Source: Acidovorax sp. 210-6 (lineage in GTDB: Bacteria; Pseudomonadota; Gammaproteobacteria; Burkholderiales; Burkholderiaceae_C). From it: 64,000 nucleotides of DNA. The notes under the pieces are model-generated. The model made no database searches, had not been told where the DNA came from, and worked only from the letters and a program-made list of their open reading frames with translations. Every line of letters begins with the position of its first letter. Positions within the stretch are counted from its first letter, which is position 1. Location: contig NZ_JAACJE010000001.1 of NCBI RefSeq assembly GCF_010020825.1, forward strand, positions 1,612,001 through 1,676,000, read 5' to 3'. A program made the translations under genes and the position numbers. Shown piece after piece: positions 1 through 64,000 of the stretch.

Positions 1-1
1 G

Positions 2-190
2 CGCGTGCACAGCCGCGCGCAACTGCTCGACAAGGTGTGGGGTGACCATGTGTTCATCGAAGAGCGCACCGTCGATGTGCACGTCAAGCGCTTGCGCGAG
101 GCGCTGGGCGCTGCGGGTACCATGATCGAGACGGTGCGTGGAGCGGGGTATCGGCTCACCGCCCAACCGCAGGTGCCCATGCGCGCTTGA
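2..190 (+). CDS. phoB: PhoB response regulator, C-terminal end (partial)
   Basis: This is the last 62 codons of an OmpR/PhoB-family response regulator; the receiver domain lies beyond the left edge. The visible part is the end of the winged-helix DNA-binding domain: the recognition helix region [16 protein letters not shown] and the C-terminal hairpin VRGAGYRL are typical of PhoB. In the family the protein binds pho boxes and activates phosphate-starvation genes once phosphorylated by PhoR. The sensor kinase gene phoR follows on the same strand after a 132-base gap, which supports the assignment as PhoB rather than another OmpR-type regulator. The true start cannot be seen. Confidence 0.85.
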
Positions 191-322
191 GGCGTATGCC
201 CGGCGGAGCTTGTGCTCAGTCGCCGATGGTGCTCGGCGCGGGCATGCCCAGGACTCACGACGCCACGTCAATCGACAACGAACGGCTGCGCCATCTGGCG
301 CAGTTTCTAAGGTGCTGCGCGC

Positions 323-1648
323 ATGGTTCTGCGTTTTCTGATCTTTCTCTTCTGGCAATTGCTGGGGGGCGCCATCGGCTGGTGGCAGGGTTCTGCCTGG
401 GGTGCTGCGCTGGGCGCCGCTGTGGCCGCCTGGGTGTGGTTTGTGCTGGACATGTGGCGTGGCGGGCGCATGTTGCGCTGGCTGCGCCAGGGGGATGTGC
501 AGCGAGGTCTCGAGCTCTACGGACTGTGGGGCGAGGCCGTGGAACGTGTGCGCCGTCTGGTGCGCCAGCAGCAGGATCTGGTGCGGGAGAGCGACAAGCG
601 CCTGCAGGACATACTGGGCGCCTTGCAGGCTTCACCCAATGGGGTGGTGCTGCTGGATGAGGAAGGGCGCATCGAATGGTGCAACGACACGGCGGCGGAG
701 CATTTCGGCTTTGATCCGCAGCGCGATGCCCTGCAATCCATCCGTAACCTGGTGCGCGATCCGGAGTTCAATGCTTACCTGGCCGAGCATGACTATGCCC
801 GTGACGTGGTGCTGGAAGGGCGCGGCAGCACGCCTTCGCGGCCGGTGCGCGTCTCCGTGCATGTGCACACCTATGGCGAGGGCCGTGCCTTGCTGCTGTC
901 GCGCGATGTCACGGCGCTGGAGCAGGCCGAGGCCATGCGGCGCGACTTCGTCGCCAACGTGTCGCACGAAATCCGCACCCCACTGACCGTGCTGACCGGG
1001 TTTGTCGAGACCTTGCAGACGCTGGACCTCGAAGCCCCCGACCGCGCGCGCTACCTTGCCATGATGGCGCAGCAGGCGGCGCGCATGCAAAGCGTGGTGC
1101 AGGATTTGCTGACGCTGTCGCGCCTGGAGGGCAGCCCTTTGCCGGGCATGGCGGAGTGGACGCCGGTTTCCAGCCTGTTGCAGCGCTGCGAGGAGGAGAG
1201 CCGGGCGCTGTCGGCCCTGCTCACGCAGAACCAGGCCCAGGGCCATGTGCTGGAGTTTGATACCGGCGCCGCCCAGTGGCAGGACATCGCAGGCAGTCCA
1301 GCCGAACTGCAAAGCGCTTTGTCCAACCTCATCAGCAACGCAGTGCGTTACACCCCAGGCGGCGGGCGCATTGTGGTGCGTTGGAAGCGAGCCGCCGATG
1401 GTGGCGCTGTGTTCTCTGTGCAGGACACGGGCCCGGGCATTGCCCCCGAACACATTCCCCGACTGACCGAGCGCTTCTACCGCGTGGATCGCAGCCGCTC
1501 ACGTGAAACGGGAGGCACCGGCCTGGGCCTGGCCATCGTCAAGCATGTGCTGCAGCGCCACGGCGCGAGCCTGGACATCCGCAGCACCCTGGGCAAGGGC
1601 TCCACCTTCAGCGTGCACCTTCCTCCGGCACGCTTGCGCTCGAGCTGA
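323..1648 (+). CDS. phoR: Phosphate regulon sensor histidine kinase PhoR
   Basis: A 441-residue membrane sensor kinase. Two hydrophobic stretches (about residues 3-20 and 26-44) form the short membrane anchor typical of PhoR, followed by a PAS domain (about 93-195). The HisKA domain has the phospho-acceptor His215 in FVANVSHEIRTPLT. The ATPase domain shows the N box (NLISNAVRYTPGGG), the G1 box (DTGPGIAP) and the G2 box (GGTGLGLAIVKH). It is expected to control PhoB phosphorylation in response to phosphate supply. The start is the ATG after a GTGC-rich leader with no strong ribosome binding site. Its last 41 bases overlap the 3' end of the convergent MATE gene. Confidence 0.93.
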   Translation: MVLRFLIFLFWQLLGGAIGWWQGSAWGAALGAAVAAWVWFVLDMWRGGRMLRWLRQGDVQRGLELYGLWGEAVERVRRLVRQQQDLVRESDKRLQDILGALQASPNGVVLLDEEGRIEWCNDTAAEHFGFDPQRDALQSIRNLVRDPEFNAYLAEHDYARDVVLEGRGSTPSRPVRVSVHVHTYGEGRALLLSRDVTALEQAEAMRRDFVANVSHEIRTPLTVLTGFVETLQTLDLEAPDRARYLAMMAQQAARMQSVVQDLLTLSRLEGSPLPGMAEWTPVSSLLQRCEEESRALSALLTQNQAQGHVLEFDTGAAQWQDIAGSPAELQSALSNLISNAVRYTPGGGRIVVRWKRAADGGAVFSVQDTGPGIAPEHIPRLTERFYRVDRSRSRETGGTGLGLAIVKHVLQRHGASLDIRSTLGKGSTFSVHLPPARLRSS

Positions 1649-2996
1649 GCAACGCCCGGCGCAGCATGGCTGCGAAGACCACTGCGGTGACCACCAAAGC
1701 GGCGGCGCTGGCGGCCCAGAAGGGGACGGGGGACGCCAGTGAGGCTACGGGCCCAAACCCATGGTAAGCCCACAGGTAGCCGCCACCCAGGCCCACGCCC
1801 CACAGCATCACGCCATACACCACCAGGGGTGCCAGCGTGATGCGAAAGCAGCGCAGCAAAAAGATGCACAGGGTCTGCACCGCATCTGCCAGGTGGTACA
1901 GCGCCACCCAGCCCAGCAGGCCCGCGGCAGCCATCACCACTTGGGCATCGTTGGAATAGACCGATGCAATCCAGTGATTTGCTATAAAAACAATAGCTGC
2001 TAGCGCAATACCGATAAGCGTTAGAAGCCTAAAACCTATATAAACAGCCTGCCGCGCATGCGCCGCTTGTCCTGCACCGCGCCAGTAGCTCACGCGGGCA
2101 CTGGTGGCGATGGCCAGCGAAAGCGGCACCATGTACAACACGGCGGCCATGTTGGCGGCAATCTGGTGTGCGGCCGAGGCCAGCGTGCCCTGGCGCGCAA
2201 TGAACAAGGCCATCAGCGTGAACGAGGTCACTTCCACGGTGACGGCCAGCGCCGAAGGAATCCCCAGCCGTGCAAAGGCGGCCAGTTGCGCACGGTTGGG
2301 TGGTTCCATGCGCTGCCACACCTGCAAAGGGGTGTACATCGCTTGCGTGCGCAGCAGCCACAGGGCCACGGCCAGCATGCCGCAGTTCACCACCAGGGTG
2401 GCCCAGCCGCAGCCGACGACCCCCATCGCGGGCATGCCCGCACCGCCAAACGTCCACCAGATGGACAGCGGAATCTTGACCAGCAGTGAAACCACCTGCA
2501 GCCAGGTGACCCACTGCGGGTGCCCCAGGGCCTGGTTGAGCGTGCTGAAAACGCGGAACAGCAGGGCGGGAGGCAGCGCTAGGGCCAGCACGGCCAGGTA
2601 CTGCTCCACACCGGGGCGAAGGGCCTCGGGCACCTGGGTCCAGGCCAATACCGGGTCCGGGTGCAACAGCACGGCCATGCCGGGCACGCAGGCCAGGGCG
2701 CAGAGGTACAGCGACTGGCGCAGCGAGCCGCCAATGGCCTGCGGCTTGCGCGCGCCGCGCAGTTCCGCCCAGATGGGCAGCAGCGCGCTCAGCATGCCCA
2801 GCAGGGGAACGTACACGCTGATGTAGAGGGCCGAGCCGATGGCCAGCGCAGCCAGCGACTCTTGTGCATGGCGGCCTGCGACGATGGTGTCCGTCACACC
2901 AAAGGCCATGACCGCCAGTTGGCCGACGAGCACCGTGCCCGCGTGGCGCGCGATCAAGGAGCGGTCTGACAGGCCCGACTCAGTCTTGTGGGACAT
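1608..2996 (-). CDS. MATE family efflux transporter
   Basis: A 462-residue polytopic membrane protein with about 12 hydrophobic helices in two similar halves, as in MATE/NorM exporters, which expel cationic drugs or metabolites using Na+ or H+ gradients. The start at MSHKTESGLSDRS is chosen because it only slightly overlaps the upstream gene (17 bases), while a longer reading of 17 codons would run further into it. Residues about 321-340 (RLLTLIGIALAAIVFIANHW) are encoded by a full copy of an interspersed repeat that is otherwise intergenic in this window. The reading frame stays open and the segment still looks like a membrane helix. The 3' end overlaps phoR. The substrate cannot be told from sequence. 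Confidence 0.88.
   Translation of the reverse strand: MSHKTESGLSDRSLIARHAGTVLVGQLAVMAFGVTDTIVAGRHAQESLAALAIGSALYISVYVPLLGMLSALLPIWAELRGARKPQAIGGSLRQSLYLCALACVPGMAVLLHPDPVLAWTQVPEALRPGVEQYLAVLALALPPALLFRVFSTLNQALGHPQWVTWLQVVSLLVKIPLSIWWTFGGAGMPAMGVVGCGWATLVVNCGMLAVALWLLRTQAMYTPLQVWQRMEPPNRAQLAAFARLGIPSALAVTVEVTSFTLMALFIARQGTLASAAHQIAANMAAVLYMVPLSLAIATSARVSYWRGAGQAAHARQAVYIGFRLLTLIGIALAAIVFIANHWIASVYSNDAQVVMAAAGLLGWVALYHLADAVQTLCIFLLRCFRITLAPLVVYGVMLWGVGLGGGYLWAYHGFGPVASLASPVPFWAASAAALVVTAVVFAAMLRRALLSSSASVPEEGAR
1979..2034 (+). repeat. Short interspersed repeat, copy A (inside the MATE gene)
   Basis: Contains TTGCTATAAAAACAATAGCT, then GCTAGCGC and a degenerate second arm ending in AGAAGCC. 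It matches the intergenic copy at 49257 almost base for base over its first half, but lies inside the coding region of the MATE exporter without breaking the frame. Confidence 0.8.
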
Positions 2997-4698
2997 GGCG
3001 GCGGTAGAGCTCCAGCACATCGCCGCGTTCGCGCGGTCGGTCCACACGGTGTTGCAGGGTCCAACCCGTCAGATCAGGCAAGGGCATGGGTTTGCGCGCG
3101 TTGGCACTGCTGGCATACGGCGCATGTACCAGCCAATCGCAGCGGGGGGTATCGTCCAGCGGCACCAGTCGCAACTGTCCATGGAACTGCAGTGCGGCCA
3201 TCTGGGTGCGGTCCAGCCCATACATGTGCATGCAGGTGGGCTGGCCTGCGAGCCGTGCCAGTGTGCGCATCTGGGGCACGTCACTGCGCACGTAGTCGAG
3301 CATGGGCAGCCACAGCGTTGTCAGCAACAACCAGCACAGGGTGGTACCTGCAGCGGGCAGTACCAGGCTTTTCCAGATGGCACTGCGGTGGCGGCCGGCA
3401 CGCCACCACACCAGGGCGCACCAGGCCAGGGTGGCAACCAGGGCCACCGCAAAGGCAATCGCCGAAAACTGTGGCTCAAAGCCCCGTGCCAGTTTGGCGA
3501 CGTTGGCGGCAGGTTTGGCTGGGACGCCTGTCTGCGTGGACACCCAGATTACCCAGATCGCAATGACCGAGGCGCTGAAGAACAGCAGGGTGAACCAGTC
3601 GATCAAGGCCGACATGCTGCGCCGCAGTGTGGGCAGGGCAAAGGCTGCCAGTGCCGCCAGGGCCGGCAGGCTCAGCAGCAGGGCACGGTCCGAGGGCAGG
3701 GTACCCACGGCGCAGCCCAGCGTAACCAGCACAAACCACAGTGGCAGCAGCAGGTGCAGGTGCGGGCGGCGATGCAGGATCTGCCTGCGCCAGCGCCACA
3801 GCGTCCACAGTGCCAGCGGCCATGCGGGCCAGGCAAACCAGACCAGCAGGCGAGCCAGGTCCAGCCAGTCCTTGCCCAACTCCTGCGGCCAGGCCAACTT
3901 CCAGCGCCAGGCGTCCAGCCACCAGGTCAGTGCGGCGGCAATCAGCGCCGAAGCAAGGGCCAGAACACTCCATTGCACGGCATGTCTTCTCTCCGACGGC
4001 TCGGCATGGGTATCGCTCAGGTACAGGGCTGCGGCGCCCAGGGCATAGAGCAAGGCCAGTGTGGGTGCACCGCTCAGCACCAGCCCCACCATGCCTGCGG
4101 CCAGTGCCGTGGCTGCCAGCGTCTTGGACTGTGGCCCAGTGGCCAGGCCATAAAACACCAGTGTCGTGCAGCACAGTTGTACGAGGTAGGACGTGGTTTC
4201 GTGTGTGGGCTGTGCCAAGCCCAGGCAGGCCAGCAAGGCCAGCAGCCCGCCGTCGGCCATGGCACGGGCGTAGTCTGCCGGTTGGGCCTCGCCGCCAAAG
4301 GCAAAGGCCACGGGCTGCGCGCCCGGACTGCGCGCCAGCGCGTAGATGCCGTACCAGGTGGCCAGCAGGGTCAGCGCCACCAGCAAGACGAAGGGGATGC
4401 GCGCTGCGAGTTCCGGTGCAGCCCAGGGAGTGGTCAGTTGGATGGCCCAGGCACCCAGCCAATAGGGCAGCAGGCCGTCCGTCTCAGGCGCCAAACCGCC
4501 CAGCAGTGGGGCCATCCAGGGGGTGTGGCCACCGGCCAGTTCCTGCATGTAGCCCAGTGCCGCCATGTCGGCGCCGCGCCAGGGATTGCGCCCTACAAAG
4601 CCGGGCAGGATGTAGGCAGCGCACAGCAGGAACAAGGCCCAACGGGGCAGCCGCCGCACGGCGCTTTGAGGAACGATGGCGGGACTGGGTTGGTTCAC
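2980..4698 (-). CDS. Membrane glycosyltransferase-like protein (ArnT/PMT, GT-C type)
   Basis: A 572-residue integral membrane protein with roughly ten hydrophobic helices. The first extracytoplasmic loop has GRNPWRGADMAALGYMQEL, and further on LLPYWLGAWAIQLT. This resembles the acidic loop and PPLYYWLGA-like segment of ArnT/PMT GT-C enzymes, which transfer sugars from polyprenyl-phosphate carriers to lipid A or proteins. The C-terminal third is a less hydrophobic domain, probably periplasmic. The start is a GTG; the ribosome binding site is weak. The downstream MATE gene overlaps its stop by 17 bases, so the two are probably co-transcribed. The donor and acceptor are unknown, and GT activity is inferred only from general resemblance. 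Confidence 0.6.
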   Translation of the reverse strand: MNQPSPAIVPQSAVRRLPRWALFLLCAAYILPGFVGRNPWRGADMAALGYMQELAGGHTPWMAPLLGGLAPETDGLLPYWLGAWAIQLTTPWAAPELAARIPFVLLVALTLLATWYGIYALARSPGAQPVAFAFGGEAQPADYARAMADGGLLALLACLGLAQPTHETTSYLVQLCCTTLVFYGLATGPQSKTLAATALAAGMVGLVLSGAPTLALLYALGAAALYLSDTHAEPSERRHAVQWSVLALASALIAAALTWWLDAWRWKLAWPQELGKDWLDLARLLVWFAWPAWPLALWTLWRWRRQILHRRPHLHLLLPLWFVLVTLGCAVGTLPSDRALLLSLPALAALAAFALPTLRRSMSALIDWFTLLFFSASVIAIWVIWVSTQTGVPAKPAANVAKLARGFEPQFSAIAFAVALVATLAWCALVWWRAGRHRSAIWKSLVLPAAGTTLCWLLLTTLWLPMLDYVRSDVPQMRTLARLAGQPTCMHMYGLDRTQMAALQFHGQLRLVPLDDTPRCDWLVHAPYASSANARKPMPLPDLTGWTLQHRVDRPRERGDVLELYRRHVPQD

Positions 4699-4730
4699 GC
4701 GGCGGCTCGCTGAGGGTTCGTCGCAGGATA

Positions 4731-4897
4731 CTAGTGTCCTGAGTTAAAAATTCGTTTCATAAAAAGGCCGAGAATCGCCGTCATGCTGCGTTGCAAATCC
4801 GCGCGATAGCTACGGCTATCGCTGTGGTTTGCGCCTTGCCTGGCAACGATTTCGACATTTTTTATATCTTCAACGAATCTCCAACTCAGGACACTAG
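4731..4897. mobile_element. MITE-like palindromic element with 15-bp terminal inverted repeats
   Basis: CTAGTGTCCTGAGTT (4731-4745) is repeated in perfect inversion as AACTCAGGACACTAG (4883-4897). Just inside both ends the block ATTCGTT is also inverted. The centre is a hairpin, GCGATAGC-TACG-GCTATCGC (4803-4822), flanked by GCAAAT and GGTTTGC arms. The element carries no gene, which fits a non-autonomous miniature element. It sits between the glycosyltransferase-like gene and rpmE2. Confidence 0.65.
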
Positions 4898-4902
4898 GAA
4901 TG

Positions 4903-4931
4903 AAAAAGGCAGCACGGTCTCCCGGGCTGCC
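4903..4931 (-). terminator. Rho-independent terminator of rpmE2
   Basis: On the minus strand GGCAGC and GCTGCC form a stem directly followed by five T residues, 30 bases after the rpmE2 stop codon. Confidence 0.75.
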
Positions 4932-4960
4932 TTGGGGCGAAAACGGCGCAGGAAGCGAGA

Positions 4961-5215
4961 TTACTTGGCAGCCGTCTTGCCGAAGCGGTTGCGGAAACGC
5001 TCCACGCGGCCGCCCATGTTGTCCACCGACTTCTGGGTGCCGGTGTAGAAGGGGTGCGACTCGCTGGAAGTATCCAGCTTGAACAGGGGGTATTCCTTGC
5101 CCTCGAAGGTCTCGGTTTCCTTGGTGTTCACGCAGGAACGCGTCACGAACTTGAAACCGTTGGACAGGTCCACGAAGAGCACTTCGCGGTAGTTGGGGTG
5201 AATGCCTTCTTTCAT
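4961..5215 (-). CDS. rpmE2: 50S ribosomal protein L31 type B
   Basis: An 84-residue protein starting [18 protein letters not shown], with the L31 signature [13 protein letters not shown]. It lacks the zinc-binding cysteine set of type A L31 (only one Cys is present), so it is the zinc-independent paralogue. In other bacteria this form replaces the zinc form in the large subunit when zinc is scarce. The gene ends in a clear terminator and has its own short upstream region after rho; no Zur box was identified by eye. Confidence 0.95.
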
Positions 5216-5313
5216 GATTTCTCTCTCATGTCAAACGGGAGCCGCACCAGCCCATCTGGTGTACTTTCCGCATCAAGCCTTTGATTATCGCATAAACACG
5301 CGCAGCAGCAGCA

Positions 5314-6576
5314 TCAGCCGCCGCGGCGCATGGCCTCGAAGAATTCCACGTTGGTCTTGGTTTCCCGCATCTTCTTGATCATGAGCTCCATGGACTCGAT
5401 CTCGTCCATGTTGTACATGAACTGGCGAAGGATGCGGGTCTTCTGCAGAATTTCCGGGGGCAGCAGCAGCTCTTCGCGGCGCGTGCCGCTCTTGTTGAGC
5501 TCGATGGCCGGGAACACGCGCTTTTCGTAGAGGCGGCGGTTCAGGTGGATTTCGCAGTTGCCGGTACCCTTGAACTCTTCAAAGATCACTTCGTCCATGC
5601 GGCTGCCGGTATCGACCAGTGCCGTGGCAATGATGGTCAGCGAGCCGCCTTCCTCGACTTTGCGCGCCGCGCCGAAGAAGCGCTTGGGGCGCTGCAGCGC
5701 GTTGGAGTCCACGCCGCCCGAGAGCACCTTGCCGCTGGAGGGCACCACGTTGTTGTAGGCCCGTGCCAGGCGCGTGATGGAGTCGAGCAGGATGACCACG
5801 TCCTTCTTCAGCTCCACCAGGCGCTTGGCGCGCTCGATCACCATCTCTGCCACATGTACGTGGCGTGCGGCGGGCTCGTCGAAGGTCGATGCAATGATTT
5901 CGCCCTTGACCGAGCGTTGCATCTCGGTCACTTCCTCGGGGCGCTCGTCCACCAGCAGCACCATCAGGTGCACGTCGGGGTTGTTGGCCGTGATCGCGTG
6001 GGCGATGTGTTGCATCATCACCGTCTTGCCGCTCTTCGGCGGAGCGACGATCAGCGCACGCTGGCCGCGCCCGATGGGGGCAATGATGTCGATGATGCGG
6101 CCGGTGATGTTCTCTTCGCTCTTGATGTCGCGCTCCAGCCGCATGTGTTCCTTGGGGAACAGCGGCGTGAGGTTTTCGAACATCACCTTGTGCTTGTTCT
6201 GCTCGGGCGGGCCACCGTTGACCTTGTCGAGCTTGGTCAGGGCAAAGTAGCGCTCGCCGTCCTTGGGTGTGCGCACCTCGCCCTCGATCATGTCGCCGGT
6301 GTGCAGATTGAAGCGACGCACCTGGCTGGGACTGATGTAGATGTCGTCCGTGCTGGCCGTGTAGCTCGTGTCGGGGCTGCGCAGGAAACCGAAGCCGTCC
6401 GGCAGGATCTCCAGCACACCGTCGGCAAACACCTGCTCGCCCGCCTTGGCGCGCTTCTTGATGATCGCAAACATCAGTTCCTGCTTGCGCATGCGACCGG
6501 TGTTTTCGATGTCGAGTTCCTCGGCCTGCTTGAGGACTTCAGACACATGCAGTGCCTTGAGTTCGTTGAGATGCAT
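5314..6576 (-). CDS. rho: Transcription termination factor Rho
   Basis: A 420-residue hexameric RNA helicase that ends transcription at unstructured C-rich RNA. The start [14 protein letters not shown] is chosen over an upstream ATG because it matches the normal Rho N-terminus and has GGAG at a suitable distance. The RNA-binding cold-shock-like domain contains [13 protein letters not shown]. The ATPase core has Walker A APPKSGKT, Walker [17 protein letters not shown] and the Q- and R-loop regions ([22 protein letters not shown]), ending in the usual [18 protein letters not shown]. Length is the same as in other proteobacteria. trxA lies upstream on the same strand, the common trxA-rho order. 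Confidence 0.98.
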
Positions 6577-6775
6577 GAATGGACTCCGGGGAAGGAGTGA
6601 AGAAAGTCTCTGGGGGGGTGGGACTTGCCGGTGCGCCTGCGGTGGGCAGGCTGGCATGCCTTTGGGTCTCGAACCAGCAGCGTGTGCCTGCGTGCTGGTG
6701 AACAGCAGCGATTATGACAGGAAAAGTGCCCGCATCCTGGATGGCTGCCGAAAGCAGGTGAAAGCGGGGTGAGGA

Positions 6776-6812
6776 GTCCCTTGCGCGCACGCGCTCAATG
6801 CGCGCAAGGGAC
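6776..6812 (-). terminator. Strong stem-loop after trxA
   Basis: GTCCCTTGCGCGCA (6776-6789) pairs perfectly with its inverted copy (6799-6812) across a 9-base loop. It begins 8 bases after the trxA stop. There is no T-run, so it may act as a weak terminator or mRNA end stabiliser rather than a classical intrinsic terminator. Confidence 0.55.
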
Positions 6813-6820
6813 CCGGGAGA

Positions 6821-7153
6821 TCAGGCCAGTTGCTGGTCGATGAAGGCGGTGAGCTGGGCCTTGCTCATGGCGCCGACCTTGGTGGCGGCAAGCTGGCCGT
6901 CCTTGAACAGCATGAGCGTCGGGATGCCACGGATGCCAAAGCGTGCAGGCACTTCGCGGTTTTCATCGACATTCATCTTGGCAATGGTGAGCTTGCCCTG
7001 GTAGCTGCCAGCCACTTCATCAAGAATGGGGGCGATCATCTTGCAGGGGCCGCACCATTCGGCCCAGTAGTCCACCAGAACCGGGGTGGACGATTTCAGG
7101 ACATCGCCTTCGAAACTGGCGTCGGAGACGTGCTTGATGAGATCGCTTGCCAT
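6821..7153 (-). CDS. trxA: Thioredoxin 1
   Basis: A 110-residue cytoplasmic thioredoxin with the redox motif WCGPC (Cys34, Cys37), the preceding LVDYWAEW strand, and the cis-Pro segment [14 protein letters not shown]. The start [14 protein letters not shown] gives the family's usual length; an in-frame ATG 18 codons further upstream is not conserved-looking. It keeps cytoplasmic proteins reduced and would be the natural reductant for the PAPS reductase-type CysH encoded elsewhere in this window. It lies upstream of rho on the same strand, separated by a strong stem-loop. Confidence 0.97.
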
Positions 7154-7347
7154 GCGTATTCCTTCTCGAAAAATGTGTGCGGATCGGGGTGCTTTGAATG
7201 CTTCCATTGTGACAGAAACCCCTATGTCCCCAAGGGGACAGTGGCTGGTTTACCGCTATGACTGCCATAGCGCAAAACGATCTGCGATGGGGGTGCGGGT
7301 GCGCGCGACAATAGCAGCCCTCCCGGCGACCAGAAAAGAGACGCGCA

Positions 7348-8613
7348 ATGCATGAAATGACAACCGATGTGGCCGTGGTGGGCGCAGGCCCTGCAGGCCT
7401 GATGGCCGCGCAGGAGCTGGCCCTGGCAGGATGGAGCGTGCACCTGTTTGATGCCATGCCCTCGGTGGGGCGCAAGTTCCTGCTTGCGGGCAAGGGGGGC
7501 ATGAACCTGACCCATTCCGAGCCCCTGGATCGTTTCATGCAGCGCTACGGCGAACGCCAGGCGCAGCTGGCTCCCTTGCTGCATGCCTTTGGGCCGGATC
7601 AGGTGCGGGCCTGGGCGCAGGGCTTGGGCGTTGAGACCTTTGTCGGCACCTCGGGCCGCGTGTTTCCGGTGGACATGAAGGCCGCGCCCCTGCTGCGCGC
7701 GTGGCTGCACCAGCTGCGTGGGTTGGGAGTGCGCTTTCACATGCGCCACCGCTGGCAGGGCTGGGATGGGCAGGGCCGCTGGTGCTTTGCTTCACCCCAG
7801 GGCGACGTGGCGCTCAGCTCGCACGCCGTGGTGCTGGCCCTGGGGGGGGCGAGCTGGTCGCGTCTGGGGTCGGACGGTGCATGGTCGGCACCGTTGCAGC
7901 AGCGGAAGATTCAGGTGCAGCCGCTGCGCCCGGCCAATTGTGGTTTCGATGTGCAGAGCCCGGCGGCGCCTGCGCAGGCATCGGGCTGGTCGCCCCACTT
8001 CGTGCAGGCCCATGCAGGCCAGCCGTTCAAGTCGGTGGCGCTGCATTTTGTGGATCGCCAGGGCCGCCGGTTTGCGCGCAAAGGGGAGTTTGTGGCCACC
8101 GGCACTGGCGTTGAGGGTAGCCTGATCTATGCCGTGTCTGAGCTGCTGCGCGATGACATCGAGGCCACAGGCCGTGCCACGTTCATGCTGGACCTGCTGC
8201 CCGACTGGACGGCAGAGCGCGTGGCCGCAGCGGTGGCCCACCCGCGGGGCTCGCGTTCATTGTCCAGCCACCTCAAGAGCCGCCTGGGGCTGGAGGGCAT
8301 CAAACTCGCTTTGCTGTACGAGCTGCTGAACAAGGAGCAAATGCACGATGCTCTCATACTGGCGCAGTCCATCAAGGCCTTGCCGCTGACTGTGGTGGCC
8401 CCACGTCCCCTGGATGAGGCCATCAGCACGGCGGGTGGGGTGGACTTTGCTGCGCTGGATGAGCAGCTCATGCTGCATGCCATGCCCGGGGTGTTTTGCG
8501 CCGGGGAAATGCTGGACTGGGAGGCGCCCACCGGCGGCTATTTGTTGACGGCCTGCATGGCCACAGGCGTGCAGGCAGGACGGGGTGCCGTGCGTTGGCT
8601 GCAACAAAACTAG
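7348..8613 (+). CDS. YhiN/HI0933-type FAD-dependent flavoprotein
   Basis: A 421-residue flavoprotein. The N-terminal dinucleotide-binding motif is VAVVGAGPAGLMAA, followed by the family motif VGRKFLLAGKGGMNLTHSE. The C-terminal FAD-contacting segment GEMLDWEAPTGGYLLTACMATG is typical of HI0933/BaiN-like proteins (the TIGR03862-type subgroup by overall look). Family members are poorly understood and the substrate is unknown. It is divergent from trxA across about 195 bases and is followed at 95 bases by a nucleotidyl cyclase gene. It is probably monocistronic. Confidence 0.9.
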   Translation: MHEMTTDVAVVGAGPAGLMAAQELALAGWSVHLFDAMPSVGRKFLLAGKGGMNLTHSEPLDRFMQRYGERQAQLAPLLHAFGPDQVRAWAQGLGVETFVGTSGRVFPVDMKAAPLLRAWLHQLRGLGVRFHMRHRWQGWDGQGRWCFASPQGDVALSSHAVVLALGGASWSRLGSDGAWSAPLQQRKIQVQPLRPANCGFDVQSPAAPAQASGWSPHFVQAHAGQPFKSVALHFVDRQGRRFARKGEFVATGTGVEGSLIYAVSELLRDDIEATGRATFMLDLLPDWTAERVAAAVAHPRGSRSLSSHLKSRLGLEGIKLALLYELLNKEQMHDALILAQSIKALPLTVVAPRPLDEAISTAGGVDFAALDEQLMLHAMPGVFCAGEMLDWEAPTGGYLLTACMATGVQAGRGAVRWLQQN

Positions 8614-8707
8614 GCACAGGAATGATGCGTCGCCAGGGTGCTTACCGGGTTGGAGGCAATTGAACTAAACTGGGCTCCATGTCCATCGCTGCCGCTGCAA
8701 AGACTCC

Positions 8708-9637
8708 ATGAGCACCATTTCGACGGTGGTCTTTGCCGATCTCACGGGCAGCACCAGCCTCTACGAAACCTTGGGCAACGAGCGTGCTGCAGCGGTGGTT
8801 TCGCGCCTCACGCAATGGATTGGGGAAATCATCCAGGCCCACGAAGGCCGGGTGGTCAAGAAGCTTGGTGATGGGGTGCTGGGGGTTTTTGAAAGCGCCA
8901 ACCAAGCCGTCTTCATGGCGGGTGAGATGTTGCGCAGCCACCAGTCGCACCTGCAGCGCTGGCCTGAGTCCGTGCGCATGGAAATTCGCTTGGGTGTGGC
9001 CAGTGGAGAGGTGCTGCAGGTCGATGGCGACACCTATGGCGACGCGGTGAATGTGGCCTCGCGCCTGTCCGAAAAAGCTGGACCCAGCGAGGTTTGGGTC
9101 AACGATGTGACGGCGGTGGATGCCGGTGTGGTGCCAGGCATCCGCTTTCGCAAACTGGGCGAATTCGACATCCGTGGCAAGACGGAGTCGCAGATGGTCT
9201 TTCTGGCGGAATGGCGCGATGTGGATGCCACCGACATGTTGACCATGCAGGCGGGCCTGAGTGCAGCGGCGCCCTTGAACGATTCGCAGCTGGGCAGCAT
9301 TCGCATTAGCTGGAATGGCACGACCCTGGAGTTCTCGTCGGACGAGGTGCCCGTGCAAATCGGTCGCGCCAATGGCATGCAGTTGTGCGTGCCCGACCCC
9401 CGCGTCTCGCGGGTGCATGCGCGCATCGACTGGCACCAAGGCTCGTTCACCCTGACGGATCAGAGCAGCTTCGGCACCTGGGTCCTTTTTGAAGCGGGTG
9501 AAACTGCGGTCCCGCTGCGCCGCGATTCCTGCTTGCTGCATGGCGCGGGAAGGATCGCGCTGGGCATGCCCTTTGGTGCGGGTGCGCCAGTGCTCAGTTT
9601 TCTGGTTTCTGGCAGTAACATGCGCTTACAGCGCTGA
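8708..9637 (+). CDS. Class III nucleotidyl cyclase with C-terminal FHA domain
   Basis: A 309-residue soluble protein. Residues about 5-165 are a class III adenylate/guanylate cyclase catalytic domain: VVFADLTGSTSLYE holds the first metal-binding Asp (Asp11), KLGDGVLGVF the second (Asp55), and GDTYGDAVNVASRLSEKA the transition-state Asn and Arg. Residues about 195-305 are an FHA domain (VQIGRANGMQL, DPRVSRVHARI, LTDQSSFGTWV), which binds phosphothreonine peptides. The expected product is cAMP or cGMP, under control of a Ser/Thr kinase signal. No Ser/Thr kinase or phosphatase is next to it. A protein of unknown function follows at 84 bases. Confidence 0.9.
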   Translation: MSTISTVVFADLTGSTSLYETLGNERAAAVVSRLTQWIGEIIQAHEGRVVKKLGDGVLGVFESANQAVFMAGEMLRSHQSHLQRWPESVRMEIRLGVASGEVLQVDGDTYGDAVNVASRLSEKAGPSEVWVNDVTAVDAGVVPGIRFRKLGEFDIRGKTESQMVFLAEWRDVDATDMLTMQAGLSAAAPLNDSQLGSIRISWNGTTLEFSSDEVPVQIGRANGMQLCVPDPRVSRVHARIDWHQGSFTLTDQSSFGTWVLFEAGETAVPLRRDSCLLHGAGRIALGMPFGAGAPVLSFLVSGSNMRLQR

Positions 9638-9721
9638 CGCTCCCTTCAGGAAGATCTGCGCTGTCCGCCGCCGAGTGCCTGTGGCCTGGGCTTGACTGGA
9701 TTTCGCAGCGAGAGGACCGCC

Positions 9722-10441
9722 ATGTTCGAACAACTGCGCAAGGCCTTCGGCCTGAACAACCATCCCAAGGCCAGCAGCCAGGGCGTTGCCACGCCAGGGC
9801 AGTTGGCCCTGTGGGCAGGTGCCCAGCGCTGGGACTTTGCCTTTGAAGGTGAGCCCGATCGCTTCGTGCTGCAAGGGCAGGTGGTCGAGCACCCTTGGCG
9901 GCTCGAAAGTGGCGCCCCCACACGCGACTACATCCAAGGCACCGAACTGCGCGTGCGTGCCGAACTCGCACTCAGCCCCGACGCGCATGTGATGGTGATC
10001 AACCGTGCGCTCAAGGAGGAGTTGGAGGGAAGGGTGTATGGCGCCATTACCGACAGCCTGCAAACCACCGTGAACCAAAGCCTGCCGCAAGAGATGCGCT
10101 GGCTGTCCATCTATGAGGAGCTGCGCTGGCCGCAGATGCCAGCGTCCTTTCTGCGCGCCTTTGCCGTGGTGGGCGAAGACCTGGACACTGCGCGCCACTG
10201 GGTGAATGCAGCGCTGGTGTCGCAGTTGATGCGGGATCAGCAGCAGTTGCCGCCTGGTCAGGTGCCGCTGGTGCTGATGGTCAGCGATGCCAGCATGGCG
10301 CTGCGCATGCAGAGCACGGCACGCTATCTGCCTGACCTGGAATACGCCATGGCCCTGTTCCTGACGGCCTCCGTGGTCGCCACGCACCACCTGCCGCCCA
10401 CAGCGGATGACCATGGGCCATCCACCCTGCCGGTGACATGA
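9722..10441 (+). CDS. Protein of unknown function downstream of the cyclase
   Basis: A 239-residue soluble protein that I do not recognise. It starts MFEQLRKAFGLNN, preceded by GAGAGGA at a good distance; an ATG ten codons earlier lacks such a site. No signal peptide or membrane helix is evident. The middle is rich in charged and aromatic residues (REL-type and WLSIYEELRWPQMP segments), and residues about 190-225 (LVLMVSDASMALRMQSTARYLPDLEYAMALF) could form a Rossmann-like strand and helix. Its position 84 bases after the cyclase-FHA gene on the same strand suggests shared transcription and perhaps a shared pathway; this is inference only. Confidence 0.7.
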   Translation: MFEQLRKAFGLNNHPKASSQGVATPGQLALWAGAQRWDFAFEGEPDRFVLQGQVVEHPWRLESGAPTRDYIQGTELRVRAELALSPDAHVMVINRALKEELEGRVYGAITDSLQTTVNQSLPQEMRWLSIYEELRWPQMPASFLRAFAVVGEDLDTARHWVNAALVSQLMRDQQQLPPGQVPLVLMVSDASMALRMQSTARYLPDLEYAMALFLTASVVATHHLPPTADDHGPSTLPVT

Positions 10442-10755
10442 CACCCACACACCCTTGAGATCGTGAACACGGTCTCATACGGATTTGCCTTCAACCGTAA
10501 ACGATAGTTGGTTTGCCTCGCCGTGCTACAGCACTGTCTTCGGTTTCCCGCCTAGTGATCCGATTGAATGCACACCCGTATCAGTTTTTCATGGTGCGCC
10601 GCACCACCCGCAACCCATGAAACCGGGGCGGCCCAAGCGCGGGCAGCCGCGCAAGGGCCGCCCCGCCGCGCTGGCTGCGTCCCCCTTCCCGAATTGCGCA
10701 GCAATTCGAGAGAAGGGGGAAGCCGCGAAGCGGCTCAGGGGGTTGTTATTTCACT
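10442..10755. other. Intergenic region with repeat copy, no gene seen
   Basis: This 314-base stretch lies between two convergent genes. About half is occupied by a copy of the longer interspersed repeat family. No open frame here has coding character. Confidence 0.7.
10581..10745. repeat. Long interspersed repeat (about 165 bp), copy 1
   Basis: Begins TCAGTTTTTCATGG, with an inverted CCATGAAA shortly after. It then has CGCAAGGGCCGCCCCGCCG, a pair CCCCCTTCCC...GAAGGGGG that forms a hairpin around an inner inverted repeat (GAATTGC/GCAATTC), and CCGCGAAGCGGCTCAGGGGG. It matches the copies at 28201 and 44479 in order and orientation, and lies just after the stop codon of the minus-strand acyl-CoA dehydrogenase gene. 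Confidence 0.8.
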
Positions 10756-12012
10756 TCAGTGCGCCGCCTTGGGCTTGGGGGCCATGTACTTGCCCAGTTC
10801 CCACTTGGCGATGGCGTTGCGGTGCACTTCATCCGGGCCGTCGGCAAAGCGCAGTGTGCGCGCCTGGGCGTAGTTGAAAGCGAGCGGGAAGTCGTCGCAC
10901 ATGCCGCCGCCGCCGTGGGCCTGGATGGCCCAGTCGATCACCTGGCAGGCCATGCTGGGCGCCACCACCTTGATCATGGCGATTTCGGTCTTGGCGACCT
11001 TGTTGCCAGCCACGTCCATCATCCAGGCGGCCTTGAGCGTGAGCAGGCGCGCCATGTCGATCTTGCAGCGCGCCTCGGCAATGCGCTCTTGCGTCACGGT
11101 CTGCTGGGCCAGCGGCTTGCCGAAGGCGACGCGCGAGATGGCGCGCTTGCACATCAGTTCCAGCGAGCGCTCGGCCAGGCCGATCAGGCGCATGCAGTGG
11201 TGGATACGGCCAGGGCCCAGGCGACCCTGGGCGATCTCGAAGCCGCGCCCTTCGCCCAGCAGGATGTTGGAGGCGGGTACGCGCACGTTCTCGAACAGCA
11301 CCTCGGCGTGGCCGTGCGGTGCATCGTCGTAGCCGAAGACGTTGAGCGGCCGCACGATCTTGACGCCGGGGGTGTCGGCGGGCACCACGATCATGCTTTG
11401 CTGCGAGTGCTTGGGCGCTTCCGGATCGGTCTTGCCCATGGTGATCAGCACCTTGCAACGCGGGTCCATCGCGCCCGATGTCCACCACTTGCGGCCATTG
11501 ATGACGTACTCGTCGCCCTGGCGCTCGATGCGCGTTTCGATGTTGGTGGCATCACTCGACGCCACGTCGGGTTCCGTCATGGCAAACGCGGAACGGAACT
11601 TGCCTTCGAGCAAGGGCTTGAGCCAGGCTGCCTTGATGGGCTCGGAGCCGTAGCGGGCAATGGTCTCCATATTGCCGGTGTCAGGCGCCGAGCAGTTGAA
11701 TACTTCGCTGGACCACAGCACGCGGCCCATGATTTCGGCCAGGGGGGCATATTCGGCGTTGGTCAGTCCGGCACCGTGGTAGCCCGACGCTTCGGCCGTG
11801 TCCACCGGCAGGAACAGGTTCCACAGCCCGGCGGCCTGCGCCTTGGGCTTGAGGTTCTCGATGGTCTGCAGCGGTGTCCAGCGCTTGCCGGCCGCCGTGT
11901 TGGCAGCCAGTTCGGCGGCGTACTGGCTTTCGGCAGGGTAGATGTGCTCGTCCATGAACTTGAGCAGGCGCTCGCGCATTTCTTTGGTTTTGGGGGAATA
12001 GTCAAAGTCCAT
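10756..12012 (-). CDS. Acyl-CoA dehydrogenase family protein
   Basis: A 418-residue flavoenzyme of the acyl-CoA dehydrogenase fold, which oxidises acyl-CoA to enoyl-CoA and passes electrons to ETF. The FAD/substrate-binding segment [15 protein letters not shown], the strand [14 protein letters not shown] and the C-terminal [15 protein letters not shown] are typical. The start [16 protein letters not shown] follows GGAGA; an ATG 17 codons upstream would overlap the preceding gene. It is the last gene of a run with an APH-like kinase (34-base gap) and a Crp/Fnr regulator. The pairing resembles human ACAD10/11, where a kinase domain is fused to such a dehydrogenase and acts on 4-hydroxy fatty acids, so a similar role is possible here. 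Confidence 0.92.
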
Positions 12013-12046
12013 GGGTTCTCCTAGAAAAAGGGGGTGAGCATGCTGC

Positions 12047-13132
12047 TTACGCGCGCTGGGCAAAGGCCCAGGCCATCTGGGCCAGGGGTCGTGCGCCGTC
12101 GCCGGAAGCCTTGGCCTGGGCGCTGGAGGCGGTGCCTGCCTCTACGCGCTTGGCAATGCCTTGCAGGATGGCTGCCAGGCGGAACAGGTTGTAGGCCAGA
12201 TAGAAGTTCCAGTCGCTGGCCAGCTCTTCGGGGGTGGCCAGGCCGGTGCGTTCACAGTACTTGCGGATGTATTCCTGCTCTGACGGGATGCCCAGTGCCG
12301 CCAGGTCCAGCCCGCCAATGCCCCGGAAATGCCCGGGCGGAATGTGCCAGGCCATGCAGTGGTAGCTGAAGTCGGCCAGTGGGTGGCCCAGGGTGGACAG
12401 CTCCCAGTCCAGCACGGCAACCACGCGGGGCTCGGTGGGGTGGAACATCAGGTTGTCCAGCCGGAAGTCGCCATGCACGATGGACACGCGGCTTTCGTCG
12501 CGCGCACTGGCGGGCATGTGGGTGGGCAGCCAGGCCATGAGCTGGTCCATCTCGGGGATGGGCTGGGTGATGGAGGCCTGGTACTGCTTGCTCCAGCGGC
12601 CGATCTGGCGCTCGAAATAGTTGCCCGGCTTGCCGTAGTTGGCCAGGCCCTGCTGCGCAAACTTGACGCTGTGCAGCGCCGAGATGACGCGGTTGGTTTC
12701 GTCGTAGATGGCGGCGCGCTCGGCCGGCTGCATACCGGGCAGGGACTGGTCCCACAGCACGCGGCCCTGCATGCACTCCATGATGTAGAAGGCGCGGCCG
12801 ATGATGGACTCGTCCTCGCACAGAGCGTACATGCGCGGCACGGGGACATCAGTGCCCTGCAGTCCGCTCATCACGGCGAACTCACGCTCAATGGCGTGGG
12901 CTGAGGGCAGCAGCTTGGCCACCGGGCCGGGTTTGGCGCGCATCACATAGCTCTGGCGCGGGGTGATGAGCTTGTAGGTGGGGTTGGACTGCCCGCCCTT
13001 GAACATCTCGACGCTCAGGGGGCCCTCGAAGCCCTCCAGGTTTTGCTGCAGCCAGGCGCTGAGTGCGGCGGTGTCGAAAGCGTGCTGCTCAGAGACAGCG
13101 CGGGTGCCGATGAAATGGTCGAAATTGCTCAT
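12047..13132 (-). CDS. Aminoglycoside-phosphotransferase-like kinase (ACAD10/11 kinase type)
   Basis: A 361-residue protein of the APH/choline kinase fold. It has the nucleotide-binding N-lobe ([26 protein letters not shown]), the catalytic loop [16 protein letters not shown], and the metal-binding [17 protein letters not shown]. Despite the family name, close homologues sit next to acyl-CoA dehydrogenases and are thought to phosphorylate hydroxyacyl-CoA substrates, not antibiotics. The gene starts 8 bases after the Crp/Fnr gene stop and ends 34 bases before the dehydrogenase start, so the three are likely one operon. Confidence 0.88.
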
Positions 13133-13140
13133 GGATGGGG

Positions 13141-13860
13141 TCAGTGATCGGTGTCGATGATGTGCATGAGTGCGTCACGGTCGCGCACAAACAGGCCGCC
13201 CGGCTCGATGCGGATGATGTCCTCGCGCTCCATGGCCTTGAGCTCCTGGTTGACGCGCTGGCGCGAGGCGCCCAGCAACTGGGCCAGTTCTTCCTGTGCC
13301 AGTTGCAGGCCTATGCGCATCTCGTCGCCATGCGCCAGGCTGGGAATGCCATAGCTGCGCACCAGGTGCAGCAACTGCTTGGCCAGGCGTGCCCGCAGGG
13401 GCAGGGTGTTGAGGTCTTCCACCAGGCCGTAGAGCTGGCGAATGCGCCGCGCATGCAGGCGCAGCAGGGCTTCGTACAGCTCCACGTGCTGGGCCAGGAT
13501 CTTTTTGAAATCGGCCTTGGCCACACCCAGGATGGTGGTGTCGCCGTGGGCATAGGCATCGTGCGTGCGCCGGTCGCCGTCGAAGATCGCCACGTCGCCA
13601 AACCAGATGCCCGGCTCCACATAGGTCAGCGTGATCTGCTTGCCTGAAATGGAGGTCGAGCTCACCCGCACCGCACCCTTGGCGCAGGCGATCCACTCCT
13701 CGGGCGGATCGCCGCGTGCGGCGATCAGGTCGCCGTCCTTGAAGCGTTTGACGTAGGCGCATCGCAGGATGTCGTGTCGAAGTGAAGGGGACAGGGTTGA
13801 GAACCAGCGGCCTGCATTGATTGCAGCGCGTTCGTCGATGGTAAGAATCGGATCGTCCAT
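13141..13860 (-). CDS. Crp/Fnr family transcriptional regulator
   Basis: A 239-residue regulator. Residues about 20-135 form a cyclic-nucleotide-binding-like beta-barrel (KDGDLIAARGDPPEEW, YVEPGIWFGDVAIFDGDRR). Residues about 155-235 are a Crp-type helix-turn-helix with the recognition helix in QEELAQLLGASRQRVNQELK. The N-terminus lacks the Cys cluster of FNR, so oxygen sensing by an iron-sulfur cluster is unlikely. It heads a three-gene run with the APH-like kinase and the acyl-CoA dehydrogenase and probably controls them. Its effector is unknown; the cyclase at 8708 is a possible cAMP source, but nothing here shows that link. Confidence 0.9.
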   Translation of the reverse strand: MDDPILTIDERAAINAGRWFSTLSPSLRHDILRCAYVKRFKDGDLIAARGDPPEEWIACAKGAVRVSSTSISGKQITLTYVEPGIWFGDVAIFDGDRRTHDAYAHGDTTILGVAKADFKKILAQHVELYEALLRLHARRIRQLYGLVEDLNTLPLRARLAKQLLHLVRSYGIPSLAHGDEMRIGLQLAQEELAQLLGASRQRVNQELKAMEREDIIRIEPGGLFVRDRDALMHIIDTDH

Positions 13861-13995
13861 GGTCTGTCTTGTGGGTGACTGGAAACGCGTTCATTGTCGC
13901 GTGCGGGACCGGCGCGGCGCATGGGGGTTGTCACCTGCGTGTCTGCGCGGGCGCGCAAGTGCATGCCGGGGCGCATGCCACGGCCATGTTTCAAG

Positions 13996-14053
13996 AAAAA
14001 TAGGGCTCCAGCGCCCTTGATACATGCGCTGTAAGCTATCAAAAATATAGCAA
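13996..14053 (-). repeat. Short interspersed repeat, copy B
   Basis: On the minus strand it reads TTGCTATATTTTTGATAGCT followed by a second arm GCGCTGGAGCCCTATTTTT. It lies between the enoyl-CoA hydratase stop and the Crp/Fnr start. Confidence 0.75.
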
Positions 14054-14078
14054 TGGCGGCAAGGCGCCGCAGCCTGCA

Positions 14079-14858
14079 TCAGCGCCAGTGTGGCGTGCGC
14101 TTGTCCAGAAACGCGGCGATGCCTTCGCCCGCGTTGGCGTGTGTCAGGTTGCGCAGGAAATGCGCGCGTTCCAGGTCGAGCTGGGCGCTCAGCGGCTGGT
14201 GCGCGGCCTCGTCCAGCAGTTCCTTGCAGCTGGCCAGGGCGTTGGGTGCGCGGCCATGCAGCGTGTCGGCCAGATCGAGGGCTGCCTGCAGCGCTTGCCC
14301 CGTGTCGGCCAGGCGGTTCACCAGACCCAGCGCATGCAGGCGCTCGGCCTCCACCAGATCGCCGCACATCAGCAGCTCGGCGGCCAATGCGCGGGGCAGG
14401 GCGCGCGCCAGGTGCCAGCTTGTGCCGCCGTCGGGCGACAGCCCCACGCGCGCATAGGCCGTGGCAAAGCGTGCGCTGCGTGCGGCCACGACGAGGTCGC
14501 AGGCCAGCACCAGCGCCAGCCCGGCCCCGGCGGCGCTGCCTTCAACGGCCGCGATCACTGGCTTGGGGTAGGTGCGGATGGCCTCGATCCAGTCGTGCAG
14601 GGCGGTGATGCTGGCTTGCTGCGCGGGCAGGTCTTGTACGCGCTGTGTTTGCAGCCGTTGCAGGTTGCCCCCGGCGCTGAACACGCCGCCTTCGCCCGTG
14701 AGCACCACGCTGCGCACCTCGGCATTGCGTTCGGCGCTGCCCAGTGCCTCAATGCCTGCGGCATAGATGGCGGGGTCCAGCGCATTGCGCAGGCCGGGGT
14801 TCGAGAGGGTCAGGACCAGGGTCTGGCCGTGGCCGGTGCTGCGGAGTTCTGCGGACAT
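14079..14858 (-). CDS. Enoyl-CoA hydratase/isomerase family protein
   Basis: A 259-residue crotonase-fold enzyme. The oxyanion-hole segments VFSAGGNLQRL and EGSAAGAGLALVLACDLVVAA are present, and GLSPDGGTSWHLARALP is like PaaG-type hydratase/isomerases of phenylacetate or fatty acid breakdown. The catalytic acidic residue is probably in the LSPDGG region rather than at the standard Glu position. The gene starts 29 bases after the stop of a two-part 3-hydroxyacyl-CoA dehydrogenase, so both likely form an operon for ring-cleavage product or fatty acid oxidation. The exact substrate is not decided by sequence. Confidence 0.9.
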   Translation of the reverse strand: MSAELRSTGHGQTLVLTLSNPGLRNALDPAIYAAGIEALGSAERNAEVRSVVLTGEGGVFSAGGNLQRLQTQRVQDLPAQQASITALHDWIEAIRTYPKPVIAAVEGSAAGAGLALVLACDLVVAARSARFATAYARVGLSPDGGTSWHLARALPRALAAELLMCGDLVEAERLHALGLVNRLADTGQALQAALDLADTLHGRAPNALASCKELLDEAAHQPLSAQLDLERAHFLRNLTHANAGEGIAAFLDKRTPHWR

Positions 14859-14887
14859 GGGGCGGTCGGTTCAATGGGGTTGGTGCT

Positions 14888-16411
14888 TCATTCTTCCACG
14901 TGCTGCAGGCTCAGCCCCAGCGCACCGCGGCGGCGCAGCCAGGGGCTGGGGCGGTAGCGCGGGTCACCGTACACCGTTTGCAGGTTGAACAGAACTTCCA
15001 GCACATTGGTGGGACCCCAGCGGTCGCCCATGGCCAGTGGCCCCAGGGGGTAGCCCAGGCCCAGGGTGACGGCGGCCTCCAGGTCGCGCGGCGTGCAGAT
15101 GCGGCGCTGGCAGATGTCGGCGGCGATGTTGACGATGCAGGCCACCACGCGCTGCGTGACAAAACCGCCGCTGTCGCGCACCACGCTCACGGGCTTGCCG
15201 TCGCGTGCCAGCAGCGCGTGGGCCGCGGCGCGGATGTCGCTGCGTGTGGTGGGGTTGGTGGCCAGCACGCGGCGCTGGGTGGAGGCCTCGTCGATGAGCA
15301 TGTCGATGCCGATGGTGCGCGCCGGGTCCAGGCGTTCGACCACGGCCACGGTGGTCACGTCAAAGCCCAGCGGTGCCACCAGGATGAGGGCGCCAGCGGA
15401 CGGTGCGGCACCGGTTTCGATGTCTGCCCCCAGGTTCTTGAGCAACTGATAGATCTCGGCGCGCCGCGCTGCGCGGGGCGATACCCACACGGGCGGCACA
15501 CTGTCCACCTGCGGCGCGGGGGGCTCGGCGGGCTGCTGGGCTGTGCCATCCGTGTAGCGGTAAAAGCCCTCGCCCGTCTTGCGCCCCCACAGGCCACCGG
15601 CCAGGCGCTGCGCTGTCGTCACGCTGGGACGAAAGCGGGGCTCTTCGTAGAACTGGTGGTAGATCGACTCCATCACTGGGTGCGAGACATCCAGCCCCGT
15701 CAGGTCCATCAGCTCGAAAGGCCCGAGCTTGAAGCCGGCCTGTTCGCGCAGGATGCGGTCCACCGTGGCACAGTCGGCCACGCCTTCCTCGACGATGCGC
15801 AGGGCCTCGGTGGTGTACCCCCGGCCCGCGTGGTTGACGATGAAGCCCGGCGTGTCCTGCGCGCGCACCGGCGTGTGGCCCATGGCACGCACCAGCGCAT
15901 CGAGCCGCTCGCACACCGCCATGTCGGTGCGCAGGCCGGGCACGATTTCCACCACCTTCATCAGCGGCGCGGGGTTGAAGAAATGCAGCCCGGCAAAGCG
16001 CTCGGGGTGCTGCAGCTGGGCGGCCAGCGCGGTGACCGACAGCGATGAGGTGTTGGTGGCCAGTACCGCCTGGGCAGGCAGCAGGGTCTCCAGGTCGGCA
16101 AACAGGGCCTGTTTGGCGTCCGCACGTTCGACTATGGCTTCGACCACCAGGTCGCAGCCCGCCAGCGCTGACAGGCCGTCCACAGCCTGCAGTTGTGTGG
16201 TCCATGTGTGTGCCTGTGCTGCGCTGATGCGCTCACGTGCCTGGGATTGTTGCCAATATGCAACAATGGTGCTGCGCGCGGCTTCGGCGGCGCCGGGCTG
16301 CGCATCCAGCAGCACAACCCGGCAACCCGCCTGTGCGGCCAGTTGTGCAATACCCCGGCCCATGGCGCCAGCGCCCACCACGCCAACGGTCGAAAATGAG
16401 TGGTTTGTCAT
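14888..16411 (-). CDS. paaH: 3-hydroxyacyl-CoA dehydrogenase (PaaH/PaaC type)
   Basis: A 507-residue NAD-dependent enzyme. The Rossmann domain starts VGVVGAGAMGRGIAQLAAQAG. The catalytic region has FAGLHFFNPAPLMKVVEIV (His-Glu pair) and the C-terminal helical domain follows (GFIVNHAGRGYTTEALRI, TGLDVSHPVMESIYHQF). The second, divergent C-terminal domain (about residues 310-507) has the same helical fold, and the total length matches 3-hydroxyadipyl-CoA dehydrogenase of phenylacetate breakdown. The start MTNHSFSTVGVVG is preferred over an ATG 13 codons upstream. An enoyl-CoA hydratase gene follows at 29 bases. No other paa genes are in the window, so the paa role is likely but not certain. Confidence 0.85.
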   Translation of the reverse strand: MTNHSFSTVGVVGAGAMGRGIAQLAAQAGCRVVLLDAQPGAAEAARSTIVAYWQQSQARERISAAQAHTWTTQLQAVDGLSALAGCDLVVEAIVERADAKQALFADLETLLPAQAVLATNTSSLSVTALAAQLQHPERFAGLHFFNPAPLMKVVEIVPGLRTDMAVCERLDALVRAMGHTPVRAQDTPGFIVNHAGRGYTTEALRIVEEGVADCATVDRILREQAGFKLGPFELMDLTGLDVSHPVMESIYHQFYEEPRFRPSVTTAQRLAGGLWGRKTGEGFYRYTDGTAQQPAEPPAPQVDSVPPVWVSPRAARRAEIYQLLKNLGADIETGAAPSAGALILVAPLGFDVTTVAVVERLDPARTIGIDMLIDEASTQRRVLATNPTTRSDIRAAAHALLARDGKPVSVVRDSGGFVTQRVVACIVNIAADICQRRICTPRDLEAAVTLGLGYPLGPLAMGDRWGPTNVLEVLFNLQTVYGDPRYRPSPWLRRRGALGLSLQHVEE

Positions 16412-16484
16412 GCGGTTATCACTATCTCGGTGTCGATAGATTTTGTGCAAGAATCGGCAGCTACTTTTGCAAAAGAATGTAAGC

Positions 16485-18650
16485 GTGATTGTCCGCTATG
16501 TCCTGATTTCCCTGTGGCTCGGTGCTGCCGCTGGTGCCGCTTCGGCGCTCACCGTGGGTGCCGCCCGTGGCGGCGTGGTACTGGGGCGCCCGGTGGATGT
16601 GGCGGTGGAGGTCACCCCCGACCCCGGCAAGGCGCTCGCGGACTCATGCATTGCTGCCGAGGTTCTGACCGGCGACCGCCCCCTGAGCCGCGTGCGGGTG
16701 CTGCCCTTGCCGGAGGTTCCGGGCCGCACGCCGCTGGTGCGCATCCAGACGGCGGCCATCGTTGATGAGCCCGTGGTCACCATCACCTTGACGGCTGGAT
16801 GCGCGGGCAAGATCACGCGCAACTTCACCCTGCTGGCCGACCCGCCCGATTACGTTGCACCCAGCCGTACCACGGTGCTGGCGCAGCCTGTCGCGCCTGC
16901 CGTGGCGGCCTCCGTGCCTGCGGTTGTGGCGGGGGTCGAACCTGGGGCGATGGCTTCAACCACCGCACCCAAGCTCATTCGGCGCGCGGCTGCGCCCAGC
17001 GCCCCCGCTCAGGCAGAGGCCCGCGTGGTGGCCCCCAAGGCGTCGCGCAAGACCCCGCCGCGCGCGGCCAAGCCTGCGCTGCCCGCCGCGACCGAGCCCC
17101 CATCGCGCCTGGTGATGGAACCGCTGGAGGACTGGCTGGCCGATGACGCAGCGCGGCCCCTGCCGCTGCGCCTGAGTACCGATTTGTCGCAGCCCCAAGA
17201 GGCGACCACCCCCGAGCAGCGGGCCCAGGCCCTGGCGCAGTGGAAGGCTCTGAACATGACGCCGGAGGAGGTCCTCCAGCAGAGCGCGCGCACCGCGGCG
17301 CAGGACCAGGAGCTGGCCCAAGCGCGCAGTCAGGCCGCGCAGGAGCGAGAAACCGCCGTGCAACTGCAGCAGGCTTTGCGCGAGCGCTTCCCGGCCAGTG
17401 TGGTCTATGCGCTGGCCGCTCTGGTGCTGGCTGCTCTGGGCGCTGCCGCCTGGATGCTGTGGCGCATGCGCCAGTTGGCGCAGCAGGCCCGCAGCGATTG
17501 GGAGGCGCCCATTGCGCGCGAAGCCAGTACCGCCAAGGTTGCGCCTGTGCCGTCTGCACCGGCGCCGCTGTCCCACGCAGCGCCTGCCCCGGTGGCGCCC
17601 GCGACGCATGGACCCGCACCCGTGCCGGTGTCGCAAGAGATTCACCCCACGCCGTCCTTGTTTGCAGAGCTGACGGGTGTTGCAGCCCCAGCCGATGTGG
17701 CATACCGGGCGCAGGACGACGCGGGCCAGGCGCAGGCTGGCGCGGAATCCGACGCTCCAACAGCAGTCGATGCCACGCCCGAGCCCCAGCTGCGCATCAA
17801 CCCCGAAGAGCTGTTCGACCTGCAGCAGCAGGCAGAGTTTTTTGTCTCGGTGGGCGAGCACCACCAGGCCATTGGCGTGATGAGGCAATACATCGCAGCC
17901 AACGAAACCACGGCCCCTGCGGCCTACCTGGACTTGTTGCGCCTGTACCGTTCGCTCAGCCGCGTGGAAGACTTCAACCAGTTGCGGGCGCAGTTCCACC
18001 AGCACTTCAATGCCCGCGTACCCGAGTTCGCTGCGTTCAATCGCGCGGGCCGGGCGTTGTGGAGCTACACCGAGGATCTGGCGCAGATCGAGGCCGTGTG
18101 GAGCGACGAATCCGTGTTGCCGCTGCTCGATCGCCTGCTGTTCCGCCGTGGCAGTGCACCGCACGAGCGCTTTGACCTTGAGGCCTATGACGACCTCTTG
18201 CTGCTCTATGCCATCGCTCGCACCACCTCGCCCGCGTCGCGCGGTGCCCCGCCACCGCGCCAGCGCACCACGCCGGATGCGGTGGAGCTTGCCGCACCCC
18301 AGATGGCTGCGGCAGTCCCGGCGGCTGCAGCGCAGGCGGTGGTACGCAAGAACGATTTTGACGACAGCTTGCTGGACTTCGACTCGGGCTGGCTGCGCGA
18401 GCCCCCGTCCCAGCAGGACCCGCTGACCGCAGTGCCGCCCGACAACCATGTCGAGCCGCACATGCTGATCGACTTTGTGCTCTCGGAGTCCGCGCCCATG
18501 CCCGAGAACGACCTGCCGCCCATCACACAGAGCGATCTGCCGCCGGTGGCACCCTCGGGTGCGCCGGGCCAAGGGCAGGTGGTGGGTTTTGGTACCCACA
18601 ACGACCGCTTCGAGGCGCGGCACGACCCCGATCTGCACAAAAAACCCTGA
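16485..18650 (+). CDS. FimV-like membrane protein
   Basis: A 721-residue protein. I chose the GTG start giving MIVRYVLISLWLGAAAGAASA, a clear signal peptide; an upstream TTG is in frame but adds no signal-like sequence. The mature N-terminus (ALTVGAARGGVVLGRPVDVAVEV, to about residue 125) looks like the FimV/HubP N-terminal domain. A long Ala/Pro-rich linker follows, then one membrane helix (about 305-325, VVYALAALVLAALGAAAWML). A cytoplasmic part has a TPR-like pair of helices near residues 455-520 (EFFVSVGEHHQAIGVMRQYI). FimV organises the cell pole, pili and c-di-GMP/cAMP signalling. The gene is divergent from paaH, unlike the usual housekeeping fimV context, so it may be a paralogue. Confidence 0.75.
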   Translation: MIVRYVLISLWLGAAAGAASALTVGAARGGVVLGRPVDVAVEVTPDPGKALADSCIAAEVLTGDRPLSRVRVLPLPEVPGRTPLVRIQTAAIVDEPVVTITLTAGCAGKITRNFTLLADPPDYVAPSRTTVLAQPVAPAVAASVPAVVAGVEPGAMASTTAPKLIRRAAAPSAPAQAEARVVAPKASRKTPPRAAKPALPAATEPPSRLVMEPLEDWLADDAARPLPLRLSTDLSQPQEATTPEQRAQALAQWKALNMTPEEVLQQSARTAAQDQELAQARSQAAQERETAVQLQQALRERFPASVVYALAALVLAALGAAAWMLWRMRQLAQQARSDWEAPIAREASTAKVAPVPSAPAPLSHAAPAPVAPATHGPAPVPVSQEIHPTPSLFAELTGVAAPADVAYRAQDDAGQAQAGAESDAPTAVDATPEPQLRINPEELFDLQQQAEFFVSVGEHHQAIGVMRQYIAANETTAPAAYLDLLRLYRSLSRVEDFNQLRAQFHQHFNARVPEFAAFNRAGRALWSYTEDLAQIEAVWSDESVLPLLDRLLFRRGSAPHERFDLEAYDDLLLLYAIARTTSPASRGAPPPRQRTTPDAVELAAPQMAAAVPAAAAQAVVRKNDFDDSLLDFDSGWLREPPSQQDPLTAVPPDNHVEPHMLIDFVLSESAPMPENDLPPITQSDLPPVAPSGAPGQGQVVGFGTHNDRFEARHDPDLHKKP

Positions 18651-18666
18651 GCGTTCAGGGTCTGTA

Positions 18667-18724
18667 TGCTATTGATTTGATAGCTGCTAGCGCTTATCCA
18701 TCAAGCGCTGGAGCCTGATTTGGC
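18667..18724 (+). repeat. Short interspersed repeat, copy C
   Basis: Reads TGCTATTGATTTGATAGCTG, CTAGCGC and then CAAGCGCTGGAGCCTGATTT. It sits between the convergent fimV-like and thiE stop codons. Confidence 0.85.
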
Positions 18725-18733
18725 TTGAATTTT

Positions 18734-19648
18734 TCAGGCGCTGGCCATGGCGCGCAGCAACTGTGCTGCGGCGGCCTCCGGGTCGGGGGCGGCCACCAGG
18801 GCGCGCACCACGGCAATCGAGCCCACGCCTGTGGCCCGCACCGGGCCAAATTGCTCCAGCGCAATGCCGCCAATGGCCACCAGTGGGTAAGACGCCTGCA
18901 TCAGCCGCGCATAGGCGGCCAGCCGCGCCACGCCCTGCGGCGCCGTGGCCATGCGCTTGAGCGTGGTGGGAAACACCGCGCCCAGCGCCAGGTAGCTGGG
19001 GCCCACAGCGTCGGCACGCAGCATTTCGGCGTAGCCATGCGTGCTCACGCCCAGGCGCAGGCCGCTGGCGCGCAGCTCCTGCAGCGCGGGCGCGGGCAGG
19101 GCGTCCAGGTCTTCCTGGCCCAGGTGCACGCCGTAGGCCCCGGCGGCAATGGCCTCGCGCCAGTGGTCATTGATGAACAGCAGCGCACCCGTGCCCTGCA
19201 CGGCCTGCACGGCGGCGCGCACTTCGTGGGCAATGGCAGTAGGGTCGTCCGACTTGAAGCGCAGTTGCACCGTGGGCACGCCGGCACGCGCCATGCGGCC
19301 GACCCAGGCGGCGTCGGGCAGCACGGCGTACAGGCCCAGCGCGCGTGGGCAGGACGTAAAGGCCTGCGGGTGCGGCACAGGTTGCAGGCCAAAGTCACGC
19401 GCGTCGTCGGGCCAGTGTTGGGCATTGAACTGGCCGGTGCGCAGCGTCTGCGCCTGCCAGGCGCGGGCCAGCACCAGCGCGTCGGCGGCGATGAAGCCCA
19501 GCGCGCTGCAGGCCTGCAACGCGGCCTGGAACGCGGGGTGGGCCTCGGCGCTGACGGGCACGGGCTGGGCCGTGCAGGGGGCAAAGCGTTCGGCGTGTGC
19601 CTGCACGATGGCTTGTGCCATGGCCGGAATGGGGGCGGGGCTGTTCAT
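18734..19648 (-). CDS. thiE: Thiamine phosphate synthase with N-terminal extension
   Basis: A 304-residue protein whose last 200 residues are a ThiE TIM barrel: GLYAVLPDAAWV, VPTVQLRFKS (pyrophosphate-side Arg and Lys), LLFINDHWREAIAAGAYGVHLGQEDL, LGVSTHGYAEM, and YLALGAVFPTTLK. It joins the thiazole phosphate and HMP pyrophosphate to make thiamine phosphate. The first 100 residues (FQAALQACSALGFIAADALVLARAW) are an Ala-rich helical extension not found in standard ThiE of about 210 residues; part of it resembles the ThiD/kinase C-terminus but too weakly to call. It is the last gene of thiO-thiS-thiG-thiE, starting 10 bases after thiG. Confidence 0.9.
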   Translation of the reverse strand: MNSPAPIPAMAQAIVQAHAERFAPCTAQPVPVSAEAHPAFQAALQACSALGFIAADALVLARAWQAQTLRTGQFNAQHWPDDARDFGLQPVPHPQAFTSCPRALGLYAVLPDAAWVGRMARAGVPTVQLRFKSDDPTAIAHEVRAAVQAVQGTGALLFINDHWREAIAAGAYGVHLGQEDLDALPAPALQELRASGLRLGVSTHGYAEMLRADAVGPSYLALGAVFPTTLKRMATAPQGVARLAAYARLMQASYPLVAIGGIALEQFGPVRATGVGSIAVVRALVAAPDPEAAAAQLLRAMASA

Positions 19649-19658
19649 GTGGCGCTGC

Positions 19659-20465
19659 TCATGCCTGGTGCCAGAACGGCGTGCCCATCAGCGGGGTGCT
19701 GGGCTGTGCGGCCTGCTGCGGCTCGATGGCGCCTGCCAGGCGAGCGGCGCGCCCGGCCTGCACGGCATCGGCAAAGGCGCCGGCCATGGCCACGGGATCT
19801 TGCGCCAGCGCCACGGCGGTGTTGAGCAGCACGCCGTCGTAGCCCCACTCCATGACCTGGCAGGCGTGCGAGGGCAGGCCCAGACCGGCGTCCACCAGCA
19901 GCGGCACGTCCAGCCGCTCGCGCAGCACCTGCAGGGCGTAGGGGTTCATGGGGCCGCGGCCCGTGCCTATGGGTGCGGCCCAGGGCATCACCGCCTGGCA
20001 GCCCACATCCACCAGGCGCTTGCAAAGCACCAGGTCGTAGGTGGTGTAGGGCAGCACGTAGAAGCCTTCGCGCACCAGTGTTTCGGCGGCGGCCACGAGG
20101 TTGAGCGTGTCGGGTTGCAGCGTGTAGTCGTCGCCAATCACTTCAAGCTTGATCCACGGCGTGTTGAACACCTCGCGCGCCATGTGCGCGGTGGTGATGG
20201 CTTCCTGCACGCTGTGGCAGTTGGCGGTGTTGGGCAGCACGGGCACGTTCAGGCTGGACAGCAGCTCCCAGAAGCCCTGGCCGCTTTCGGCCGGGTTGCT
20301 GCCCTGGCGGCGCAGCGAGGCGGTGACCATGGCCGGGCGGGCGCGTTCCACGGCGGCCTTGAGTGCCGCAGGCGAGGGGTAGCGTGCCGTGCCCAGCAGC
20401 AGGCGGCTGGAGAAGCGCTGGCCGTAGAGGACCAGGGCGTCGTCGGTGGAGGAGGTGTTGTGCAT
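19659..20465 (-). CDS. thiG: Thiazole synthase
   Basis: A 268-residue TIM-barrel enzyme that builds the thiazole ring from dehydroglycine, deoxyxylulose phosphate and ThiS thiocarboxylate. The Schiff-base Lys is in [11 protein letters not shown]; the phosphate-binding parts are [16 protein letters not shown] and [31 protein letters not shown]. It starts 4 bases after the thiS stop codon and ends 10 bases before thiE, so translational coupling is likely. It is expected to be controlled by the TPP riboswitch upstream of thiO. Confidence 0.97.
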
Positions 20466-20469
20466 GGTG

Positions 20470-20667
20470 TTAGCCCCCGGTGACGGGGGAGATGACTTCT
20501 ACCCGATCACCCGCATGCAGCGGGTGGCGCGGGTGTTCGGTGGCGGGGACGAATTGCGTGTTCACGGCCACGGCGTAGGGTGGCCGCGCCTGCAGTGCGG
20601 CCAGCGCATCGGCCACGGTGGCGCCCTCGGGCAGTTCGACGGGCTGGGCGTTGATGAGTACCTGCAT
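20470..20667 (-). CDS. thiS: Sulfur carrier protein ThiS
   Basis: A 65-residue ubiquitin-fold protein, [20 protein letters not shown], ending in the required C-terminal Gly-Gly (ISPVTGG), which is adenylated and thiocarboxylated to donate sulfur to ThiG. The start is the ATG giving normal ThiS length; a longer in-frame reading of 18 codons runs into a repeat fragment and is not believed. It lies between thiO and thiG. No thiF is in the window. Confidence 0.95.
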
Positions 20668-20684
20668 GGGAGTTTGCTGCGATG

Positions 20685-20758
20685 TCAGTTTTTCATGGAG
20701 CTTGCACCAACCGGGATGCATGAAACTGGCGCGGTCCAGGCCATCGAAGGCGACTCAG
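20685..20758. repeat. Long interspersed repeat, partial copy 4
   Basis: TCAGTTTTTCATGG followed by GCACCAACC and GCATGAAACTGGCGCGG matches the first third of copy 1 (10581) and the start of copy 3 (44479). It then decays. It lies in the gap between thiO and thiS, just after the thiO stop codon. Confidence 0.6.
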
Positions 20759-20767
20759 GAGGGTGGA

Positions 20768-21850
20768 TCACTTCAACAGTTCCATGGCGAGGTCAAACTG
20801 CTGCGCCAGGGGCGAGGCGCCACCGTCCAACACCTGCAGCACCACGTCGTGCAGGGCCGGGGCAATCATCCAGCCGTGGCGGTACATGCCGTTGACCTGC
20901 AGCGTGCGCGGCGCGAGCTGGCGCACGGCGGGCAGGTTGTCGGCCAGGGCGGGGCGGCACTGCACCGACAGCTCCAGGATGCGCGCCTCGGCAAACCCAG
21001 GGTGCACGGCGTAGGCGGCGCTCAGCAGCTCCAGCGTGGAGCGCACGCTGGCGCTCGAGAGGTCTTCGGACTCGATCTCGGTCGCACCAATGACAAACAC
21101 GTTGCCTTCCTTGGGCGCGATGTAGGCCGGGTAGCGCGGGTGCAGCAGGCGCGTGGGGCGCTGCAGCGTGACTTCGGGTGCGTGCACGCGAATCACCTCG
21201 CCGCGCACGCCGCGCAGTTGCGGCCATTCGCCGCGTGCGCCCAGGCCCCGGCAGTCCAGCAGCCAGCCCGGATGGTCCGGGCCAAAGTCGGCCAGTTCGC
21301 GCGGCGTGTTCCAGTGCAGTTGCACGCCCAGGCGCTCCAGCTCGTGGGCCTGTGCGGCCAGCAGTTGGCGGTTGTCGAGCTGGCCTTCGCCCGGCAGGTA
21401 CATGCCCTGGGCAAAGCGCGCGGCCAGTGCGGGCTCGATCTGGGCCATGCCTTGCGCATCCAGCGATTGCACGGCGGGCAGTTCGGTCACCAGGGCGCGC
21501 GTGGCATCGAACTGCTGGCGCATGCGCGTGGCTTCCGGGGCGTCCTGGCGGTGCCAGACCAGCAGCGTGCCTTCCTGCTGAAAAAACACCGGCTGCGACA
21601 GCGGTGCAATCAGCTCGGGCCAGCGCGTGAGCGAGTGGCGCCCCATGCGCACCACGCCGTGTTCGGCCACGGCCGATTCGGCCAGCGGCGCAATCATGCC
21701 GCCCGCCACGCGCGCGGCAGAGTGCTCGGCCAGCGGGCCGCCCTTGTCGTACAGGCTGACGGCATGGCCCTGGCGCGCCAGGGTGACGGCCAGCAGGCGG
21801 CCCAGCAGGCCAGCGCCCAGGATGGTGAAGGAGGTGTGAGCGAGCGTCAT
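20768..21850 (-). CDS. thiO: Glycine oxidase ThiO (FAD-dependent)
   Basis: A 360-residue amine oxidase of the DAO family. The FAD-binding N-terminus is FTILGAGLLGRLLAVTLARQG, then RVAGGMIAPLAE. The C-terminal NGMYRHGWMIAPALHD is the family's substrate/FAD closing motif. It oxidises glycine to dehydroglycine for ThiG. It is the first gene of thiO-thiS-thiG-thiE, and its start lies about 60 bases downstream of a TPP riboswitch. thiD is divergent on the other side of that element. Confidence 0.93.
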   Translation of the reverse strand: MTLAHTSFTILGAGLLGRLLAVTLARQGHAVSLYDKGGPLAEHSAARVAGGMIAPLAESAVAEHGVVRMGRHSLTRWPELIAPLSQPVFFQQEGTLLVWHRQDAPEATRMRQQFDATRALVTELPAVQSLDAQGMAQIEPALAARFAQGMYLPGEGQLDNRQLLAAQAHELERLGVQLHWNTPRELADFGPDHPGWLLDCRGLGARGEWPQLRGVRGEVIRVHAPEVTLQRPTRLLHPRYPAYIAPKEGNVFVIGATEIESEDLSSASVRSTLELLSAAYAVHPGFAEARILELSVQCRPALADNLPAVRQLAPRTLQVNGMYRHGWMIAPALHDVVLQVLDGGASPLAQQFDLAMELLK

Positions 21851-21911
21851 GGTTTGTCCGATAAAGGTTGAGGCCGGGGGACAAAACGGGCAGGCGCCTG
21901 CGACTTGAAAC

Positions 21912-22003
21912 TCCCCACGCCAGCATGACCTGGATCGGGTAACGGGGCGCGGTGCCCCAGGGTGTTTCTCAGTCCGCTGCCACCGCAGTGGCGGGACACC
22001 CCT
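21912..22003 (-). promoter_or_regulatory. TPP riboswitch upstream of thiO operon
   Basis: On the minus strand the conserved parts are GGGGTGTC, CTGAGAAACACCC, then ACCCGATCCAGGTCATGCTG and GCGTGGGGA, in the order and spacing of the thi box. Binding of thiamine pyrophosphate should lower expression of thiO-S-G-E. The helix between them is a GC-rich hairpin. Confidence 0.95.
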
Positions 22004-22080
22004 GTTTCGTCCGTAGCCACGGATTACAGCACAAGCCGCATGTTCCGGACTTGATGTGGCACAGGCATAATTTTTTCACC

Positions 22081-22929
22081 ATGACACACAGCCAGAATTC
22101 TTCTGCCCTTGCGCCACGCTACGTGCGCGTGCTCTCCATTGCAGGCTCCGACAGCGGTGGTGGGGCGGGCATCCAGGCCGACCTCAAGACCTTCAGCGCC
22201 CTGGGCTGCTACGGCATGACGGCCATTACCGCCATCACCGCGCAAAACACCCAGGGCGTGCGCGCCATCCATGGTGTGCCGCCCGACATCCTGCGCGCCC
22301 AGATCGAGGCCGTGGTCGAGGACATCGGCGTCGATGCCGTCAAGATCGGCATGCTGCATTCCCCTGAAGTGGTGCAGGTGGTGGCCGACGCCATCCGCCG
22401 CTACCAACTGCCGAATGTGGTGCTCGACCCCGTGATGGTGGCCACCAGCGGTGACCGCCTCATTGCCACCGAAACCGTGTACGTGCTGGTGCGCGAGTTG
22501 TTCCCGCTGGCGCAGGTGGTGACCCCCAACCTCGACGAAGCTGCGCTGCTGCTGGGCCGCCCCATCGCCGGTATCGAGGCCTTGGATGCCGCCGCCCAGG
22601 CCCTGCGCGCGCTGGGCGCGCCTGCCGCCTTGCTCAAGGGCGGGCACCTGCCGGGCGATGAGGTGGTGGACGTGTTGGCCCTGGCGGACGGCCGCCTGGC
22701 GCACCTGCGCTCGCCACGCATCGCCACGACCAACGGCCACGGCACGGGCTGCACGCTTTCGTCGGCCATCGCCGCCCACCTGGCCCTGGGCCATGCCCTG
22801 CCCAGCGCCGTGGCGCAGGCCCGCAGTTACATCCTGGGCGCCATCAAGGCGGGCGCCGCCGTGCGCACCGGCCACGGCCATGGGCCGCTGAACCACGGCT
22901 ATGCACCGGTGGCGCAGGTATTGCGCTGA
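22081..22929 (+). CDS. thiD: Hydroxymethylpyrimidine/phosphomethylpyrimidine kinase
   Basis: A 282-residue ribokinase-fold enzyme that phosphorylates HMP and HMP phosphate. It has the motif LSIAGSDSGGGAGIQADLKT near the N-terminus, VLDPVMVATSGDRL, and the anion-hole region TTNGHGTGCTLSSAIAAHLA. I chose the ATG of MTHSQNSSALAPRYV because an upstream in-frame ATG reads through the riboswitch region. It is divergent from the thiO operon and has its own promoter in the shared region; no TPP box lies on its strand. Confidence 0.95.
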   Translation: MTHSQNSSALAPRYVRVLSIAGSDSGGGAGIQADLKTFSALGCYGMTAITAITAQNTQGVRAIHGVPPDILRAQIEAVVEDIGVDAVKIGMLHSPEVVQVVADAIRRYQLPNVVLDPVMVATSGDRLIATETVYVLVRELFPLAQVVTPNLDEAALLLGRPIAGIEALDAAAQALRALGAPAALLKGGHLPGDEVVDVLALADGRLAHLRSPRIATTNGHGTGCTLSSAIAAHLALGHALPSAVAQARSYILGAIKAGAAVRTGHGHGPLNHGYAPVAQVLR

Positions 22930-22937
22930 ATTGAGGG

Positions 22938-22997
22938 TATTTTTGGCCTCTGGCGCCCGTCCATTAAGCGCAAGAAGCTATCAATACAATAGCAATC
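22938..22997 (-). repeat. Short interspersed repeat, copy D
   Basis: On the minus strand it reads GATTGCTATTGTATTGATAG, then CTTGCGC and a second arm ending GGCCAAAAATACCC. It lies between the convergent thiD and cytX stops and touches the cytX stop codon. Confidence 0.8.
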
Positions 22998-24270
22998 AGG
23001 CGCTGCGTGGCCGCGTGGCCCAGGCCAACGCAAAGCTCAGCGCCAGTGTGGGCAGGGCCGAGCCCAGCGCCGGTGCCACCTTGGGCAGCAGGTGGTACAG
23101 CGCCACACCTGCCAGCCAGATGGCAATGGGCCCGGCATGGGCCTTGCCCGCCTGGGCCAGCAGGGCGCCCGCATTGGCGCCAAAGGCCAGGCGCCCCAGG
23201 ATCACGCCAAACAGCGGCACGAACACCGAGCTGAGCATCAGCAGAAATGGCTCCAGGCTGTGCATGGGCAGCACCAGCGCGAGCAGCGTGCACACCACGG
23301 CCAGCACCGCGCCCCAGCGGCGCACACTCCAGCCCGGCAGCAGGCTGTGGCTAGAGACGGCGCCCGAGTAGGTGTCGCCATAGGCGTTGTCCACCTCGTC
23401 GATGAGGATCAGCGACAGCGCAATCAGCCCGCCCTGGGCCAGCAGCAGCGCGGTCACCAGATCCTGGCTGGGCAGTGTCAGCGCCACCAGCACGCCCAGC
23501 GCGTAGCACCACATGTTGGCCAGCGCATAGCCTGCCCAGGCGCCGCGCAGCGCGGCACCGCCATGGCGACCATGGCGCGCGTAGTCGGCCACCAGCGGCA
23601 GCCACGAAATCGGCATGGCGATCACCAGATCCAGCGCGGGCATCACACCCATGCCGCCGTCGCCACGGCGCTGCCAGAGGGCGTCCAGCCCTTGCTCTTG
23701 CGCCAGCCCCAGAAACTGCCACGACAGCCACAGCAGCGACAACACCACCAGCGGCAAGGCCACGCGGGCGATGATGCGGCGTACCAGTTGAACCATGGAG
23801 CCGCTGATGAGCAGCAGCACTACGCCGCCCCACAGCAGCGTGGCCAGCACCGGCCAGTGCGCACCTTCCCAGCCGCCGCCCTGGCGACCAATCGCGACGC
23901 TGGCATCGCGCATCACCACCAGCTCAAAGGTCCCCCAGCCAATGAGCTGGATGATGTTGAGCACGATGGGCAGGCGCGCGAACTGGCGGCCATACACCGC
24001 ATGCATCAGCCCTGCGCTGGCCAGGCCGCTGTCGCAACCGATCTTGGCCACCCAACCCAGCAACCCTGCTCCCAGGATGGAGCCCGCCACAATGGCCAGC
24101 AGCGCCTCTTGCGTGCCCAGCGCAGGCATCAGGTAGGCGCCCACCTGCATCACCAGCAGACCCACGCCCAGGCTGAACCACAGCGAGGCATGGTCGTGCC
24201 ATTGAAAGACGCGCTGGTCGGCGCCGACAGGTGTCAGCGCCTCGTTGGCGGATGCGTTGCGGGTGCTCAT
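22996..24270 (-). CDS. cytX: Putative hydroxymethylpyrimidine transporter CytX
   Basis: A 424-residue permease of the nucleobase cation symporter-1 family with about 12 helices. It starts MSTRNASANEALTPVG with AAGGAG upstream; helix 1 and beyond contain WFSLGVGLLVMQVGAYLMPAL and QLIGWGTFELVVMRDAS. The lone gene is preceded by a TPP riboswitch, which is the basis for assigning HMP rather than cytosine as substrate. In other bacteria cytX is controlled in just this way. Together with thiD it would salvage the pyrimidine half of thiamine. Confidence 0.88.
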   Translation of the reverse strand: MSTRNASANEALTPVGADQRVFQWHDHASLWFSLGVGLLVMQVGAYLMPALGTQEALLAIVAGSILGAGLLGWVAKIGCDSGLASAGLMHAVYGRQFARLPIVLNIIQLIGWGTFELVVMRDASVAIGRQGGGWEGAHWPVLATLLWGGVVLLLISGSMVQLVRRIIARVALPLVVLSLLWLSWQFLGLAQEQGLDALWQRRGDGGMGVMPALDLVIAMPISWLPLVADYARHGRHGGAALRGAWAGYALANMWCYALGVLVALTLPSQDLVTALLLAQGGLIALSLILIDEVDNAYGDTYSGAVSSHSLLPGWSVRRWGAVLAVVCTLLALVLPMHSLEPFLLMLSSVFVPLFGVILGRLAFGANAGALLAQAGKAHAGPIAIWLAGVALYHLLPKVAPALGSALPTLALSFALAWATRPRSA

Positions 24271-24341
24271 GTGGACTCCTTGGCAGTGCGGCACAAGGAA
24301 GGTCCGGGCCATGCGCGAAGGGGCATGGCAATCGAGGACGG

Positions 24342-24424
24342 GCTTCCCTGCGCGAGGATGATCTCAATCAGGTTCAAAGGGACTCTCTCAGCCCCTTGCC
24401 AGCGTTGGCAGGGGCACCCCCAGC
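24342..24424 (-). promoter_or_regulatory. TPP riboswitch upstream of cytX
   Basis: On the minus strand: GGGGGTGCCCC, GGGGCTGAGAGAGTCCC, TTTGAACCTGATTGAGATCA, then CGCGCAGGGAAGC. This is the full thi-box order. It ends about 70 bases before the cytX start. The P3 helix is CTGCCAACGCTGGCAAG. Confidence 0.95.
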
Positions 24425-24576
24425 GAATGCACCGCTGTGCGGCGGTGCGGGGCGCATTCTAGCGGGGGCGCACGAAGTGTGCTGATGCGCGTTTTGGGCG
24501 GAGGGCGTCAGCCTTGGGTGGCGCCTTCCGCTGTCGGTGTGGCAAGGTCGACCAGCGCGCACAGGGAGGTGTGACA

Positions 24577-25470
24577 TCACAGCAAGATGATCTCGGAGCG
24601 CCCGCTGAGCAACGGCTTGCACAGGATCTTGTAGCCATCGGCGTCGAATCCCGCCGCCACGCAATCCAGTGCCGACGCTTCTTCGGGCTTGCTCACGCTG
24701 CCCAGGTAGCACCAGTGGCGCAGCACATGGATCTGGACATCGTTAGCATGGGGTGGCGGTGCTGATTCGTTCCGCTCGGGGGTAAAGCGTTCGACCAGAC
24801 CGACCGTGCCCGGATACGGCCAGGTGGCGATCTGCAGGTCCAGCAGCGCGGTGAAGAGGCGCTGGCGGTGTGCGTTCGGCGATTCATCACCCCGGCAGAC
24901 CCCGGCGCACTGGTGCAGCATGGCCCTGAAGCACGCCTTGCCGGGCGGGAGTTTTTCCAGGCCGAGTGCGCCGTAGCAGAGCTTGTGCTGGTCTGCGAGC
25001 TTGCGCAGCCCTTCCTGGGCGGCGCGGTGGCTGTTGAACAGGCCGTACAGGCCGGACTCGGTGGCGAACTGGATGTCCTTGGCATACACCACCTCGGGCC
25101 GGTCGCCGTTCATGCGCAGCGCACACAGCTGGCGGCTGCGGCGCAGCTTCTGGTTGAACAGCGGGTGCAGTTCCTTGATCAGTTTCGCTTCCAGCAGCAG
25201 GGCCCCAATCTCTCCCGCCGTGCGGATATGGCTGATGCGCCGGGTCTGGCGCAGCATGCGCGCTTCGTCGGGTGTGCGCAGATGGGCCAGCAAACGGTTG
25301 CGCAGGTTGATGCTCTTGCCGATGTACAGCGGTAGGTCGCCTTCCTCGCCATGGAAGAGGTACACCCCAGGTGCTGCAGGCATGTCGGCAAGGGCTGCGC
25401 GCAGGTGCTCGGGGTATTCGTAGTACCTGGCTTCATCGAACTCAGGGCGGCGGCGTGCGGGAATGTGCAT
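24577..25470 (-). CDS. cho: Excinuclease Cho (UvrC-like GIY-YIG endonuclease)
   Basis: A 297-residue protein, the usual length for Cho. The N-terminal GIY-YIG nuclease domain reads GVYLFHGEEGDLPLYIGKSI and NLRNRLLAHL. The catalytic Glu region is GEIGALLLEAKLIKELHPLFN. A Cys-containing segment follows (CFRAMLHQCAGVCRGDE), as in UvrC. Cho makes the 3' incision during UvrA/B repair at lesions UvrC handles poorly. The helix-hairpin-helix and RNase H parts of UvrC are absent, as expected. The start MHIPARRRPEFDEARYYEYP is preferred over an upstream ATG. It is a single gene downstream of tRNA-Gly. Confidence 0.9.
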   Translation of the reverse strand: MHIPARRRPEFDEARYYEYPEHLRAALADMPAAPGVYLFHGEEGDLPLYIGKSINLRNRLLAHLRTPDEARMLRQTRRISHIRTAGEIGALLLEAKLIKELHPLFNQKLRRSRQLCALRMNGDRPEVVYAKDIQFATESGLYGLFNSHRAAQEGLRKLADQHKLCYGALGLEKLPPGKACFRAMLHQCAGVCRGDESPNAHRQRLFTALLDLQIATWPYPGTVGLVERFTPERNESAPPPHANDVQIHVLRHWCYLGSVSKPEEASALDCVAAGFDADGYKILCKPLLSGRSEIILL

Positions 25471-25573
25471 GGCAAATCTCCGCTTCAGGTCTTGAACTGC
25501 TTGACGTTGGCCAACACGATCCCTCACGCCTCGATGGTCTGCTTGCCGTGGGGCACGATGTCTTCAAGGCAAC

Positions 25574-25606
25574 AAAAAACCCGCTGCTCCCATGGAGTCA
25601 ACGGGT
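25574..25606 (-). terminator. Rho-independent terminator after tRNA-Gly
   Basis: On the minus strand AACCCG and CGGGTT pair across an 18-base loop that holds a further short hairpin, directly followed by a run of Ts. It lies about 40 bases after the tRNA 3' end. Confidence 0.7.
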
Positions 25607-25643
25607 TGTGTGGGGTGGCTTGATGCCCGAAGAGATGGCTGTC

Positions 25644-25717
25644 TGGAGCGGGTGATGGGAATCGAACCCACGTTATTTGCTTGGGAAGCAAGAGTCCTAC
25701 CATTGAACGACACCCGC
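25644..25717 (-). tRNA. tRNA-Gly (anticodon CCC)
   Basis: On the minus strand GCGGGTG pairs with CACCCGC, then discriminator T and encoded CCA. The D arm has TTCAATGGTAGGA, the anticodon loop is TTCCCAA (CCC) and the T loop is GGTTCGATTCC. It resembles E. coli glyU. The last anticodon-stem pair looks mismatched (C-A). Confidence 0.93.
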
Positions 25718-25789
25718 GCAACCCCGCATTATAGGCAAGCCGACGCTCGCCTCAGGTGTGCGGGGCGGACATGCGCCGGAAGGCGCGTA

Positions 25790-26923
25790 TCACTGGCTGC
25801 TCAGCGCCATGGGCTTGCCATTCTTGAAGGTGTTGACCACCGTGGGGGCCTTCAGGCGGTTGCCCTTGTCGTCGTAGCCGTATTCACCCAGCACGCCCTT
25901 GTAGGGGTTCTTGCGCATCCAGTCGCCGACCTTGGCGGGATCGATGGAGCCGCTCTTTTGCATGGCTTCGCCGATGAACATCACCTGGTCGTAGTAGGCC
26001 GGGCCATACACGTCGGGGTTTTGGCCAAAGCGCTTCTTGAACTTGTCCTGGAAGGCCTTGGTGGTGTCGTTGGCGTCCATCAGCATGCCGGCGTAGGCGC
26101 AGTACACAAAGTCGTTGACCGCGTCGCCCGCAAGCTTGGCCACCTCGGGGCTGCACAGCGTGTCGCCACCCAGCAGCTTGGCGCTGATGCCCAGCTGCTT
26201 CATCTGGCGTGCCATGGGGGCGGCCTGGGGCGCGTAGCCGCCGTAGAAAATGGCCTCGGGCTGCTTGCCCTTGAGGCTGGTCAGAATGGCCATGAAGTCG
26301 GTGGCCTTGTCGTTGGTGAACTCGCGGCCGACGATGGTCAGGCCCAGCTTCTGCGCTTCCTTGGCGAACTCCTCGGCCACGCCCTGACCGAAGGCGGTGC
26401 GGTCATCGACCACGCCCACCTTCTTGAGCTTCATGGTGTTGGCGGCGTAGGCTGCCATGTTGCCGCCGATCTGCGAGTCGCTGGCAACGATGCGGAACAC
26501 GTTCTTGTAGCCGCCCTGCGTGACCTTGGGGTTGGTACCCACGGTGGAAACCATGGTGCCGCCGCCGTCGTAGACACGCGATGCGGGAATGGCCACGCCC
26601 GAGCAGTAGGGGCCCATGACGTACTTCACGCCCGAATCCACGAGCTTCTGGGCCACGGCCACGCCGGTCTTGGCGTCGCACTGGTCGTCTTCGGAGACCA
26701 CTTCAAACTTCAGCGTCTTGCCACCCACGGTGATCTTGCGGGCGTTGAGCTCCTCGACAGCCAGGCGCACGCCGTTGTCGTTGTCGCGCCCGGCAAAGGT
26801 GTTGGGGCCGGACAAGGGGCCGCTGTGGCCGATCTTGACGACTTGCTCCTGGGCCATGGCGGGGGCGGCACAGGCCAGGATGACAGCAGCGACGAGGGGG
26901 GATTTCAGGAGAAAGGGGCGCAT
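25790..26923 (-). CDS. Branched-chain amino acid-type ABC transporter binding protein (orphan)
   Basis: A 377-residue periplasmic binding protein of the LivJ/Leu-Ile-Val family. The signal peptide MRPFLLKSPLVAAVILACAA ends at AMAQ. The mature start VVKIGHSGPLSGPNTFAGRD is the typical ligand-site strand, with YVMGPYCSGVAIPASRVYD and VGREFTNDKATDFMAILTSL further on. It delivers an amino acid or related ligand to a membrane permease, but no liv permease or ATPase gene is nearby, so it must share components encoded elsewhere. The ligand is unknown. Confidence 0.93.
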   Translation of the reverse strand: MRPFLLKSPLVAAVILACAAPAMAQEQVVKIGHSGPLSGPNTFAGRDNDNGVRLAVEELNARKITVGGKTLKFEVVSEDDQCDAKTGVAVAQKLVDSGVKYVMGPYCSGVAIPASRVYDGGGTMVSTVGTNPKVTQGGYKNVFRIVASDSQIGGNMAAYAANTMKLKKVGVVDDRTAFGQGVAEEFAKEAQKLGLTIVGREFTNDKATDFMAILTSLKGKQPEAIFYGGYAPQAAPMARQMKQLGISAKLLGGDTLCSPEVAKLAGDAVNDFVYCAYAGMLMDANDTTKAFQDKFKKRFGQNPDVYGPAYYDQVMFIGEAMQKSGSIDPAKVGDWMRKNPYKGVLGEYGYDDKGNRLKAPTVVNTFKNGKPMALSSQ

Positions 26924-27134
26924 GGAAAGAGGCTTCCGAAGAGGATTGCGGAATGGGTGCCCTTGGACGCCGGGCGGGTAGGCCCGGGCCCGTGGGCGGC
27001 GGTGTCTGGGTACAGACGCACGCGCTGAGCGCGCGTTGCGATTCTGCCGCAGCAGGGTGCGTTTTTAGCGCCATTAATAAATGACGCGGGGAAGTAGCGC
27101 GCCGTATGCTCTGGCCAGGAGCACCCCAGCCTGG

Positions 27135-28178
27135 TCAGTGCGCCGACGGCGCCACACCCAGCAAGCCTTGCAGCCGTTCGCTGCTGGTCGTGTATTCCAG
27201 CGGCAGCTTGTGTCCCGCCAGCCATTCCGCCGCACCAAAGGCGGCCAGCGTGGCTTCGTGGAAGCCGCTGAGGATGAGCTTGCGCTTGCCGGGGTAGGTG
27301 ATGGCGTCACCCACGGCGTGGATGCCGGGCACGCTGGTGGCGAAGGTGGCGGTGTCCACCACGAGCTGCTTGCGTTCCAAGGCCAGGCCCCATTCGGCGA
27401 TGTGCCCCAAGCGCGGCACCAGGCCCAGGCGCACCAGCAGCAGGTCCAGCGGCAGGCGCAGCTGCGTGCCTTCGGGCGTGGTCAGGTCCAGCGCGGTGAG
27501 GCGCCCTTGCTCTTCGACGATGCCGCCGGCCACGCCGATGGCGACCGCGATGCGGCCAGCCGCGCGCAGGGCCTGCAACTCTTGCAGCAGGGCGGGCGGG
27601 GCGTCGAACACGTCGCGGCGGTGCTGCAGGGTGGTGTGGGCGGGGCGCAGGGCCTCGGGGGCGGTGGCGCAGGCGATGGCCTGGGCCACGGCGGGTTCGT
27701 CGCCTCCATGCACCACCACGCGCTGGCCGACGAGGCTGGTGCCTTCGTCCAGGCGGTAACGCAGTTGGTTGCCCTCATGGGCTTCCAGGCCGGGGAGCTT
27801 GAGGGTGCGCGGCACGAAGGCACCCACGCCGGTGGCGATGAACACGGCACGGGCCTGCAGCTGCGTGCCTTGCGCAGTGCCGACGCGGAAGCCGCCTTCG
27901 GGCAACGCCTGCACCGTGTCCACCTGCTGGCCGAGGTGCAGCGTGGGGGCGAAGGGCTGGATTTGTGCCAGCAGGCGCTGCACCAGTTCGTTCCCGGTGC
28001 AGGCCTGGACGGCGGGGATGTCGTAGATGGGTTTGTCGCCGTACAGCTCGGCGCACTGGCCGCCGGGGTGGGGCAGTGCGTCGATGACGTGGGCGCGCAG
28101 GCCTTGCAGGCCGAGCTGGAACACCTGGAAAAGGCCAACAGGCCCCGCGCCGATGACGATGGCGTCGGTGCTGAGCAT
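27135..28178 (-). CDS. Ferredoxin-NADP reductase (thioredoxin-reductase-like type)
   Basis: A 347-residue flavoprotein of the YumC-type FNR family. FAD motif AIVIGAGPVGLFQVFQLGLQG lies at the N-terminus, then HPGGQCAELYGDKPIYDIPA, the signature of this FNR type. The NADPH-binding region is VVVHGGDEPAVAQA, and the C-terminal FAD segment is GIHAVGDAITYPGKRKLILSGFHEA. It lacks the CxxC of thioredoxin reductase. The start MLSTDAIVIGAG is chosen over a long upstream reading that runs into a repeat. It lies downstream of fdxA, separated only by a repeat, so the pair is a likely NADPH-ferredoxin system. Plausible partners are the sulfite reductase genes upstream. Confidence 0.88.
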   Translation of the reverse strand: MLSTDAIVIGAGPVGLFQVFQLGLQGLRAHVIDALPHPGGQCAELYGDKPIYDIPAVQACTGNELVQRLLAQIQPFAPTLHLGQQVDTVQALPEGGFRVGTAQGTQLQARAVFIATGVGAFVPRTLKLPGLEAHEGNQLRYRLDEGTSLVGQRVVVHGGDEPAVAQAIACATAPEALRPAHTTLQHRRDVFDAPPALLQELQALRAAGRIAVAIGVAGGIVEEQGRLTALDLTTPEGTQLRLPLDLLLVRLGLVPRLGHIAEWGLALERKQLVVDTATFATSVPGIHAVGDAITYPGKRKLILSGFHEATLAAFGAAEWLAGHKLPLEYTTSSERLQGLLGVAPSAH

Positions 28179-28200
28179 TCCTGAACTCAGTGAGGCCTGC

Positions 28201-28333
28201 AGCCGATGCAACGGACGCGGCCCAGGCCAGGGCCGCCGTGCAAGGGCCGCCCCGCAGCACCGGCGGCGTCCCCCTTCCCGCAAAGCATGGCTTTGCGAGA
28301 GAAGGGGGAAGGCGCGCAGCGCCAGAGGGTGTT
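28201..28333. repeat. Long interspersed repeat, copy 2
   Basis: GTGCAAGGGCCGCCCCGC, then CCCCCTTCCCGCAAAGC with inverted GCTTTGC...GAAGGGGGAAGGC and GCGCAGCGCC. It matches copies 1 and 3 in order and orientation. It fills the gap between fdxA and the ferredoxin reductase gene, just after the fdxA stop. Confidence 0.8.
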
Positions 28334-28338
28334 GTGCA

Positions 28339-28668
28339 TTACCGCTGCAGGTCCTTGACCTTGCCGGGCTGGCCGTTCCACTCGTCGGCGTCGGGCAGGG
28401 CGGCCTTGCGCTTGGTGATGGGCTTCCAGCCGGGGGCGTTGGTCAGATCGGCGTTGATCTTGATGAAGGCCAGCTCGGTGGGGGGCAGGTCTTCTTCGGC
28501 GAAGATGGCGTTGGCCGGGCACTCAGGCACGCAGACGGCACAGTCGATGCATTCGTCCGGGTTGATGACCAGCATGTTCGGGCCTTCGACGAAGCAGTCA
28601 ACGGGACACACGTCCACACAATCGGTGTATTTGCACTTGATGCAGTTTTCGGAGACGACGTGGGTCAT
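28339..28668 (-). CDS. fdxA: Ferredoxin FdxA (7Fe type)
   Basis: A 109-residue ferredoxin. The N-terminal clusters are bound by [18 protein letters not shown] and [17 protein letters not shown]; this arrangement (CxxCxxxxC and CxxCxxC) gives one 3Fe-4S and one 4Fe-4S cluster. The C-terminal tail of about 45 residues is normal for FdxA. It carries low-potential electrons. It lies between the sulfate-assimilation operon and a ferredoxin reductase on the same strand, which suggests a supply of electrons to the siroheme reductase; this is inference. Confidence 0.95.
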
Positions 28669-28714
28669 GGCAGTGTGAATTTGTAATCGGGATAACCCTG
28701 GATTTTAAGTCGGT

Positions 28715-28744
28715 GGCAGGCCGCCCCCCGGGGGCGGCCCTGCC
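28715..28744 (-). terminator. Strong GC stem-loop after cysN
   Basis: GGCAGGCCGCCCCC is matched by its near-perfect inverse GGGGGCGGCCCTGCC with almost no loop. It lies 36 bases after the cysN stop. No T-run follows. Confidence 0.55.
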
Positions 28745-28779
28745 GGTGCAGGGGAAAACTGAGCGCTTGTTGCTTTGGC

Positions 28780-30141
28780 TCAGTTCACCAGCACGGCGCC
28801 TGCGGTGGCGTTGCTGGCCGTATCCACCAGAATCAGCGAGCCCAGCACGCGCGCCTGGCTGAACGGTGCAGCGGGCAGGGGTTCCTGCAGCAGCAGCTCC
28901 ACATGGCCGATGGCGTTGGGGTCCAGCCGCTCGGCGTCTTCCTCGGCCAGGGTATTGATGTCCAGCCGGTGCACCACGCGGCGCACCTTGGCCTTGACCC
29001 AGCGGTGGCCGTGCAGCGCCCAATAGACGCGGCCCGCCAGCAGCGGTTCGTTGTCCATCCAGGCCACGGTGGCCTTGATCTCGCGCTGGCCGGGCCATGC
29101 GGGTACGGCGGCAGGTGCGTCAAAGTCGTCTTCGGCCACGGCGGCCTGCGTGGGTGCGGCCACGATCCAGTCGCCGCGCGAGACGTCCACCTCACGGTCG
29201 AGGATGATGCCCGCGCTCTCGCCCGCACCCACGGTGGTGGGGCGGCGTGCGTGGTCCAGCACCTGGGCCACGGTGGCCAGTTGCCCGCTGGGGAAGACCT
29301 GCACCGCGCTACCCGGCTGCACGCTGCCTGCGGCCACACGGCCCCAGAACACGCGGCGACCCTGGCTGGTGTCGGACGAAGACGAGAACTTCTCCACCCA
29401 CTGCACCGGGAAGGCCAGCGGCAGGCCGGTGTCGGCCGGGGTGTTGGGCAGCAGCTCGAGGATCTGCAGCAGGCTCGGGCCTTCGTAGCCGCACCAGCCG
29501 CTGTGGCGATCCACCACGTTCCAGCCCTTGAGGGCCGAGACGGGCACGGTGGCGGCCACCTGAATGCCGGCGTCCTGGGCGAACTGCGCCAGCGCGGCGC
29601 CGATGTGCTGGAAGGCGAGCTGCGGGTCTTCCACGGCGTCGAGCTTGTTCACGGCAAACACCAGCGAATGCACGCGCAGCAGGTGCACCAGCAGGCTGTG
29701 GCGGCGCGTTTGTGGCAGCAGCGCGAGTTGCGGGTTTTTCCAGTCGAGCTTGGTGGCATCCACCAGCACCACGGCGGCGTCGGCCTGCGAGGCGGCGGTG
29801 ACCATGTTGCGTGTGTACTGCTCGTGGCCCGGCGCGTCGCCGATGATGAACTTGCGCTCTTCGGTGGCAAAGTAGCGGTAGGCCACGTCGATGGTGATGC
29901 CCTGTTCGCGTTCTGCACTGAGGCCGTCGGTCAGCAGGGCCAGGTCCACCTCGCCACCACGCTGCACACCGGCCAGGTGGTCCTGCAGCACGGCGCGGCT
30001 GTCCACCAGCAGGCGGCCGATCAGCGTGCTCTTGCCGTCGTCCACGCTGCCGCAGGTAATGAACTTCAGCGCTGAAATATGGTCATTTTGGGCTGCATCG
30101 CCCGCCGTTGCTGCGGTATCAGCTATCAAATTCATAGTCAT
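28780..30141 (-). CDS. cysN: Sulfate adenylyltransferase subunit 1 (GTPase)
   Basis: A 453-residue GTPase subunit of ATP sulfurylase. It has the P-loop GSVDDGKSTLIG (about residues 31-42), DAPGHEQYTRNM, and NKLD, followed by two beta-barrel domains. It drives sulfate adenylation by CysD at the cost of GTP. The length shows no fused APS kinase (CysC) domain. The start ATG overlaps the cysD TGA by one base (TGATG), so coupling is likely; the much longer open frame upstream is a shadow of cysD. The first 20 codons (NLIADTAATAGDAAQND) are encoded by sequence that resembles the short interspersed repeat. Confidence 0.95.
   Translation of the reverse strand: MTMNLIADTAATAGDAAQNDHISALKFITCGSVDDGKSTLIGRLLVDSRAVLQDHLAGVQRGGEVDLALLTDGLSAEREQGITIDVAYRYFATEERKFIIGDAPGHEQYTRNMVTAASQADAAVVLVDATKLDWKNPQLALLPQTRRHSLLVHLLRVHSLVFAVNKLDAVEDPQLAFQHIGAALAQFAQDAGIQVAATVPVSALKGWNVVDRHSGWCGYEGPSLLQILELLPNTPADTGLPLAFPVQWVEKFSSSSDTSQGRRVFWGRVAAGSVQPGSAVQVFPSGQLATVAQVLDHARRPTTVGAGESAGIILDREVDVSRGDWIVAAPTQAAVAEDDFDAPAAVPAWPGQREIKATVAWMDNEPLLAGRVYWALHGHRWVKAKVRRVVHRLDINTLAEEDAERLDPNAIGHVELLLQEPLPAAPFSQARVLGSLILVDTASNATAGAVLVN
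30087..30137 (-). repeat. Short interspersed repeat-like sequence, copy E (5' end of cysN)
   Basis: On the minus strand CTATGAATTTGATAGCTG, then CGCA and a divergent second arm with GGGCGATGCAGCCCAAAATG. The first arm matches the repeat well; the rest is degenerate. It encodes codons 2-19 of CysN. Confidence 0.45.
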
Positions 30142-31073
30142 CAGAAGTACCCGTCTTTCTTGCGCTTTTCCATCGAGGCGTCGGAGGTCTTGTCGTCCAT
30201 GCGCGTGGCGCCGCGCTCGCTCACGTCGGCAGCCAGCGTTTCGATCACGATGTCGGCGGCCGTGGCGGCCGGGCTTTCCACGGGGCAGGTGCAGGTGATG
30301 TCGCCCACGGTGCGGAAGCGCACGTCGCGCGTTTCCACCACCTCGCCCTCGCGCGGCGGCGTGAGTTCGGTCACGGGCACGAGCAGCCCCTTGCGCTCGA
30401 CCACCTGGCGCTTGTGCGTGTAGTAGAGCGAGGGCAGGGCGATGTTCTCGCGGTCGATGTACTGCCACACGTCCAGCTCGGTCCAGTTGCTGATGGGGAA
30501 CACGCGGAAGTGCTCGCCGGGTGCCAGGCGGGTGTTGAACAGCGTCCACAGTTCGGGGCGCTGGGCCTTGGGCTGCCATTGGCCGAAGCTGTCGCGGTGG
30601 CTGAAGATGCGCTCTTTGGCGCGCGCCTTTTCCTCGTCGCGGCGGGCGCCGCCGATGAGGGCGTCGAAGCGGAACTCGTCGATGGCCTCCAGCAGCGTGA
30701 CCGACTGGTGCACGTTGCGGCTCTCACCGGGGTGCGCCAGGCGCACGGTGCCACGCGCCATGGAGTCCTCGACGCTGCGCACGATGAGTTCGGCGCCCAG
30801 CTCCTTGGCGCGGAAGTCGCGGAAGTCCGTCACCTCGTGGAAGTTGTGGCCCGTGTCGATCATGAGCAGCGGGTAGGGGATGCGGCCCACGCCAAAGGCC
30901 TTCTCGGCGCACTTGAGCATGACCAGCGAATCCTTGCCGCCCGAGAACAGCAGGGTGGGGCGCTCGAAGGCGGCGGCCACCTCGCGCAGGATGAAGATGG
31001 TTTCTTCTTCCAGCGCGTCGAGGTGGCGGTTGCTGAGGTGGCTCAGCGTGGAGGTGTCGATGCGGGCGTTCAT
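30141..31073 (-). CDS. cysD: Sulfate adenylyltransferase subunit 2
   Basis: A 310-residue ATP-pyrophosphatase-fold subunit. The PP-loop is LLFSGGKDSLVML (Ser44 to Ser49). MIDTGHNFHEVTDFRD and the C-terminal RFRTVGDITCTCPVES are typical of CysD. With CysN it makes adenosine phosphosulfate from sulfate and ATP. It starts 18 bases after cysH and its stop overlaps the cysN start. Length is normal for the family. Confidence 0.97.
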   Translation of the reverse strand: MNARIDTSTLSHLSNRHLDALEEETIFILREVAAAFERPTLLFSGGKDSLVMLKCAEKAFGVGRIPYPLLMIDTGHNFHEVTDFRDFRAKELGAELIVRSVEDSMARGTVRLAHPGESRNVHQSVTLLEAIDEFRFDALIGGARRDEEKARAKERIFSHRDSFGQWQPKAQRPELWTLFNTRLAPGEHFRVFPISNWTELDVWQYIDRENIALPSLYYTHKRQVVERKGLLVPVTELTPPREGEVVETRDVRFRTVGDITCTCPVESPAATAADIVIETLAADVSERGATRMDDKTSDASMEKRKKDGYF

Positions 31074-31091
31074 GGTCGTGTTCGGTCGGGG

Positions 31092-31724
31092 TCAGTGGGC
31101 GAGATGAAGACCGCATTCGCGGTTGTCTTCGCCCTTGGTCGGGTCCACGTAATCAAAATTATTGGGCAGGCCGTGTGCCTTGCAGTATTCGTGCAGGTCC
31201 TTGGACGTCCAGTGCAGCAGCGGCGCCACCTTGATGAGGCCGTCGGGGTTGATGCTGACGGGCTCCATCTGCGCGCGCACGGCCGTGTCGGTGGCGCGCA
31301 GCGCGGTGAACCAGACCTGGGGCGCGGTCTCGCGCAGGGCGCGGGCAAAGGGTTCGAGCTTCACCTCTTCGGTGAAGGCGGCGTGGCGCGGGTCGTCCAG
31401 CGCGGGCGTGGCCCCTTCCACCGCCTCGCGGTGGGCGCGCGAGCGGCGTGGCAAGTAGATGCGCAGGTTCAGCCCCAGCTGCTTTGTCACCTCGTCGGCA
31501 AAGCGGTAGGTGGCTTCGGTGTTGTAGCCGTTGTCCATCCACACCACGGGCACATCGGGTTGCACGCGGGTGACCAGGTGCAGGATGACGGCCTCGAACG
31601 GGCGGAAGTTGGTGGTGACGATGGAGCGCTGACCCAGGCCCAGCGCCCAGGCTGTGAGGCCTGCGGCGTCGCGGCCCATTTCGGCGTTGACGCGGGCAAG
31701 TTCGGCGGCGGTCATGGTGCTCAT
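31092..31724 (-). CDS. cysH: Phosphoadenylyl-sulfate reductase family protein CysH
   Basis: A 210-residue PP-loop reductase (TTNFRPFEAVILHL at about 37-50; WMDNGYNTEATYRFADEV; C-terminal NRECGLHLAH with the catalytic Cys204). Only two Cys are present (181 and 204). The CC and CxxC ligands of the 4Fe-4S cluster in APS reductases are missing, which points to the E. coli-type, thioredoxin-dependent PAPS reductase. But CysN carries no APS kinase domain and no cysC is in the window, so one must be elsewhere. The start MSTMTAAELARVN is chosen over an ATG 27 codons earlier that overlaps the preceding gene. Confidence 0.9.
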   Translation of the reverse strand: MSTMTAAELARVNAEMGRDAAGLTAWALGLGQRSIVTTNFRPFEAVILHLVTRVQPDVPVVWMDNGYNTEATYRFADEVTKQLGLNLRIYLPRRSRAHREAVEGATPALDDPRHAAFTEEVKLEPFARALRETAPQVWFTALRATDTAVRAQMEPVSINPDGLIKVAPLLHWTSKDLHEYCKAHGLPNNFDYVDPTKGEDNRECGLHLAH

Positions 31725-31785
31725 TGGGTTACCTCCGTGCTGCGCACTGCGGTGCGAGCTTGCTTGGGAACGGCTCGGCGCGCGC

Positions 31786-32217
31786 TCATGCGGCCTCCCG
31801 GGCAAACAAGGGGCGCGGCTCCAGCATGTCGCCCTGGTAGAAGCCTTGGTAGCGTGCCAGTTGGCGCTCGGCCGCGTCGGCCTGGATACCGGGGGCCAGC
31901 ACTGCGCTGCTGAACCCGCTGCGCTGCATTTGCAGGAGCTGGTCGATCAGCACGTCGCCCGTGGCACGCAGGTCGCCCGCAAAACGGTAGCGGCGGCGCA
32001 GCAGCACGGCCTGGCTGAAGGCGCGGCCGTCGGTGAACTTGGGGAAGACCAGCTCGATGCGGTCCACCCCTTCGAGGGCGCCGCTGCCCGCCAGTTCGGC
32101 CAGGTCGGCATCGTTGGCGATTTGCAGCACTTTTTGGCTCTCAGCGACCGTATCTATTGCGTCAGCAGCTATTATTTTCATAGTGAATCCATCGTGGAAT
32201 ACAGGGGCGGTGCTCAT
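31786..32217 (-). CDS. DUF934 family protein (sulfite reductase-associated)
   Basis: A 143-residue soluble protein of the DUF934 family, which in proteobacteria is nearly always encoded beside the siroheme sulfite reductase cysI and is thought to help the reductase; the biochemical role is not known to me. Features are a central RIELVFPKFTDGRAFSQAVLLRRRY and a C-terminal RYQGFYQGDML. Its ATG overlaps the cysI TGA (ATGA). A second candidate start lies at the Met of MKIIAADAID (32181), where family proteins normally begin; codons 12-29 there are encoded by a clear copy of the short interspersed repeat. It ends before cysH. Confidence 0.88.
   Translation of the reverse strand: MSTAPVFHDGFTMKIIAADAIDTVAESQKVLQIANDADLAELAGSGALEGVDRIELVFPKFTDGRAFSQAVLLRRRYRFAGDLRATGDVLIDQLLQMQRSGFSSAVLAPGIQADAAERQLARYQGFYQGDMLEPRPLFAREAA
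32132..32183 (-). repeat. Short interspersed repeat, copy F (inside the DUF934 gene)
   Basis: On the minus strand CTATGAAAATAATAGCTGCT, then GACGCAATAGATACG and GCTGAGAGCCAAAAA. It matches the repeat at 1979 closely and supplies the ATG of MKIIAAD. Confidence 0.75.
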
Positions 32218-34004
32218 TCGGCCAGGGCTTCCTCAGTGGCCTTGGGGTGGCGTGCGCCGTTGGCTGCGGCCTTGAAGGGGTCTTGCCCCACGCGGCGCAG
32301 CGTGTCGATGAAGAACTCACCACCCTTGCGCAGGCTGCGGTAGGTGCCCAGCAAGGCCTCGATCACGTCGGGCACTTCGGCCGCCGAGAACGCGGGGCCC
32401 ACCACCTTGCCGCCAATGGCCGGGCCCGACAGTTGCGAGCCGTCCGAGCCGCCCAGGGTGATCTGGTACCACTCCATGCCGTCCTTGTCCACGCCCAGGA
32501 TGCCAATGTGGCCGCTGTGGTGGTGGCCGCAGCTGTTGATGCAGCCGCTCATGTGCAGGTCGATGGGGCCCAGGTCGAACAGTTCGTCCAGGTCCTGGTA
32601 GCGCTCGGTGATGGCTGCCGCAATGGGCAGCGAGCGGGCGTTGGCCAGCGAGCAGAAGTCGCCGCCGGGGCAGGCAATCATGTCGGTCAGCAGGCCGATG
32701 TTGGGCTGGGCCAGACCCAGCGCGCGTGCGGCTTCGTACAGTGCGGGCAGGTCGCTTTCAAACACCCAGGGCAGCATCAGGTTCTGGTCGTGGGTGATGC
32801 GCGCCTCGCCAGCGCTGAACTGCTCGGCCAGCTGGGCCAGGGCGTCCAGCGTGTCGGCGCTGGCGTCGCCTGGGGCAAAGCCCACGCGCTTGAAGGACAG
32901 TGTGACTGCCTTCATGCCTGCCAGCTTGTGGCCGCGCACGTTTTGCTGCAGCCAGCGCTGGTAGAGCTGGCCGGAGGTGTTCACGCTGTGCGTGCGGCTG
33001 GCGGGCTGCAGCGGCGGCACCACAAAGCTGGCCTGCACGCGGGCCAGTTCCGCCGCGGTGATGGTGTGCGGTGCGCCGTCCTGTTCCACAATGGCGCGGT
33101 ACTCTTTTTCCACCGCGTCGATGAAGGATTGACCCTCGGCCTTGACCAGGATCTTGATGCGTGCCTTCCACTTGTTGTCACGGCGGCCGTAGCCGTTGTA
33201 CACGCGGATCACGGCCTCCACGTAGTTGAGGATCTGGTCCCAGGGCAGGAATTCGCGCACCACGCTGCCAATGACGGGCGTGCGGCCCATCCCGCCGCCC
33301 ACCTTGACGGTGAAGCCCGCGCTGCCGTCCTCGGCGCGGCGCGCCTGCAGGCCGATGTCGTACCAGCCGGTGGCGGCGCGGTCTTCCTCGGCGCCGTTGA
33401 AGGCGATCTTGAATTTGCGCGGCAGGAAGGCGAATTCCGGGTGCAGCGTGCTCCACTGGCGCATGATTTCGGCAAAGGGCCGGGTGTCCAGGATCTCGTC
33501 CTCGGCAATGCCTTCGTAGGCCTCGCAGGTGATGTTGCGGATGGTGTTGCCGCTGGTCTGGATCCCGTGCATGTGCACGCTGGCCAGCAGGTCCATCACA
33601 TCGGCCGCCTTGGTGATGGGAATCCAGTTGAACTGCACATTGGTGCGCGTGGTGAAGTGCCCGTAGCCGTAGGTCAGGGGCGCGGCAGCCAGCGTCAGGC
33701 CGGGCTGGGCCGCCTGCAACTGGTCTTGCGTGGCCTGCGCGTGGGCCAGCAGCTCGGGCGTGGGGCGGTCGTAGTCGCGCGCAATGTGCGCCAGCATGCG
33801 CAACTGCGTGCTGCTGATTTCGCCATAGGGCACGGCAATGCGCGCCATGGGCGCATAGCGCTGGATGTACCAGCCATTTTGCAGGCGCAGCGGCAGCAAG
33901 TGCTCATCGCTCAGCTCGCCGCGTTGCCAGCGCTCGAGCTGGTCGCGGAACTGTTGGGCACGCAGGCGGATGAACTGCTTGTCGAATTCGGTGTATTGGT
34001 ACAT
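32214..34004 (-). CDS. cysI: Siroheme nitrite/sulfite reductase
   Basis: A 596-residue reductase with two nitrite/sulfite reductase ferredoxin-like half domains. The 4Fe-4S/siroheme ligands are CPGGDFCSLANA and HMSGCINSCGHHHSGHIG (C-X5-C and C-X3-C). It reduces sulfite to sulfide with six electrons. No cysJ flavoprotein subunit gene lies nearby, so the electron donor may be ferredoxin (see fdxA). It starts MYQYTEFDKQFIRLR. Upstream, between it and tauE, is a palindromic MITE-like element. Context with DUF934, cysH, cysD and cysN favours assimilatory sulfite reduction over nitrite. Confidence 0.93.
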   Translation of the reverse strand: MYQYTEFDKQFIRLRAQQFRDQLERWQRGELSDEHLLPLRLQNGWYIQRYAPMARIAVPYGEISSTQLRMLAHIARDYDRPTPELLAHAQATQDQLQAAQPGLTLAAAPLTYGYGHFTTRTNVQFNWIPITKAADVMDLLASVHMHGIQTSGNTIRNITCEAYEGIAEDEILDTRPFAEIMRQWSTLHPEFAFLPRKFKIAFNGAEEDRAATGWYDIGLQARRAEDGSAGFTVKVGGGMGRTPVIGSVVREFLPWDQILNYVEAVIRVYNGYGRRDNKWKARIKILVKAEGQSFIDAVEKEYRAIVEQDGAPHTITAAELARVQASFVVPPLQPASRTHSVNTSGQLYQRWLQQNVRGHKLAGMKAVTLSFKRVGFAPGDASADTLDALAQLAEQFSAGEARITHDQNLMLPWVFESDLPALYEAARALGLAQPNIGLLTDMIACPGGDFCSLANARSLPIAAAITERYQDLDELFDLGPIDLHMSGCINSCGHHHSGHIGILGVDKDGMEWYQITLGGSDGSQLSGPAIGGKVVGPAFSAAEVPDVIEALLGTYRSLRKGGEFFIDTLRRVGQDPFKAAANGARHPKATEEALAE

Positions 34005-34017
34005 GGGAATACTCAGA

Positions 34018-34168
34018 AGGTGTGAATGAATCCGGCGTGTCCGAGCAGGCCGCGAAAACGCGGCCGATCTAGGCGCAAAGCGCAGCCATAGCGCGGGCTA
34101 TGGCGAGCATTTGCAACGACGAGCGGGTGTGTTTTGGCGGAATGAGCGGGCATGGTGGGTTCGTTCAC
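34018..34168. mobile_element. MITE-like palindromic element related to the one at 4731
   Basis: Ends are GTGAATGAATCC and the inverse-like GGGTTCGTTCAC (10 of 12 match). The core GCCATAGC-gcgg-GCTATGGC sits between GCAAA and TTTGC arms, followed by GTTGC on the minus strand: the same layout as the core of the element at 4731. A further hairpin GGCCGCG/CGCGGCC lies at 34051-34067. No gene. It sits between tauE and cysI. Confidence 0.55.
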
Positions 34169-34174
34169 AGCTTC

Positions 34175-34978
34175 TTAGATAAAAACCAGTTTGGTGCCCG
34201 CCCAGGCGAGCAGCACGGAAAGGGCCGAGCGAATGAGCCGCTCCGGCGTGCGTGACACCAGGCGCGAACCCAGCCAGATGCCAGGCAGCGAACCTGCCAG
34301 CAACTGCGCCAGCAGCGGCCAGTCCACGGAACCCAGCGACGCATGGCCCATGCCGGCGACCAGCGTCAGCGGCACAGCGTAGGCAATGTCGGCGGCAACG
34401 ATGCGTGGCAGCGGCAGGTGCGGGAACACCAGCAGCAGCACGGTCACGCCAATGGCGCCCGCGCCGACCGAGGTGAACGTGACCATGACGCCGATGACCG
34501 CCCCCAGCAGCACCGGCAGGCTCCAGTGGCGCGGCTCGGCGGCATTGGCGGCGTTGGCCCGGCGGGCAGCCAGCTCGGCGGCCTGGCGCTGGGCCGAGAA
34601 GGCCAGCACCTTGTACAGAGTGGCGGCGGCTGTCAGCAGCAGTGCCACGCCCAGGGTGGTGGTCATGAGGTGTTGCACGCGGTCGCTGGCAGGGCCCAGG
34701 TAGTGCAGCAGCCACAGCGCAGCCAGCGCTGCCGGAATGCTGCCCGCACTCAGCAGGCCCACCACACGCCAGGGCACCAGGCGCTGGCGCGCCATGCTAA
34801 CCGTGCCGCCCAGCTTGGTGAAGGCGGCAAACAGCAGGTCGGTGCCGATCGCCAGGTGCGGCTTCACGCCAAAGAAGAAGATCAGCACGGGCGTCATCAG
34901 CGAGCCGCCGCCCACACCGGTCAGTCCCACGATCAGCCCCACGGCAAAGCCGGCAACGATGAATGCAATATCTGGCAT
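34175..34978 (-). CDS. Sulfite exporter TauE/SafE family protein
   Basis: A 267-residue membrane protein with about seven helices in two halves. The first half has VGLTGVGGGSLMTPVLIFFFGV and the second TSVGAGAIGVTVLLLVFPHL, the repeated family signature. Members carry sulfite, sulfoacetate or related anions across the membrane. Its place as first gene before cysI suggests it moves sulfite or another sulfur oxyanion and is co-regulated with reduction. An AT-rich promoter-like stretch lies directly upstream. Confidence 0.9.
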   Translation of the reverse strand: MPDIAFIVAGFAVGLIVGLTGVGGGSLMTPVLIFFFGVKPHLAIGTDLLFAAFTKLGGTVSMARQRLVPWRVVGLLSAGSIPAALAALWLLHYLGPASDRVQHLMTTTLGVALLLTAAATLYKVLAFSAQRQAAELAARRANAANAAEPRHWSLPVLLGAVIGVMVTFTSVGAGAIGVTVLLLVFPHLPLPRIVAADIAYAVPLTLVAGMGHASLGSVDWPLLAQLLAGSLPGIWLGSRLVSRTPERLIRSALSVLLAWAGTKLVFI

Positions 34979-35047
34979 GGCCGCGACTGTAGGCGGCCTT
35001 TATATATATGCAAACTAATTTTTTGTGCTTCTTATATATTTAAAATG
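34979..35047 (-). promoter_or_regulatory. AT-rich promoter region of the tauE-cys operon
   Basis: In a GC-rich window this 69-base gap is strongly AT-rich on the minus strand, with two spaced copies of ATATATAA (one in AATATATAAGAA, one in CATATATATAAAGG). Such spaced AT-rich blocks are typical of CysB/Cbl-activated sulfur promoters in related bacteria. Assignment to CysB is inference. Confidence 0.5.
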
Positions 35048-36937
35048 CTATTTGGATGCGCTGGCGGCCACCAAGCGTTCGGCGCGCAGGGCGCGGGCCA
35101 GCTTGGCGTCCAGTGGCAAGGGTTCCTGGTGCAGCCAGGCAGCCAGCAGCTCACCGCACAGCACAGCCCGCGTGAGCCCGCGTGCGCCCATGGCCGTGCT
35201 CACCCACAGGCCGGGCCGGTCGGCCGACACTGGCCCCACGCAGGGCAGCCGGTCGGGTGAGGTGCAGCGCACGCCGGCCCAGGCCTGCAGGGCATCGGGT
35301 TCTGTGGTTTCAAAGGCCGGGTGCAGCAGCGGCTCGGCGCTGAGCACCAGGCTTTGAAGGCGGTGCAGGTTGGTGGCATGGGCCGTGGCCTGTTCTTCGG
35401 GGCTCAAAGGCAGGCGCTCCTGGTCGCGGTCAAAGGTCGAGCCCAGGTGCCATGCGGTCCCTGCGCCGTGCGGCACATGTGCGACCAGTGCGCCGTTGCC
35501 GTTGATGGGAAAAGGGGGCAAACCGGCCATGGCCGCCGTTTGCGGCCCCCAGCTCAATTGCCCGCGCACGGGCTGCAGGGGCAGGTGCGGGGCCTGCGCC
35601 AGACTCAGCAGCGCATTGGTGGCCGGGCCTGCGGCCAGCACCACCAGTGGGGCCTGGGCCACGAGGGTTCCTTGCGCGTCCATCACCTGCCAGTCGCCGC
35701 AGTCGCTGCGCTGCAACCCGGCCACCCGGTGGCCCAGCCGCACATGGATGCCGGGCTGTGCCAGCAGGCGCTCGACCAGGCGTTGCGGACGCACCCAGCC
35801 TGCTTGCACATGCCAGCAGGCGGTACTGTCCTCGGGCAAGCCTGCGGTTTGCAGCGTGGCGGTGGGCGCGGCGTGGTACCAGTCGGGGCCTGGGCCGTCC
35901 TCCCAACCCGGGGGCAGGCCCGGTTTGCCGGGGGGCCGGCGCTCCAGCACGCCGCTGGGGCTCCAGTCCACGCCGCTTTGCAACAGGGCCTGCGATTGCT
36001 GCAGCATGGCGCGCACCCCGGCGCGCGAAACGCGGGTGAACACGTTGTCGTCGCTGGAGAGGTGCGGCCCGAACAGCCCCACCGGCAGGCCTGAGGCGCC
36101 GGTGGCCGGTGTGTCACCAGCGTCGATCACCTCCACCCGCCAGCCGCGCCGCGCCAGGCTGGCAGCGCTGGTGGCTCCCGCCAGCCCGGCGCCAATGACG
36201 ATGCATGTGCGCTCTGCAGGCCAAGGCGCGGGGCTGGGTGCGGACCAGGCGGGTTCGTACCATGCGTTCAGATTTGCGCGCTTGGGGGGCAGGCCAGGCA
36301 CCTTTTCCACACGGAAGCCGCACTGCGTCAAGGCCTCGCGCACGCTACCTGCCACAGTCCAACTGGCCAAACGGGTGCCTGGGTGGCAGCAGCGCGCCAT
36401 GGCCTGCAGGGTGGGCAGGCTCCAGATGTCAGGGTTGCACTGCGGGGCAAACCCGTCCAGATAGACCGAGTCGGCTTGCCAAGCCTGTTCGCGCAACTGC
36501 GTGTGGGCGTCGCCAATGGCCAGGGTCAGCAGTACGCGTCCACCCTCGAACACCAGCCTATGCACGCCGGGCAGCAGACCCCAGTACTGGGCGAACAGTT
36601 CGTGGGCCAGTGGCAGCAACTCCGGGTGGCGCTCTGCGGCGCGCATCAGGTCGCCGGCCGCCACCGGCCACGCTTCCACCGACATGAAATGCAGCATCTG
36701 GGGGCGCTGCGCGTCTGCCCGCCAAGCAGCCCAGGTGGCCAGGAAGTTGAGCCCCATGCCAAACCCGGTCTCCAGGATGCGCCACTGCCGTGCGCCAGCC
36801 CAGGCCTGGGGCAGGCCGCAGCCCTGTAGAAACACGGCCTGCGCCTGTGCCAGTGCGCCTTGCTCACCGTGGTAGCGGTCGCCAAAGCGTTTGCTGTAGG
36901 GGGTGCCGTCGTCGAGCCAGTCAATGCCGTCAGCCAT
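35048..36937 (-). CDS. mnmC: Bifunctional tRNA mnm5s2U-34 enzyme MnmC
   Basis: A 629-residue fusion that finishes 5-methylaminomethyl modification of the tRNA wobble uridine. The N-terminal half (about 1-240) is the methyltransferase: ILETGFGMGLNFLATW and VYLDGFAPQCNPDIWS. The C-terminal half (about 245-629) is the FAD oxidase: CIVIGAGLAGATSAASLARRGW and a DAO-like end with QAWAGVRCTSPDRLPCVGPV. I chose ATG of MADGIDWLDDGTPYSKRFGD; a TTG five codons upstream is in frame. It lies between yggX and the tauE-cys operon. Confidence 0.95.
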   Translation of the reverse strand: MADGIDWLDDGTPYSKRFGDRYHGEQGALAQAQAVFLQGCGLPQAWAGARQWRILETGFGMGLNFLATWAAWRADAQRPQMLHFMSVEAWPVAAGDLMRAAERHPELLPLAHELFAQYWGLLPGVHRLVFEGGRVLLTLAIGDAHTQLREQAWQADSVYLDGFAPQCNPDIWSLPTLQAMARCCHPGTRLASWTVAGSVREALTQCGFRVEKVPGLPPKRANLNAWYEPAWSAPSPAPWPAERTCIVIGAGLAGATSAASLARRGWRVEVIDAGDTPATGASGLPVGLFGPHLSSDDNVFTRVSRAGVRAMLQQSQALLQSGVDWSPSGVLERRPPGKPGLPPGWEDGPGPDWYHAAPTATLQTAGLPEDSTACWHVQAGWVRPQRLVERLLAQPGIHVRLGHRVAGLQRSDCGDWQVMDAQGTLVAQAPLVVLAAGPATNALLSLAQAPHLPLQPVRGQLSWGPQTAAMAGLPPFPINGNGALVAHVPHGAGTAWHLGSTFDRDQERLPLSPEEQATAHATNLHRLQSLVLSAEPLLHPAFETTEPDALQAWAGVRCTSPDRLPCVGPVSADRPGLWVSTAMGARGLTRAVLCGELLAAWLHQEPLPLDAKLARALRAERLVAASASK

Positions 36938-36961
36938 GGTGGGTTGCTTCAATAGCCAATG

Positions 36962-36985
36962 AAAAAAGGCGCCGCGGAGGGCGCC
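36962..36985 (-). terminator. Rho-independent terminator of yggX
   Basis: On the minus strand GGCGCC, a 6-base loop, GGCGCC, then six Ts. It lies 32 bases after the yggX stop codon. Confidence 0.85.
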
Positions 36986-37017
36986 GGTGTGCGTGCAGAG
37001 GGCACGGGGTGGGCGTG

Positions 37018-37290
37018 TCAGGCACTGGGGGGGACGTAGCCCTGCACCGCGTCCGCACCGCCGCCGAAGAAATGTTGCTCCATCTGGCGTGCCAGGTACT
37101 GGCGGGCGCGTGCGTCGGCCAGGTTCAGGCGATTTTCATTCACCAGCATGGTCTGGTGTTTGATCCAGGCGGCCCAGGCTTCCTTGCTCACGCTTTGCCA
37201 GATGCGCTTGCCGAGCTCGCCGGGATAGGGGGGAAAGTCAAGGCCTTCGGCTTCCTTGCCGAGCTTGATGCATTGAACCATGCGTGCCAT
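37018..37290 (-). CDS. yggX: Probable Fe(2+)-trafficking protein YggX
   Basis: A 90-residue protein beginning [20 protein letters not shown], with the conserved Cys7, then [20 protein letters not shown] and [21 protein letters not shown]. It is thought to limit iron-driven oxidative damage to Fe-S proteins. Length matches the family; an in-frame upstream reading of 70 codons looks non-coding. It ends in a clear terminator. Confidence 0.96.
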
Positions 37291-37632
37291 GGGGAACCTT
37301 TGAAATGTGTTGGTAATAAAAAAACGGAGGCACCGTGGCTGTGGTTTGGAGGGGCAGCTTCCAGAATGGTTTTGCCGCATTCCCAAACCCTTGGAACCAC
37401 CGAAATGGGCCTTGGCCGCCACTTTATCAAGTTTCCTCTTGCCGACGCTGCTTTGACCCTGGGCGCTGCATCGGCTCTGAGCGTCATCCCACGATGGCAC
37501 CGAGGGCTGCGCTTGACACTTTCAGTGTGGCCCAAAAAAACCGCGCCAGAGGGCAGGGACACTGCCATGGCGCGCAATAGCGGGGGGTATTTGGAGCAGG
37601 GGCATACCGGGCGGCTGGCGCCCGGGTGAGAG
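37291..37632. other. Intergenic region between yggX and napB, no gene seen
   Basis: 342 bases. It holds an A-run and a mix of short inverted repeats but no frame with coding character. Near 37606-37627 a GC stem (CCGGGC/GCCCGG) lies just after the napB stop and may mark the end of the nap message. Confidence 0.55.
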
Positions 37633-38082
37633 TCACTTGGCGGCGGTGTTGCCCTTGAAGACGTTTTCCACCAGGGGCTTGGCGTCGATCTGCGGTACGT
37701 GGCAGGAATTACACTGCCAGCGCGCCTTGTCGATCACCGGGGCATCGGGGTTGACGGGCTTGACCAGGTGGCTTTCCTTGACCTGCGGGATCTTCTGGCC
37801 GCGCACCTCCTTGTGGATGTGGCAATCCAGACAGACGTTGTCTTCGCTGGTGATGTCGTCGAAACCTTCAACCTTGTGCGGCACCAGCGGCGGTTGCTGC
37901 TGGAAGGTGCGGGGGATGAGTGCGTGACCGCCGGGCTTGCTGCCGAGGTAGGGCTGGATCTCGGGAGCCTTGTCGACGGCCGGCACATCACTGCCGCGCA
38001 TGGCGCTCACCGTCTGCGCGGCGCTCCAGCATGCGGCCACGGACAGGAGGGCGGCCAGCGAGATTTTGAGGGTCGTCTTCAT
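37633..38082 (-). CDS. napB: Periplasmic nitrate reductase small subunit NapB (diheme cytochrome c)
   Basis: A 149-residue periplasmic protein. The signal peptide MKTTLKISLAALLSVAACWS ends at AAQ. Two heme c sites are present: CLDCH (84-88) and CNSCH (124-128), with the His-containing segments RTFQQQPPLVPHK and VKESHLVKPVN that provide axial ligands. It passes electrons to NapA. It is the last gene of napDAGHB and starts 34 bases after napH. Confidence 0.96.
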   Translation of the reverse strand: MKTTLKISLAALLSVAACWSAAQTVSAMRGSDVPAVDKAPEIQPYLGSKPGGHALIPRTFQQQPPLVPHKVEGFDDITSEDNVCLDCHIHKEVRGQKIPQVKESHLVKPVNPDAPVIDKARWQCNSCHVPQIDAKPLVENVFKGNTAAK

Positions 38083-38116
38083 GATGGGGATCTCCACGTT
38101 TGAAAGGTGTTTGGAA

Positions 38117-39016
38117 TCATTGCGGCGGCTGTGGGGCCGCACTGGTAGTGGGGGCCTCGTTCGGCGCAAAGCGCGGAACAAAGGTGAATACGTCTTTGGA
38201 GCAGACATCGATGCAGCGCCCGCAGTTGGTGCAGTTGCTGTCCAGGATCATGGGGCCCACGCCCTTGCTGGCGCCCTTGAGCGGCATGCGGATCACCTGC
38301 TGTTCGGGGCAGGCGACGAAGCAGTCGAGGCAGTTGTTGCAGTCCTCGCGCTTGGTGGCCGACACGCGCACCAGGCTCCAGCGGCCCAGCAGGCTGTGGA
38401 AGGCACCCACGGGGCACAGATGCCCGCACCAGCCGCGCTTCATGACGAACAGGTCGAACAGGAAGATGCCGCCAATGACCAGCCAGCCCGCGCCCATGCC
38501 GAAGATCAGGCCGCGCGGCAGCAGGGACACCGGGTTCACCAGCTCCCAGACGATGCCGCCGGTGGTGGCCGCCAGCACGAGGATGAGTGCCAGGATCCAG
38601 TAGCGCGTCTGGCGCGGCATGTCGCCGCCGCCGCGGATGTCGAGCTTGCGGCGCAGGGCGCTGGCCGCGTCGGTGACGATGTTCACCGGGCACACCCAGG
38701 CGCAGTAAACACGACCACCCACCAGCAGGTAGAAGACCAGCACGATGCACACGCCGATGATGGCGTTGCGCTCGGGCACATGGCGCGTGGCGAGCAGTTG
38801 CAGCATCACCAGCGGGTCGGCCAGCGGCAGCGTGCCCAGCGTCAGGCTGTAGTTGAGGTTGCCCTTGACGATCCACCAGCCGAACCACGGTCCCACAAGG
38901 AACAGCGCGAGTACGGTCAGTTGCACCAGTCGGCGCAGCACCAGCCAGCGGTGCGCACCCCACCAGCCCTTGGCTTCGATGGCCTCGCGGGCAAAGGCGT
39001 TGTCGGCGGGCTTCAT
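38117..39016 (-). CDS. napH: NapH quinol dehydrogenase membrane subunit
   Basis: A 299-residue membrane iron-sulfur protein with about four helices. Two CX3CP motifs in the membrane part ([17 protein letters not shown]) and two C-terminal 4Fe-4S sites ([12 protein letters not shown] and [12 protein letters not shown]). With NapG it takes electrons from quinol to the periplasmic NapB/NapA pair. The start overlaps the napG stop (ATGA). With no napC in the operon, this is likely the main entry point for electrons. Confidence 0.95.
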
Positions 39017-39858
39017 CGCGGTGCTCCGTCAGGGAGTTTGCCTTCAGAGCCGAAGGGGCTGCTGGGCAGGCCCTTGCTGCTGCCCGGGTCGAAGTGGCCG
39101 GGCAGGGTGGTGCCTTCGGGCATGCGGTCGGGCAGGTCGATCAGGCCCTTGTCTTCCACCAGCGACTGGCCGGCCTTGCGCTTTTCTTCCCAGCCGATGC
39201 GGTAGTGCGCGCCCAGCTCGCCCTTGGCCTGCGCGATGGGATAGACCTTGATGGCTGCCACCTCCAGCACGCAGGACGCCTCGCACTTGCCGCAGCCCGT
39301 GCAGTGCTCGGAGTGCACCGTCGGCAGGAACATGGTGTGCTTGGCCGTGCGCTCGTTGTGCTGCACTTCGAGCGTGATGGCCTTGTCGATCACCGGGCAG
39401 ACGCGGTAGCACACGTCGCAGCGCAGGCCCAGGAAGTTCAGGCAGGTTTCATGGTCCACCAGCACCGCCAGACCCATCTTGGCCTGGGTGATGTCGGTCA
39501 GGTCATGGTCCAGCGCGCCCGTAGGGCAGGCCTTGACGCAGGGAATGTCCTCGCACATCTCGCAAGGCTTGCTGCGCGCCACGAAGAAGGGTGTGCCCGT
39601 GGCCACCTGCTGTGCCGGCGTGGCCAGTTGCAGGATGTCATAGGGGCAGTCGCGCACGCACAGGCCGCAGCGGATGCAGGCGGACTGGAAGTCGGTCTCG
39701 TTGCCTGCGCCCGGCGGCCGGATGGCGCCCGCTGGCAAGGCCTTGGCCTGCTTGCTGACCAAGCCCAGGCCCAGTCCGAGCACGCTCATGCCGCAGGCCA
39801 TCTTCGTGGTGTCGAGGATGAACTGGCGGCGCGCGGTGTCTTTGACGGGGGCGGTCAT
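39013..39858 (-). CDS. napG: NapG periplasmic ferredoxin-like quinol dehydrogenase subunit
   Basis: A 281-residue iron-sulfur protein with an N-terminal Tat-type signal ([20 protein letters not shown]). Four cluster sites follow: [26 protein letters not shown], the CDVCYRVCP segment and [12 protein letters not shown]. It works with NapH. The start [12 protein letters not shown] is chosen over an ATG 13 codons upstream. It lies 61 bases downstream of napA and overlaps napH by four bases. Confidence 0.95.
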
Positions 39859-39919
39859 GGTGTGGGCGGAACAGAACGAGGGAGGGGCCGGGCGCATGTC
39901 TCCATGCGCCCTTGGAGGG

Positions 39920-42445
39920 TCAGGCCTTCACCACCTTGCAGGCGCACTTCTTGAAGTCGGTCTCTTTCGAGATCGGGCAGGTGGCGTCCAGCGTGAGCTT
40001 GTTCACCAGGCGGTGCTCGTCGAAGAAGGGCATGAACACCAGGCCCAGCGGCGGCTTGTTGCGGCCACGGGTTTCCACCTTGGTGCTGACCTCGCCGCGC
40101 CGCGTCATCACCTTGACGGTGTCGCCGCGCTGCAGCCCGCGCTTCTTGGCGTCCTCGGGGTGCATGTAGAGCCAGGCATCGGGCATGGCGCGGTACAGCT
40201 CGGGCACGCGGCGCGTCATCGAGCCGGTGTGCCAGTGCTCCAGCACGCGGCCGGTGGACAGCCACAGGTCGAACTCGGCGTCGGGCATCTCGGCGGCGGG
40301 CGCGTAGGGCAGGGCGAAGATCCAGGCCTTGCCGTCGGGCTTGCCGTAGAACTTGACCACTTCGCCCTTCTTCACGTAGGGGTCGTAGCCCTCGCGGAAG
40401 CGCCACAGCGTTTCCTTGTTGTCCACCACGGGCCAGCGCAGGCCGCGCGCCTTGTGGTAGGTGTCAAACGGAGCCAGGTCGTGCGCATGGCCGCGGCCGA
40501 ACTCGGCGTATTCCTCGAACAGGCCCTTCTGCAGGTAGAAGCCCAGTTCCTTGGACTCGTCGTTGTCGAAGCCCTTCTGCAGGTCGGAGAGCGGGAACTT
40601 GTTCACCTGGCCATTGGCATAGAGCACGTCGTACAGGGTCTTGCCCTTGTACTCGGGAGCCTTGTCCAGCAGCTCGGCAGGCCACACTTCCTCGACCTTG
40701 AAGCGCTTGGAGAACTGGATGTACTGCCACAGGTCGGACTTGGCCTGGCCCGGGGCCTTGACCTGCTGGCGCCAGAACTGCGTGCGGCGCTCGGCGTTGC
40801 CAAACGCCCCTTCCTTCTCCACCCACATGGCCGAGGGCAGGATCAGGTCGGCCGCCATGGCGGACACCGTGGGGTAGCAGTCGGACACCACCACGAAGTT
40901 GGCCGGGTTGCGGAAACCGGGCCAGATTTCGCCGTTGATGTTCGGCCCGGCCTGCATGTTGTTGGTGGTCGTGGTCCAGTAGAAGTTGAGCTTGCCGTCC
41001 TTGAGCGCGCGGCTCTGGGCCACGGCGTGCAGGCCGATCCAGTCGGGGATGGTGCCGGCGGGCAGCTTCCACTGCTTCTCGGAAATTTCGCGGTGCTTGG
41101 GGTTGGTCACCACCATGTCGGCGGGCAGGCGGTGGGCAAAGGTGCCCACTTCGCGCGCCGTGCCGCAGGCCGAGGGCTGGCCCGTGAGGGAGAACGGGCT
41201 GTTGCCAGGCTCGGAGATCTTGCCCACCAGCAGGTGGACGTTGTAGATCATGTTGTTGACCCAGGTGCCGCGCGTGTGCTGGTTGAAGCCCATGGTCCAG
41301 AAGGACGTGACCTTGGTCTTGGGGTCGGCATAGGTCTTGGCCAGCGCTTCGAGCTTGTCCTTGGGCACACCCGAAAGCTCATGCGCCTTGTCGAGGGTGT
41401 ATTCGGCGACGAACTGCTTGAATTCCTCGAAGCTGATGGGCGCAGACGCATCGGGCGCGCCCTTGGGCTTGCCGTCCGGGCCGGGATAGCCGTTGTTGCC
41501 GGCGGCCTGCTCCAGCGGGTGGGTGGGGCGCAGGCCGTAGCCGATGTCGGTCACGCCCTTGCGGAAGTTCACGTGCTTCTTGACGAAGTCCTCGTTCACC
41601 GCGCCGCTCTGGATGATGTAGTTGCAGATGTAGTTGAGGATCGCCAGGTCCGACTGGGGCTTGAAGATCAGCTCGCTGTCGGCCAGTTCGCACGAGCGGT
41701 GCGTGAAGGTGGACAGCACATGCAGCTTGACGTGCTTGGCCGTGAGACGCCGGTCGGTGACGCGCGACCACAGGATGGGGTGCATCTCGGCCATGTTCGA
41801 GCCCCACAGCACGAAAGCGTCGGCGTGCTCGCAGTCGTCATAGCAGCCCATGGGCTCGTCGATGCCGAAGGTGCGCATGAAACCGGCCACGGCCGAGGCC
41901 ATGCAGTGGCGGGCGTTGGGGTCGATGTTGTTGGAGCGGAAGCCGGCCTTGAACAACTTGGCGGCTGCGTAGCCCTCCCAGATCGTCCATTGGCCGGAGC
42001 CGAACATGCCGATGTTGCGCGGCCCGCCCGCCTTGAGCGCGGCCTTGCACTTCTCCTCCATGATGTCGAATGCCTTGTCCCACGAGATGTGTGCGAACTC
42101 GCCGTTCTTGTCGAACTTGCCGTCCTTCATGCGCAGCAGCGGCTGCGTGAGGCGGTCCTTGCCGTACATGATCTTGGACAGGAAGTAACCCTTGATGCAG
42201 TTCAGGCCCTTGTTGACTGGCGCGTCGGGGTCGCCCTGGGTGGCCACGACGCGGCCGTCCTTGACGCCGATGAGCACGCCGCAACCAGTGCCGCAGAAAC
42301 GGCAGGCGCCCTTGTCCCAACGGATGTCGTCGCCGGAGCCGGCAGATTGCGCCAGCGCCTGCGCGCCTGGAACGCTGATGCCGATGGCCGTGGCAGCAGC
42401 GGTGACAGCATGTGCCTTGATGAGGTCACGACGGGTTACTTGCAT
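39920..42445 (-). CDS. napA: Periplasmic nitrate reductase catalytic subunit NapA
   Basis: An 841-residue molybdenum enzyme. It has a Tat signal ([19 protein letters not shown]), the 4Fe-4S site with Cys48, Cys51, Cys55 and Cys83 ([15 protein letters not shown]), and the molybdenum-ligating Cys181 in [12 protein letters not shown]. The C-terminal molybdopterin-binding domain has [19 protein letters not shown]. It reduces nitrate to nitrite in the periplasm, for redox balance or as the first step of denitrification. The start overlaps napD by 10 bases. Tat export is helped by NapD. Confidence 0.98.
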
Positions 42446-42696
42446 TTCACTAACTCCTGATCAGGGTGGGATTCGGTTTGCTGGAAGATCATGGCGATAT
42501 TCAAAACATCGTCGATGCGCCCGAGGGCCTCATAGACATCGATCGCTGCGCGGTCGTTTTCGGCTTCGATGGTGACGATGATCTTTCCGTCTTCGGAGGC
42601 GGCATGCACTTCGACACCCTGCACTTGGGTGAGTCGCTCGCGCAGCACGGTATCGGTGCCGGGCCTCGCATAAACAATGGCGCTGGAGATATTCAA
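42436..42696 (-). CDS. napD: NapD chaperone
   Basis: An 86-residue cytoplasmic protein, [20 protein letters not shown], with the family segments [20 protein letters not shown] and [15 protein letters not shown]. It binds the NapA Tat signal peptide and helps cofactor loading before export. It is the first gene of the operon seen here and overlaps napA by 10 bases. About 1 kb upstream carries no convincing gene; a perfect FNR-type site lies about 230 bases upstream. Confidence 0.94.
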
Positions 42697-42924
42697 GGGG
42701 GGCTTTCGTCGCGCGGCTGTGTGTGGCGCAGATATTGGTGTGAACAGCCAGAAAATCGATGTGCCTATATTTTCAGCACCGTATCGAATCGTGGAGTGTT
42801 GAAAATTCTTGACCGGCTACATAACCGAAATATCGGTTGAACATTTCTGCTGTCGTGGGTTTTTTGTATTTACTGATATGTAACCTGATGCCCGGTATGC
42901 TGAACCTGTACGTGAGATGTATGT

Positions 42925-42938
42925 TTGATCGCGATCAA
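42925..42938. promoter_or_regulatory. FNR/ANR-type binding site upstream of napD
   Basis: TTGATCGCGATCAA is a perfect match to the FNR consensus TTGAT-N4-ATCAA, inside a wider imperfect palindrome (ATGT...ACAT, about 42919-42946). FNR-type activation under low oxygen is known for nap operons. The centre is about 235 bases before the napD start, which implies a long leader if it acts as an activator. Confidence 0.7.
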
Positions 42939-43579
42939 AAAACATACTTTTCTTATGGCTTTTTTGAGGAACTTGGTGCCTGAGAGCTTGGCTGAGTGCG
43001 CCGCCTTGGCAGAAGCGATGGGGCTCACCCAGCATCGAATCCTGCTGCAACGCACCAAAGCCAGTGTTCGTGGGGTCTGCGCGCTGGCCAACGGCCTGGC
43101 CACCCCACTGCTGCGGGGAGAACGGTGCATACGCAAGGGCTGCCGTTCCCGGGTTGCCAGCCGCAGATTCAATCCCAGAGGTGCCAGGGTTCTGTTCTGA
43201 ATGCGCCAAGGGTGGCCCACGCCAGGAGACCCGTCAGTAGAGTGCAATGTAACTAAGATACATGTTTTGCGCCTTCCGCAGGTGCCTCCAACCGCAAGTG
43301 CCCTCATTTTTGCGTTCCCATTCGGTGACGGTGATGCGTTATGTTCACTTGGGAATTTCCGATTTTATTTATCGGTTTCTGTGGTTCGCTTGATTTGGTT
43401 GCGCATTATCTTGACTAAATTACTTTGGAATTGGGGGCGCGGTTTTCTTGCATCCTGAAAGCGAGGGAGCGTTGGAGCAGGGCGCAGCGGGGCGGATGAA
43501 AGCGACCGGCCGACGCCGGGGCTTGCCAGGCCATGGGGCAGTGGGTGCACAGGGGGTGGTGGGGCACCAATTTTTAGGG

Positions 43580-43633
43580 AAAATGGCTTCTGAAGCCCGT
43601 ATTCAAAGCGCTGGTAGCTATAAAAAACATAGC
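43580..43633 (-). repeat. Short interspersed repeat, copy G
   Basis: On the minus strand it reads GCTATGTTTTTTATAGCTAC, CAGCGC and then a second arm ending GCTTCAGAAGCCATTTT. It lies upstream of the lipoate ligase-like gene. Confidence 0.75.
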
Positions 43634-43775
43634 GTGTTGCTTGCGCTGGGGTTTGCCAATTTGACTTTCAGCCCTGGCAGCAGGATAGTTCGGCGCGCCA
43701 TCGGCGACCCCTTTTCACCCTCGGAGCCTTCCCATCGACACCGTACAGCAAGAGCAGGCCTGGAACACGCTCCAG

Positions 43776-44420
43776 ATGGCCGAGCCCGTCACTGCGCCCC
43801 GTTTTCGCGTCTGGACGTACCGAGATCCCGCCATCGTGCTGGGTTGTTCGCAGCGCGCCCTGCATGCCGAAGCGGCGCAGCGGATGCCGCAGGGAATGGA
43901 TGTGCTGGTGCGCCCGTCGGGGGGCGGTGCGGTGCTGACCGGGCCGTGGATGGTGAGCGCTTCGGTGGCCTTGCCGCTGACGCACCCCTGGGTGCGCGGG
44001 CGCCTGCCCGACAGTTACCGTGACCTGGGCCAACTGCATGTGGAGGTGCTGGCCGCTCTGGGTGTGGCTGGCCGTGCCCTGCCGGAATCGGAAGTCACTG
44101 TCGCCAACGCGCACCTGGGCCCCGTGGTGGGCTGGGCCTGCTACGGCAGTCTGGCCCCTTGGGAGGTGGTGGATGCGGCGGGCCGCAAGCTGGTGGGGCT
44201 GGCCCAGCGCCGCCAGCGCACGGGGGTGCTGCTGGTCGCGGGCACCTTGGCCACGGTGCCGGACTGGCCTTTGCTGTGTGGCGCCCTGGGCCACCCCGAC
44301 GATGTGGACGGCATGCAGCGGCGCACCGTGTCGTGCGATGTGCTGGCCGATCGCCCCTGGGATGCCGCCTTGTATGCGCGCCGCCTGCACGCGGCACTGG
44401 AGCGCGCGCTGGGCGAATGA
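43776..44420 (+). CDS. Lipoate-protein ligase A-like protein
   Basis: A protein of the BPL/LplA/LipB catalytic fold, 214 residues from this ATG. It has RFRVWTYRDPAIVLGCSQR, VLVRPSGGGAVLTGPWMVSAS (the family RR/GGG loop) and the DAAGRKLVGLAQRRQRTGVL Lys region. It probably attaches or moves lipoyl or octanoyl groups. The ATG has no ribosome binding site, yet the frame is open and protein-like for about 14 codons before it (IDTVQQEQAWNTLQ), and GGAG sits 8 bases before an ATC at 43734. The true start may be that non-standard codon, giving a longer protein. It follows the nap upstream region. Confidence 0.75.
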   Translation: MAEPVTAPRFRVWTYRDPAIVLGCSQRALHAEAAQRMPQGMDVLVRPSGGGAVLTGPWMVSASVALPLTHPWVRGRLPDSYRDLGQLHVEVLAALGVAGRALPESEVTVANAHLGPVVGWACYGSLAPWEVVDAAGRKLVGLAQRRQRTGVLLVAGTLATVPDWPLLCGALGHPDDVDGMQRRTVSCDVLADRPWDAALYARRLHAALERALGE

Positions 44421-44478
44421 GGCGCCGGGCAGCACATCAGTGATCCGTTCCGCGAACGCGGCGCCCGCGATGCAAGAG

Positions 44479-44608
44479 CATGAAACTGGCGCATCCCAGG
44501 CCAGAGCCACCGCGCAAGGGCCGTCCCGCCGCGCTGGTGGCGTTCCCCTTCCCGCGGTGCGCAGCACTGCGAGAGAAGGGGGAAGGCGCGAAGCGCCACA
44601 GGGGGATG
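44479..44608. repeat. Long interspersed repeat, copy 3
   Basis: CATGAAACTGGCGCATCCCA, then CGCAAGGGCCGTCCCGCCG, CCCCTTCCCGC with inner inverted arms GTGC/GCAC and GAAGGGGGAAGGCGCGAAGC. Same order and orientation as copies 1 and 2. It lies just after the azoR stop codon, in the convergent gap with the lipoate ligase-like gene. Confidence 0.8.
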
Positions 44609-44617
44609 TGTTTTATC

Positions 44618-45253
44618 TCAAGCGGCTTGCTGTGCCAGCGGCTGGTTGGCGGCCTGGCCGATGTGCTGCTGCGCTGCGCTCAGGGCACTGGCCTTGGCGG
44701 CTTCACCCATGGCCACACCCTCGGCACGCACAAAGCGCACATCCGTCACGCCGAAAAAGCCCAGCACGGTCTGCAGGTAGCTCTCCTGGTGTTCCATGGC
44801 ACGGCCGCCTTCGCTGGTGGAATACACGCCGCCACGGCTCGACACGATGATCACGGTCTTGCCCTTGGCCAGGCCCTCAGGGCCGTTGGCCGTGTACTGG
44901 AAGGTGCGGCCGGGCTGGGCGATGCGGTCGATCCAGGCCTTGAGCTGCGTGGGGATGCTGAAGTTGTAGAACGGCGCACCAATCACCACCACGTCGGCGG
45001 CAAGGAACTGGCTCACCAGCTGTTCGGACACAGCGTTCTCGCGCACCTGCACCTCGCTCAGGCCCTCGGTCTGCCCGGTGCGCGGGGCCATGGCTTCCAT
45101 GGTGAAGTGGGCCGGGGCGTTGGCCACCAGGTCCAGGTAATCCACCTGTGTGCCGGGGTGGGCGGCGGTCCAGGCGGCCACCACCTGTGCGGTGAGCTGG
45201 CGGGATACCGAGTTGGAACCGGTGATGGCGGAATCGATGTGAAGCAGTTGCAT
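44618..45253 (-). CDS. azoR: FMN-dependent NADH-azoreductase
   Basis: A 211-residue flavodoxin-like quinone/azo reductase. FMN-phosphate site residues are in [41 protein letters not shown] and [12 protein letters not shown]. It reduces quinones and azo bonds with NADH, usually against electrophile stress. The start [12 protein letters not shown] follows AGGAG; a longer frame upstream crosses the regulator promoter. It is divergent from a LysR gene that probably controls it. Confidence 0.92.
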
Positions 45254-45393
45254 GGTGATCTCCTGGGGGTGGAGCCACGGTGTGTGGCGATGGATAGATT
45301 GTGGAGATCGCCTTAGTTTTTGATAAGTTGGTGAAAATGCGATAGATTGTCCTGCCAATGGAACAATAAGCAAATGAGCGCCAAGGAGCCACC
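45254..45393. promoter_or_regulatory. Divergent azoR-lysR promoter region with direct repeat
   Basis: GATAGATTGT occurs at 45293-45302 and again at 45341-45350, 48 bases apart, with ACAATAAG nearby at 45363. Such repeats are suitable operators for the LysR regulator. The -10/-35 boxes are not clear. Confidence 0.45.
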
Positions 45394-46323
45394 ATGCAGG
45401 ATCTCAACGACATGCTGTACTTCGCTGAAGTGGTGGAGCGGGGCGGTTTTGCTGCCGCCGGGAGGGCTTTGGGCATCCCCAAGTCGCGCCTGTCGCGCCG
45501 GGTTTCCGAGCTGGAGGCGCAACTGGGCGTACGCCTGTTGCAGCGCACCACGCGCAAGCTGTCCCTGACCGATGTGGGCGAGGCCTTTCTGCGGCATTGC
45601 CAGGCGGTGCGCGAGTCGGCCCTGGCGGCGCGCGACACGGTGGCCCAGGTGCAGACCGAGCCGCGCGGCACCATCCGGGTGAGTTGCCCGGTCACGCTCG
45701 CGCAGACGGTGCTGGGCGAGTTGATGCCTGCTTTTCTGGCGCGCCATCCCCTGGTGCGGGTGGAGCTGCAGGTGAGCAACCGGGCCGTCAACCTCGTGGA
45801 AGAAGGCCTGGACGTGGCGCTGCGCGTGCGGCCCACGGTGGACGACAGCGGCAGCATGGTCGTCAAGCGCCTGGATGTGGCGCGCCAGGTGCTGGTGGCC
45901 AGCCCCGATCTGCTGATCCGCCAGGGCACGCCCACGACGTTGGCCGACCTGGCGCGCATGGACTCCATCTCCATGTCGGCACCCGACGGCAAGGCCGTGT
46001 GGCAGCTCATCGGCCCCAATGGTGCCCAGCAGACGGTGCAGCACACACCGCGCTATGTGGCCGATGACCTGCTCACGCTCAAGTTTGCCGCGCTGTCGGG
46101 CACCGGCATTTGCTGGTTGCCCGACTACATGTGCCACGATGAAATCCGCGACCGGCGTTTGGTGCGCGTGCTGCCGGATTGGGCGCCCACGCCGGGCATC
46201 GTGCACGCGGTCTTTCCTTCGCGCCGTGGGTTGGCACCTGCGGTGCGGCATTTTCTGGACTTTCTGGGCGAATCCATGCCGGGGCGCAGCAGCATGGCGA
46301 CCCGTGTGTCAACAGGGGGATGA
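45394..46323 (+). CDS. LysR family transcriptional regulator
   Basis: A 309-residue regulator. The N-terminal winged helix has [35 protein letters not shown], followed by [17 protein letters not shown]. The effector domain has [20 protein letters not shown] and [29 protein letters not shown], the usual type I/II fold. It resembles regulators of quinone or electrophile response next to azoreductases. It is divergent from azoR. The effector is unknown. A run of 11 Gs follows its stop codon. Confidence 0.92.
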
Positions 46324-46340
46324 AGCGGCCTCTGGCCGCC

Positions 46341-46351
46341 GGGGGGGGGGG
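46341..46351 (+). repeat. Poly-G tract (11 Gs)
   Basis: An 11-base G run, directly after the GC hairpin GCGGCC-TCT-GGCCGC (46325-46339) at the end of the LysR gene and about 110 bases before the HDOD gene start. Long G runs are prone to slippage. Confidence 0.85.
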
Positions 46352-46460
46352 CGCGGACACCGGTTTGCGGTCACAATGCAACCAATTGAAACAAAGTCTG
46401 TGTGGGTTGTGCAAGCACCTAGTTGCGGCCACCAGGCACCCATCGCCGGGGATTTCCACC

Positions 46461-47327
46461 GTGACCGACCACCCGATCGACCAGAACATTCGCCAGGCCC
46501 GCAGCTTGCCCGCTGTGCGTGCCATCGTCATTCCGCCATGCCCGCAGGCCCTGTTTCGCCTGCAGGAAATACTGGCCCAGCAAGAGACGGACATGGATGC
46601 GCTGGACCAGTTGGCCTCGTCCGATGTGGCCCTGGCGGCGGCGTTGATCCGCACCGCCAACAGCCCGCTGTACCGGCTCGATCAACCCGTGCAGACCGTG
46701 GGCATGGCACTTACCGTGTTGGGCCTGCGCCCGGCGGTGGAGCTGCTCTCGGCCTTCATCACGCGCCAGGCGCTGCAGGTGCGCTCGCCGCTGCTGGAGC
46801 ATTTCTGGGAAAGCTCGCAACGCCGCGCCATCGCTTGCGAGCACATTGGCCGCCAGCTCTACAGCCTGGACCCGGGCCTGGGCTACAGCTTCGGCCTGTT
46901 CTGTCACGTCGGCATGCCGGTGCTGGTGAAGGCGGTGCGCGGATATGCCAGTACGGTCACCGAGGCCCTGGCGCGCCAGGACCGCACTTTCACCCAGACC
47001 GAGAACGCCAATCACCGCACCGACCATGCCGTGGTGGGCGCCATCGTTGCGCGCACCTGGCACCTCACGGGCGATGTGGCGCAGGCCATCTGGCTACACC
47101 ACGACTTCGGCTGCCTGCAGGACGACCAGTTCAGCCCCACCGTGCGCCACCTGGTAGCCATGGGCTTGCTCGCCGAGCACCTGGTGCACCACCATGAGGG
47201 CCTGGAGCCCTCACGCGAATGGCGCCAACACGGCGAGGCCTGCATGGCCTCGCTGGATGTGTCGCACGACGAACTGAACCACTGGGTGGACGATCTGTAC
47301 CCGGCGTTCGAGGCCGTGCGTTTCTGA
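46461..47327 (+). CDS. HDOD domain protein
   Basis: A 288-residue soluble protein with one HDOD domain (SSDVALAAALIRTANSPLYR, VGMALTVLGLRPAVELLSAF), a divergent HD fold without catalytic His-Asp. Such proteins act in stress, chemotaxis and c-di-GMP signalling. The start is a GTG (VTDHPIDQNIRQARSLPAV) with CGGGGA upstream; longer in-frame readings run back through the poly-G tract and the LysR 3' end. It is convergent with a chemoreceptor gene at 21 bases. Confidence 0.85.
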   Translation: MTDHPIDQNIRQARSLPAVRAIVIPPCPQALFRLQEILAQQETDMDALDQLASSDVALAAALIRTANSPLYRLDQPVQTVGMALTVLGLRPAVELLSAFITRQALQVRSPLLEHFWESSQRRAIACEHIGRQLYSLDPGLGYSFGLFCHVGMPVLVKAVRGYASTVTEALARQDRTFTQTENANHRTDHAVVGAIVARTWHLTGDVAQAIWLHHDFGCLQDDQFSPTVRHLVAMGLLAEHLVHHHEGLEPSREWRQHGEACMASLDVSHDELNHWVDDLYPAFEAVRF

Positions 47328-47348
47328 GTGCTTGCGGCTGCAGGCCTT

Positions 47349-48947
47349 TCAACGCGCGGGCAGGGCGGCGCGGCGGTGGGCGGCGGTGCCAACCTGGAAC
47401 ACCTCCACCAGGGCGGTCAGGCGCTGGGCCTGGGATTGCAGGTTGTCCGCGGACGTGCGGCTTTCCTCGACCAGGGCACCGTTTTGCTGAGTCATCTGGT
47501 CGAGCTGGGACACCGCGACGTTGACCTGTGAAATGCCGTCGCTTTGCTGGACGGCGGCCGTGCTGATCTCGCCGATGATGGAGGTGACGCGCTGCACCCC
47601 CTGCACGATCTCCTCCATCGTGGCGCCCGCGTTGGTCACGAGCTGACTGCCCGAATCCACCTTCTCCACGCTGGCCTGGATCAGCGCCTTGATCTCCTTG
47701 GCCGCCTCGGCGCTGCGCCCGGCCAGGCTGCGCACCTCGCTGGCCACCACGGCAAAGCCCCGCCCCTGCTCGCCCGCACGGGCGGCTTCGACGGCGGCAT
47801 TGAGTGCCAGGATGTTGGTCTGGAACGCAATGCCGTCGATCACGCTGATGATGTCGGCAATCTTCTGGCTGCTGTGGTGGATGTCCGCCATGGTGCTCAC
47901 CACCTGCTGCATGACCTCACCGCCCCGCGAGGCCGTGCCGGCCGCCTGCGCGGCCAGCCGGTTGGCTGCCTGGGCGGAATCGGCGCTCTGGCGCACGGTG
48001 GCGGTCAGTTCTTCCATGCTGGCGGCGGTCTGTTCCAGGCTGCTGGCGGCCTGTTCGGTGCGCTGGCCCAGGTGCTGGTTGCCGTTGGCAATGGCGCTGC
48101 TGGTGGCGTGGAGTTCGTCGATGTTGTCGCGCACGGCCGATACCAGTTCATGAAAGCGCTGCTGCATGTCGCGCACAGCCACCATCACGCTGCTGCTGTC
48201 GCCTGGCCGCACCGGCACGGCCACCGTCAGGTTGCCCTGCTGCATGGCCTGCACCACAGAGCGCACCTCACGGGGCTCGGCCCCCAGCTCGCGGCCGATG
48301 CTGCGGGACACCAGCACCGTGGCGGTCACACCCACCAGCAGGGCCAGCGCGGTGATGGCCAGCATGACTTTGCTGAACTGGCTTGCCTCCTGGTTGGCCT
48401 CGGTGCTGTTTTTGATGATGCGGGCCTCTTCAAAGTCGATCAACTTGTTGATGGCCGCCAGCCACTGTTCGTACTGTGGCTTGGCATCGCTCCAGAGCAA
48501 GGCTTCGGCCGCTGTGCGGTCGCCTGCCTGTACCAGAGCCACTACCTTGCGCGTGGTGGCAACGGTACGCGCTTCGATGTCCCGGATGGCTTGCACCATG
48601 GGCGCCACTTCAGGTGGAACCGAGCCGCCGCTTTGAAGCACCTTGTCCATTTGTTGCCCCGATGCGGCGTAGAACGCGGCCAGGCGATCGATCGCTTCGA
48701 TTTCGCGCTGGCGTGCAGCTTCGTTGGGGGCCAGCACCACATCCCGTACGGCAATCGAGCGGTCGTGGGCGGAGCCGCGGAAATTGATGGCGGCGCGCTG
48801 GATGACCGCGTTCTGCGTGGCGTTGGCCGTGAGTGCGGCGTCAATGCCGCGGGCGATATACACGCTGTACACCGACATGCCCAGCAGCATGGCGATGACG
48901 AGACCAAAGCCTGCCATCAGGCGTTGACTGATTTTCCAGTTTTGCAT
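47349..48947 (-). CDS. Methyl-accepting chemotaxis protein
   Basis: A 532-residue receptor. It has two membrane helices (about 11-30 and 190-210) around a periplasmic four-helix-bundle ligand domain ([20 protein letters not shown]), a HAMP domain ([15 protein letters not shown]) and a cytoplasmic signalling domain with the highly conserved tip [20 protein letters not shown]. It controls CheA; the ligand is unknown. The start [13 protein letters not shown] is chosen over an ATG 13 codons earlier. No C-terminal CheR-binding pentapeptide is visible. Confidence 0.93.
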
Positions 48948-49256
48948 CGTGTTTTGCCTTGTTGGGTGGGAGACGAGATGTTGCAAGTTGTTACTTGTTG
49001 GGTCGGAATTGTCTGGGCGGTGTGGTCAGCGGGCAATCCGGTTCTCTCTATGGCAGCGATAGTCTCCAGCCTTGCCGATACCGCCTGACCCGTGCGGTGC
49101 AGGGGGGTGACCGGAAGGCACAGGTGCTGAGGTCAAGGCATCTCGTGGGGCTGCGGCGCTCTGCATGTGCATACCCCGGCGTGCCCATGGGGTCGGGAGA
49201 TCCACGCGGGGCCGGATGGCTTCGGTGCAGGTTGCAGCCCGGTTAGTGCGGGATTG

Positions 49257-49314
49257 ATTGCTATAAAAAATATAGCTGCTAGCGCTTTCCAGTCAAGCGC
49301 TTGAAGCCATTTTT
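49257..49314 (+). repeat. Short interspersed repeat, copy H
   Basis: ATTGCTATAAAAAATATAGC, TGCTAGCGC and CAAGCGCTTGAAGCCATTTT: the clearest copy in the window and a good reference for the family. Confidence 0.9.
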
Positions 49315-49377
49315 CCGCAAAGAATTCTGATGAGAGAGCCTGGCCCTGGACTGGAGAGCGAGTGGTTTTATATGCGA

Positions 49378-49393
49378 TTTGTTGATTAACAAA
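49378..49393. promoter_or_regulatory. Inverted repeat in the sulfate-importer promoter
   Basis: TTTGTT-GATT-AACAAA is a perfect inverted repeat in an AT-rich stretch, about 80 bases before the binding-protein start. It is a candidate operator for a sulfur regulator such as CysB; the identity is inference. Confidence 0.4.
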
Positions 49394-49472
49394 CAAAAAT
49401 ATATTCTTTTGTGTTTTAAAGAAGGCTTCGCACAATGCCCTCCATTCCAAGCAATCACCGGGCGAAGCAACC

Positions 49473-50471
49473 ATGACCTCCCTGAAAATCAAGACCCTCC
49501 TGGCCTCCCTGGCCCTGGCTGCCAGCGGCGTGGCATCGGCGCAGAACCAGTTGCTCAACGTGTCGTACGACGTGGCGCGCGAGTTCTACAAGGACTACAA
49601 CGCCGCCTTCGTTGCGCACTACAAGAAGACCACTGGCCAGGACATCAAGATCGACCAGTCGCACGCCGGCTCCAGCGCCCAGGCGCGCGCCGTGAACGAC
49701 GGCCTGGCTGCCGACGTGGTGACCATGAATACCACGACCGACGTGCAGTTCCTCGCCGACAGCGGCGTGGTGGCCAAGGACTGGGCCCAGAAGTTCCCGC
49801 ACGACGCCTCGCCCACCACCTCGACCATGCTGTTCCTGGTGCGCAACGGCAACCCCAAGGGCATCAAGGACTGGGACGATCTCATCAAGCCCGGCGTGCA
49901 GGTGATCGTGGTCAACCCCAAGACCGGCGGCAACGGCCGTTACGCCTACCTGGCCGCCTGGGGCGCCGTGCGTGAGAAGGGCGGTACCGAGCAGCAGGCG
50001 GCCGAGTTCGTGGCCAAGCTCTACAAGAACGTGCCGGTGCTCGCCAAGGGCGGGCGCGACGCCACGGCCACCTTCCTGCAGCGCAACCAGGGCGACGTGC
50101 TGATCACCTTCGAGTCCGAGGTGGTGTCCATCGACCGCGAATTCGGCGCCGGCAAGGTCGATGCGATTTACCCCTCGGTCAGCATCGTGGCCGAGAACCC
50201 CGTGGCCGTGGTGGAGCGCACCGTGGCCAAGAAGGGCACGGCGCAACTGGCCAAGGCCTACCTCGACTACCTGTACTCCGACGAGGCCCAGGAGATCGCC
50301 GCCAAGCACGCCATCCGCCCGCGCTCCGAGAAGGTGCTGAAGAAGTACGAGGCCACCTTCAAGCCGCTCAAGCAGTTCACCGTGGCCAAGTACTTCGGCA
50401 GCCTGACGGAAGCGCAGAAGGTGCACTTCAACGACGGCGGCCAGTTCGACAAAATCTATAGCGCGAAGTAA
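49473..50471 (+). CDS. sbp: Sulfate-binding protein of the sulfate ABC importer
   Basis: A 332-residue periplasmic protein with a signal peptide (KIKTLLASLALAASGVASA). The mature part has NVSYDVAREFYKDYNAAF and QSHAGSSAQARAVNDGL, the sulfate-binding loop residues of Sbp/CysP, and TFESEVVSIDREFGAGKVD. It captures sulfate or thiosulfate for CysT/CysW/CysA. It is the first of four genes; cysT starts 3 bases after its stop. Confidence 0.95.
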   Translation: MTSLKIKTLLASLALAASGVASAQNQLLNVSYDVAREFYKDYNAAFVAHYKKTTGQDIKIDQSHAGSSAQARAVNDGLAADVVTMNTTTDVQFLADSGVVAKDWAQKFPHDASPTTSTMLFLVRNGNPKGIKDWDDLIKPGVQVIVVNPKTGGNGRYAYLAAWGAVREKGGTEQQAAEFVAKLYKNVPVLAKGGRDATATFLQRNQGDVLITFESEVVSIDREFGAGKVDAIYPSVSIVAENPVAVVERTVAKKGTAQLAKAYLDYLYSDEAQEIAAKHAIRPRSEKVLKKYEATFKPLKQFTVAKYFGSLTEAQKVHFNDGGQFDKIYSAK

Positions 50472-50474
50472 GCC

Positions 50475-51359
50475 ATGACCGCCGCCACCTCCGTGGCTGC
50501 GCTGGGGGCAGCCCCGGCGCAGGCCGGGCGGCGTGCGCCCAAACGCGTGTTGCCCGGCTTCGGGCTGTCGCTGGGGTACACGCTGTTCTACCTGAGCATC
50601 ATCGTGCTGATCCCGCTGTCGGCGCTGATCTTCAAGACCTTTTCGCTGACCTGGGAGCAGTTCTGGTCGGCCATCAGCGCGCCGCGTGTGCTGGCCTCGT
50701 ACCGGCTCACCTTCGGCGCGTCGTTCCTGGCGGCGCTGGTCAACCTGTTCTTTGGCCTGCTGATCGCCTGGGTGCTGGTGCGCTACAAGTTTCCTGGCAA
50801 GAAGATCGTGGACGCGCTGGTGGACCTGCCGTTCGCGCTGCCCACGGCCGTGGCCGGCATTTCGCTCACGGCGCTGCTGGCGGGCAACGGCTGGGTGGGC
50901 AGCATCCTGGAGCCGCTGGGCATCCAGCTCGCGTTCAAGCCCGCGGGCATCGTCATCGCACTGATCTTCATCGGCCTGCCCTTCGTGGTGCGCACCGTGC
51001 AGCCCGTGCTGGAGGACGCCGAGAAGGAACTCGAAGAGGCCGCCACCAGCCTGGGCGCCACGCGCTGGCAGACCTTCCGGCTCGTCATCCTGCCGTCCAT
51101 CACGCCGGCGCTGATGACCGGCTTTGCCATGGCCTTCGCGCGGGCCGTGGGTGAATACGGCTCGGTGATCTTCATCGCGGGCAACATGCCCATGGTGTCC
51201 GAGATCACGCCGCTCATCATCATCGGCAAGCTGGAGCAGTACGACTATGCCGGTGCCACCGCCGTGGCGGTGGTGATGCTGGTGATCTCCTTCATCCTGC
51301 TGCTCGTCATCAACGCGCTGCAGGCCTGGCAGCGACGCCACGCGGGGGCACCAGCATGA
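50475..51359 (+). CDS. cysT: Sulfate ABC transporter permease CysT
   Basis: A 294-residue permease with about six helices. The ATPase-coupling EAA loop is [40 protein letters not shown] is typical of CysT/CysU. It pairs with CysW. Its stop overlaps the cysW start by four bases. Confidence 0.95.
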
Positions 51360-52258
51360 GCGGCAACAACTCTCGAACCATTCGTCGCGCACAAGCAGGC
51401 ACGACCGAGGCGCCGTGGGTGCGCTACACATTGATCACGCTGGCGCTGGCCTTCATGCTGCTGTTTTTGGTGCTGCCGCTGGCCGCCGTGTTTGCCGAGG
51501 CGCTGCGCAAAGGCTTTGGCGCGTATCTGGAAGGTCTGCGCGAGCCCGATGCGTGGTCTGCCATCAAGCTCACGCTCATCACGGCTTTGATTGCTGTGCC
51601 GCTGAACCTGGTGTTCGGCGTGGCGGCGGCCTGGTGCATTGCCAAGTACGAGTTCAAGGGAAAGGCCTTCCTGACCACGCTGGTGGACCTGCCGTTTTCC
51701 GTGTCTCCCGTGGTGGCGGGTCTGGTTTACGTGCTCATGTTTGGTGCGCAGGGCTGGTTTGGGCCCTGGCTTGCGGCGCACGACATCAAGATCATCTTTG
51801 CCGTGCCGGGCATCGTGCTGGCCACGGTGTTCGTGACCTTCCCGTTCATCGCGCGCGAGCTGATCCCGCTGATGCAGGCGCAGGGCAACGACGAGGAGCA
51901 GGCCGCCATCGTGCTCGGCGCCACGGGCTGGCAGACCTTCTGGTACGTGACGCTGCCCAACATCAAGTGGGGCCTGCTGTACGGCGTGATTCTGTGCAAT
52001 GCGCGCGCCATGGGTGAGTTTGGTGCGGTGTCGGTGGTGTCGGGCCATATCCGGGGGCAGACCAACACCATCCCGCTGCACGTGGAGATCCTCTACAACG
52101 AGTACCAGTCGGTCGCGGCCTTCGCGGCGGCCTCGCTGCTGGCGCTGCTGGCGCTGGTCACGCTGGTCATCAAGACGGTTGCCGAGCACCGCAACGAGCA
52201 GGCGCTGAAGGCGGCCGCAGAACTCCCGCCGGAGCGCCCTGCGCCCGCCGGTTTGTGA
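51356..52258 (+). CDS. cysW: Sulfate ABC transporter permease CysW
   Basis: A 300-residue permease with about six helices. It has [20 protein letters not shown], the EAA loop [20 protein letters not shown], and [20 protein letters not shown], which are CysW marks. It forms the channel with CysT. cysA follows at 13 bases. Confidence 0.95.
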
Positions 52259-52271
52259 AGGACAACAGAAC

Positions 52272-53396
52272 ATGAGCATTGAAATCCGCAACGTCAGCAA
52301 GCAGTTCGGCGACTTCCAGGCGCTGCGCGATGTGAGCCTGGACATCGCGTCCGGCGAACTCATCGCGCTGCTCGGCCCCTCGGGCTGCGGCAAGACCACG
52401 CTCTTGCGCATCATCGCCGGCCTGGAGACGGCCGACGTGGGCAGCATCCACTTCAGCGGCGAGGACACGACCGACGTGCATGTGCGCGAGCGCAACGTGG
52501 GCTTTGTGTTCCAGCACTACGCGCTGTTTCGCCACATGACGGTGTTCGAAAACGTGGCCTTTGGCCTGCGCGTCAAGCCGCGCGGTGAGCGCCCGAGCGA
52601 GGCGCAGATCCGGCAAAAAGTGATGGACCTGCTCAAGCTCGTGCAGCTGGACTGGCTGGCCGAGCGCTACCCCTCGCAGCTCTCGGGCGGGCAGCGCCAG
52701 CGCATCGCCCTGGCGCGCGCGCTGGCCGTGGAGCCCAAGGTGCTGCTGCTCGACGAGCCCTTCGGCGCGCTCGACGCCAAGGTGCGCAAGGAGCTTCGCC
52801 GCTGGCTGCGCCGCCTGCACGACGAGCTGCATGTCACCTCGATCTTCGTGACGCACGACCAGGAAGAGGCGTTGGAGGTGGCCGACCGCGTGGTCGTCAT
52901 CAACCAGGGCAAGATCGAGCAAAGCGGCACGCCGCAGCAGGTCTGGGACCATCCGGCCAGCCCGTTCGTGTATGGCTTCCTGGGTGATGTGAACCTGTTC
53001 CATGGCCGTGCGCACGAAGGCCTGGTGCACCTGGAGGGCATGGAGCTTGATTCGCCCGAGCACCACCAGGCGCAGAACGCCAAGGCCTTTGCCTATGTGC
53101 GCCCGCACGATCTGGACGTGGAGCGCTACACCAGCGGCGCGGGCGTGGACGAGGACGGGCGCCCGCGGGGCATCGTGGCGCAACTGGAGCGGGCCATTGT
53201 GGTGGGGCCGATCGCGCGGCTGGAACTTATTCCCACCGGCGACCACCAACCAGCGCACAATGCAGCCCCGCAGGCCCTGATCGAAGCGCAGATTCCTGCA
53301 CAGCAGTACCGCGACATGGGCTTTGCGCAAGGGGATATGCTGTTGGTGACACCGCGGCGTGCCCGGGTATTTTTGGACCAGGCCTCTGGCATCTGA
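52272..53396 (+). CDS. cysA: Sulfate/thiosulfate ABC transporter ATP-binding protein CysA
   Basis: A 374-residue ATPase. Walker A is GPSGCGKTT, the signature [15 protein letters not shown], Walker [16 protein letters not shown], and the switch His is in [16 protein letters not shown]-terminal regulatory/TOBE-like region follows (about 240-374). It powers CysT/CysW. It is the last gene of the importer; dsbB follows at 48 bases on the same strand but probably has its own role. Confidence 0.96.
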
Positions 53397-53444
53397 GCGG
53401 CGCCCCTGTCGGGCGTGCCAGCCGGGGGTTCGATAAGGTGAAGA

Positions 53445-53951
53445 ATGATTGCAAATTGGTTTGACCACGCGCCGCGCCGCGTGCTCGCGTTCATCAGCGC
53501 CGCGTGCATTGCCATGCTGGCGTTTGGCCTGTACCTGCAGCATGTGGTGGGGCTGGAGCCGTGCCCCATGTGCATTGTGCAGCGTTATGCTCTGATTTTT
53601 GTAGCTATCCTCGCAGGACTGTCAAGCGCCAGCGGCAGAAAAGGCTGGTGGATGAGTCTCACCGCACTGGCGGTGCTGAGCAGCGGTTTTGGCGCATTCA
53701 CGGCGGCGCGCCAGAGCTGGCTGCAGTGGTTTCCGCCCGAGGTGTCCATGTGCGGGCGTGACTTCTACGGGATGATCGAGAACTACCCGATCCGCCGCGC
53801 CATTCCCATGATCTTCAAGGGCTCGGGCGACTGCACGGCCATCGACTGGACCTTCCTGGGAGGCTCCATCGCCAACTGGTCCTTCGTGTGGTTTGTGGTG
53901 TTTGGCTTGGCCATGCTGTGGCTGTTGGTGCGCGGCCTGCGGACCCGCTGA
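53445..53951 (+). CDS. dsbB: Disulfide bond formation protein DsbB
   Basis: A 168-residue membrane protein with four helices. The first redox pair is in EPCPMCIVQRY and the second in MCGRDFY and GDCTAID, as in DsbB, which reoxidises periplasmic DsbA by passing electrons to quinone. Residues about 48-66 (ALIFVAILAGLSSASG, helix 2) are encoded by sequence that looks like a worn copy of the short repeat. It stands between cysA and the HD-GYP gene. Confidence 0.93.
   Translation: MIANWFDHAPRRVLAFISAACIAMLAFGLYLQHVVGLEPCPMCIVQRYALIFVAILAGLSSASGRKGWWMSLTALAVLSSGFGAFTAARQSWLQWFPPEVSMCGRDFYGMIENYPIRRAIPMIFKGSGDCTAIDWTFLGGSIANWSFVWFVVFGLAMLWLLVRGLRTR
53586..53640 (+). repeat. Possible worn copy I of the short interspersed repeat (inside dsbB)
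   Basis: TGATTTTTGTAGCT, CTCGCA, then TCAAGCGCCAGCGGCAG and AAAAGG follow the layout of the family but with many changes. It is the weakest copy. Confidence 0.3.
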
Positions 53952-54029
53952 TCCTGTCACCGTTGGCGCTGTAAGCGGCGCTAACATGGCGGGGCGCTGG
54001 CCGCAGGGGGTCGGCATGAAGGCACCACC

Positions 54030-55658
54030 ATGGGCAAGTCATCCGCCATCGAGCTGTTCCGTCGCCTGGAGCAGCTCAACCAGATCGGCGCCGCGCTCTC
54101 GCGCGAGCGCGACATCGAACGCCTGCTCGAAAACATCCTCGAAGCCGCCAAGGCCCTGACCGGCGCCGATGCCGGAACCCTTTACAGCATGACGCCCGAT
54201 GGCGGGGCGCTGCGCTTCGAGATCATGCGCACCGACTCGCTGGGCATCCGCCAAGGCGGCACCACGGGCCAGCGCGTGGGTTTGCCCGACCTGCCACTGC
54301 GCCGTGCCGACGGCTCGCCCAACGATGCGCTGGTGGCCGCACACGCCGCTATCCACGAGCGCACGGTCAACATTGCCGATGTGTATGCCGAGGCAGGCTT
54401 CGACTTTTCGGGCACGCGCGCGTTCGACCAGCGCACCGGCTACCGCTCGCAGTCCTTCCTGACGGTGCCCATGAAGAACCACGAGGGTGCGGTGATTGGC
54501 GTGCTGCAGCTCATCAACGCCATCGACCCGGCCACGGGGCAGGTGGGGCCGTTCTCTTTGGAGGACCAAAGCCTGACCGAGTCGCTCGCCTCGCAGGCGG
54601 CCATCGCGCTGAGCAACCGGCTGCTCATCTCGCAACTGGAGACGCTGTTCGAATCCTTCGTCAAGCTCATCAACGTGGCCATTGACGAAAAATCGCCCTA
54701 CACCGGCGGCCACTGCGAGCGCGTGCCCCAGCTCACCATGATGCTGGCCGAGGCCGCCGACGCCACCACCACCGGGCCGCTGGCCGACTTCCGCATGAGC
54801 GAGCGCGACCGCTATGAGCTGCAAATGGCCGGCCTGTTGCACGACTGCGGCAAGATCACCACGCCCGTGCATGTGGTGGACAAGGCGACCAAGCTGCAAA
54901 CCATTTATGACCGCATCGGGCTGATCGACACTCGCTTTGAGGTGCTCAAGCGCGACGCCGAACTCGATGCCCTGCGCGCCCAGCTGGCCCTGCGCCCGGT
55001 GCAGGACGCGGGCGCCGAGGCCATGGCCCAGGCCGCGCTGCAAAGTGAACTGCAGGCCCTGGAGGCCGACCGCGAATTCCTGCGCCGCTGCAACCACGGC
55101 AGCGAGGCCATGCAGCAGGCCGACCAGTTGCGCGTGCGCGTCATCGGCACGCAGCGCCAGTGGCGCAACCCCGAGGGTGTGCAGACCAGCTTTTTGAGCG
55201 CCGAGGAGATGGAGAACCTCACCATCCGCTCCGGCACGCTCACGCAGGCCGAGCGCGACACCATCAACTACCACATCGTCGCCACCATCAAGATGCTGGA
55301 GACACTTCCCTGGCCGCGGCACCTCAAGAACGTGCCCGAGTACGCCGGAGGCCACCACGAGCGCATGGACGGCAAGGGCTACCCCCGTGGGCTGACGCGC
55401 GCCCAGATGTCCTGGCAGGCGCGCATGATCGGCGTGGCCGACGTGTTCGAGGCCCTGACCGCCGCCGACCGGCCCTACAAGAGCGGCATGAAGCTGTCGC
55501 AGGCCCTGGGCATCATGCAGCGCATGGTGCACAACGGTCACATCGACCCCGACCTGTTCGAAGTGTTCGTGCAGGGCAAGGTGTACCAGCGCTACGCGGA
55601 GCAGTTTCTCGATCCGGAGCAGATCGACGCGGTGGGTGCTTCTCCATCCAGTGCATGA
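54030..55658 (+). CDS. GAF and HD-GYP domain protein (probable c-di-GMP phosphodiesterase)
   Basis: A 542-residue soluble protein. A GAF domain (about 25-200, AKALTGADAGTLYSMTPD, SFLTVPMKNHEGAVIGVLQ) precedes an HD-GYP domain. The HD pair is His271-Asp272 in AGLLHDCGKITTP and the GYP motif is GHHERMDGKGYPRG (441-454). Between them are about 170 residues, while the usual gap is nearer 60-70; the extra block (about 305-405) has long charged helices and may be a coiled coil. It probably breaks down c-di-GMP under control of a small ligand on GAF. Its last 67 bases overlap the convergent PepSY gene. Confidence 0.9.
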   Translation: MGKSSAIELFRRLEQLNQIGAALSRERDIERLLENILEAAKALTGADAGTLYSMTPDGGALRFEIMRTDSLGIRQGGTTGQRVGLPDLPLRRADGSPNDALVAAHAAIHERTVNIADVYAEAGFDFSGTRAFDQRTGYRSQSFLTVPMKNHEGAVIGVLQLINAIDPATGQVGPFSLEDQSLTESLASQAAIALSNRLLISQLETLFESFVKLINVAIDEKSPYTGGHCERVPQLTMMLAEAADATTTGPLADFRMSERDRYELQMAGLLHDCGKITTPVHVVDKATKLQTIYDRIGLIDTRFEVLKRDAELDALRAQLALRPVQDAGAEAMAQAALQSELQALEADREFLRRCNHGSEAMQQADQLRVRVIGTQRQWRNPEGVQTSFLSAEEMENLTIRSGTLTQAERDTINYHIVATIKMLETLPWPRHLKNVPEYAGGHHERMDGKGYPRGLTRAQMSWQARMIGVADVFEALTAADRPYKSGMKLSQALGIMQRMVHNGHIDPDLFEVFVQGKVYQRYAEQFLDPEQIDAVGASPSSA

Positions 55659-57235
55659 GTGCCGTGGGTCACTGGCTGTTGGGGTGGCGTTGTTTGCCGG
55701 TTCTTGCGTGGTCGCCGCATTTTGAGTGCCACGCGTCGCCAGCCAATCACGATGCCGGTCAAGCTCATGGCGAGCCCTCCGAGGCTGAGCACGATCAAGA
55801 CCGTGTCCCAAAGTGGACGCATGGACAGCAGGGGCATCCAGTCCCAACTGTGCAGCATGCCAAACAGCCAGCGGTGCAAGCGACGGTGGCGGTCGAGCCG
55901 GTTGAGCACCATGCCTGTATGCAGATCGACATGCACCCAGCTCGCCTGCGGGTCGTCAAACACCACACGCAAGACGGGCAGGGGCTTCTCTGCACCGCCA
56001 CCCATGGTGTGGGGCTCGCGCGTGTAGTAGTACATGTCGTAGGCTCGGATTGTCTCTACCCGCAGGATTGGCGCCGACATCAGCGCTGCCACTGAGGTTT
56101 CAAGTTCCTCCTCTGCCCAGACATGCGGTGTGGCCGAGGCCGCGTTCAGCAGCACAGTCTGGCGCCCAGGCGCATGGGCTTGCACCAGTGAATGGCCTGC
56201 GGTGCGCGTCCAGCGCAGCTCGCGCACTTCTGCTGGGGATGCGGCGAGCAGTGCTTGCACATTGGCGGTTTGCTCTGGCAAGGAGAGCGGACCGCCGTGC
56301 ATGGCTTCGAGCTGCAGTGGCGCTGCACCACTGTCGAAGATGCGCCAGGGGTTCATGGACATCAGTCCGCTGAAGATCCAGGTGAACGTGATGACGGCGA
56401 ACAGCAGGCCTGCGATGTGATGCCAGCGCATCATGCTGCCCGGATACGGCGAGCGCGTGCCATTGCGGTAGGTGCCCGCGAAGCGCCAGCGCATCACGCC
56501 GATCACGCTGCCCAGCACCGTGACAACGATGCCCAGAATGGACAACCAGTTGACGATGTCGGTCCAGTAGGCATTGAACACATTGCCCCTGAATGGATAG
56601 AGCCAATGGATCCAGGCGCCCACGTAGTTCCAGACGCGCTCGGTGCGGGTGGCATCACGCACCACCTCGCCGGTCTTGCCGGAGACATAGAGCACCGTGC
56701 CCGCGCTGTCTTCCAGTCGCACGCGGTGCAGGGGGCGGTGGGGGTCGAGCGCACGTGAATGGGTGAAGGCATCCTCGTCCGTTTCGCCCTCGTGGGTCAC
56801 TGCGATCCCTGGCCCTGCATAGGCGGTGGCGCTGGCCAGCGCGTGGGCTGCGTCCACGTTGGTGAGCACTGCACCGTTCTCTGCATCGATCACGATGGCG
56901 GCTGCGCGCTGCATCCGGTGGTTCTTGCCGCCTGCCGCGGGTAGTTCGTGCGCGGGTGTGGCCAGATAGACAGGGCGCCCCCCGCTGGCCACGGCCAGGC
57001 GCAGGTCCTGCAGCGGACCTTGCAGCCCGGCCGCCACCAGCGCCTGCCCGGGCTCCAGCACCACCGGGGCGGTACGCAGGGTGGGCAAGCGTTCCAGCCG
57101 TTCGGCGGGCGTGAGCTTGGGGTAGCCCACGTACATCATCACCACGCCCGAGATGAACCACATGGCGAAGAAGGCGCACAGCAGCACGCCCAGCCAGCGG
57201 TGAATCAGGAACAGCCAACGTTTGGCGTGCACCAT
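55592..57235 (-). CDS. PepSY-associated membrane protein (iron uptake type)
   Basis: A 547-residue membrane protein with about four to five helices: a first one at KRWLFLIHRWLGVLLCAFFA, others near 225-245, 280-300 and 475-500. Paired PepSY-like periplasmic regions lie between them. The N-terminal RWLFLIHRWLGV and HW(L/I) residues suggest heme or quinone contact, as in iron-regulated reductases tied to siderophore release. It sits 16 bases after the TonB-dependent receptor gene on the same strand, which supports a role in iron or siderophore uptake. It overlaps the HD-GYP gene at the 3' end. Confidence 0.85.
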   Translation of the reverse strand: MVHAKRWLFLIHRWLGVLLCAFFAMWFISGVVMMYVGYPKLTPAERLERLPTLRTAPVVLEPGQALVAAGLQGPLQDLRLAVASGGRPVYLATPAHELPAAGGKNHRMQRAAAIVIDAENGAVLTNVDAAHALASATAYAGPGIAVTHEGETDEDAFTHSRALDPHRPLHRVRLEDSAGTVLYVSGKTGEVVRDATRTERVWNYVGAWIHWLYPFRGNVFNAYWTDIVNWLSILGIVVTVLGSVIGVMRWRFAGTYRNGTRSPYPGSMMRWHHIAGLLFAVITFTWIFSGLMSMNPWRIFDSGAAPLQLEAMHGGPLSLPEQTANVQALLAASPAEVRELRWTRTAGHSLVQAHAPGRQTVLLNAASATPHVWAEEELETSVAALMSAPILRVETIRAYDMYYYTREPHTMGGGAEKPLPVLRVVFDDPQASWVHVDLHTGMVLNRLDRHRRLHRWLFGMLHSWDWMPLLSMRPLWDTVLIVLSLGGLAMSLTGIVIGWRRVALKMRRPRKNRQTTPPQQPVTHGTHALDGEAPTASICSGSRNCSA

Positions 57236-57251
57236 GGGAGTCTCCGCAGCC

Positions 57252-59483
57252 TCAGAAGGCGACGTGCAGCGTCACGTCGGCCGTGCGCGGAGCGCCCAGG
57301 TAGGCCTGGCCGGGCCGTCCTTCGGCGGCGTAGATGCGGTCGGTTACATTGCGCAGGCGGCCGGTCAGCGAGGCCGTCTTGTTGATCTTCCACGAGAGTC
57401 CCAGATCAAGCAGTGTGTACGAAGGCCAGTACATGGTGTTGGCCGCATCCGCATAGGTCTTGCCGACATGGCGTAGTCCGGCGCTGGCGTGGACGGTGGG
57501 CGTGATGGCATAGGTCACCCACAGGTTGGCGACCGTTTCGGGTGTGAACGTGGGGGTCTTGCCCGCCAGTGACACGCCGCCTTGCATGAAGTTCTCGTAG
57601 CGTGCCCGGGTGGCCATCAGGTTGCCCTGGATTTGCCATTGGGCAGAGGGGCGAAGCCCCACCGCTAGTTCAATGCCTTGGGACGATTGCTCACCCACCA
57701 GAAGGGTCTGGCCTGGGTTGTTCGGGTCTTGCGAGGCGATGTTTTTGCGGTTGATCTGGAAAGCGGCCAAGGTGGCCGAGCCCTTGCGATCCCAGAAGTC
57801 GAATTTGCTGCCCACTTCGACCTGGCGGCCGGTGGTCAGTTCGCTGTTGTTGCGCACGTCGCCGAAGGTGGCGGTGGACAGCGATCCGGAAGGGGGATCG
57901 CCAGCCGTGGCGAACTGTGCATACAGGTTGGCATCGGGTGCAATGTCCCAGACCACGCCAACGCGCCCCGTGGTGGGGTGATAGGAGCGGCTGAAGGTGG
58001 CCGGGTTGGCGGCCGTCACCGCGCGGCGGTTGGTCAAGTCCAGCTCAATGCGTTCGTGCCGCAGGGCGGTGACGAGGTTGATTTTGGGCGCTATGGCCGT
58101 CCGGTTCTCCAGGTACAGCGCTGTGGAGCTTGTCTTGTTGTCGCGGTCCGGGTTGAAGCCGGGCTGCATGCCGGGAATGTCGAAGAAGTTTTCGGTCGTG
58201 AAGTGGTAAGGGTTGACCGTGCTCACGGTGGTGGATAGGCCGTTCGGGAAGCGCGTTTGCCGGTTCACGCTCACGTCGAGGCCGAAAGCCCAGTCGCTCT
58301 TGCGGCCCGCGAGACTCCCTTGGTAGGTGCCTTCGAGGCGGTCACCTACGACTTCGTGGTCGTGGCGCTGCAGATAGGTACCGGTACGGATGACTTGGGT
58401 GTTGGCGGCGTTGAAGCGGTAGGTCTCGACGTTGCGGTAGTCGCGCAGTGCGTCATAGACATAGAAGGTATTCTTGAATTGCAGTGCATCGGAAGCCCGC
58501 CATTGGGCGACCGATCGCAGCCATTGCACCCGGTGGGCGTAGATGCCGTCGGCACTGTTGTAGTTCTTGAAGCGGGTGGCGCGGTCGATCCGCGTCGCCC
58601 CGGCCGTGGGATTGAGCGTAGGCGTGCCCCAGTACGGGCGATCCACGTCATCCTTTTGCATCTCGTAGGCCAGGGTGTGCGTGAAGCCCCCGCCAAAGTC
58701 GGACAGCAGCGAAGTGGCCAGTTGGGTGGATTGGGTGTGCATGCCATCGATCCAGCTGCCGGCGTTGCGGTGGTTCAGATCCAGGCGCACGAAGTGTTGC
58801 GGACCGGCCGTTCCGTCACTGCCGGCAATGCGGCGGTTCAGGCCCAGCGAGACTTCCTTGAGGTTGTTCTGACCTAGGCGCAACTGGCCCTCGGAGAAAT
58901 CGTGGCGCTCGGCCGTCTTGGTGATGTAGTTGAGGGAGCCGCCCACGGCGCCCGAACCGTACAGAAAGCTCGATGCGCCGCCCACGGCCTCGACCCGATC
59001 GTAAATCCAGCTGTCCACGGCCCGGGTGGCGCTTCCGTAGTGCACGGTGATGCCGTTGTAGAGCTGGGTAACCGAGTTCCCTGTGAAGCCACGGTAGCTG
59101 GCCGACATGCTGCCGGGGGCGTTGTGCGCCGACACCCCGGGAATGGCGCGCAGGATTTCCTGCGTGTCCTGGGCGCCGCGCGCCTCGATGGTGGCGCGGT
59201 CCACCACGTTGACGGAGGCCGGTGTCTCACGTGCGCTCAATCCCAGACGGCTGCCGGTTTCGACTGGGGTGTCGAGGTTAAGGCGGCCATTGGGTGCGGG
59301 TGCGGTGTCCACTACCTGCACGGATTGCAGAGTGGGCGTATCGGTCGCAGGGGCCTGGGCTGTGGCCGCCAGGGGCGTGAAAGCCAGGCCTGCCAGCAGG
59401 CTGGCGTACAGGGGCGAAAGGGTGAACGATGGGGCCTGGGCGCGCGTGGCGGCCATGCGGGCGGGGGCGGTGGAACGGATCAT
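57252..59483 (-). CDS. TonB-dependent siderophore receptor
   Basis: A 743-residue outer membrane receptor. A long signal region (MIRSTAPARMAATRAQAPSF, with a hydrophobic core LLAGLAFTPLAATAQA) precedes the plug domain (ASVNVVDRATIEARGAQDTQ, AVGGASSFLYGSGAVGGSLN) and a beta-barrel ending in Phe (VTLHVAF), as in ferric siderophore receptors. No signalling N-terminal domain is visible. The start MIRSTAPAR is chosen over an ATG 23 codons upstream. A PepSY protein follows and a small secreted protein precedes it. No Fur box was spotted upstream. Confidence 0.93.
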   Translation of the reverse strand: MIRSTAPARMAATRAQAPSFTLSPLYASLLAGLAFTPLAATAQAPATDTPTLQSVQVVDTAPAPNGRLNLDTPVETGSRLGLSARETPASVNVVDRATIEARGAQDTQEILRAIPGVSAHNAPGSMSASYRGFTGNSVTQLYNGITVHYGSATRAVDSWIYDRVEAVGGASSFLYGSGAVGGSLNYITKTAERHDFSEGQLRLGQNNLKEVSLGLNRRIAGSDGTAGPQHFVRLDLNHRNAGSWIDGMHTQSTQLATSLLSDFGGGFTHTLAYEMQKDDVDRPYWGTPTLNPTAGATRIDRATRFKNYNSADGIYAHRVQWLRSVAQWRASDALQFKNTFYVYDALRDYRNVETYRFNAANTQVIRTGTYLQRHDHEVVGDRLEGTYQGSLAGRKSDWAFGLDVSVNRQTRFPNGLSTTVSTVNPYHFTTENFFDIPGMQPGFNPDRDNKTSSTALYLENRTAIAPKINLVTALRHERIELDLTNRRAVTAANPATFSRSYHPTTGRVGVVWDIAPDANLYAQFATAGDPPSGSLSTATFGDVRNNSELTTGRQVEVGSKFDFWDRKGSATLAAFQINRKNIASQDPNNPGQTLLVGEQSSQGIELAVGLRPSAQWQIQGNLMATRARYENFMQGGVSLAGKTPTFTPETVANLWVTYAITPTVHASAGLRHVGKTYADAANTMYWPSYTLLDLGLSWKINKTASLTGRLRNVTDRIYAAEGRPGQAYLGAPRTADVTLHVAF

Positions 59484-59627
59484 GAAAACTCTCTCTGACG
59501 GATGGCTCGGAGGCACGCCATGGCGCCTGATACGCCTGCCCCGGCTGGGCAAGGCGGCATGTGGGCCGTAGGCATGCAGGCCGACCGCCGCACGCAGGGC
59601 GCGACGGGTGGGCTGGAAGGGCGCGGG

Positions 59628-59996
59628 TCAGGAGAGTGCGGGGGGGCCGCGCGCCGGTAGCGGCGCGGCGGTGGCGGCCGCAATGCGTGCGGCCTCGATG
59701 GGCTGCAACGCGTGGGCCAGGGGCAGGGAAGGAATCACGCTGCCGGTGGCAACCGCTGGTGGTGCGCCGGCAGGGGAACACAGAGGGCAGTCCATGCCTG
59801 CGCTGCCCATTTTCTCCACGGTGCCGTCATCGCTTTGCATCATCAGCATGAGGGTGCCGGTGCTGGAGCAGATGACCTGGATGGGCTGCGGATGCACGAT
59901 GGGCGCGGCGATGGCCACACCCAGCGACGCCATGAACCATGCCAGCACCCACAGGCGCAGCGCAGAAAAGGTTCTTGGCATCTTCATGTTTGCCAT
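59628..59996 (-). CDS. Small exported protein (DUF2946-like)
   Basis: About 122 residues. A signal-like helix is present (FSALRLWVLAWFMASLGVAI), followed by PIQVICSSTGTLMLMM and a CPLC motif (GMDCPLCSP), features shared with DUF2946 proteins near metal and TonB genes. Several Met codons near the start make the exact start uncertain; I chose MANMKMPRTF with GGCAGG upstream. It is the first gene before the TonB receptor and likely part of one operon with the receptor and PepSY gene. The role is unknown; metal contact by the CPLC motif is possible. Confidence 0.7.
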   Translation of the reverse strand: MANMKMPRTFSALRLWVLAWFMASLGVAIAAPIVHPQPIQVICSSTGTLMLMMQSDDGTVEKMGSAGMDCPLCSPAGAPPAVATGSVIPSLPLAHALQPIEAARIAAATAAPLPARGPPALS

Positions 59997-60072
59997 CATA
60001 CCTGCCTGGGCCTCGGAAACGGCCCGCCATGCTGGGCGAAACACGCCTGCTCCGCCGTTGTCACCAGATGTT

Positions 60073-60127
60073 TTGCTATCATATTAATAGCTATTTGCGC
60101 TTTCTGGAGCTGGGCTGCACCCTGAAA
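60073..60127 (+). repeat. Short interspersed repeat, copy J
   Basis: TTGCTATCATATTAATAGCT, TTGCGC, then CTGGAGCTGGGCTGCACC. It is a shortened variant between argA and the DUF2946-like gene, just after the argA stop. Confidence 0.6.
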
Positions 60128-60131
60128 ACGC

Positions 60132-61478
60132 TTAAAGCTTCTTGACCAGCACCTGGCTGCGCCGATCCCAGTTGTACTTGCGCTTGCGGGCGTCGGGCAG
60201 CCACTCGGGGTCCACCACCACGAAGCCGCGCTTGATGAACCAGTGCATGGTGCGCGTAGTGAGCACGAAGATGGACTCCAGCCCCAGGTTGCGTGCGCGC
60301 TGTTCGATCCGCTTGAGCAGCTTTTCGCCGTCGCCCGTGCCCTGGCTTTGGGGCGAGACGGTGACAGCGGCCATTTCGCCGGTGCGTTTTTCGGGGTAAG
60401 GGTAGAGCGCGGCGCAGCCGAAGATCACGCCGTCGTGCTCGATGATGGTGTAGTTGGCGATGTCGCGTTCGATCTCGGTGCGGTCGCGCTTGACCAGGGT
60501 GCCGTCCTTCTCGAAGGGTTCGATGAGCTGCAGGATGCCACCCACGTCGTCGGCCGTGGCCTCGCGCAGTTCCTCCAGCTTCTCGTCCACGATCATGGTG
60601 CCGATGCCATCGTGCACATAGATTTCGAGCAGCAGCGCGCCGTCCACGGCGAACGGGATGATGTGGCTGCGCTCCACGCCGCCCTGGCAGGCCTTCACGC
60701 AGTGCTGCAGGTAGAAGGCCGTGTCGGTGGGGCGCTGGCTCGGCGGCACGCGCGCCAGCAGTTGCTTGGCCTGGGCCAGCGGCAGCTCGGTGTCGATGGG
60801 GTTGTCCTCGCCCTCGGGAGCCTCGGGGTCGGTGCGGATGCCGGGCACCTCGGACAGGAACAGCAGCTTGTCGGCCTTGAGCGCAATGGCCACCGAGGTG
60901 GCGACTTCTTCCATGCTCAGGTTGAAAGCCTCGCCCGTGGGCGAGAAGCCGAAGGGCGAGAGCAGCACCAGCGCGTCCATGTCCAGCGCGCGCTGGATGC
61001 CCGCCACGTCCACCTTGCGCACCAGGCCGGAGTGTTCAAAGTCCACCCCATCCACAATGCCCACCGGCCGCGAGGTAACGAAGTTGCCCGAGATCACCCG
61101 CACCGTGGAGCCTGCCATGGGCGTGTTGGGCAGCCCCTGGCTGAAGGCGGCTTCGATCTCGAAGCGCAATTGCCCGGCGGCCTCTTGGGCGCAGTCCAGT
61201 GCCACCGAATCGGTGATGCGGATGCCGTGCGAGTACTTGCCCGCATGGCCCTTGGCCGCCAGTTGCTCGTTCACCTGGGGCCGAAAACCGTGCACCAGAA
61301 CGATTTTTACGCCCATGGCCTTGATCATGGCCAGGTCCTGGGCAATGCTGTGCAGCTTGCCCGCCGCAATGGCCTCACCCGTCAGCCCCACCACAAAGGT
61401 CTGGTGCCGAAACTTGTGGATGTAGGGCGCCACCGACCGGAACCAGGGCACAAAGGTGAAGTTGAAGACGGTGGACAT
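60132..61478 (-). CDS. argA: Amino-acid N-acetyltransferase (N-acetylglutamate synthase)
   Basis: A 448-residue enzyme for the first step of arginine synthesis. The N-terminal amino acid kinase-like domain has FRHQTFVVGLTGEAI and VLVHGFRPQVNEQLAAKG, and SPFGFSPTGEAFNLSMEEVA. The C-terminal GNAT domain has AALYPYPEKRTGEMAAVTVS and GTGDGEKLLKRIEQRA. The two-domain layout and length match classical ArgA, which acetylates glutamate and is inhibited by arginine. It is a single gene on the minus strand. Confidence 0.95.
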   Translation of the reverse strand: MSTVFNFTFVPWFRSVAPYIHKFRHQTFVVGLTGEAIAAGKLHSIAQDLAMIKAMGVKIVLVHGFRPQVNEQLAAKGHAGKYSHGIRITDSVALDCAQEAAGQLRFEIEAAFSQGLPNTPMAGSTVRVISGNFVTSRPVGIVDGVDFEHSGLVRKVDVAGIQRALDMDALVLLSPFGFSPTGEAFNLSMEEVATSVAIALKADKLLFLSEVPGIRTDPEAPEGEDNPIDTELPLAQAKQLLARVPPSQRPTDTAFYLQHCVKACQGGVERSHIIPFAVDGALLLEIYVHDGIGTMIVDEKLEELREATADDVGGILQLIEPFEKDGTLVKRDRTEIERDIANYTIIEHDGVIFGCAALYPYPEKRTGEMAAVTVSPQSQGTGDGEKLLKRIEQRARNLGLESIFVLTTRTMHWFIKRGFVVVDPEWLPDARKRKYNWDRRSQVLVKKL

Positions 61479-61642
61479 GCGCGGTAGGTGTGCAGCGGGT
61501 GCGCCCGCAAGCTGCGGGCGGGGTGATGTAAACCCCTATTGTTGCGCAGACACGCCGCCGGGCGCTGTCGGTGGCCGCCATCGGCGTGCCATGTGTGTCG
61601 ATTATTCTGCGCCGCCGTTGCTGCACATCCACAATCGCGTCC

Positions 61643-62842
61643 ATGCCCGACTCCGAGTTCTCCGACCGCAGCCCCTGGGCTGTCTTCCTGGTTTTCCTGC
61701 GCCTGGGCCTCACGTCCTTTGGCGGGCCGGTGGCCCACCTGGGCTATTTTCGCGAGGAGCTGGTGGTGCGGCGCCGCTGGCTGAGCGAGCGCAACTACGC
61801 CGATCTGGTGGCCCTGTGCCAGTTCTTGCCCGGCCCCGCCAGCAGCCAGGTGGGTATGGCCTTGGGGTTGGCGCGCGCGGGCTACCCGGGAGCACTGGCC
61901 GCGTGGCTGGGGTTCACGCTGCCATCGGCCGTGGCACTCATCCTGTTTGCCCTGGGCCTGGCCCACTGGGGGGACGCCGTGCCCGCTGGGTTGCTGCACG
62001 GGCTCAAGGTGGTGGCGGTGGCTGTGGTGGCGCAGGCGGTGTGGGGCATGGCGCGCAGCCTGTGCCCCGATGTGCCGCGCACCAGCCTCATGGCGGTGGC
62101 CGCCTGCGCTGTGCTGTGGTGGTCCTCCGCCTGGGCGCAGGTCTTGGTCCTGGCGCTGGCCGCGCTGGTGGGCCTGTGGACGCTGGCGCCAGGGCAGGGC
62201 GCCGCCCACGAGCCCCTGCCCATCCCCGTGGGGCGCCGCGCGGGCATGGCCTGGCTGGCGCTGTTTGTAGCGCTGCTGCTGGGGCTGCCTTGGGCAGCGG
62301 CGGTGTTTCCGCATGCCACGCTGGCGGTGGCCGATGCCTTCTACCGCGCGGGCTCGCTCGTTTTTGGCGGCGGGCATGTGGTGCTGCCCTTGCTGCAGGC
62401 CGAGCTGGTGCCCACGGGCTGGGTGGACCAGGACACTTTTCTGGCAGGCTACGGCGCAGCCCAGGCCGTGCCCGGCCCATTGTTCACCTTTGCCGCCTTT
62501 CTGGGGGCTTCGCTGCAAATGGGGCCCCAGGGTGTGTGGGGCGCGCTGGTGTGCCTGCTGGCCATCTTTGCTCCTTCATTCCTGTTGGTGGCCGGGGCGC
62601 TGCCCTTCTGGGAAGGGCTGCGCGCCCACCCGCGCATGCGGGCGGCGCTGGCGGGCGTCAACGCGGCCGTGGTGGGCCTGCTGGTGGCGGCGCTGTACCA
62701 GCCTGTGTGGACCAGTGCCATCCACACCCCACAGGACGTTGCCCTGGCGCTGCTGGCGGGAGTGGCCCTCATGGCCTGGAAGCTGCCGCCCTGGCTGGTG
62801 GTAGCCGCCAGCGCCGGGGCGGGGTGGTGGCTGGGGGCTTGA
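61643..62842 (+). CDS. chrA: Chromate transporter ChrA (long form)
   Basis: A 399-residue membrane protein made of two homologous halves: FLVFLRLGLTSFGGPVAHLG near the start and AGSLVFGGGHVVLPLLQAEL in the middle, each followed by helices; QFLPGPASSQVGMALGLARA and AQAVPGPLFTFAAFLGASLQ are the matching loop motifs. It exports chromate or a similar oxyanion. The start MPDSEFSDRSPWAVF is chosen over an ATG 24 codons upstream. It is divergent from argA. hrpA follows 35 bases after its stop. Confidence 0.93.
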   Translation: MPDSEFSDRSPWAVFLVFLRLGLTSFGGPVAHLGYFREELVVRRRWLSERNYADLVALCQFLPGPASSQVGMALGLARAGYPGALAAWLGFTLPSAVALILFALGLAHWGDAVPAGLLHGLKVVAVAVVAQAVWGMARSLCPDVPRTSLMAVAACAVLWWSSAWAQVLVLALAALVGLWTLAPGQGAAHEPLPIPVGRRAGMAWLALFVALLLGLPWAAAVFPHATLAVADAFYRAGSLVFGGGHVVLPLLQAELVPTGWVDQDTFLAGYGAAQAVPGPLFTFAAFLGASLQMGPQGVWGALVCLLAIFAPSFLLVAGALPFWEGLRAHPRMRAALAGVNAAVVGLLVAALYQPVWTSAIHTPQDVALALLAGVALMAWKLPPWLVVAASAGAGWWLGA

Positions 62843-62877
62843 GGGGCGCGGCCTGCACGGCCCGATAATTGCGCCCC

Positions 62878-64000
62878 ATGCCTTTGCCCGATCCGCGTCT
62901 GCCTGCACCTTCCCGCGCCTTCACCCTGGAGTTTCCCGAGTCCCTGCCCGTATCCGGTCGGCGCGACGAGATCATGGAGGCGATGCACCAGCACCAGGTC
63001 ATCATCGTGTGCGGCGAAACCGGTTCGGGCAAGACCACGCAGCTGCCCAAGATCGCGCTGGCGCTGGGCCGGGGCAAGTGCAACGCCGCGCCGGGCCAGA
63101 AGGGCCAGCTGATCGGCCACACCCAGCCGCGCCGCATTGCCGCCAGCAGCGTGGCCAAGCGCATTGCCGAGGAATTAAAGTCGCCGCTGGGCGAGGTGGT
63201 GGGCTACAAGGTGCGCTTCCAGGATCGGCTGAGCCGCGACGCTTCGGTCAAGCTCATGACCGACGGCATTCTGCTGGCCGAGACGCAGACCGACCCGCTG
63301 CTCAAAGCCTACGACACGATCATCATCGACGAGGCGCACGAGCGCAGCCTGAACATCGACTTTCTGCTGGGCTACATCCGGCAGATTCTGCCGCGCCGGC
63401 CCGATCTGAAAGTGGTGGTGACCTCGGCCACCATCGATGCGGACCGCTTTGCCAAGCACTTTGAAAGCAGCAAGGGCCCGGCTCCGGTGATCCAGGTGTC
63501 GGGCCGCACCTTCCCCGTGGAGCAGCGCTGGCGGCCATTCGAGGAGTCACGCGACTACGGCCTGAACGAGGCCATCGCCGATGGCGTGGACGAACTCTGG
63601 CAGGGCAACGCGGGCGGCGACATCCTGGTGTTTCTGCCCGGCGAGCGCGAAATCCGCGAGGCCGCCGACCACCTGCGCAAGCACCTGGCGCACCAGCCGG
63701 TCACGCGCAACGCCGAGGTGCTGCCGCTGTTCGCGCGCCTGAGCCAGGCCGAGCAGGACCGCATCTTCGACGGCCACACCGGGCGGCGCATCGTGCTGGC
63801 CACCAATGTGGCAGAAACATCTTTGACGGTTCCTGGTATCAGATACGTCATTGACGCAGGAACGGCGCGCGTCAAGCGCTACAGCTTGCGTAGCAAGGTG
63901 GAGCAGTTGCTGGTCGAGCCCATCAGCCAGGCGGCGGCCAACCAGCGCGCCGGGCGCTGCGGGCGCGTGGCCAATGGCATCTGCATCCGGCTGTACGACG
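62878..64000 (+). CDS. hrpA: ATP-dependent RNA helicase HrpA (partial, cut by the window edge)
   Basis: The first 374 codons of a DEAH-box helicase. The N-terminus is [20 protein letters not shown]. Motif I is [15 protein letters not shown], motif II is [14 protein letters not shown], motif III is [16 protein letters not shown], motif V is [19 protein letters not shown], and motif VI starts [12 protein letters not shown]. The C-terminal domains lie past the right edge. HrpA rescues stalled ribosomes and processes RNA. The ATG gives a normal N-terminus. It lies 35 bases after chrA. Confidence 0.93.

Follow-up and report, generated by a model that had tools for sequence, protein, structure and literature searches.

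How does a conserved DNA word of about 65 bp come to lie in frame inside a membrane exporter? The MATE gene of Acidovorax sp. 210-6 contains a copy of a short repeat that also occurs between genes, and the copy could reflect the insertion of an element, the replacement of older coding sequence, a hairpin acting as RNA, or mere likeness between a protein helix and a repeat. The locus was analysed within a stretch of 64,000 nucleotides (hereafter the window), whose coordinates are used below for all positions that carry no locus label. Its main features are as follows.

1608..2996, minus strand: MATE exporter coding sequence (open reading frame of 462 aa plus stop; Pfam MatE, E 1.4e-42; NorM homologues; twelve long helices in the model)
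1978..2044, plus strand: full motif copy, antisense to the gene, equivalent to MATE codons 318-340 (weight-matrix score 69.0)
1981..1985, plus strand: left block GCTAT, motif positions -12 to -8, a block conserved in 87 aligned copies
1993..2006, plus strand: core ATAGCTGCTAGCGC, exact match
2016..2029, plus strand: second block AAGCGTTAGAAGCC, 9 bases past the core (a spacing of 9 in 87 of 97 copies)

The product of 2996-1608 has both the MatE domain and a twelve-helix fold (Pfam, NorM alignments and an AlphaFold2 model), and the motif copy at 1978-2044 lies in frame within this minus-strand gene. Scored with a matrix of 67 positions derived from 87 copies of the Acidovorax sp. 210-6 genome, the MATE copy reaches 69.0 and the intergenic copy at 49257 reaches 70.9, against control maxima of 8.1 in the reversed window and 8.5 in 110 reversed loci (702 kb, both strands, same matrix), which bears out the in-frame copy proposed in a preliminary description of this DNA. 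That description had also read the segment as a membrane helix, and codons 318-340 do fall almost entirely within residues 311-338, a predicted helix and the ninth of the twelve long membrane helices (TM9) in the AlphaFold2 model (29 aligned sequences, mean pLDDT 89.6); the antisense frame of the copy encodes A-L-A-A-I-V-F-I-A. A normal-looking helix where MATE proteins have one might owe its likeness to the repeat to ordinary protein conservation or to chance, but a score of 69 against control maxima of 8-9, together with repeat-free genera that show other residues and GC-rich codons, leaves that explanation with a negligible probability.

The core itself has seven matches at up to two mismatches within the 64,000 nucleotides, against 0.57 expected, and the matrix locates these further copies in the window.

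13988..14054, minus strand: motif copy, score 62.1
18665..18731, plus strand: motif copy, score 81.6, with no spanning open frame above 150 aa
22930..22996, minus strand: motif copy, score 72.2
30075..30141, minus strand: motif copy in a 647-aa same-strand open frame, read in an I-A-D/T type frame, score 41.4
32121..32187, minus strand: motif copy, score 42.9
43570..43636, minus strand: motif copy, score 49.2
49257..49323, plus strand: the intergenic copy to which the MATE segment was first compared, score 70.9, with no spanning open frame above 150 aa
53586..53652, plus strand: weak motif copy in a hydrophobic segment of a 169-aa open frame (53442-53948), score 27.1
60072..60138, plus strand: motif copy, score 42.6, with no spanning open frame above 150 aa

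The open frame at 53442-53948 is presumably DsbB-like, judging from its CPMC..QRYA motif.

Across the genome, the motif has the layout TGCTAT - A/T tract - core ATAGCTGCTNGCGC - 9 bases - AAGCGCTAGAGGC - A/T tract - AAA, and the gap of 9 bases between core and second block is kept in 87 of 97 copies. The exact core occurs 100 times in the 4.21-Mb genome, 50 times per strand and never in the reversed control, and allowing one mismatch raises the count to 268 against 15 in the control. A matrix scan of the window and 20 stretches of the near relative G023 (382,606 bases, coding fraction 0.89) yields 59 copies above a score of 18, or 154 per Mb, with a control maximum of 9.4. Most copies are either next to a gene end or in frame within a gene. 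Among the 66 exact-core copies that lie between two called genes, 40 are in tandem, 20 in convergent and 6 in divergent arrangements (convergent versus divergent, p 0.009), and many intergenic copies start directly at a stop codon. A bias towards one chromosomal strand was rejected on the evidence of G029, whose 88 exact copies mix both strands. Some further observations concern the distribution of the motif. Of 99 exact cores, 37 lie in the one-fifth of the chromosome most distant from dnaA (contig C2, KS p 0.004, from raw positions in one genome), and the 26-base left half is found exactly in 21 stretches of a viral collection, with one match each. At L039 (5260-5370), L054 (4390-4500) and L122 (2875-2985), opposite-strand motif-like matches partly overlap and show 'TTCAGAT..AAA' ends, and the repeat at these sites is perhaps related to the motif.

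The partly complementary arms, the excess of convergent over divergent sites (20 against only 6 among the 66) and the many copies that abut stop codons would suit a bidirectional terminator or another hairpin acting as RNA, lodged in some genes by happenstance. We consider this improbable. Three variable pairs of the hairpin arms match no more often than shuffles in 87 copies, and copies fold with -14.5 and -12.8 kcal/mol, against -14.3 kcal/mol for random stretches of the same loci. Furthermore, terminators within exporter and housekeeping genes would be expected to harm. A search of the window for known RNA families (Rfam) gave only a tRNA and the riboswitch listed here, with no family matching the motif, and in four loci with copies it gave one weak match (E 0.24, L160:182-280) away from the motif.

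24328-24431, minus strand: TPP riboswitch (Rfam)

The preliminary description had taken the repeat to be otherwise intergenic. On the wider sample this is wrong, and a one-off event in MATE is not supported either, since many other genes also contain the motif in frame. Of 97 exact-core copies, 22 fall inside open reading frames with coding signal on both sides (four of them, in L017, L179, L180 and L198, doubtfully so, in probable antisense or weak reading frames), a simple gene caller places 27 of 96 in genes, and the matrix scan of 382,606 bases places 29 of 58, a share somewhat too high since orthologues of MATE, NadE, TruB and LytTR guided the choice of some stretches. By the gene-caller and matrix-scan counts, coding DNA is depleted of the motif relative to its 0.89 share. 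Two frames account for 17 of the 22 in-gene exact-core copies, 13 of them antisense and reading A-x-A-A-I (or M) and 4 sense and reading (L/F)-I-A-A-(C/G)-A, with other frames in L017, L179, L180, L198 and L200; the same two frames recur in 24 of the 29 in-gene copies of the matrix scan. The next sense-strand frame runs into a TAG within the core, so that part of this frame choice needs no special cause. Solved homologues identify the host genes as two RsmB-type methyltransferases, a DppD-like ABC ATPase, ThiL, RlmI, CobU, YfiH and enoyl-CoA hydratase, and further hosts are, as we take them from their sequence, TruB, NadE, AroA-Cmk, a LytTR regulator and ComEC. L174 has two motif copies about one gene apart, both in the A-x-A-A-I frame and both encoding Ala/Pro-rich protein segments.

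A second membrane protein is affected in relatives, through the gene that stands beside MATE.

323..1648, plus strand: sensor kinase gene (open reading frame), which we take to be PhoR-like

The matrix scan of the window found no motif in this gene of Acidovorax sp. 210-6. Fifteen of the 110 loci, all of the Variovorax/Xenophilus clade, have a motif scoring 24-46 in the first membrane helix of their PhoR-like gene, near positions 5580-5700 (L060, L067, L072, L075, L077, L079, L090, L096, L099, L100, L103, L104, L106, L108 and L110). The distance from the start codon to an LD anchor is 41 residues in all 14 scored motif carriers, and among 18 other scored rows it is 41 in 16 and 40 in 2; the remaining 54 of the 86 rows have no anchor pattern and were left unmeasured. 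The copy in the PhoR-like gene is in frame and independent of the one in MATE, with, on this comparison, no change in protein length. Most of the counted genomes of this clade are motif-poor.

Whether copies arrived by insertion or by replacement can be read from length comparisons. In the MATE gene, orthologues with and without the repeat align ungapped over the segment, with the exceptions of L046, in which a gap is made good nearby, and of L134, L138 and L139, which are distant or partial. The NorM structures 4huk and 3mkt are likewise ungapped against the segment. In the repeat-free Variovorax, Delftia and Paracidovorax citrulli the residues differ at this place and the DNA is GC-rich. Plain insertion into MATE is rejected on these ungapped alignments, and the earlier proposal that the repeat had been inserted or had replaced coding sequence, and was kept as protein, retains its second half: the alignment of orthologues returned relatives without the repeat that differ in sequence at equal length, and the opposite pattern, with distant genera sharing the amino acids under clearly different DNA, was not seen in the MATE orthologue alignments. 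Taken with the helix made by the repeat, these results indicate that repeat DNA overwrote part of the MATE coding sequence and was retained as protein. As far as sequence comparison reaches, they show that the motif took the place of older coding sequence without a change in length, at a date old enough for several genera to be involved.

The other genes present a more varied picture. For TruB, the repeat-poor genomes G002, G005, G008 and G026 are of equal length at the motif, and of the eight order-level rows listed, seven are shorter by 3-4 aa and one is longer by 1. For NadE, G002 and G008 are equal and G005 and G026 one residue longer, with nine order-level rows ranging from 7 shorter to 4 longer. 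For LytTR, G002, G008 and four other motif-free genus rows are equal, two rows are one residue longer, G003 has a long unrelated stretch, and the nearest order-level row is equal. For AroA, there is no difference from the family outgroup G026, G002 and G005 lack 3 residues, six order-level rows are 1-5 shorter and three motif-bearing rows are 3-6 longer. The AroA core encodes SASYF(L/I)AAGAI, which all six order-level outgroup rows have with other codons; the protein motif therefore came first, and it is the DNA that changed. Against the best solved homologues, the two RsmB types differ at the motif by 0 and -2, the ABC ATPase by -1 and RlmI by -2, and there are gains against the best solved, distant homologues in ThiL (+7), enoyl-CoA hydratase (+10), CobU (+14) and YfiH (+21 aa). 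These four gains led us to abandon the view, based on five genes, that the motif never arises by insertion. The length argument is carried by deep outgroups, because a relative of equal length without the repeat might once have carried it and lost it by decay. On these alignments, most tested genes are apparent cases of replacement at constant or near-constant length, YfiH appears to have gained about a whole unit and three genes are intermediate; MATE is, on the same basis, the cleanest replacement case among the tested genes.

The gains in ThiL, enoyl-CoA hydratase, CobU and YfiH, the last amounting to roughly one unit, make insertion a serious rival. In this account a palindromic, MITE-like element would have entered genes in frame many times in the manner of Rickettsia palindromic elements, with nearby residues lost at or after insertion and the peptide kept. 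Its palindromic layout, the depletion of coding DNA relative to the 0.89 share and the many copies that begin at a stop codon are in its favour, and formation in place has against it that AroA exceeds most order-level outgroups by 1-5 aa and TruB by 3-4 aa. The unchanged lengths of MATE, LytTR and PhoR, the differences of 0 to -2 in the RsmB types, the ABC ATPase and RlmI, and an AroA core that overlies an ancient protein motif argue the other way. Only 11 of the 97 copies could be compared with G023, and all 11 are present there, 7 of them in genes and one with a changed core, so that no young insertion is seen. Together with the upkeep of the motif at synonymous sites, described below, and with no transposase tied to it, this leaves repeated insertion, in our judgement, on the unlikely side.

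The codons of the MATE segment point to a word maintained as DNA. Over ten codons, GC3 in the 41 repeat-type rows is 0.20, against 0.82 gene-wide, and codon 338 is ATA in all 41, while codons 334 and 339 are constant by construction, the rows having been selected on them. A quick tree of 90 MATE proteins, computed with residues 315-345 left out, requires 7 changes for the repeat-type rows, 5 of them forced by well supported branches, against a shuffled mean of 30. These rows include Acidovorax, Giesbergeria, Comamonas granuli, Diaphorobacter, Alicycliphilus and some Paracidovorax, and the MATE repeat is missing from the P. citrulli group, Delftia and Variovorax.

Third positions were pooled over MATE (31 rows), TruB (17), NadE (16), LytTR (15) and AroA (20), after listed repeat-poor genomes and outgroups had been excluded. 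The motif base is kept at 43, 65, 60 and 86% of third positions in information classes of <0.3, 0.3-0.7, 0.7-1.2 and >1.2 bit, against 33, 25, 9 and 27% expected from codon usage; the last class is inflated, because copies were picked by exact core, and the 0.7-1.2 bit class lies outside the core. Upkeep rises with information (Spearman 0.29, p 0.003, 104 positions), with no gene significant alone, and at some informative sites the third base departs from the motif (motif base kept at MATE codon 330, 0/24; AroA 262, 0/20; MATE 321, 4/31). The rows being related, this synonymous-site pattern is support and not proof. It suggests that the upkeep acts on the DNA word, and that the peptide may simply be tolerated.

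Some lineages have the motif in abundance and others no more than background, and its presence in MATE follows this difference. With motif-rich defined as at least 8 excess core matches per Mb, and among the 61 genomes with both measures (of 90 tree rows), the MATE motif is found in 30 of 32 motif-rich and in 1 of 29 motif-poor genomes (Spearman 0.79). The exceptions are L054 and L106, which are motif-rich without it, and L105, which is motif-poor with a MATE motif of score 18. The link could reflect shared descent, because supported branches provide only four independent pairs (a mean of 2.6 the same way and 0.0 opposite, p 0.25). Within a Paracidovorax set (L064, L073, L089, L058, L107 and L044), five genomes have 7-19 core matches, no more than the control, and L044 has 69 against 13. 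P. anthurii (L058) and P. konjaci (L107), both poor genomes, have half-decayed MATE copies with scores of 5 and 1. There seems to have been a genome-wide loss of the motif within the Paracidovorax group, with decaying MATE relics in these two species.

The reading we lean towards, with modest confidence, is that the Comamonadaceae have a long DNA signal with fixed spacing, formed in place within genes and kept as DNA, of which the MATE segment is a single copy. A putative protein would read the motif in double-stranded DNA, as a signal for the nucleoid, for recombination or for DNA uptake, and copies would be built and kept by selection or biased transmission wherever the encoded protein can bear the motif. 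The motif would be tolerated in protein because its frame spells an Ala/Ile/Leu helix: the antisense frame A-L-A-A-I-V-F-I-A would have offered a ready-made membrane helix, so that TM9 could accept the motif, the peptide being a passenger of the DNA word. A broader version of this reading, put forward tentatively and with less assurance, is that a hitherto undescribed multi-block signal of about 65 bp, with a putative dedicated reader in chromosome organisation, recombination or species-specific DNA uptake, may have rewritten, in place, parts of what could be hundreds of proteins in each genome. Membrane helices of MATE, probably one in the DsbB-like protein and, in the Variovorax clade, one in PhoR would be among these parts, and enzymes and transporters of an otherwise ordinary kind would be left with DNA-shaped segments of 20 residues. 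If a long DNA signal does overwrite coding sequence at constant length, the proteins of this family would be partly shaped by a demand at the DNA level, and residues in motif segments, such as MATE TM9 or parts of AroA or TruB, should not be taken as functional adaptation. Sister genera in which this helix either has or lacks the word would then be a natural experiment, with gains and losses tracking genome-wide abundance, and the motif is precise enough to fish out the putative binding protein.

No description of the motif was found in the open-access literature searched, and it can be set against several known systems. Like REP/RAYT systems, it is short, palindromic and present in hundreds of copies, of which many adjoin a gene end, but its arms lack covariation and many of its copies lie in genes. 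No RAYT was found next to motif copies; the sole Y1_Tnp of the genome is on a small contig (C1), and its locus (3,366 bases) contains neither TAGCTGC nor ATAGCTG when searched for these exact words. With neither motif words at that locus nor covariation in the arms, a REP/RAYT identity is unsupported. As regards MITEs, all 11 comparable sites were occupied in G023 and offered no empty site. The BRE of Bordetella, Polaromonas, Delftia and others is, like the motif, a Burkholderiales repeat with some copies within coding sequences, and is described as about 75-91 bp long, 69% GC, often in tandem and present in at most 29 copies per genome (PMC3110155). On that description, the AT tracts, fixed spacing and far higher copy number of the motif set the two apart.

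Rickettsia palindromic elements (RPEs) are described as units of about 150 bp that add a translated insert and occur in frame in unrelated genes with a recurring peptide (PMC10969869). The motif resembles them, as so described, in being a short palindromic repeat with many copies in frame inside unrelated genes, but it is about 65 bp long and its DNA shows upkeep at synonymous sites. Against the same description, MATE and most other tested genes gain little or no length: in place of an inserted peptide, the change is 0 in MATE, PhoR and LytTR and 0 to -2 aa in four others, YfiH (+21) being the exception.

The motif can also be compared with DNA uptake sequences, the USS of Pasteurellaceae and the DUS of Neisseriaceae, for which the source gives cores of 9-10 bp and 1,465 and 1,892 copies in two model genomes (PMC7811141). 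Going by that account, the motif is like them in being a word spread over the whole genome and in combining AT tracts with a strict core (PMC7811141), and also in being lineage-bound and in occurring both inside and outside coding sequence. The over-represented, strand-symmetric, strict-core word that characterises such sequences is present here (100 exact copies, 50 per strand, none in the reversed control). No literature on DNA uptake sequences in Comamonadaceae was found among the open-access sources searched. Uptake sequences span 9-12 bp at about one per kb, whereas the blocks of the motif extend over about 65 bp at 154 per Mb in 383 kb, and in length and density the motif does not match the known uptake signals.
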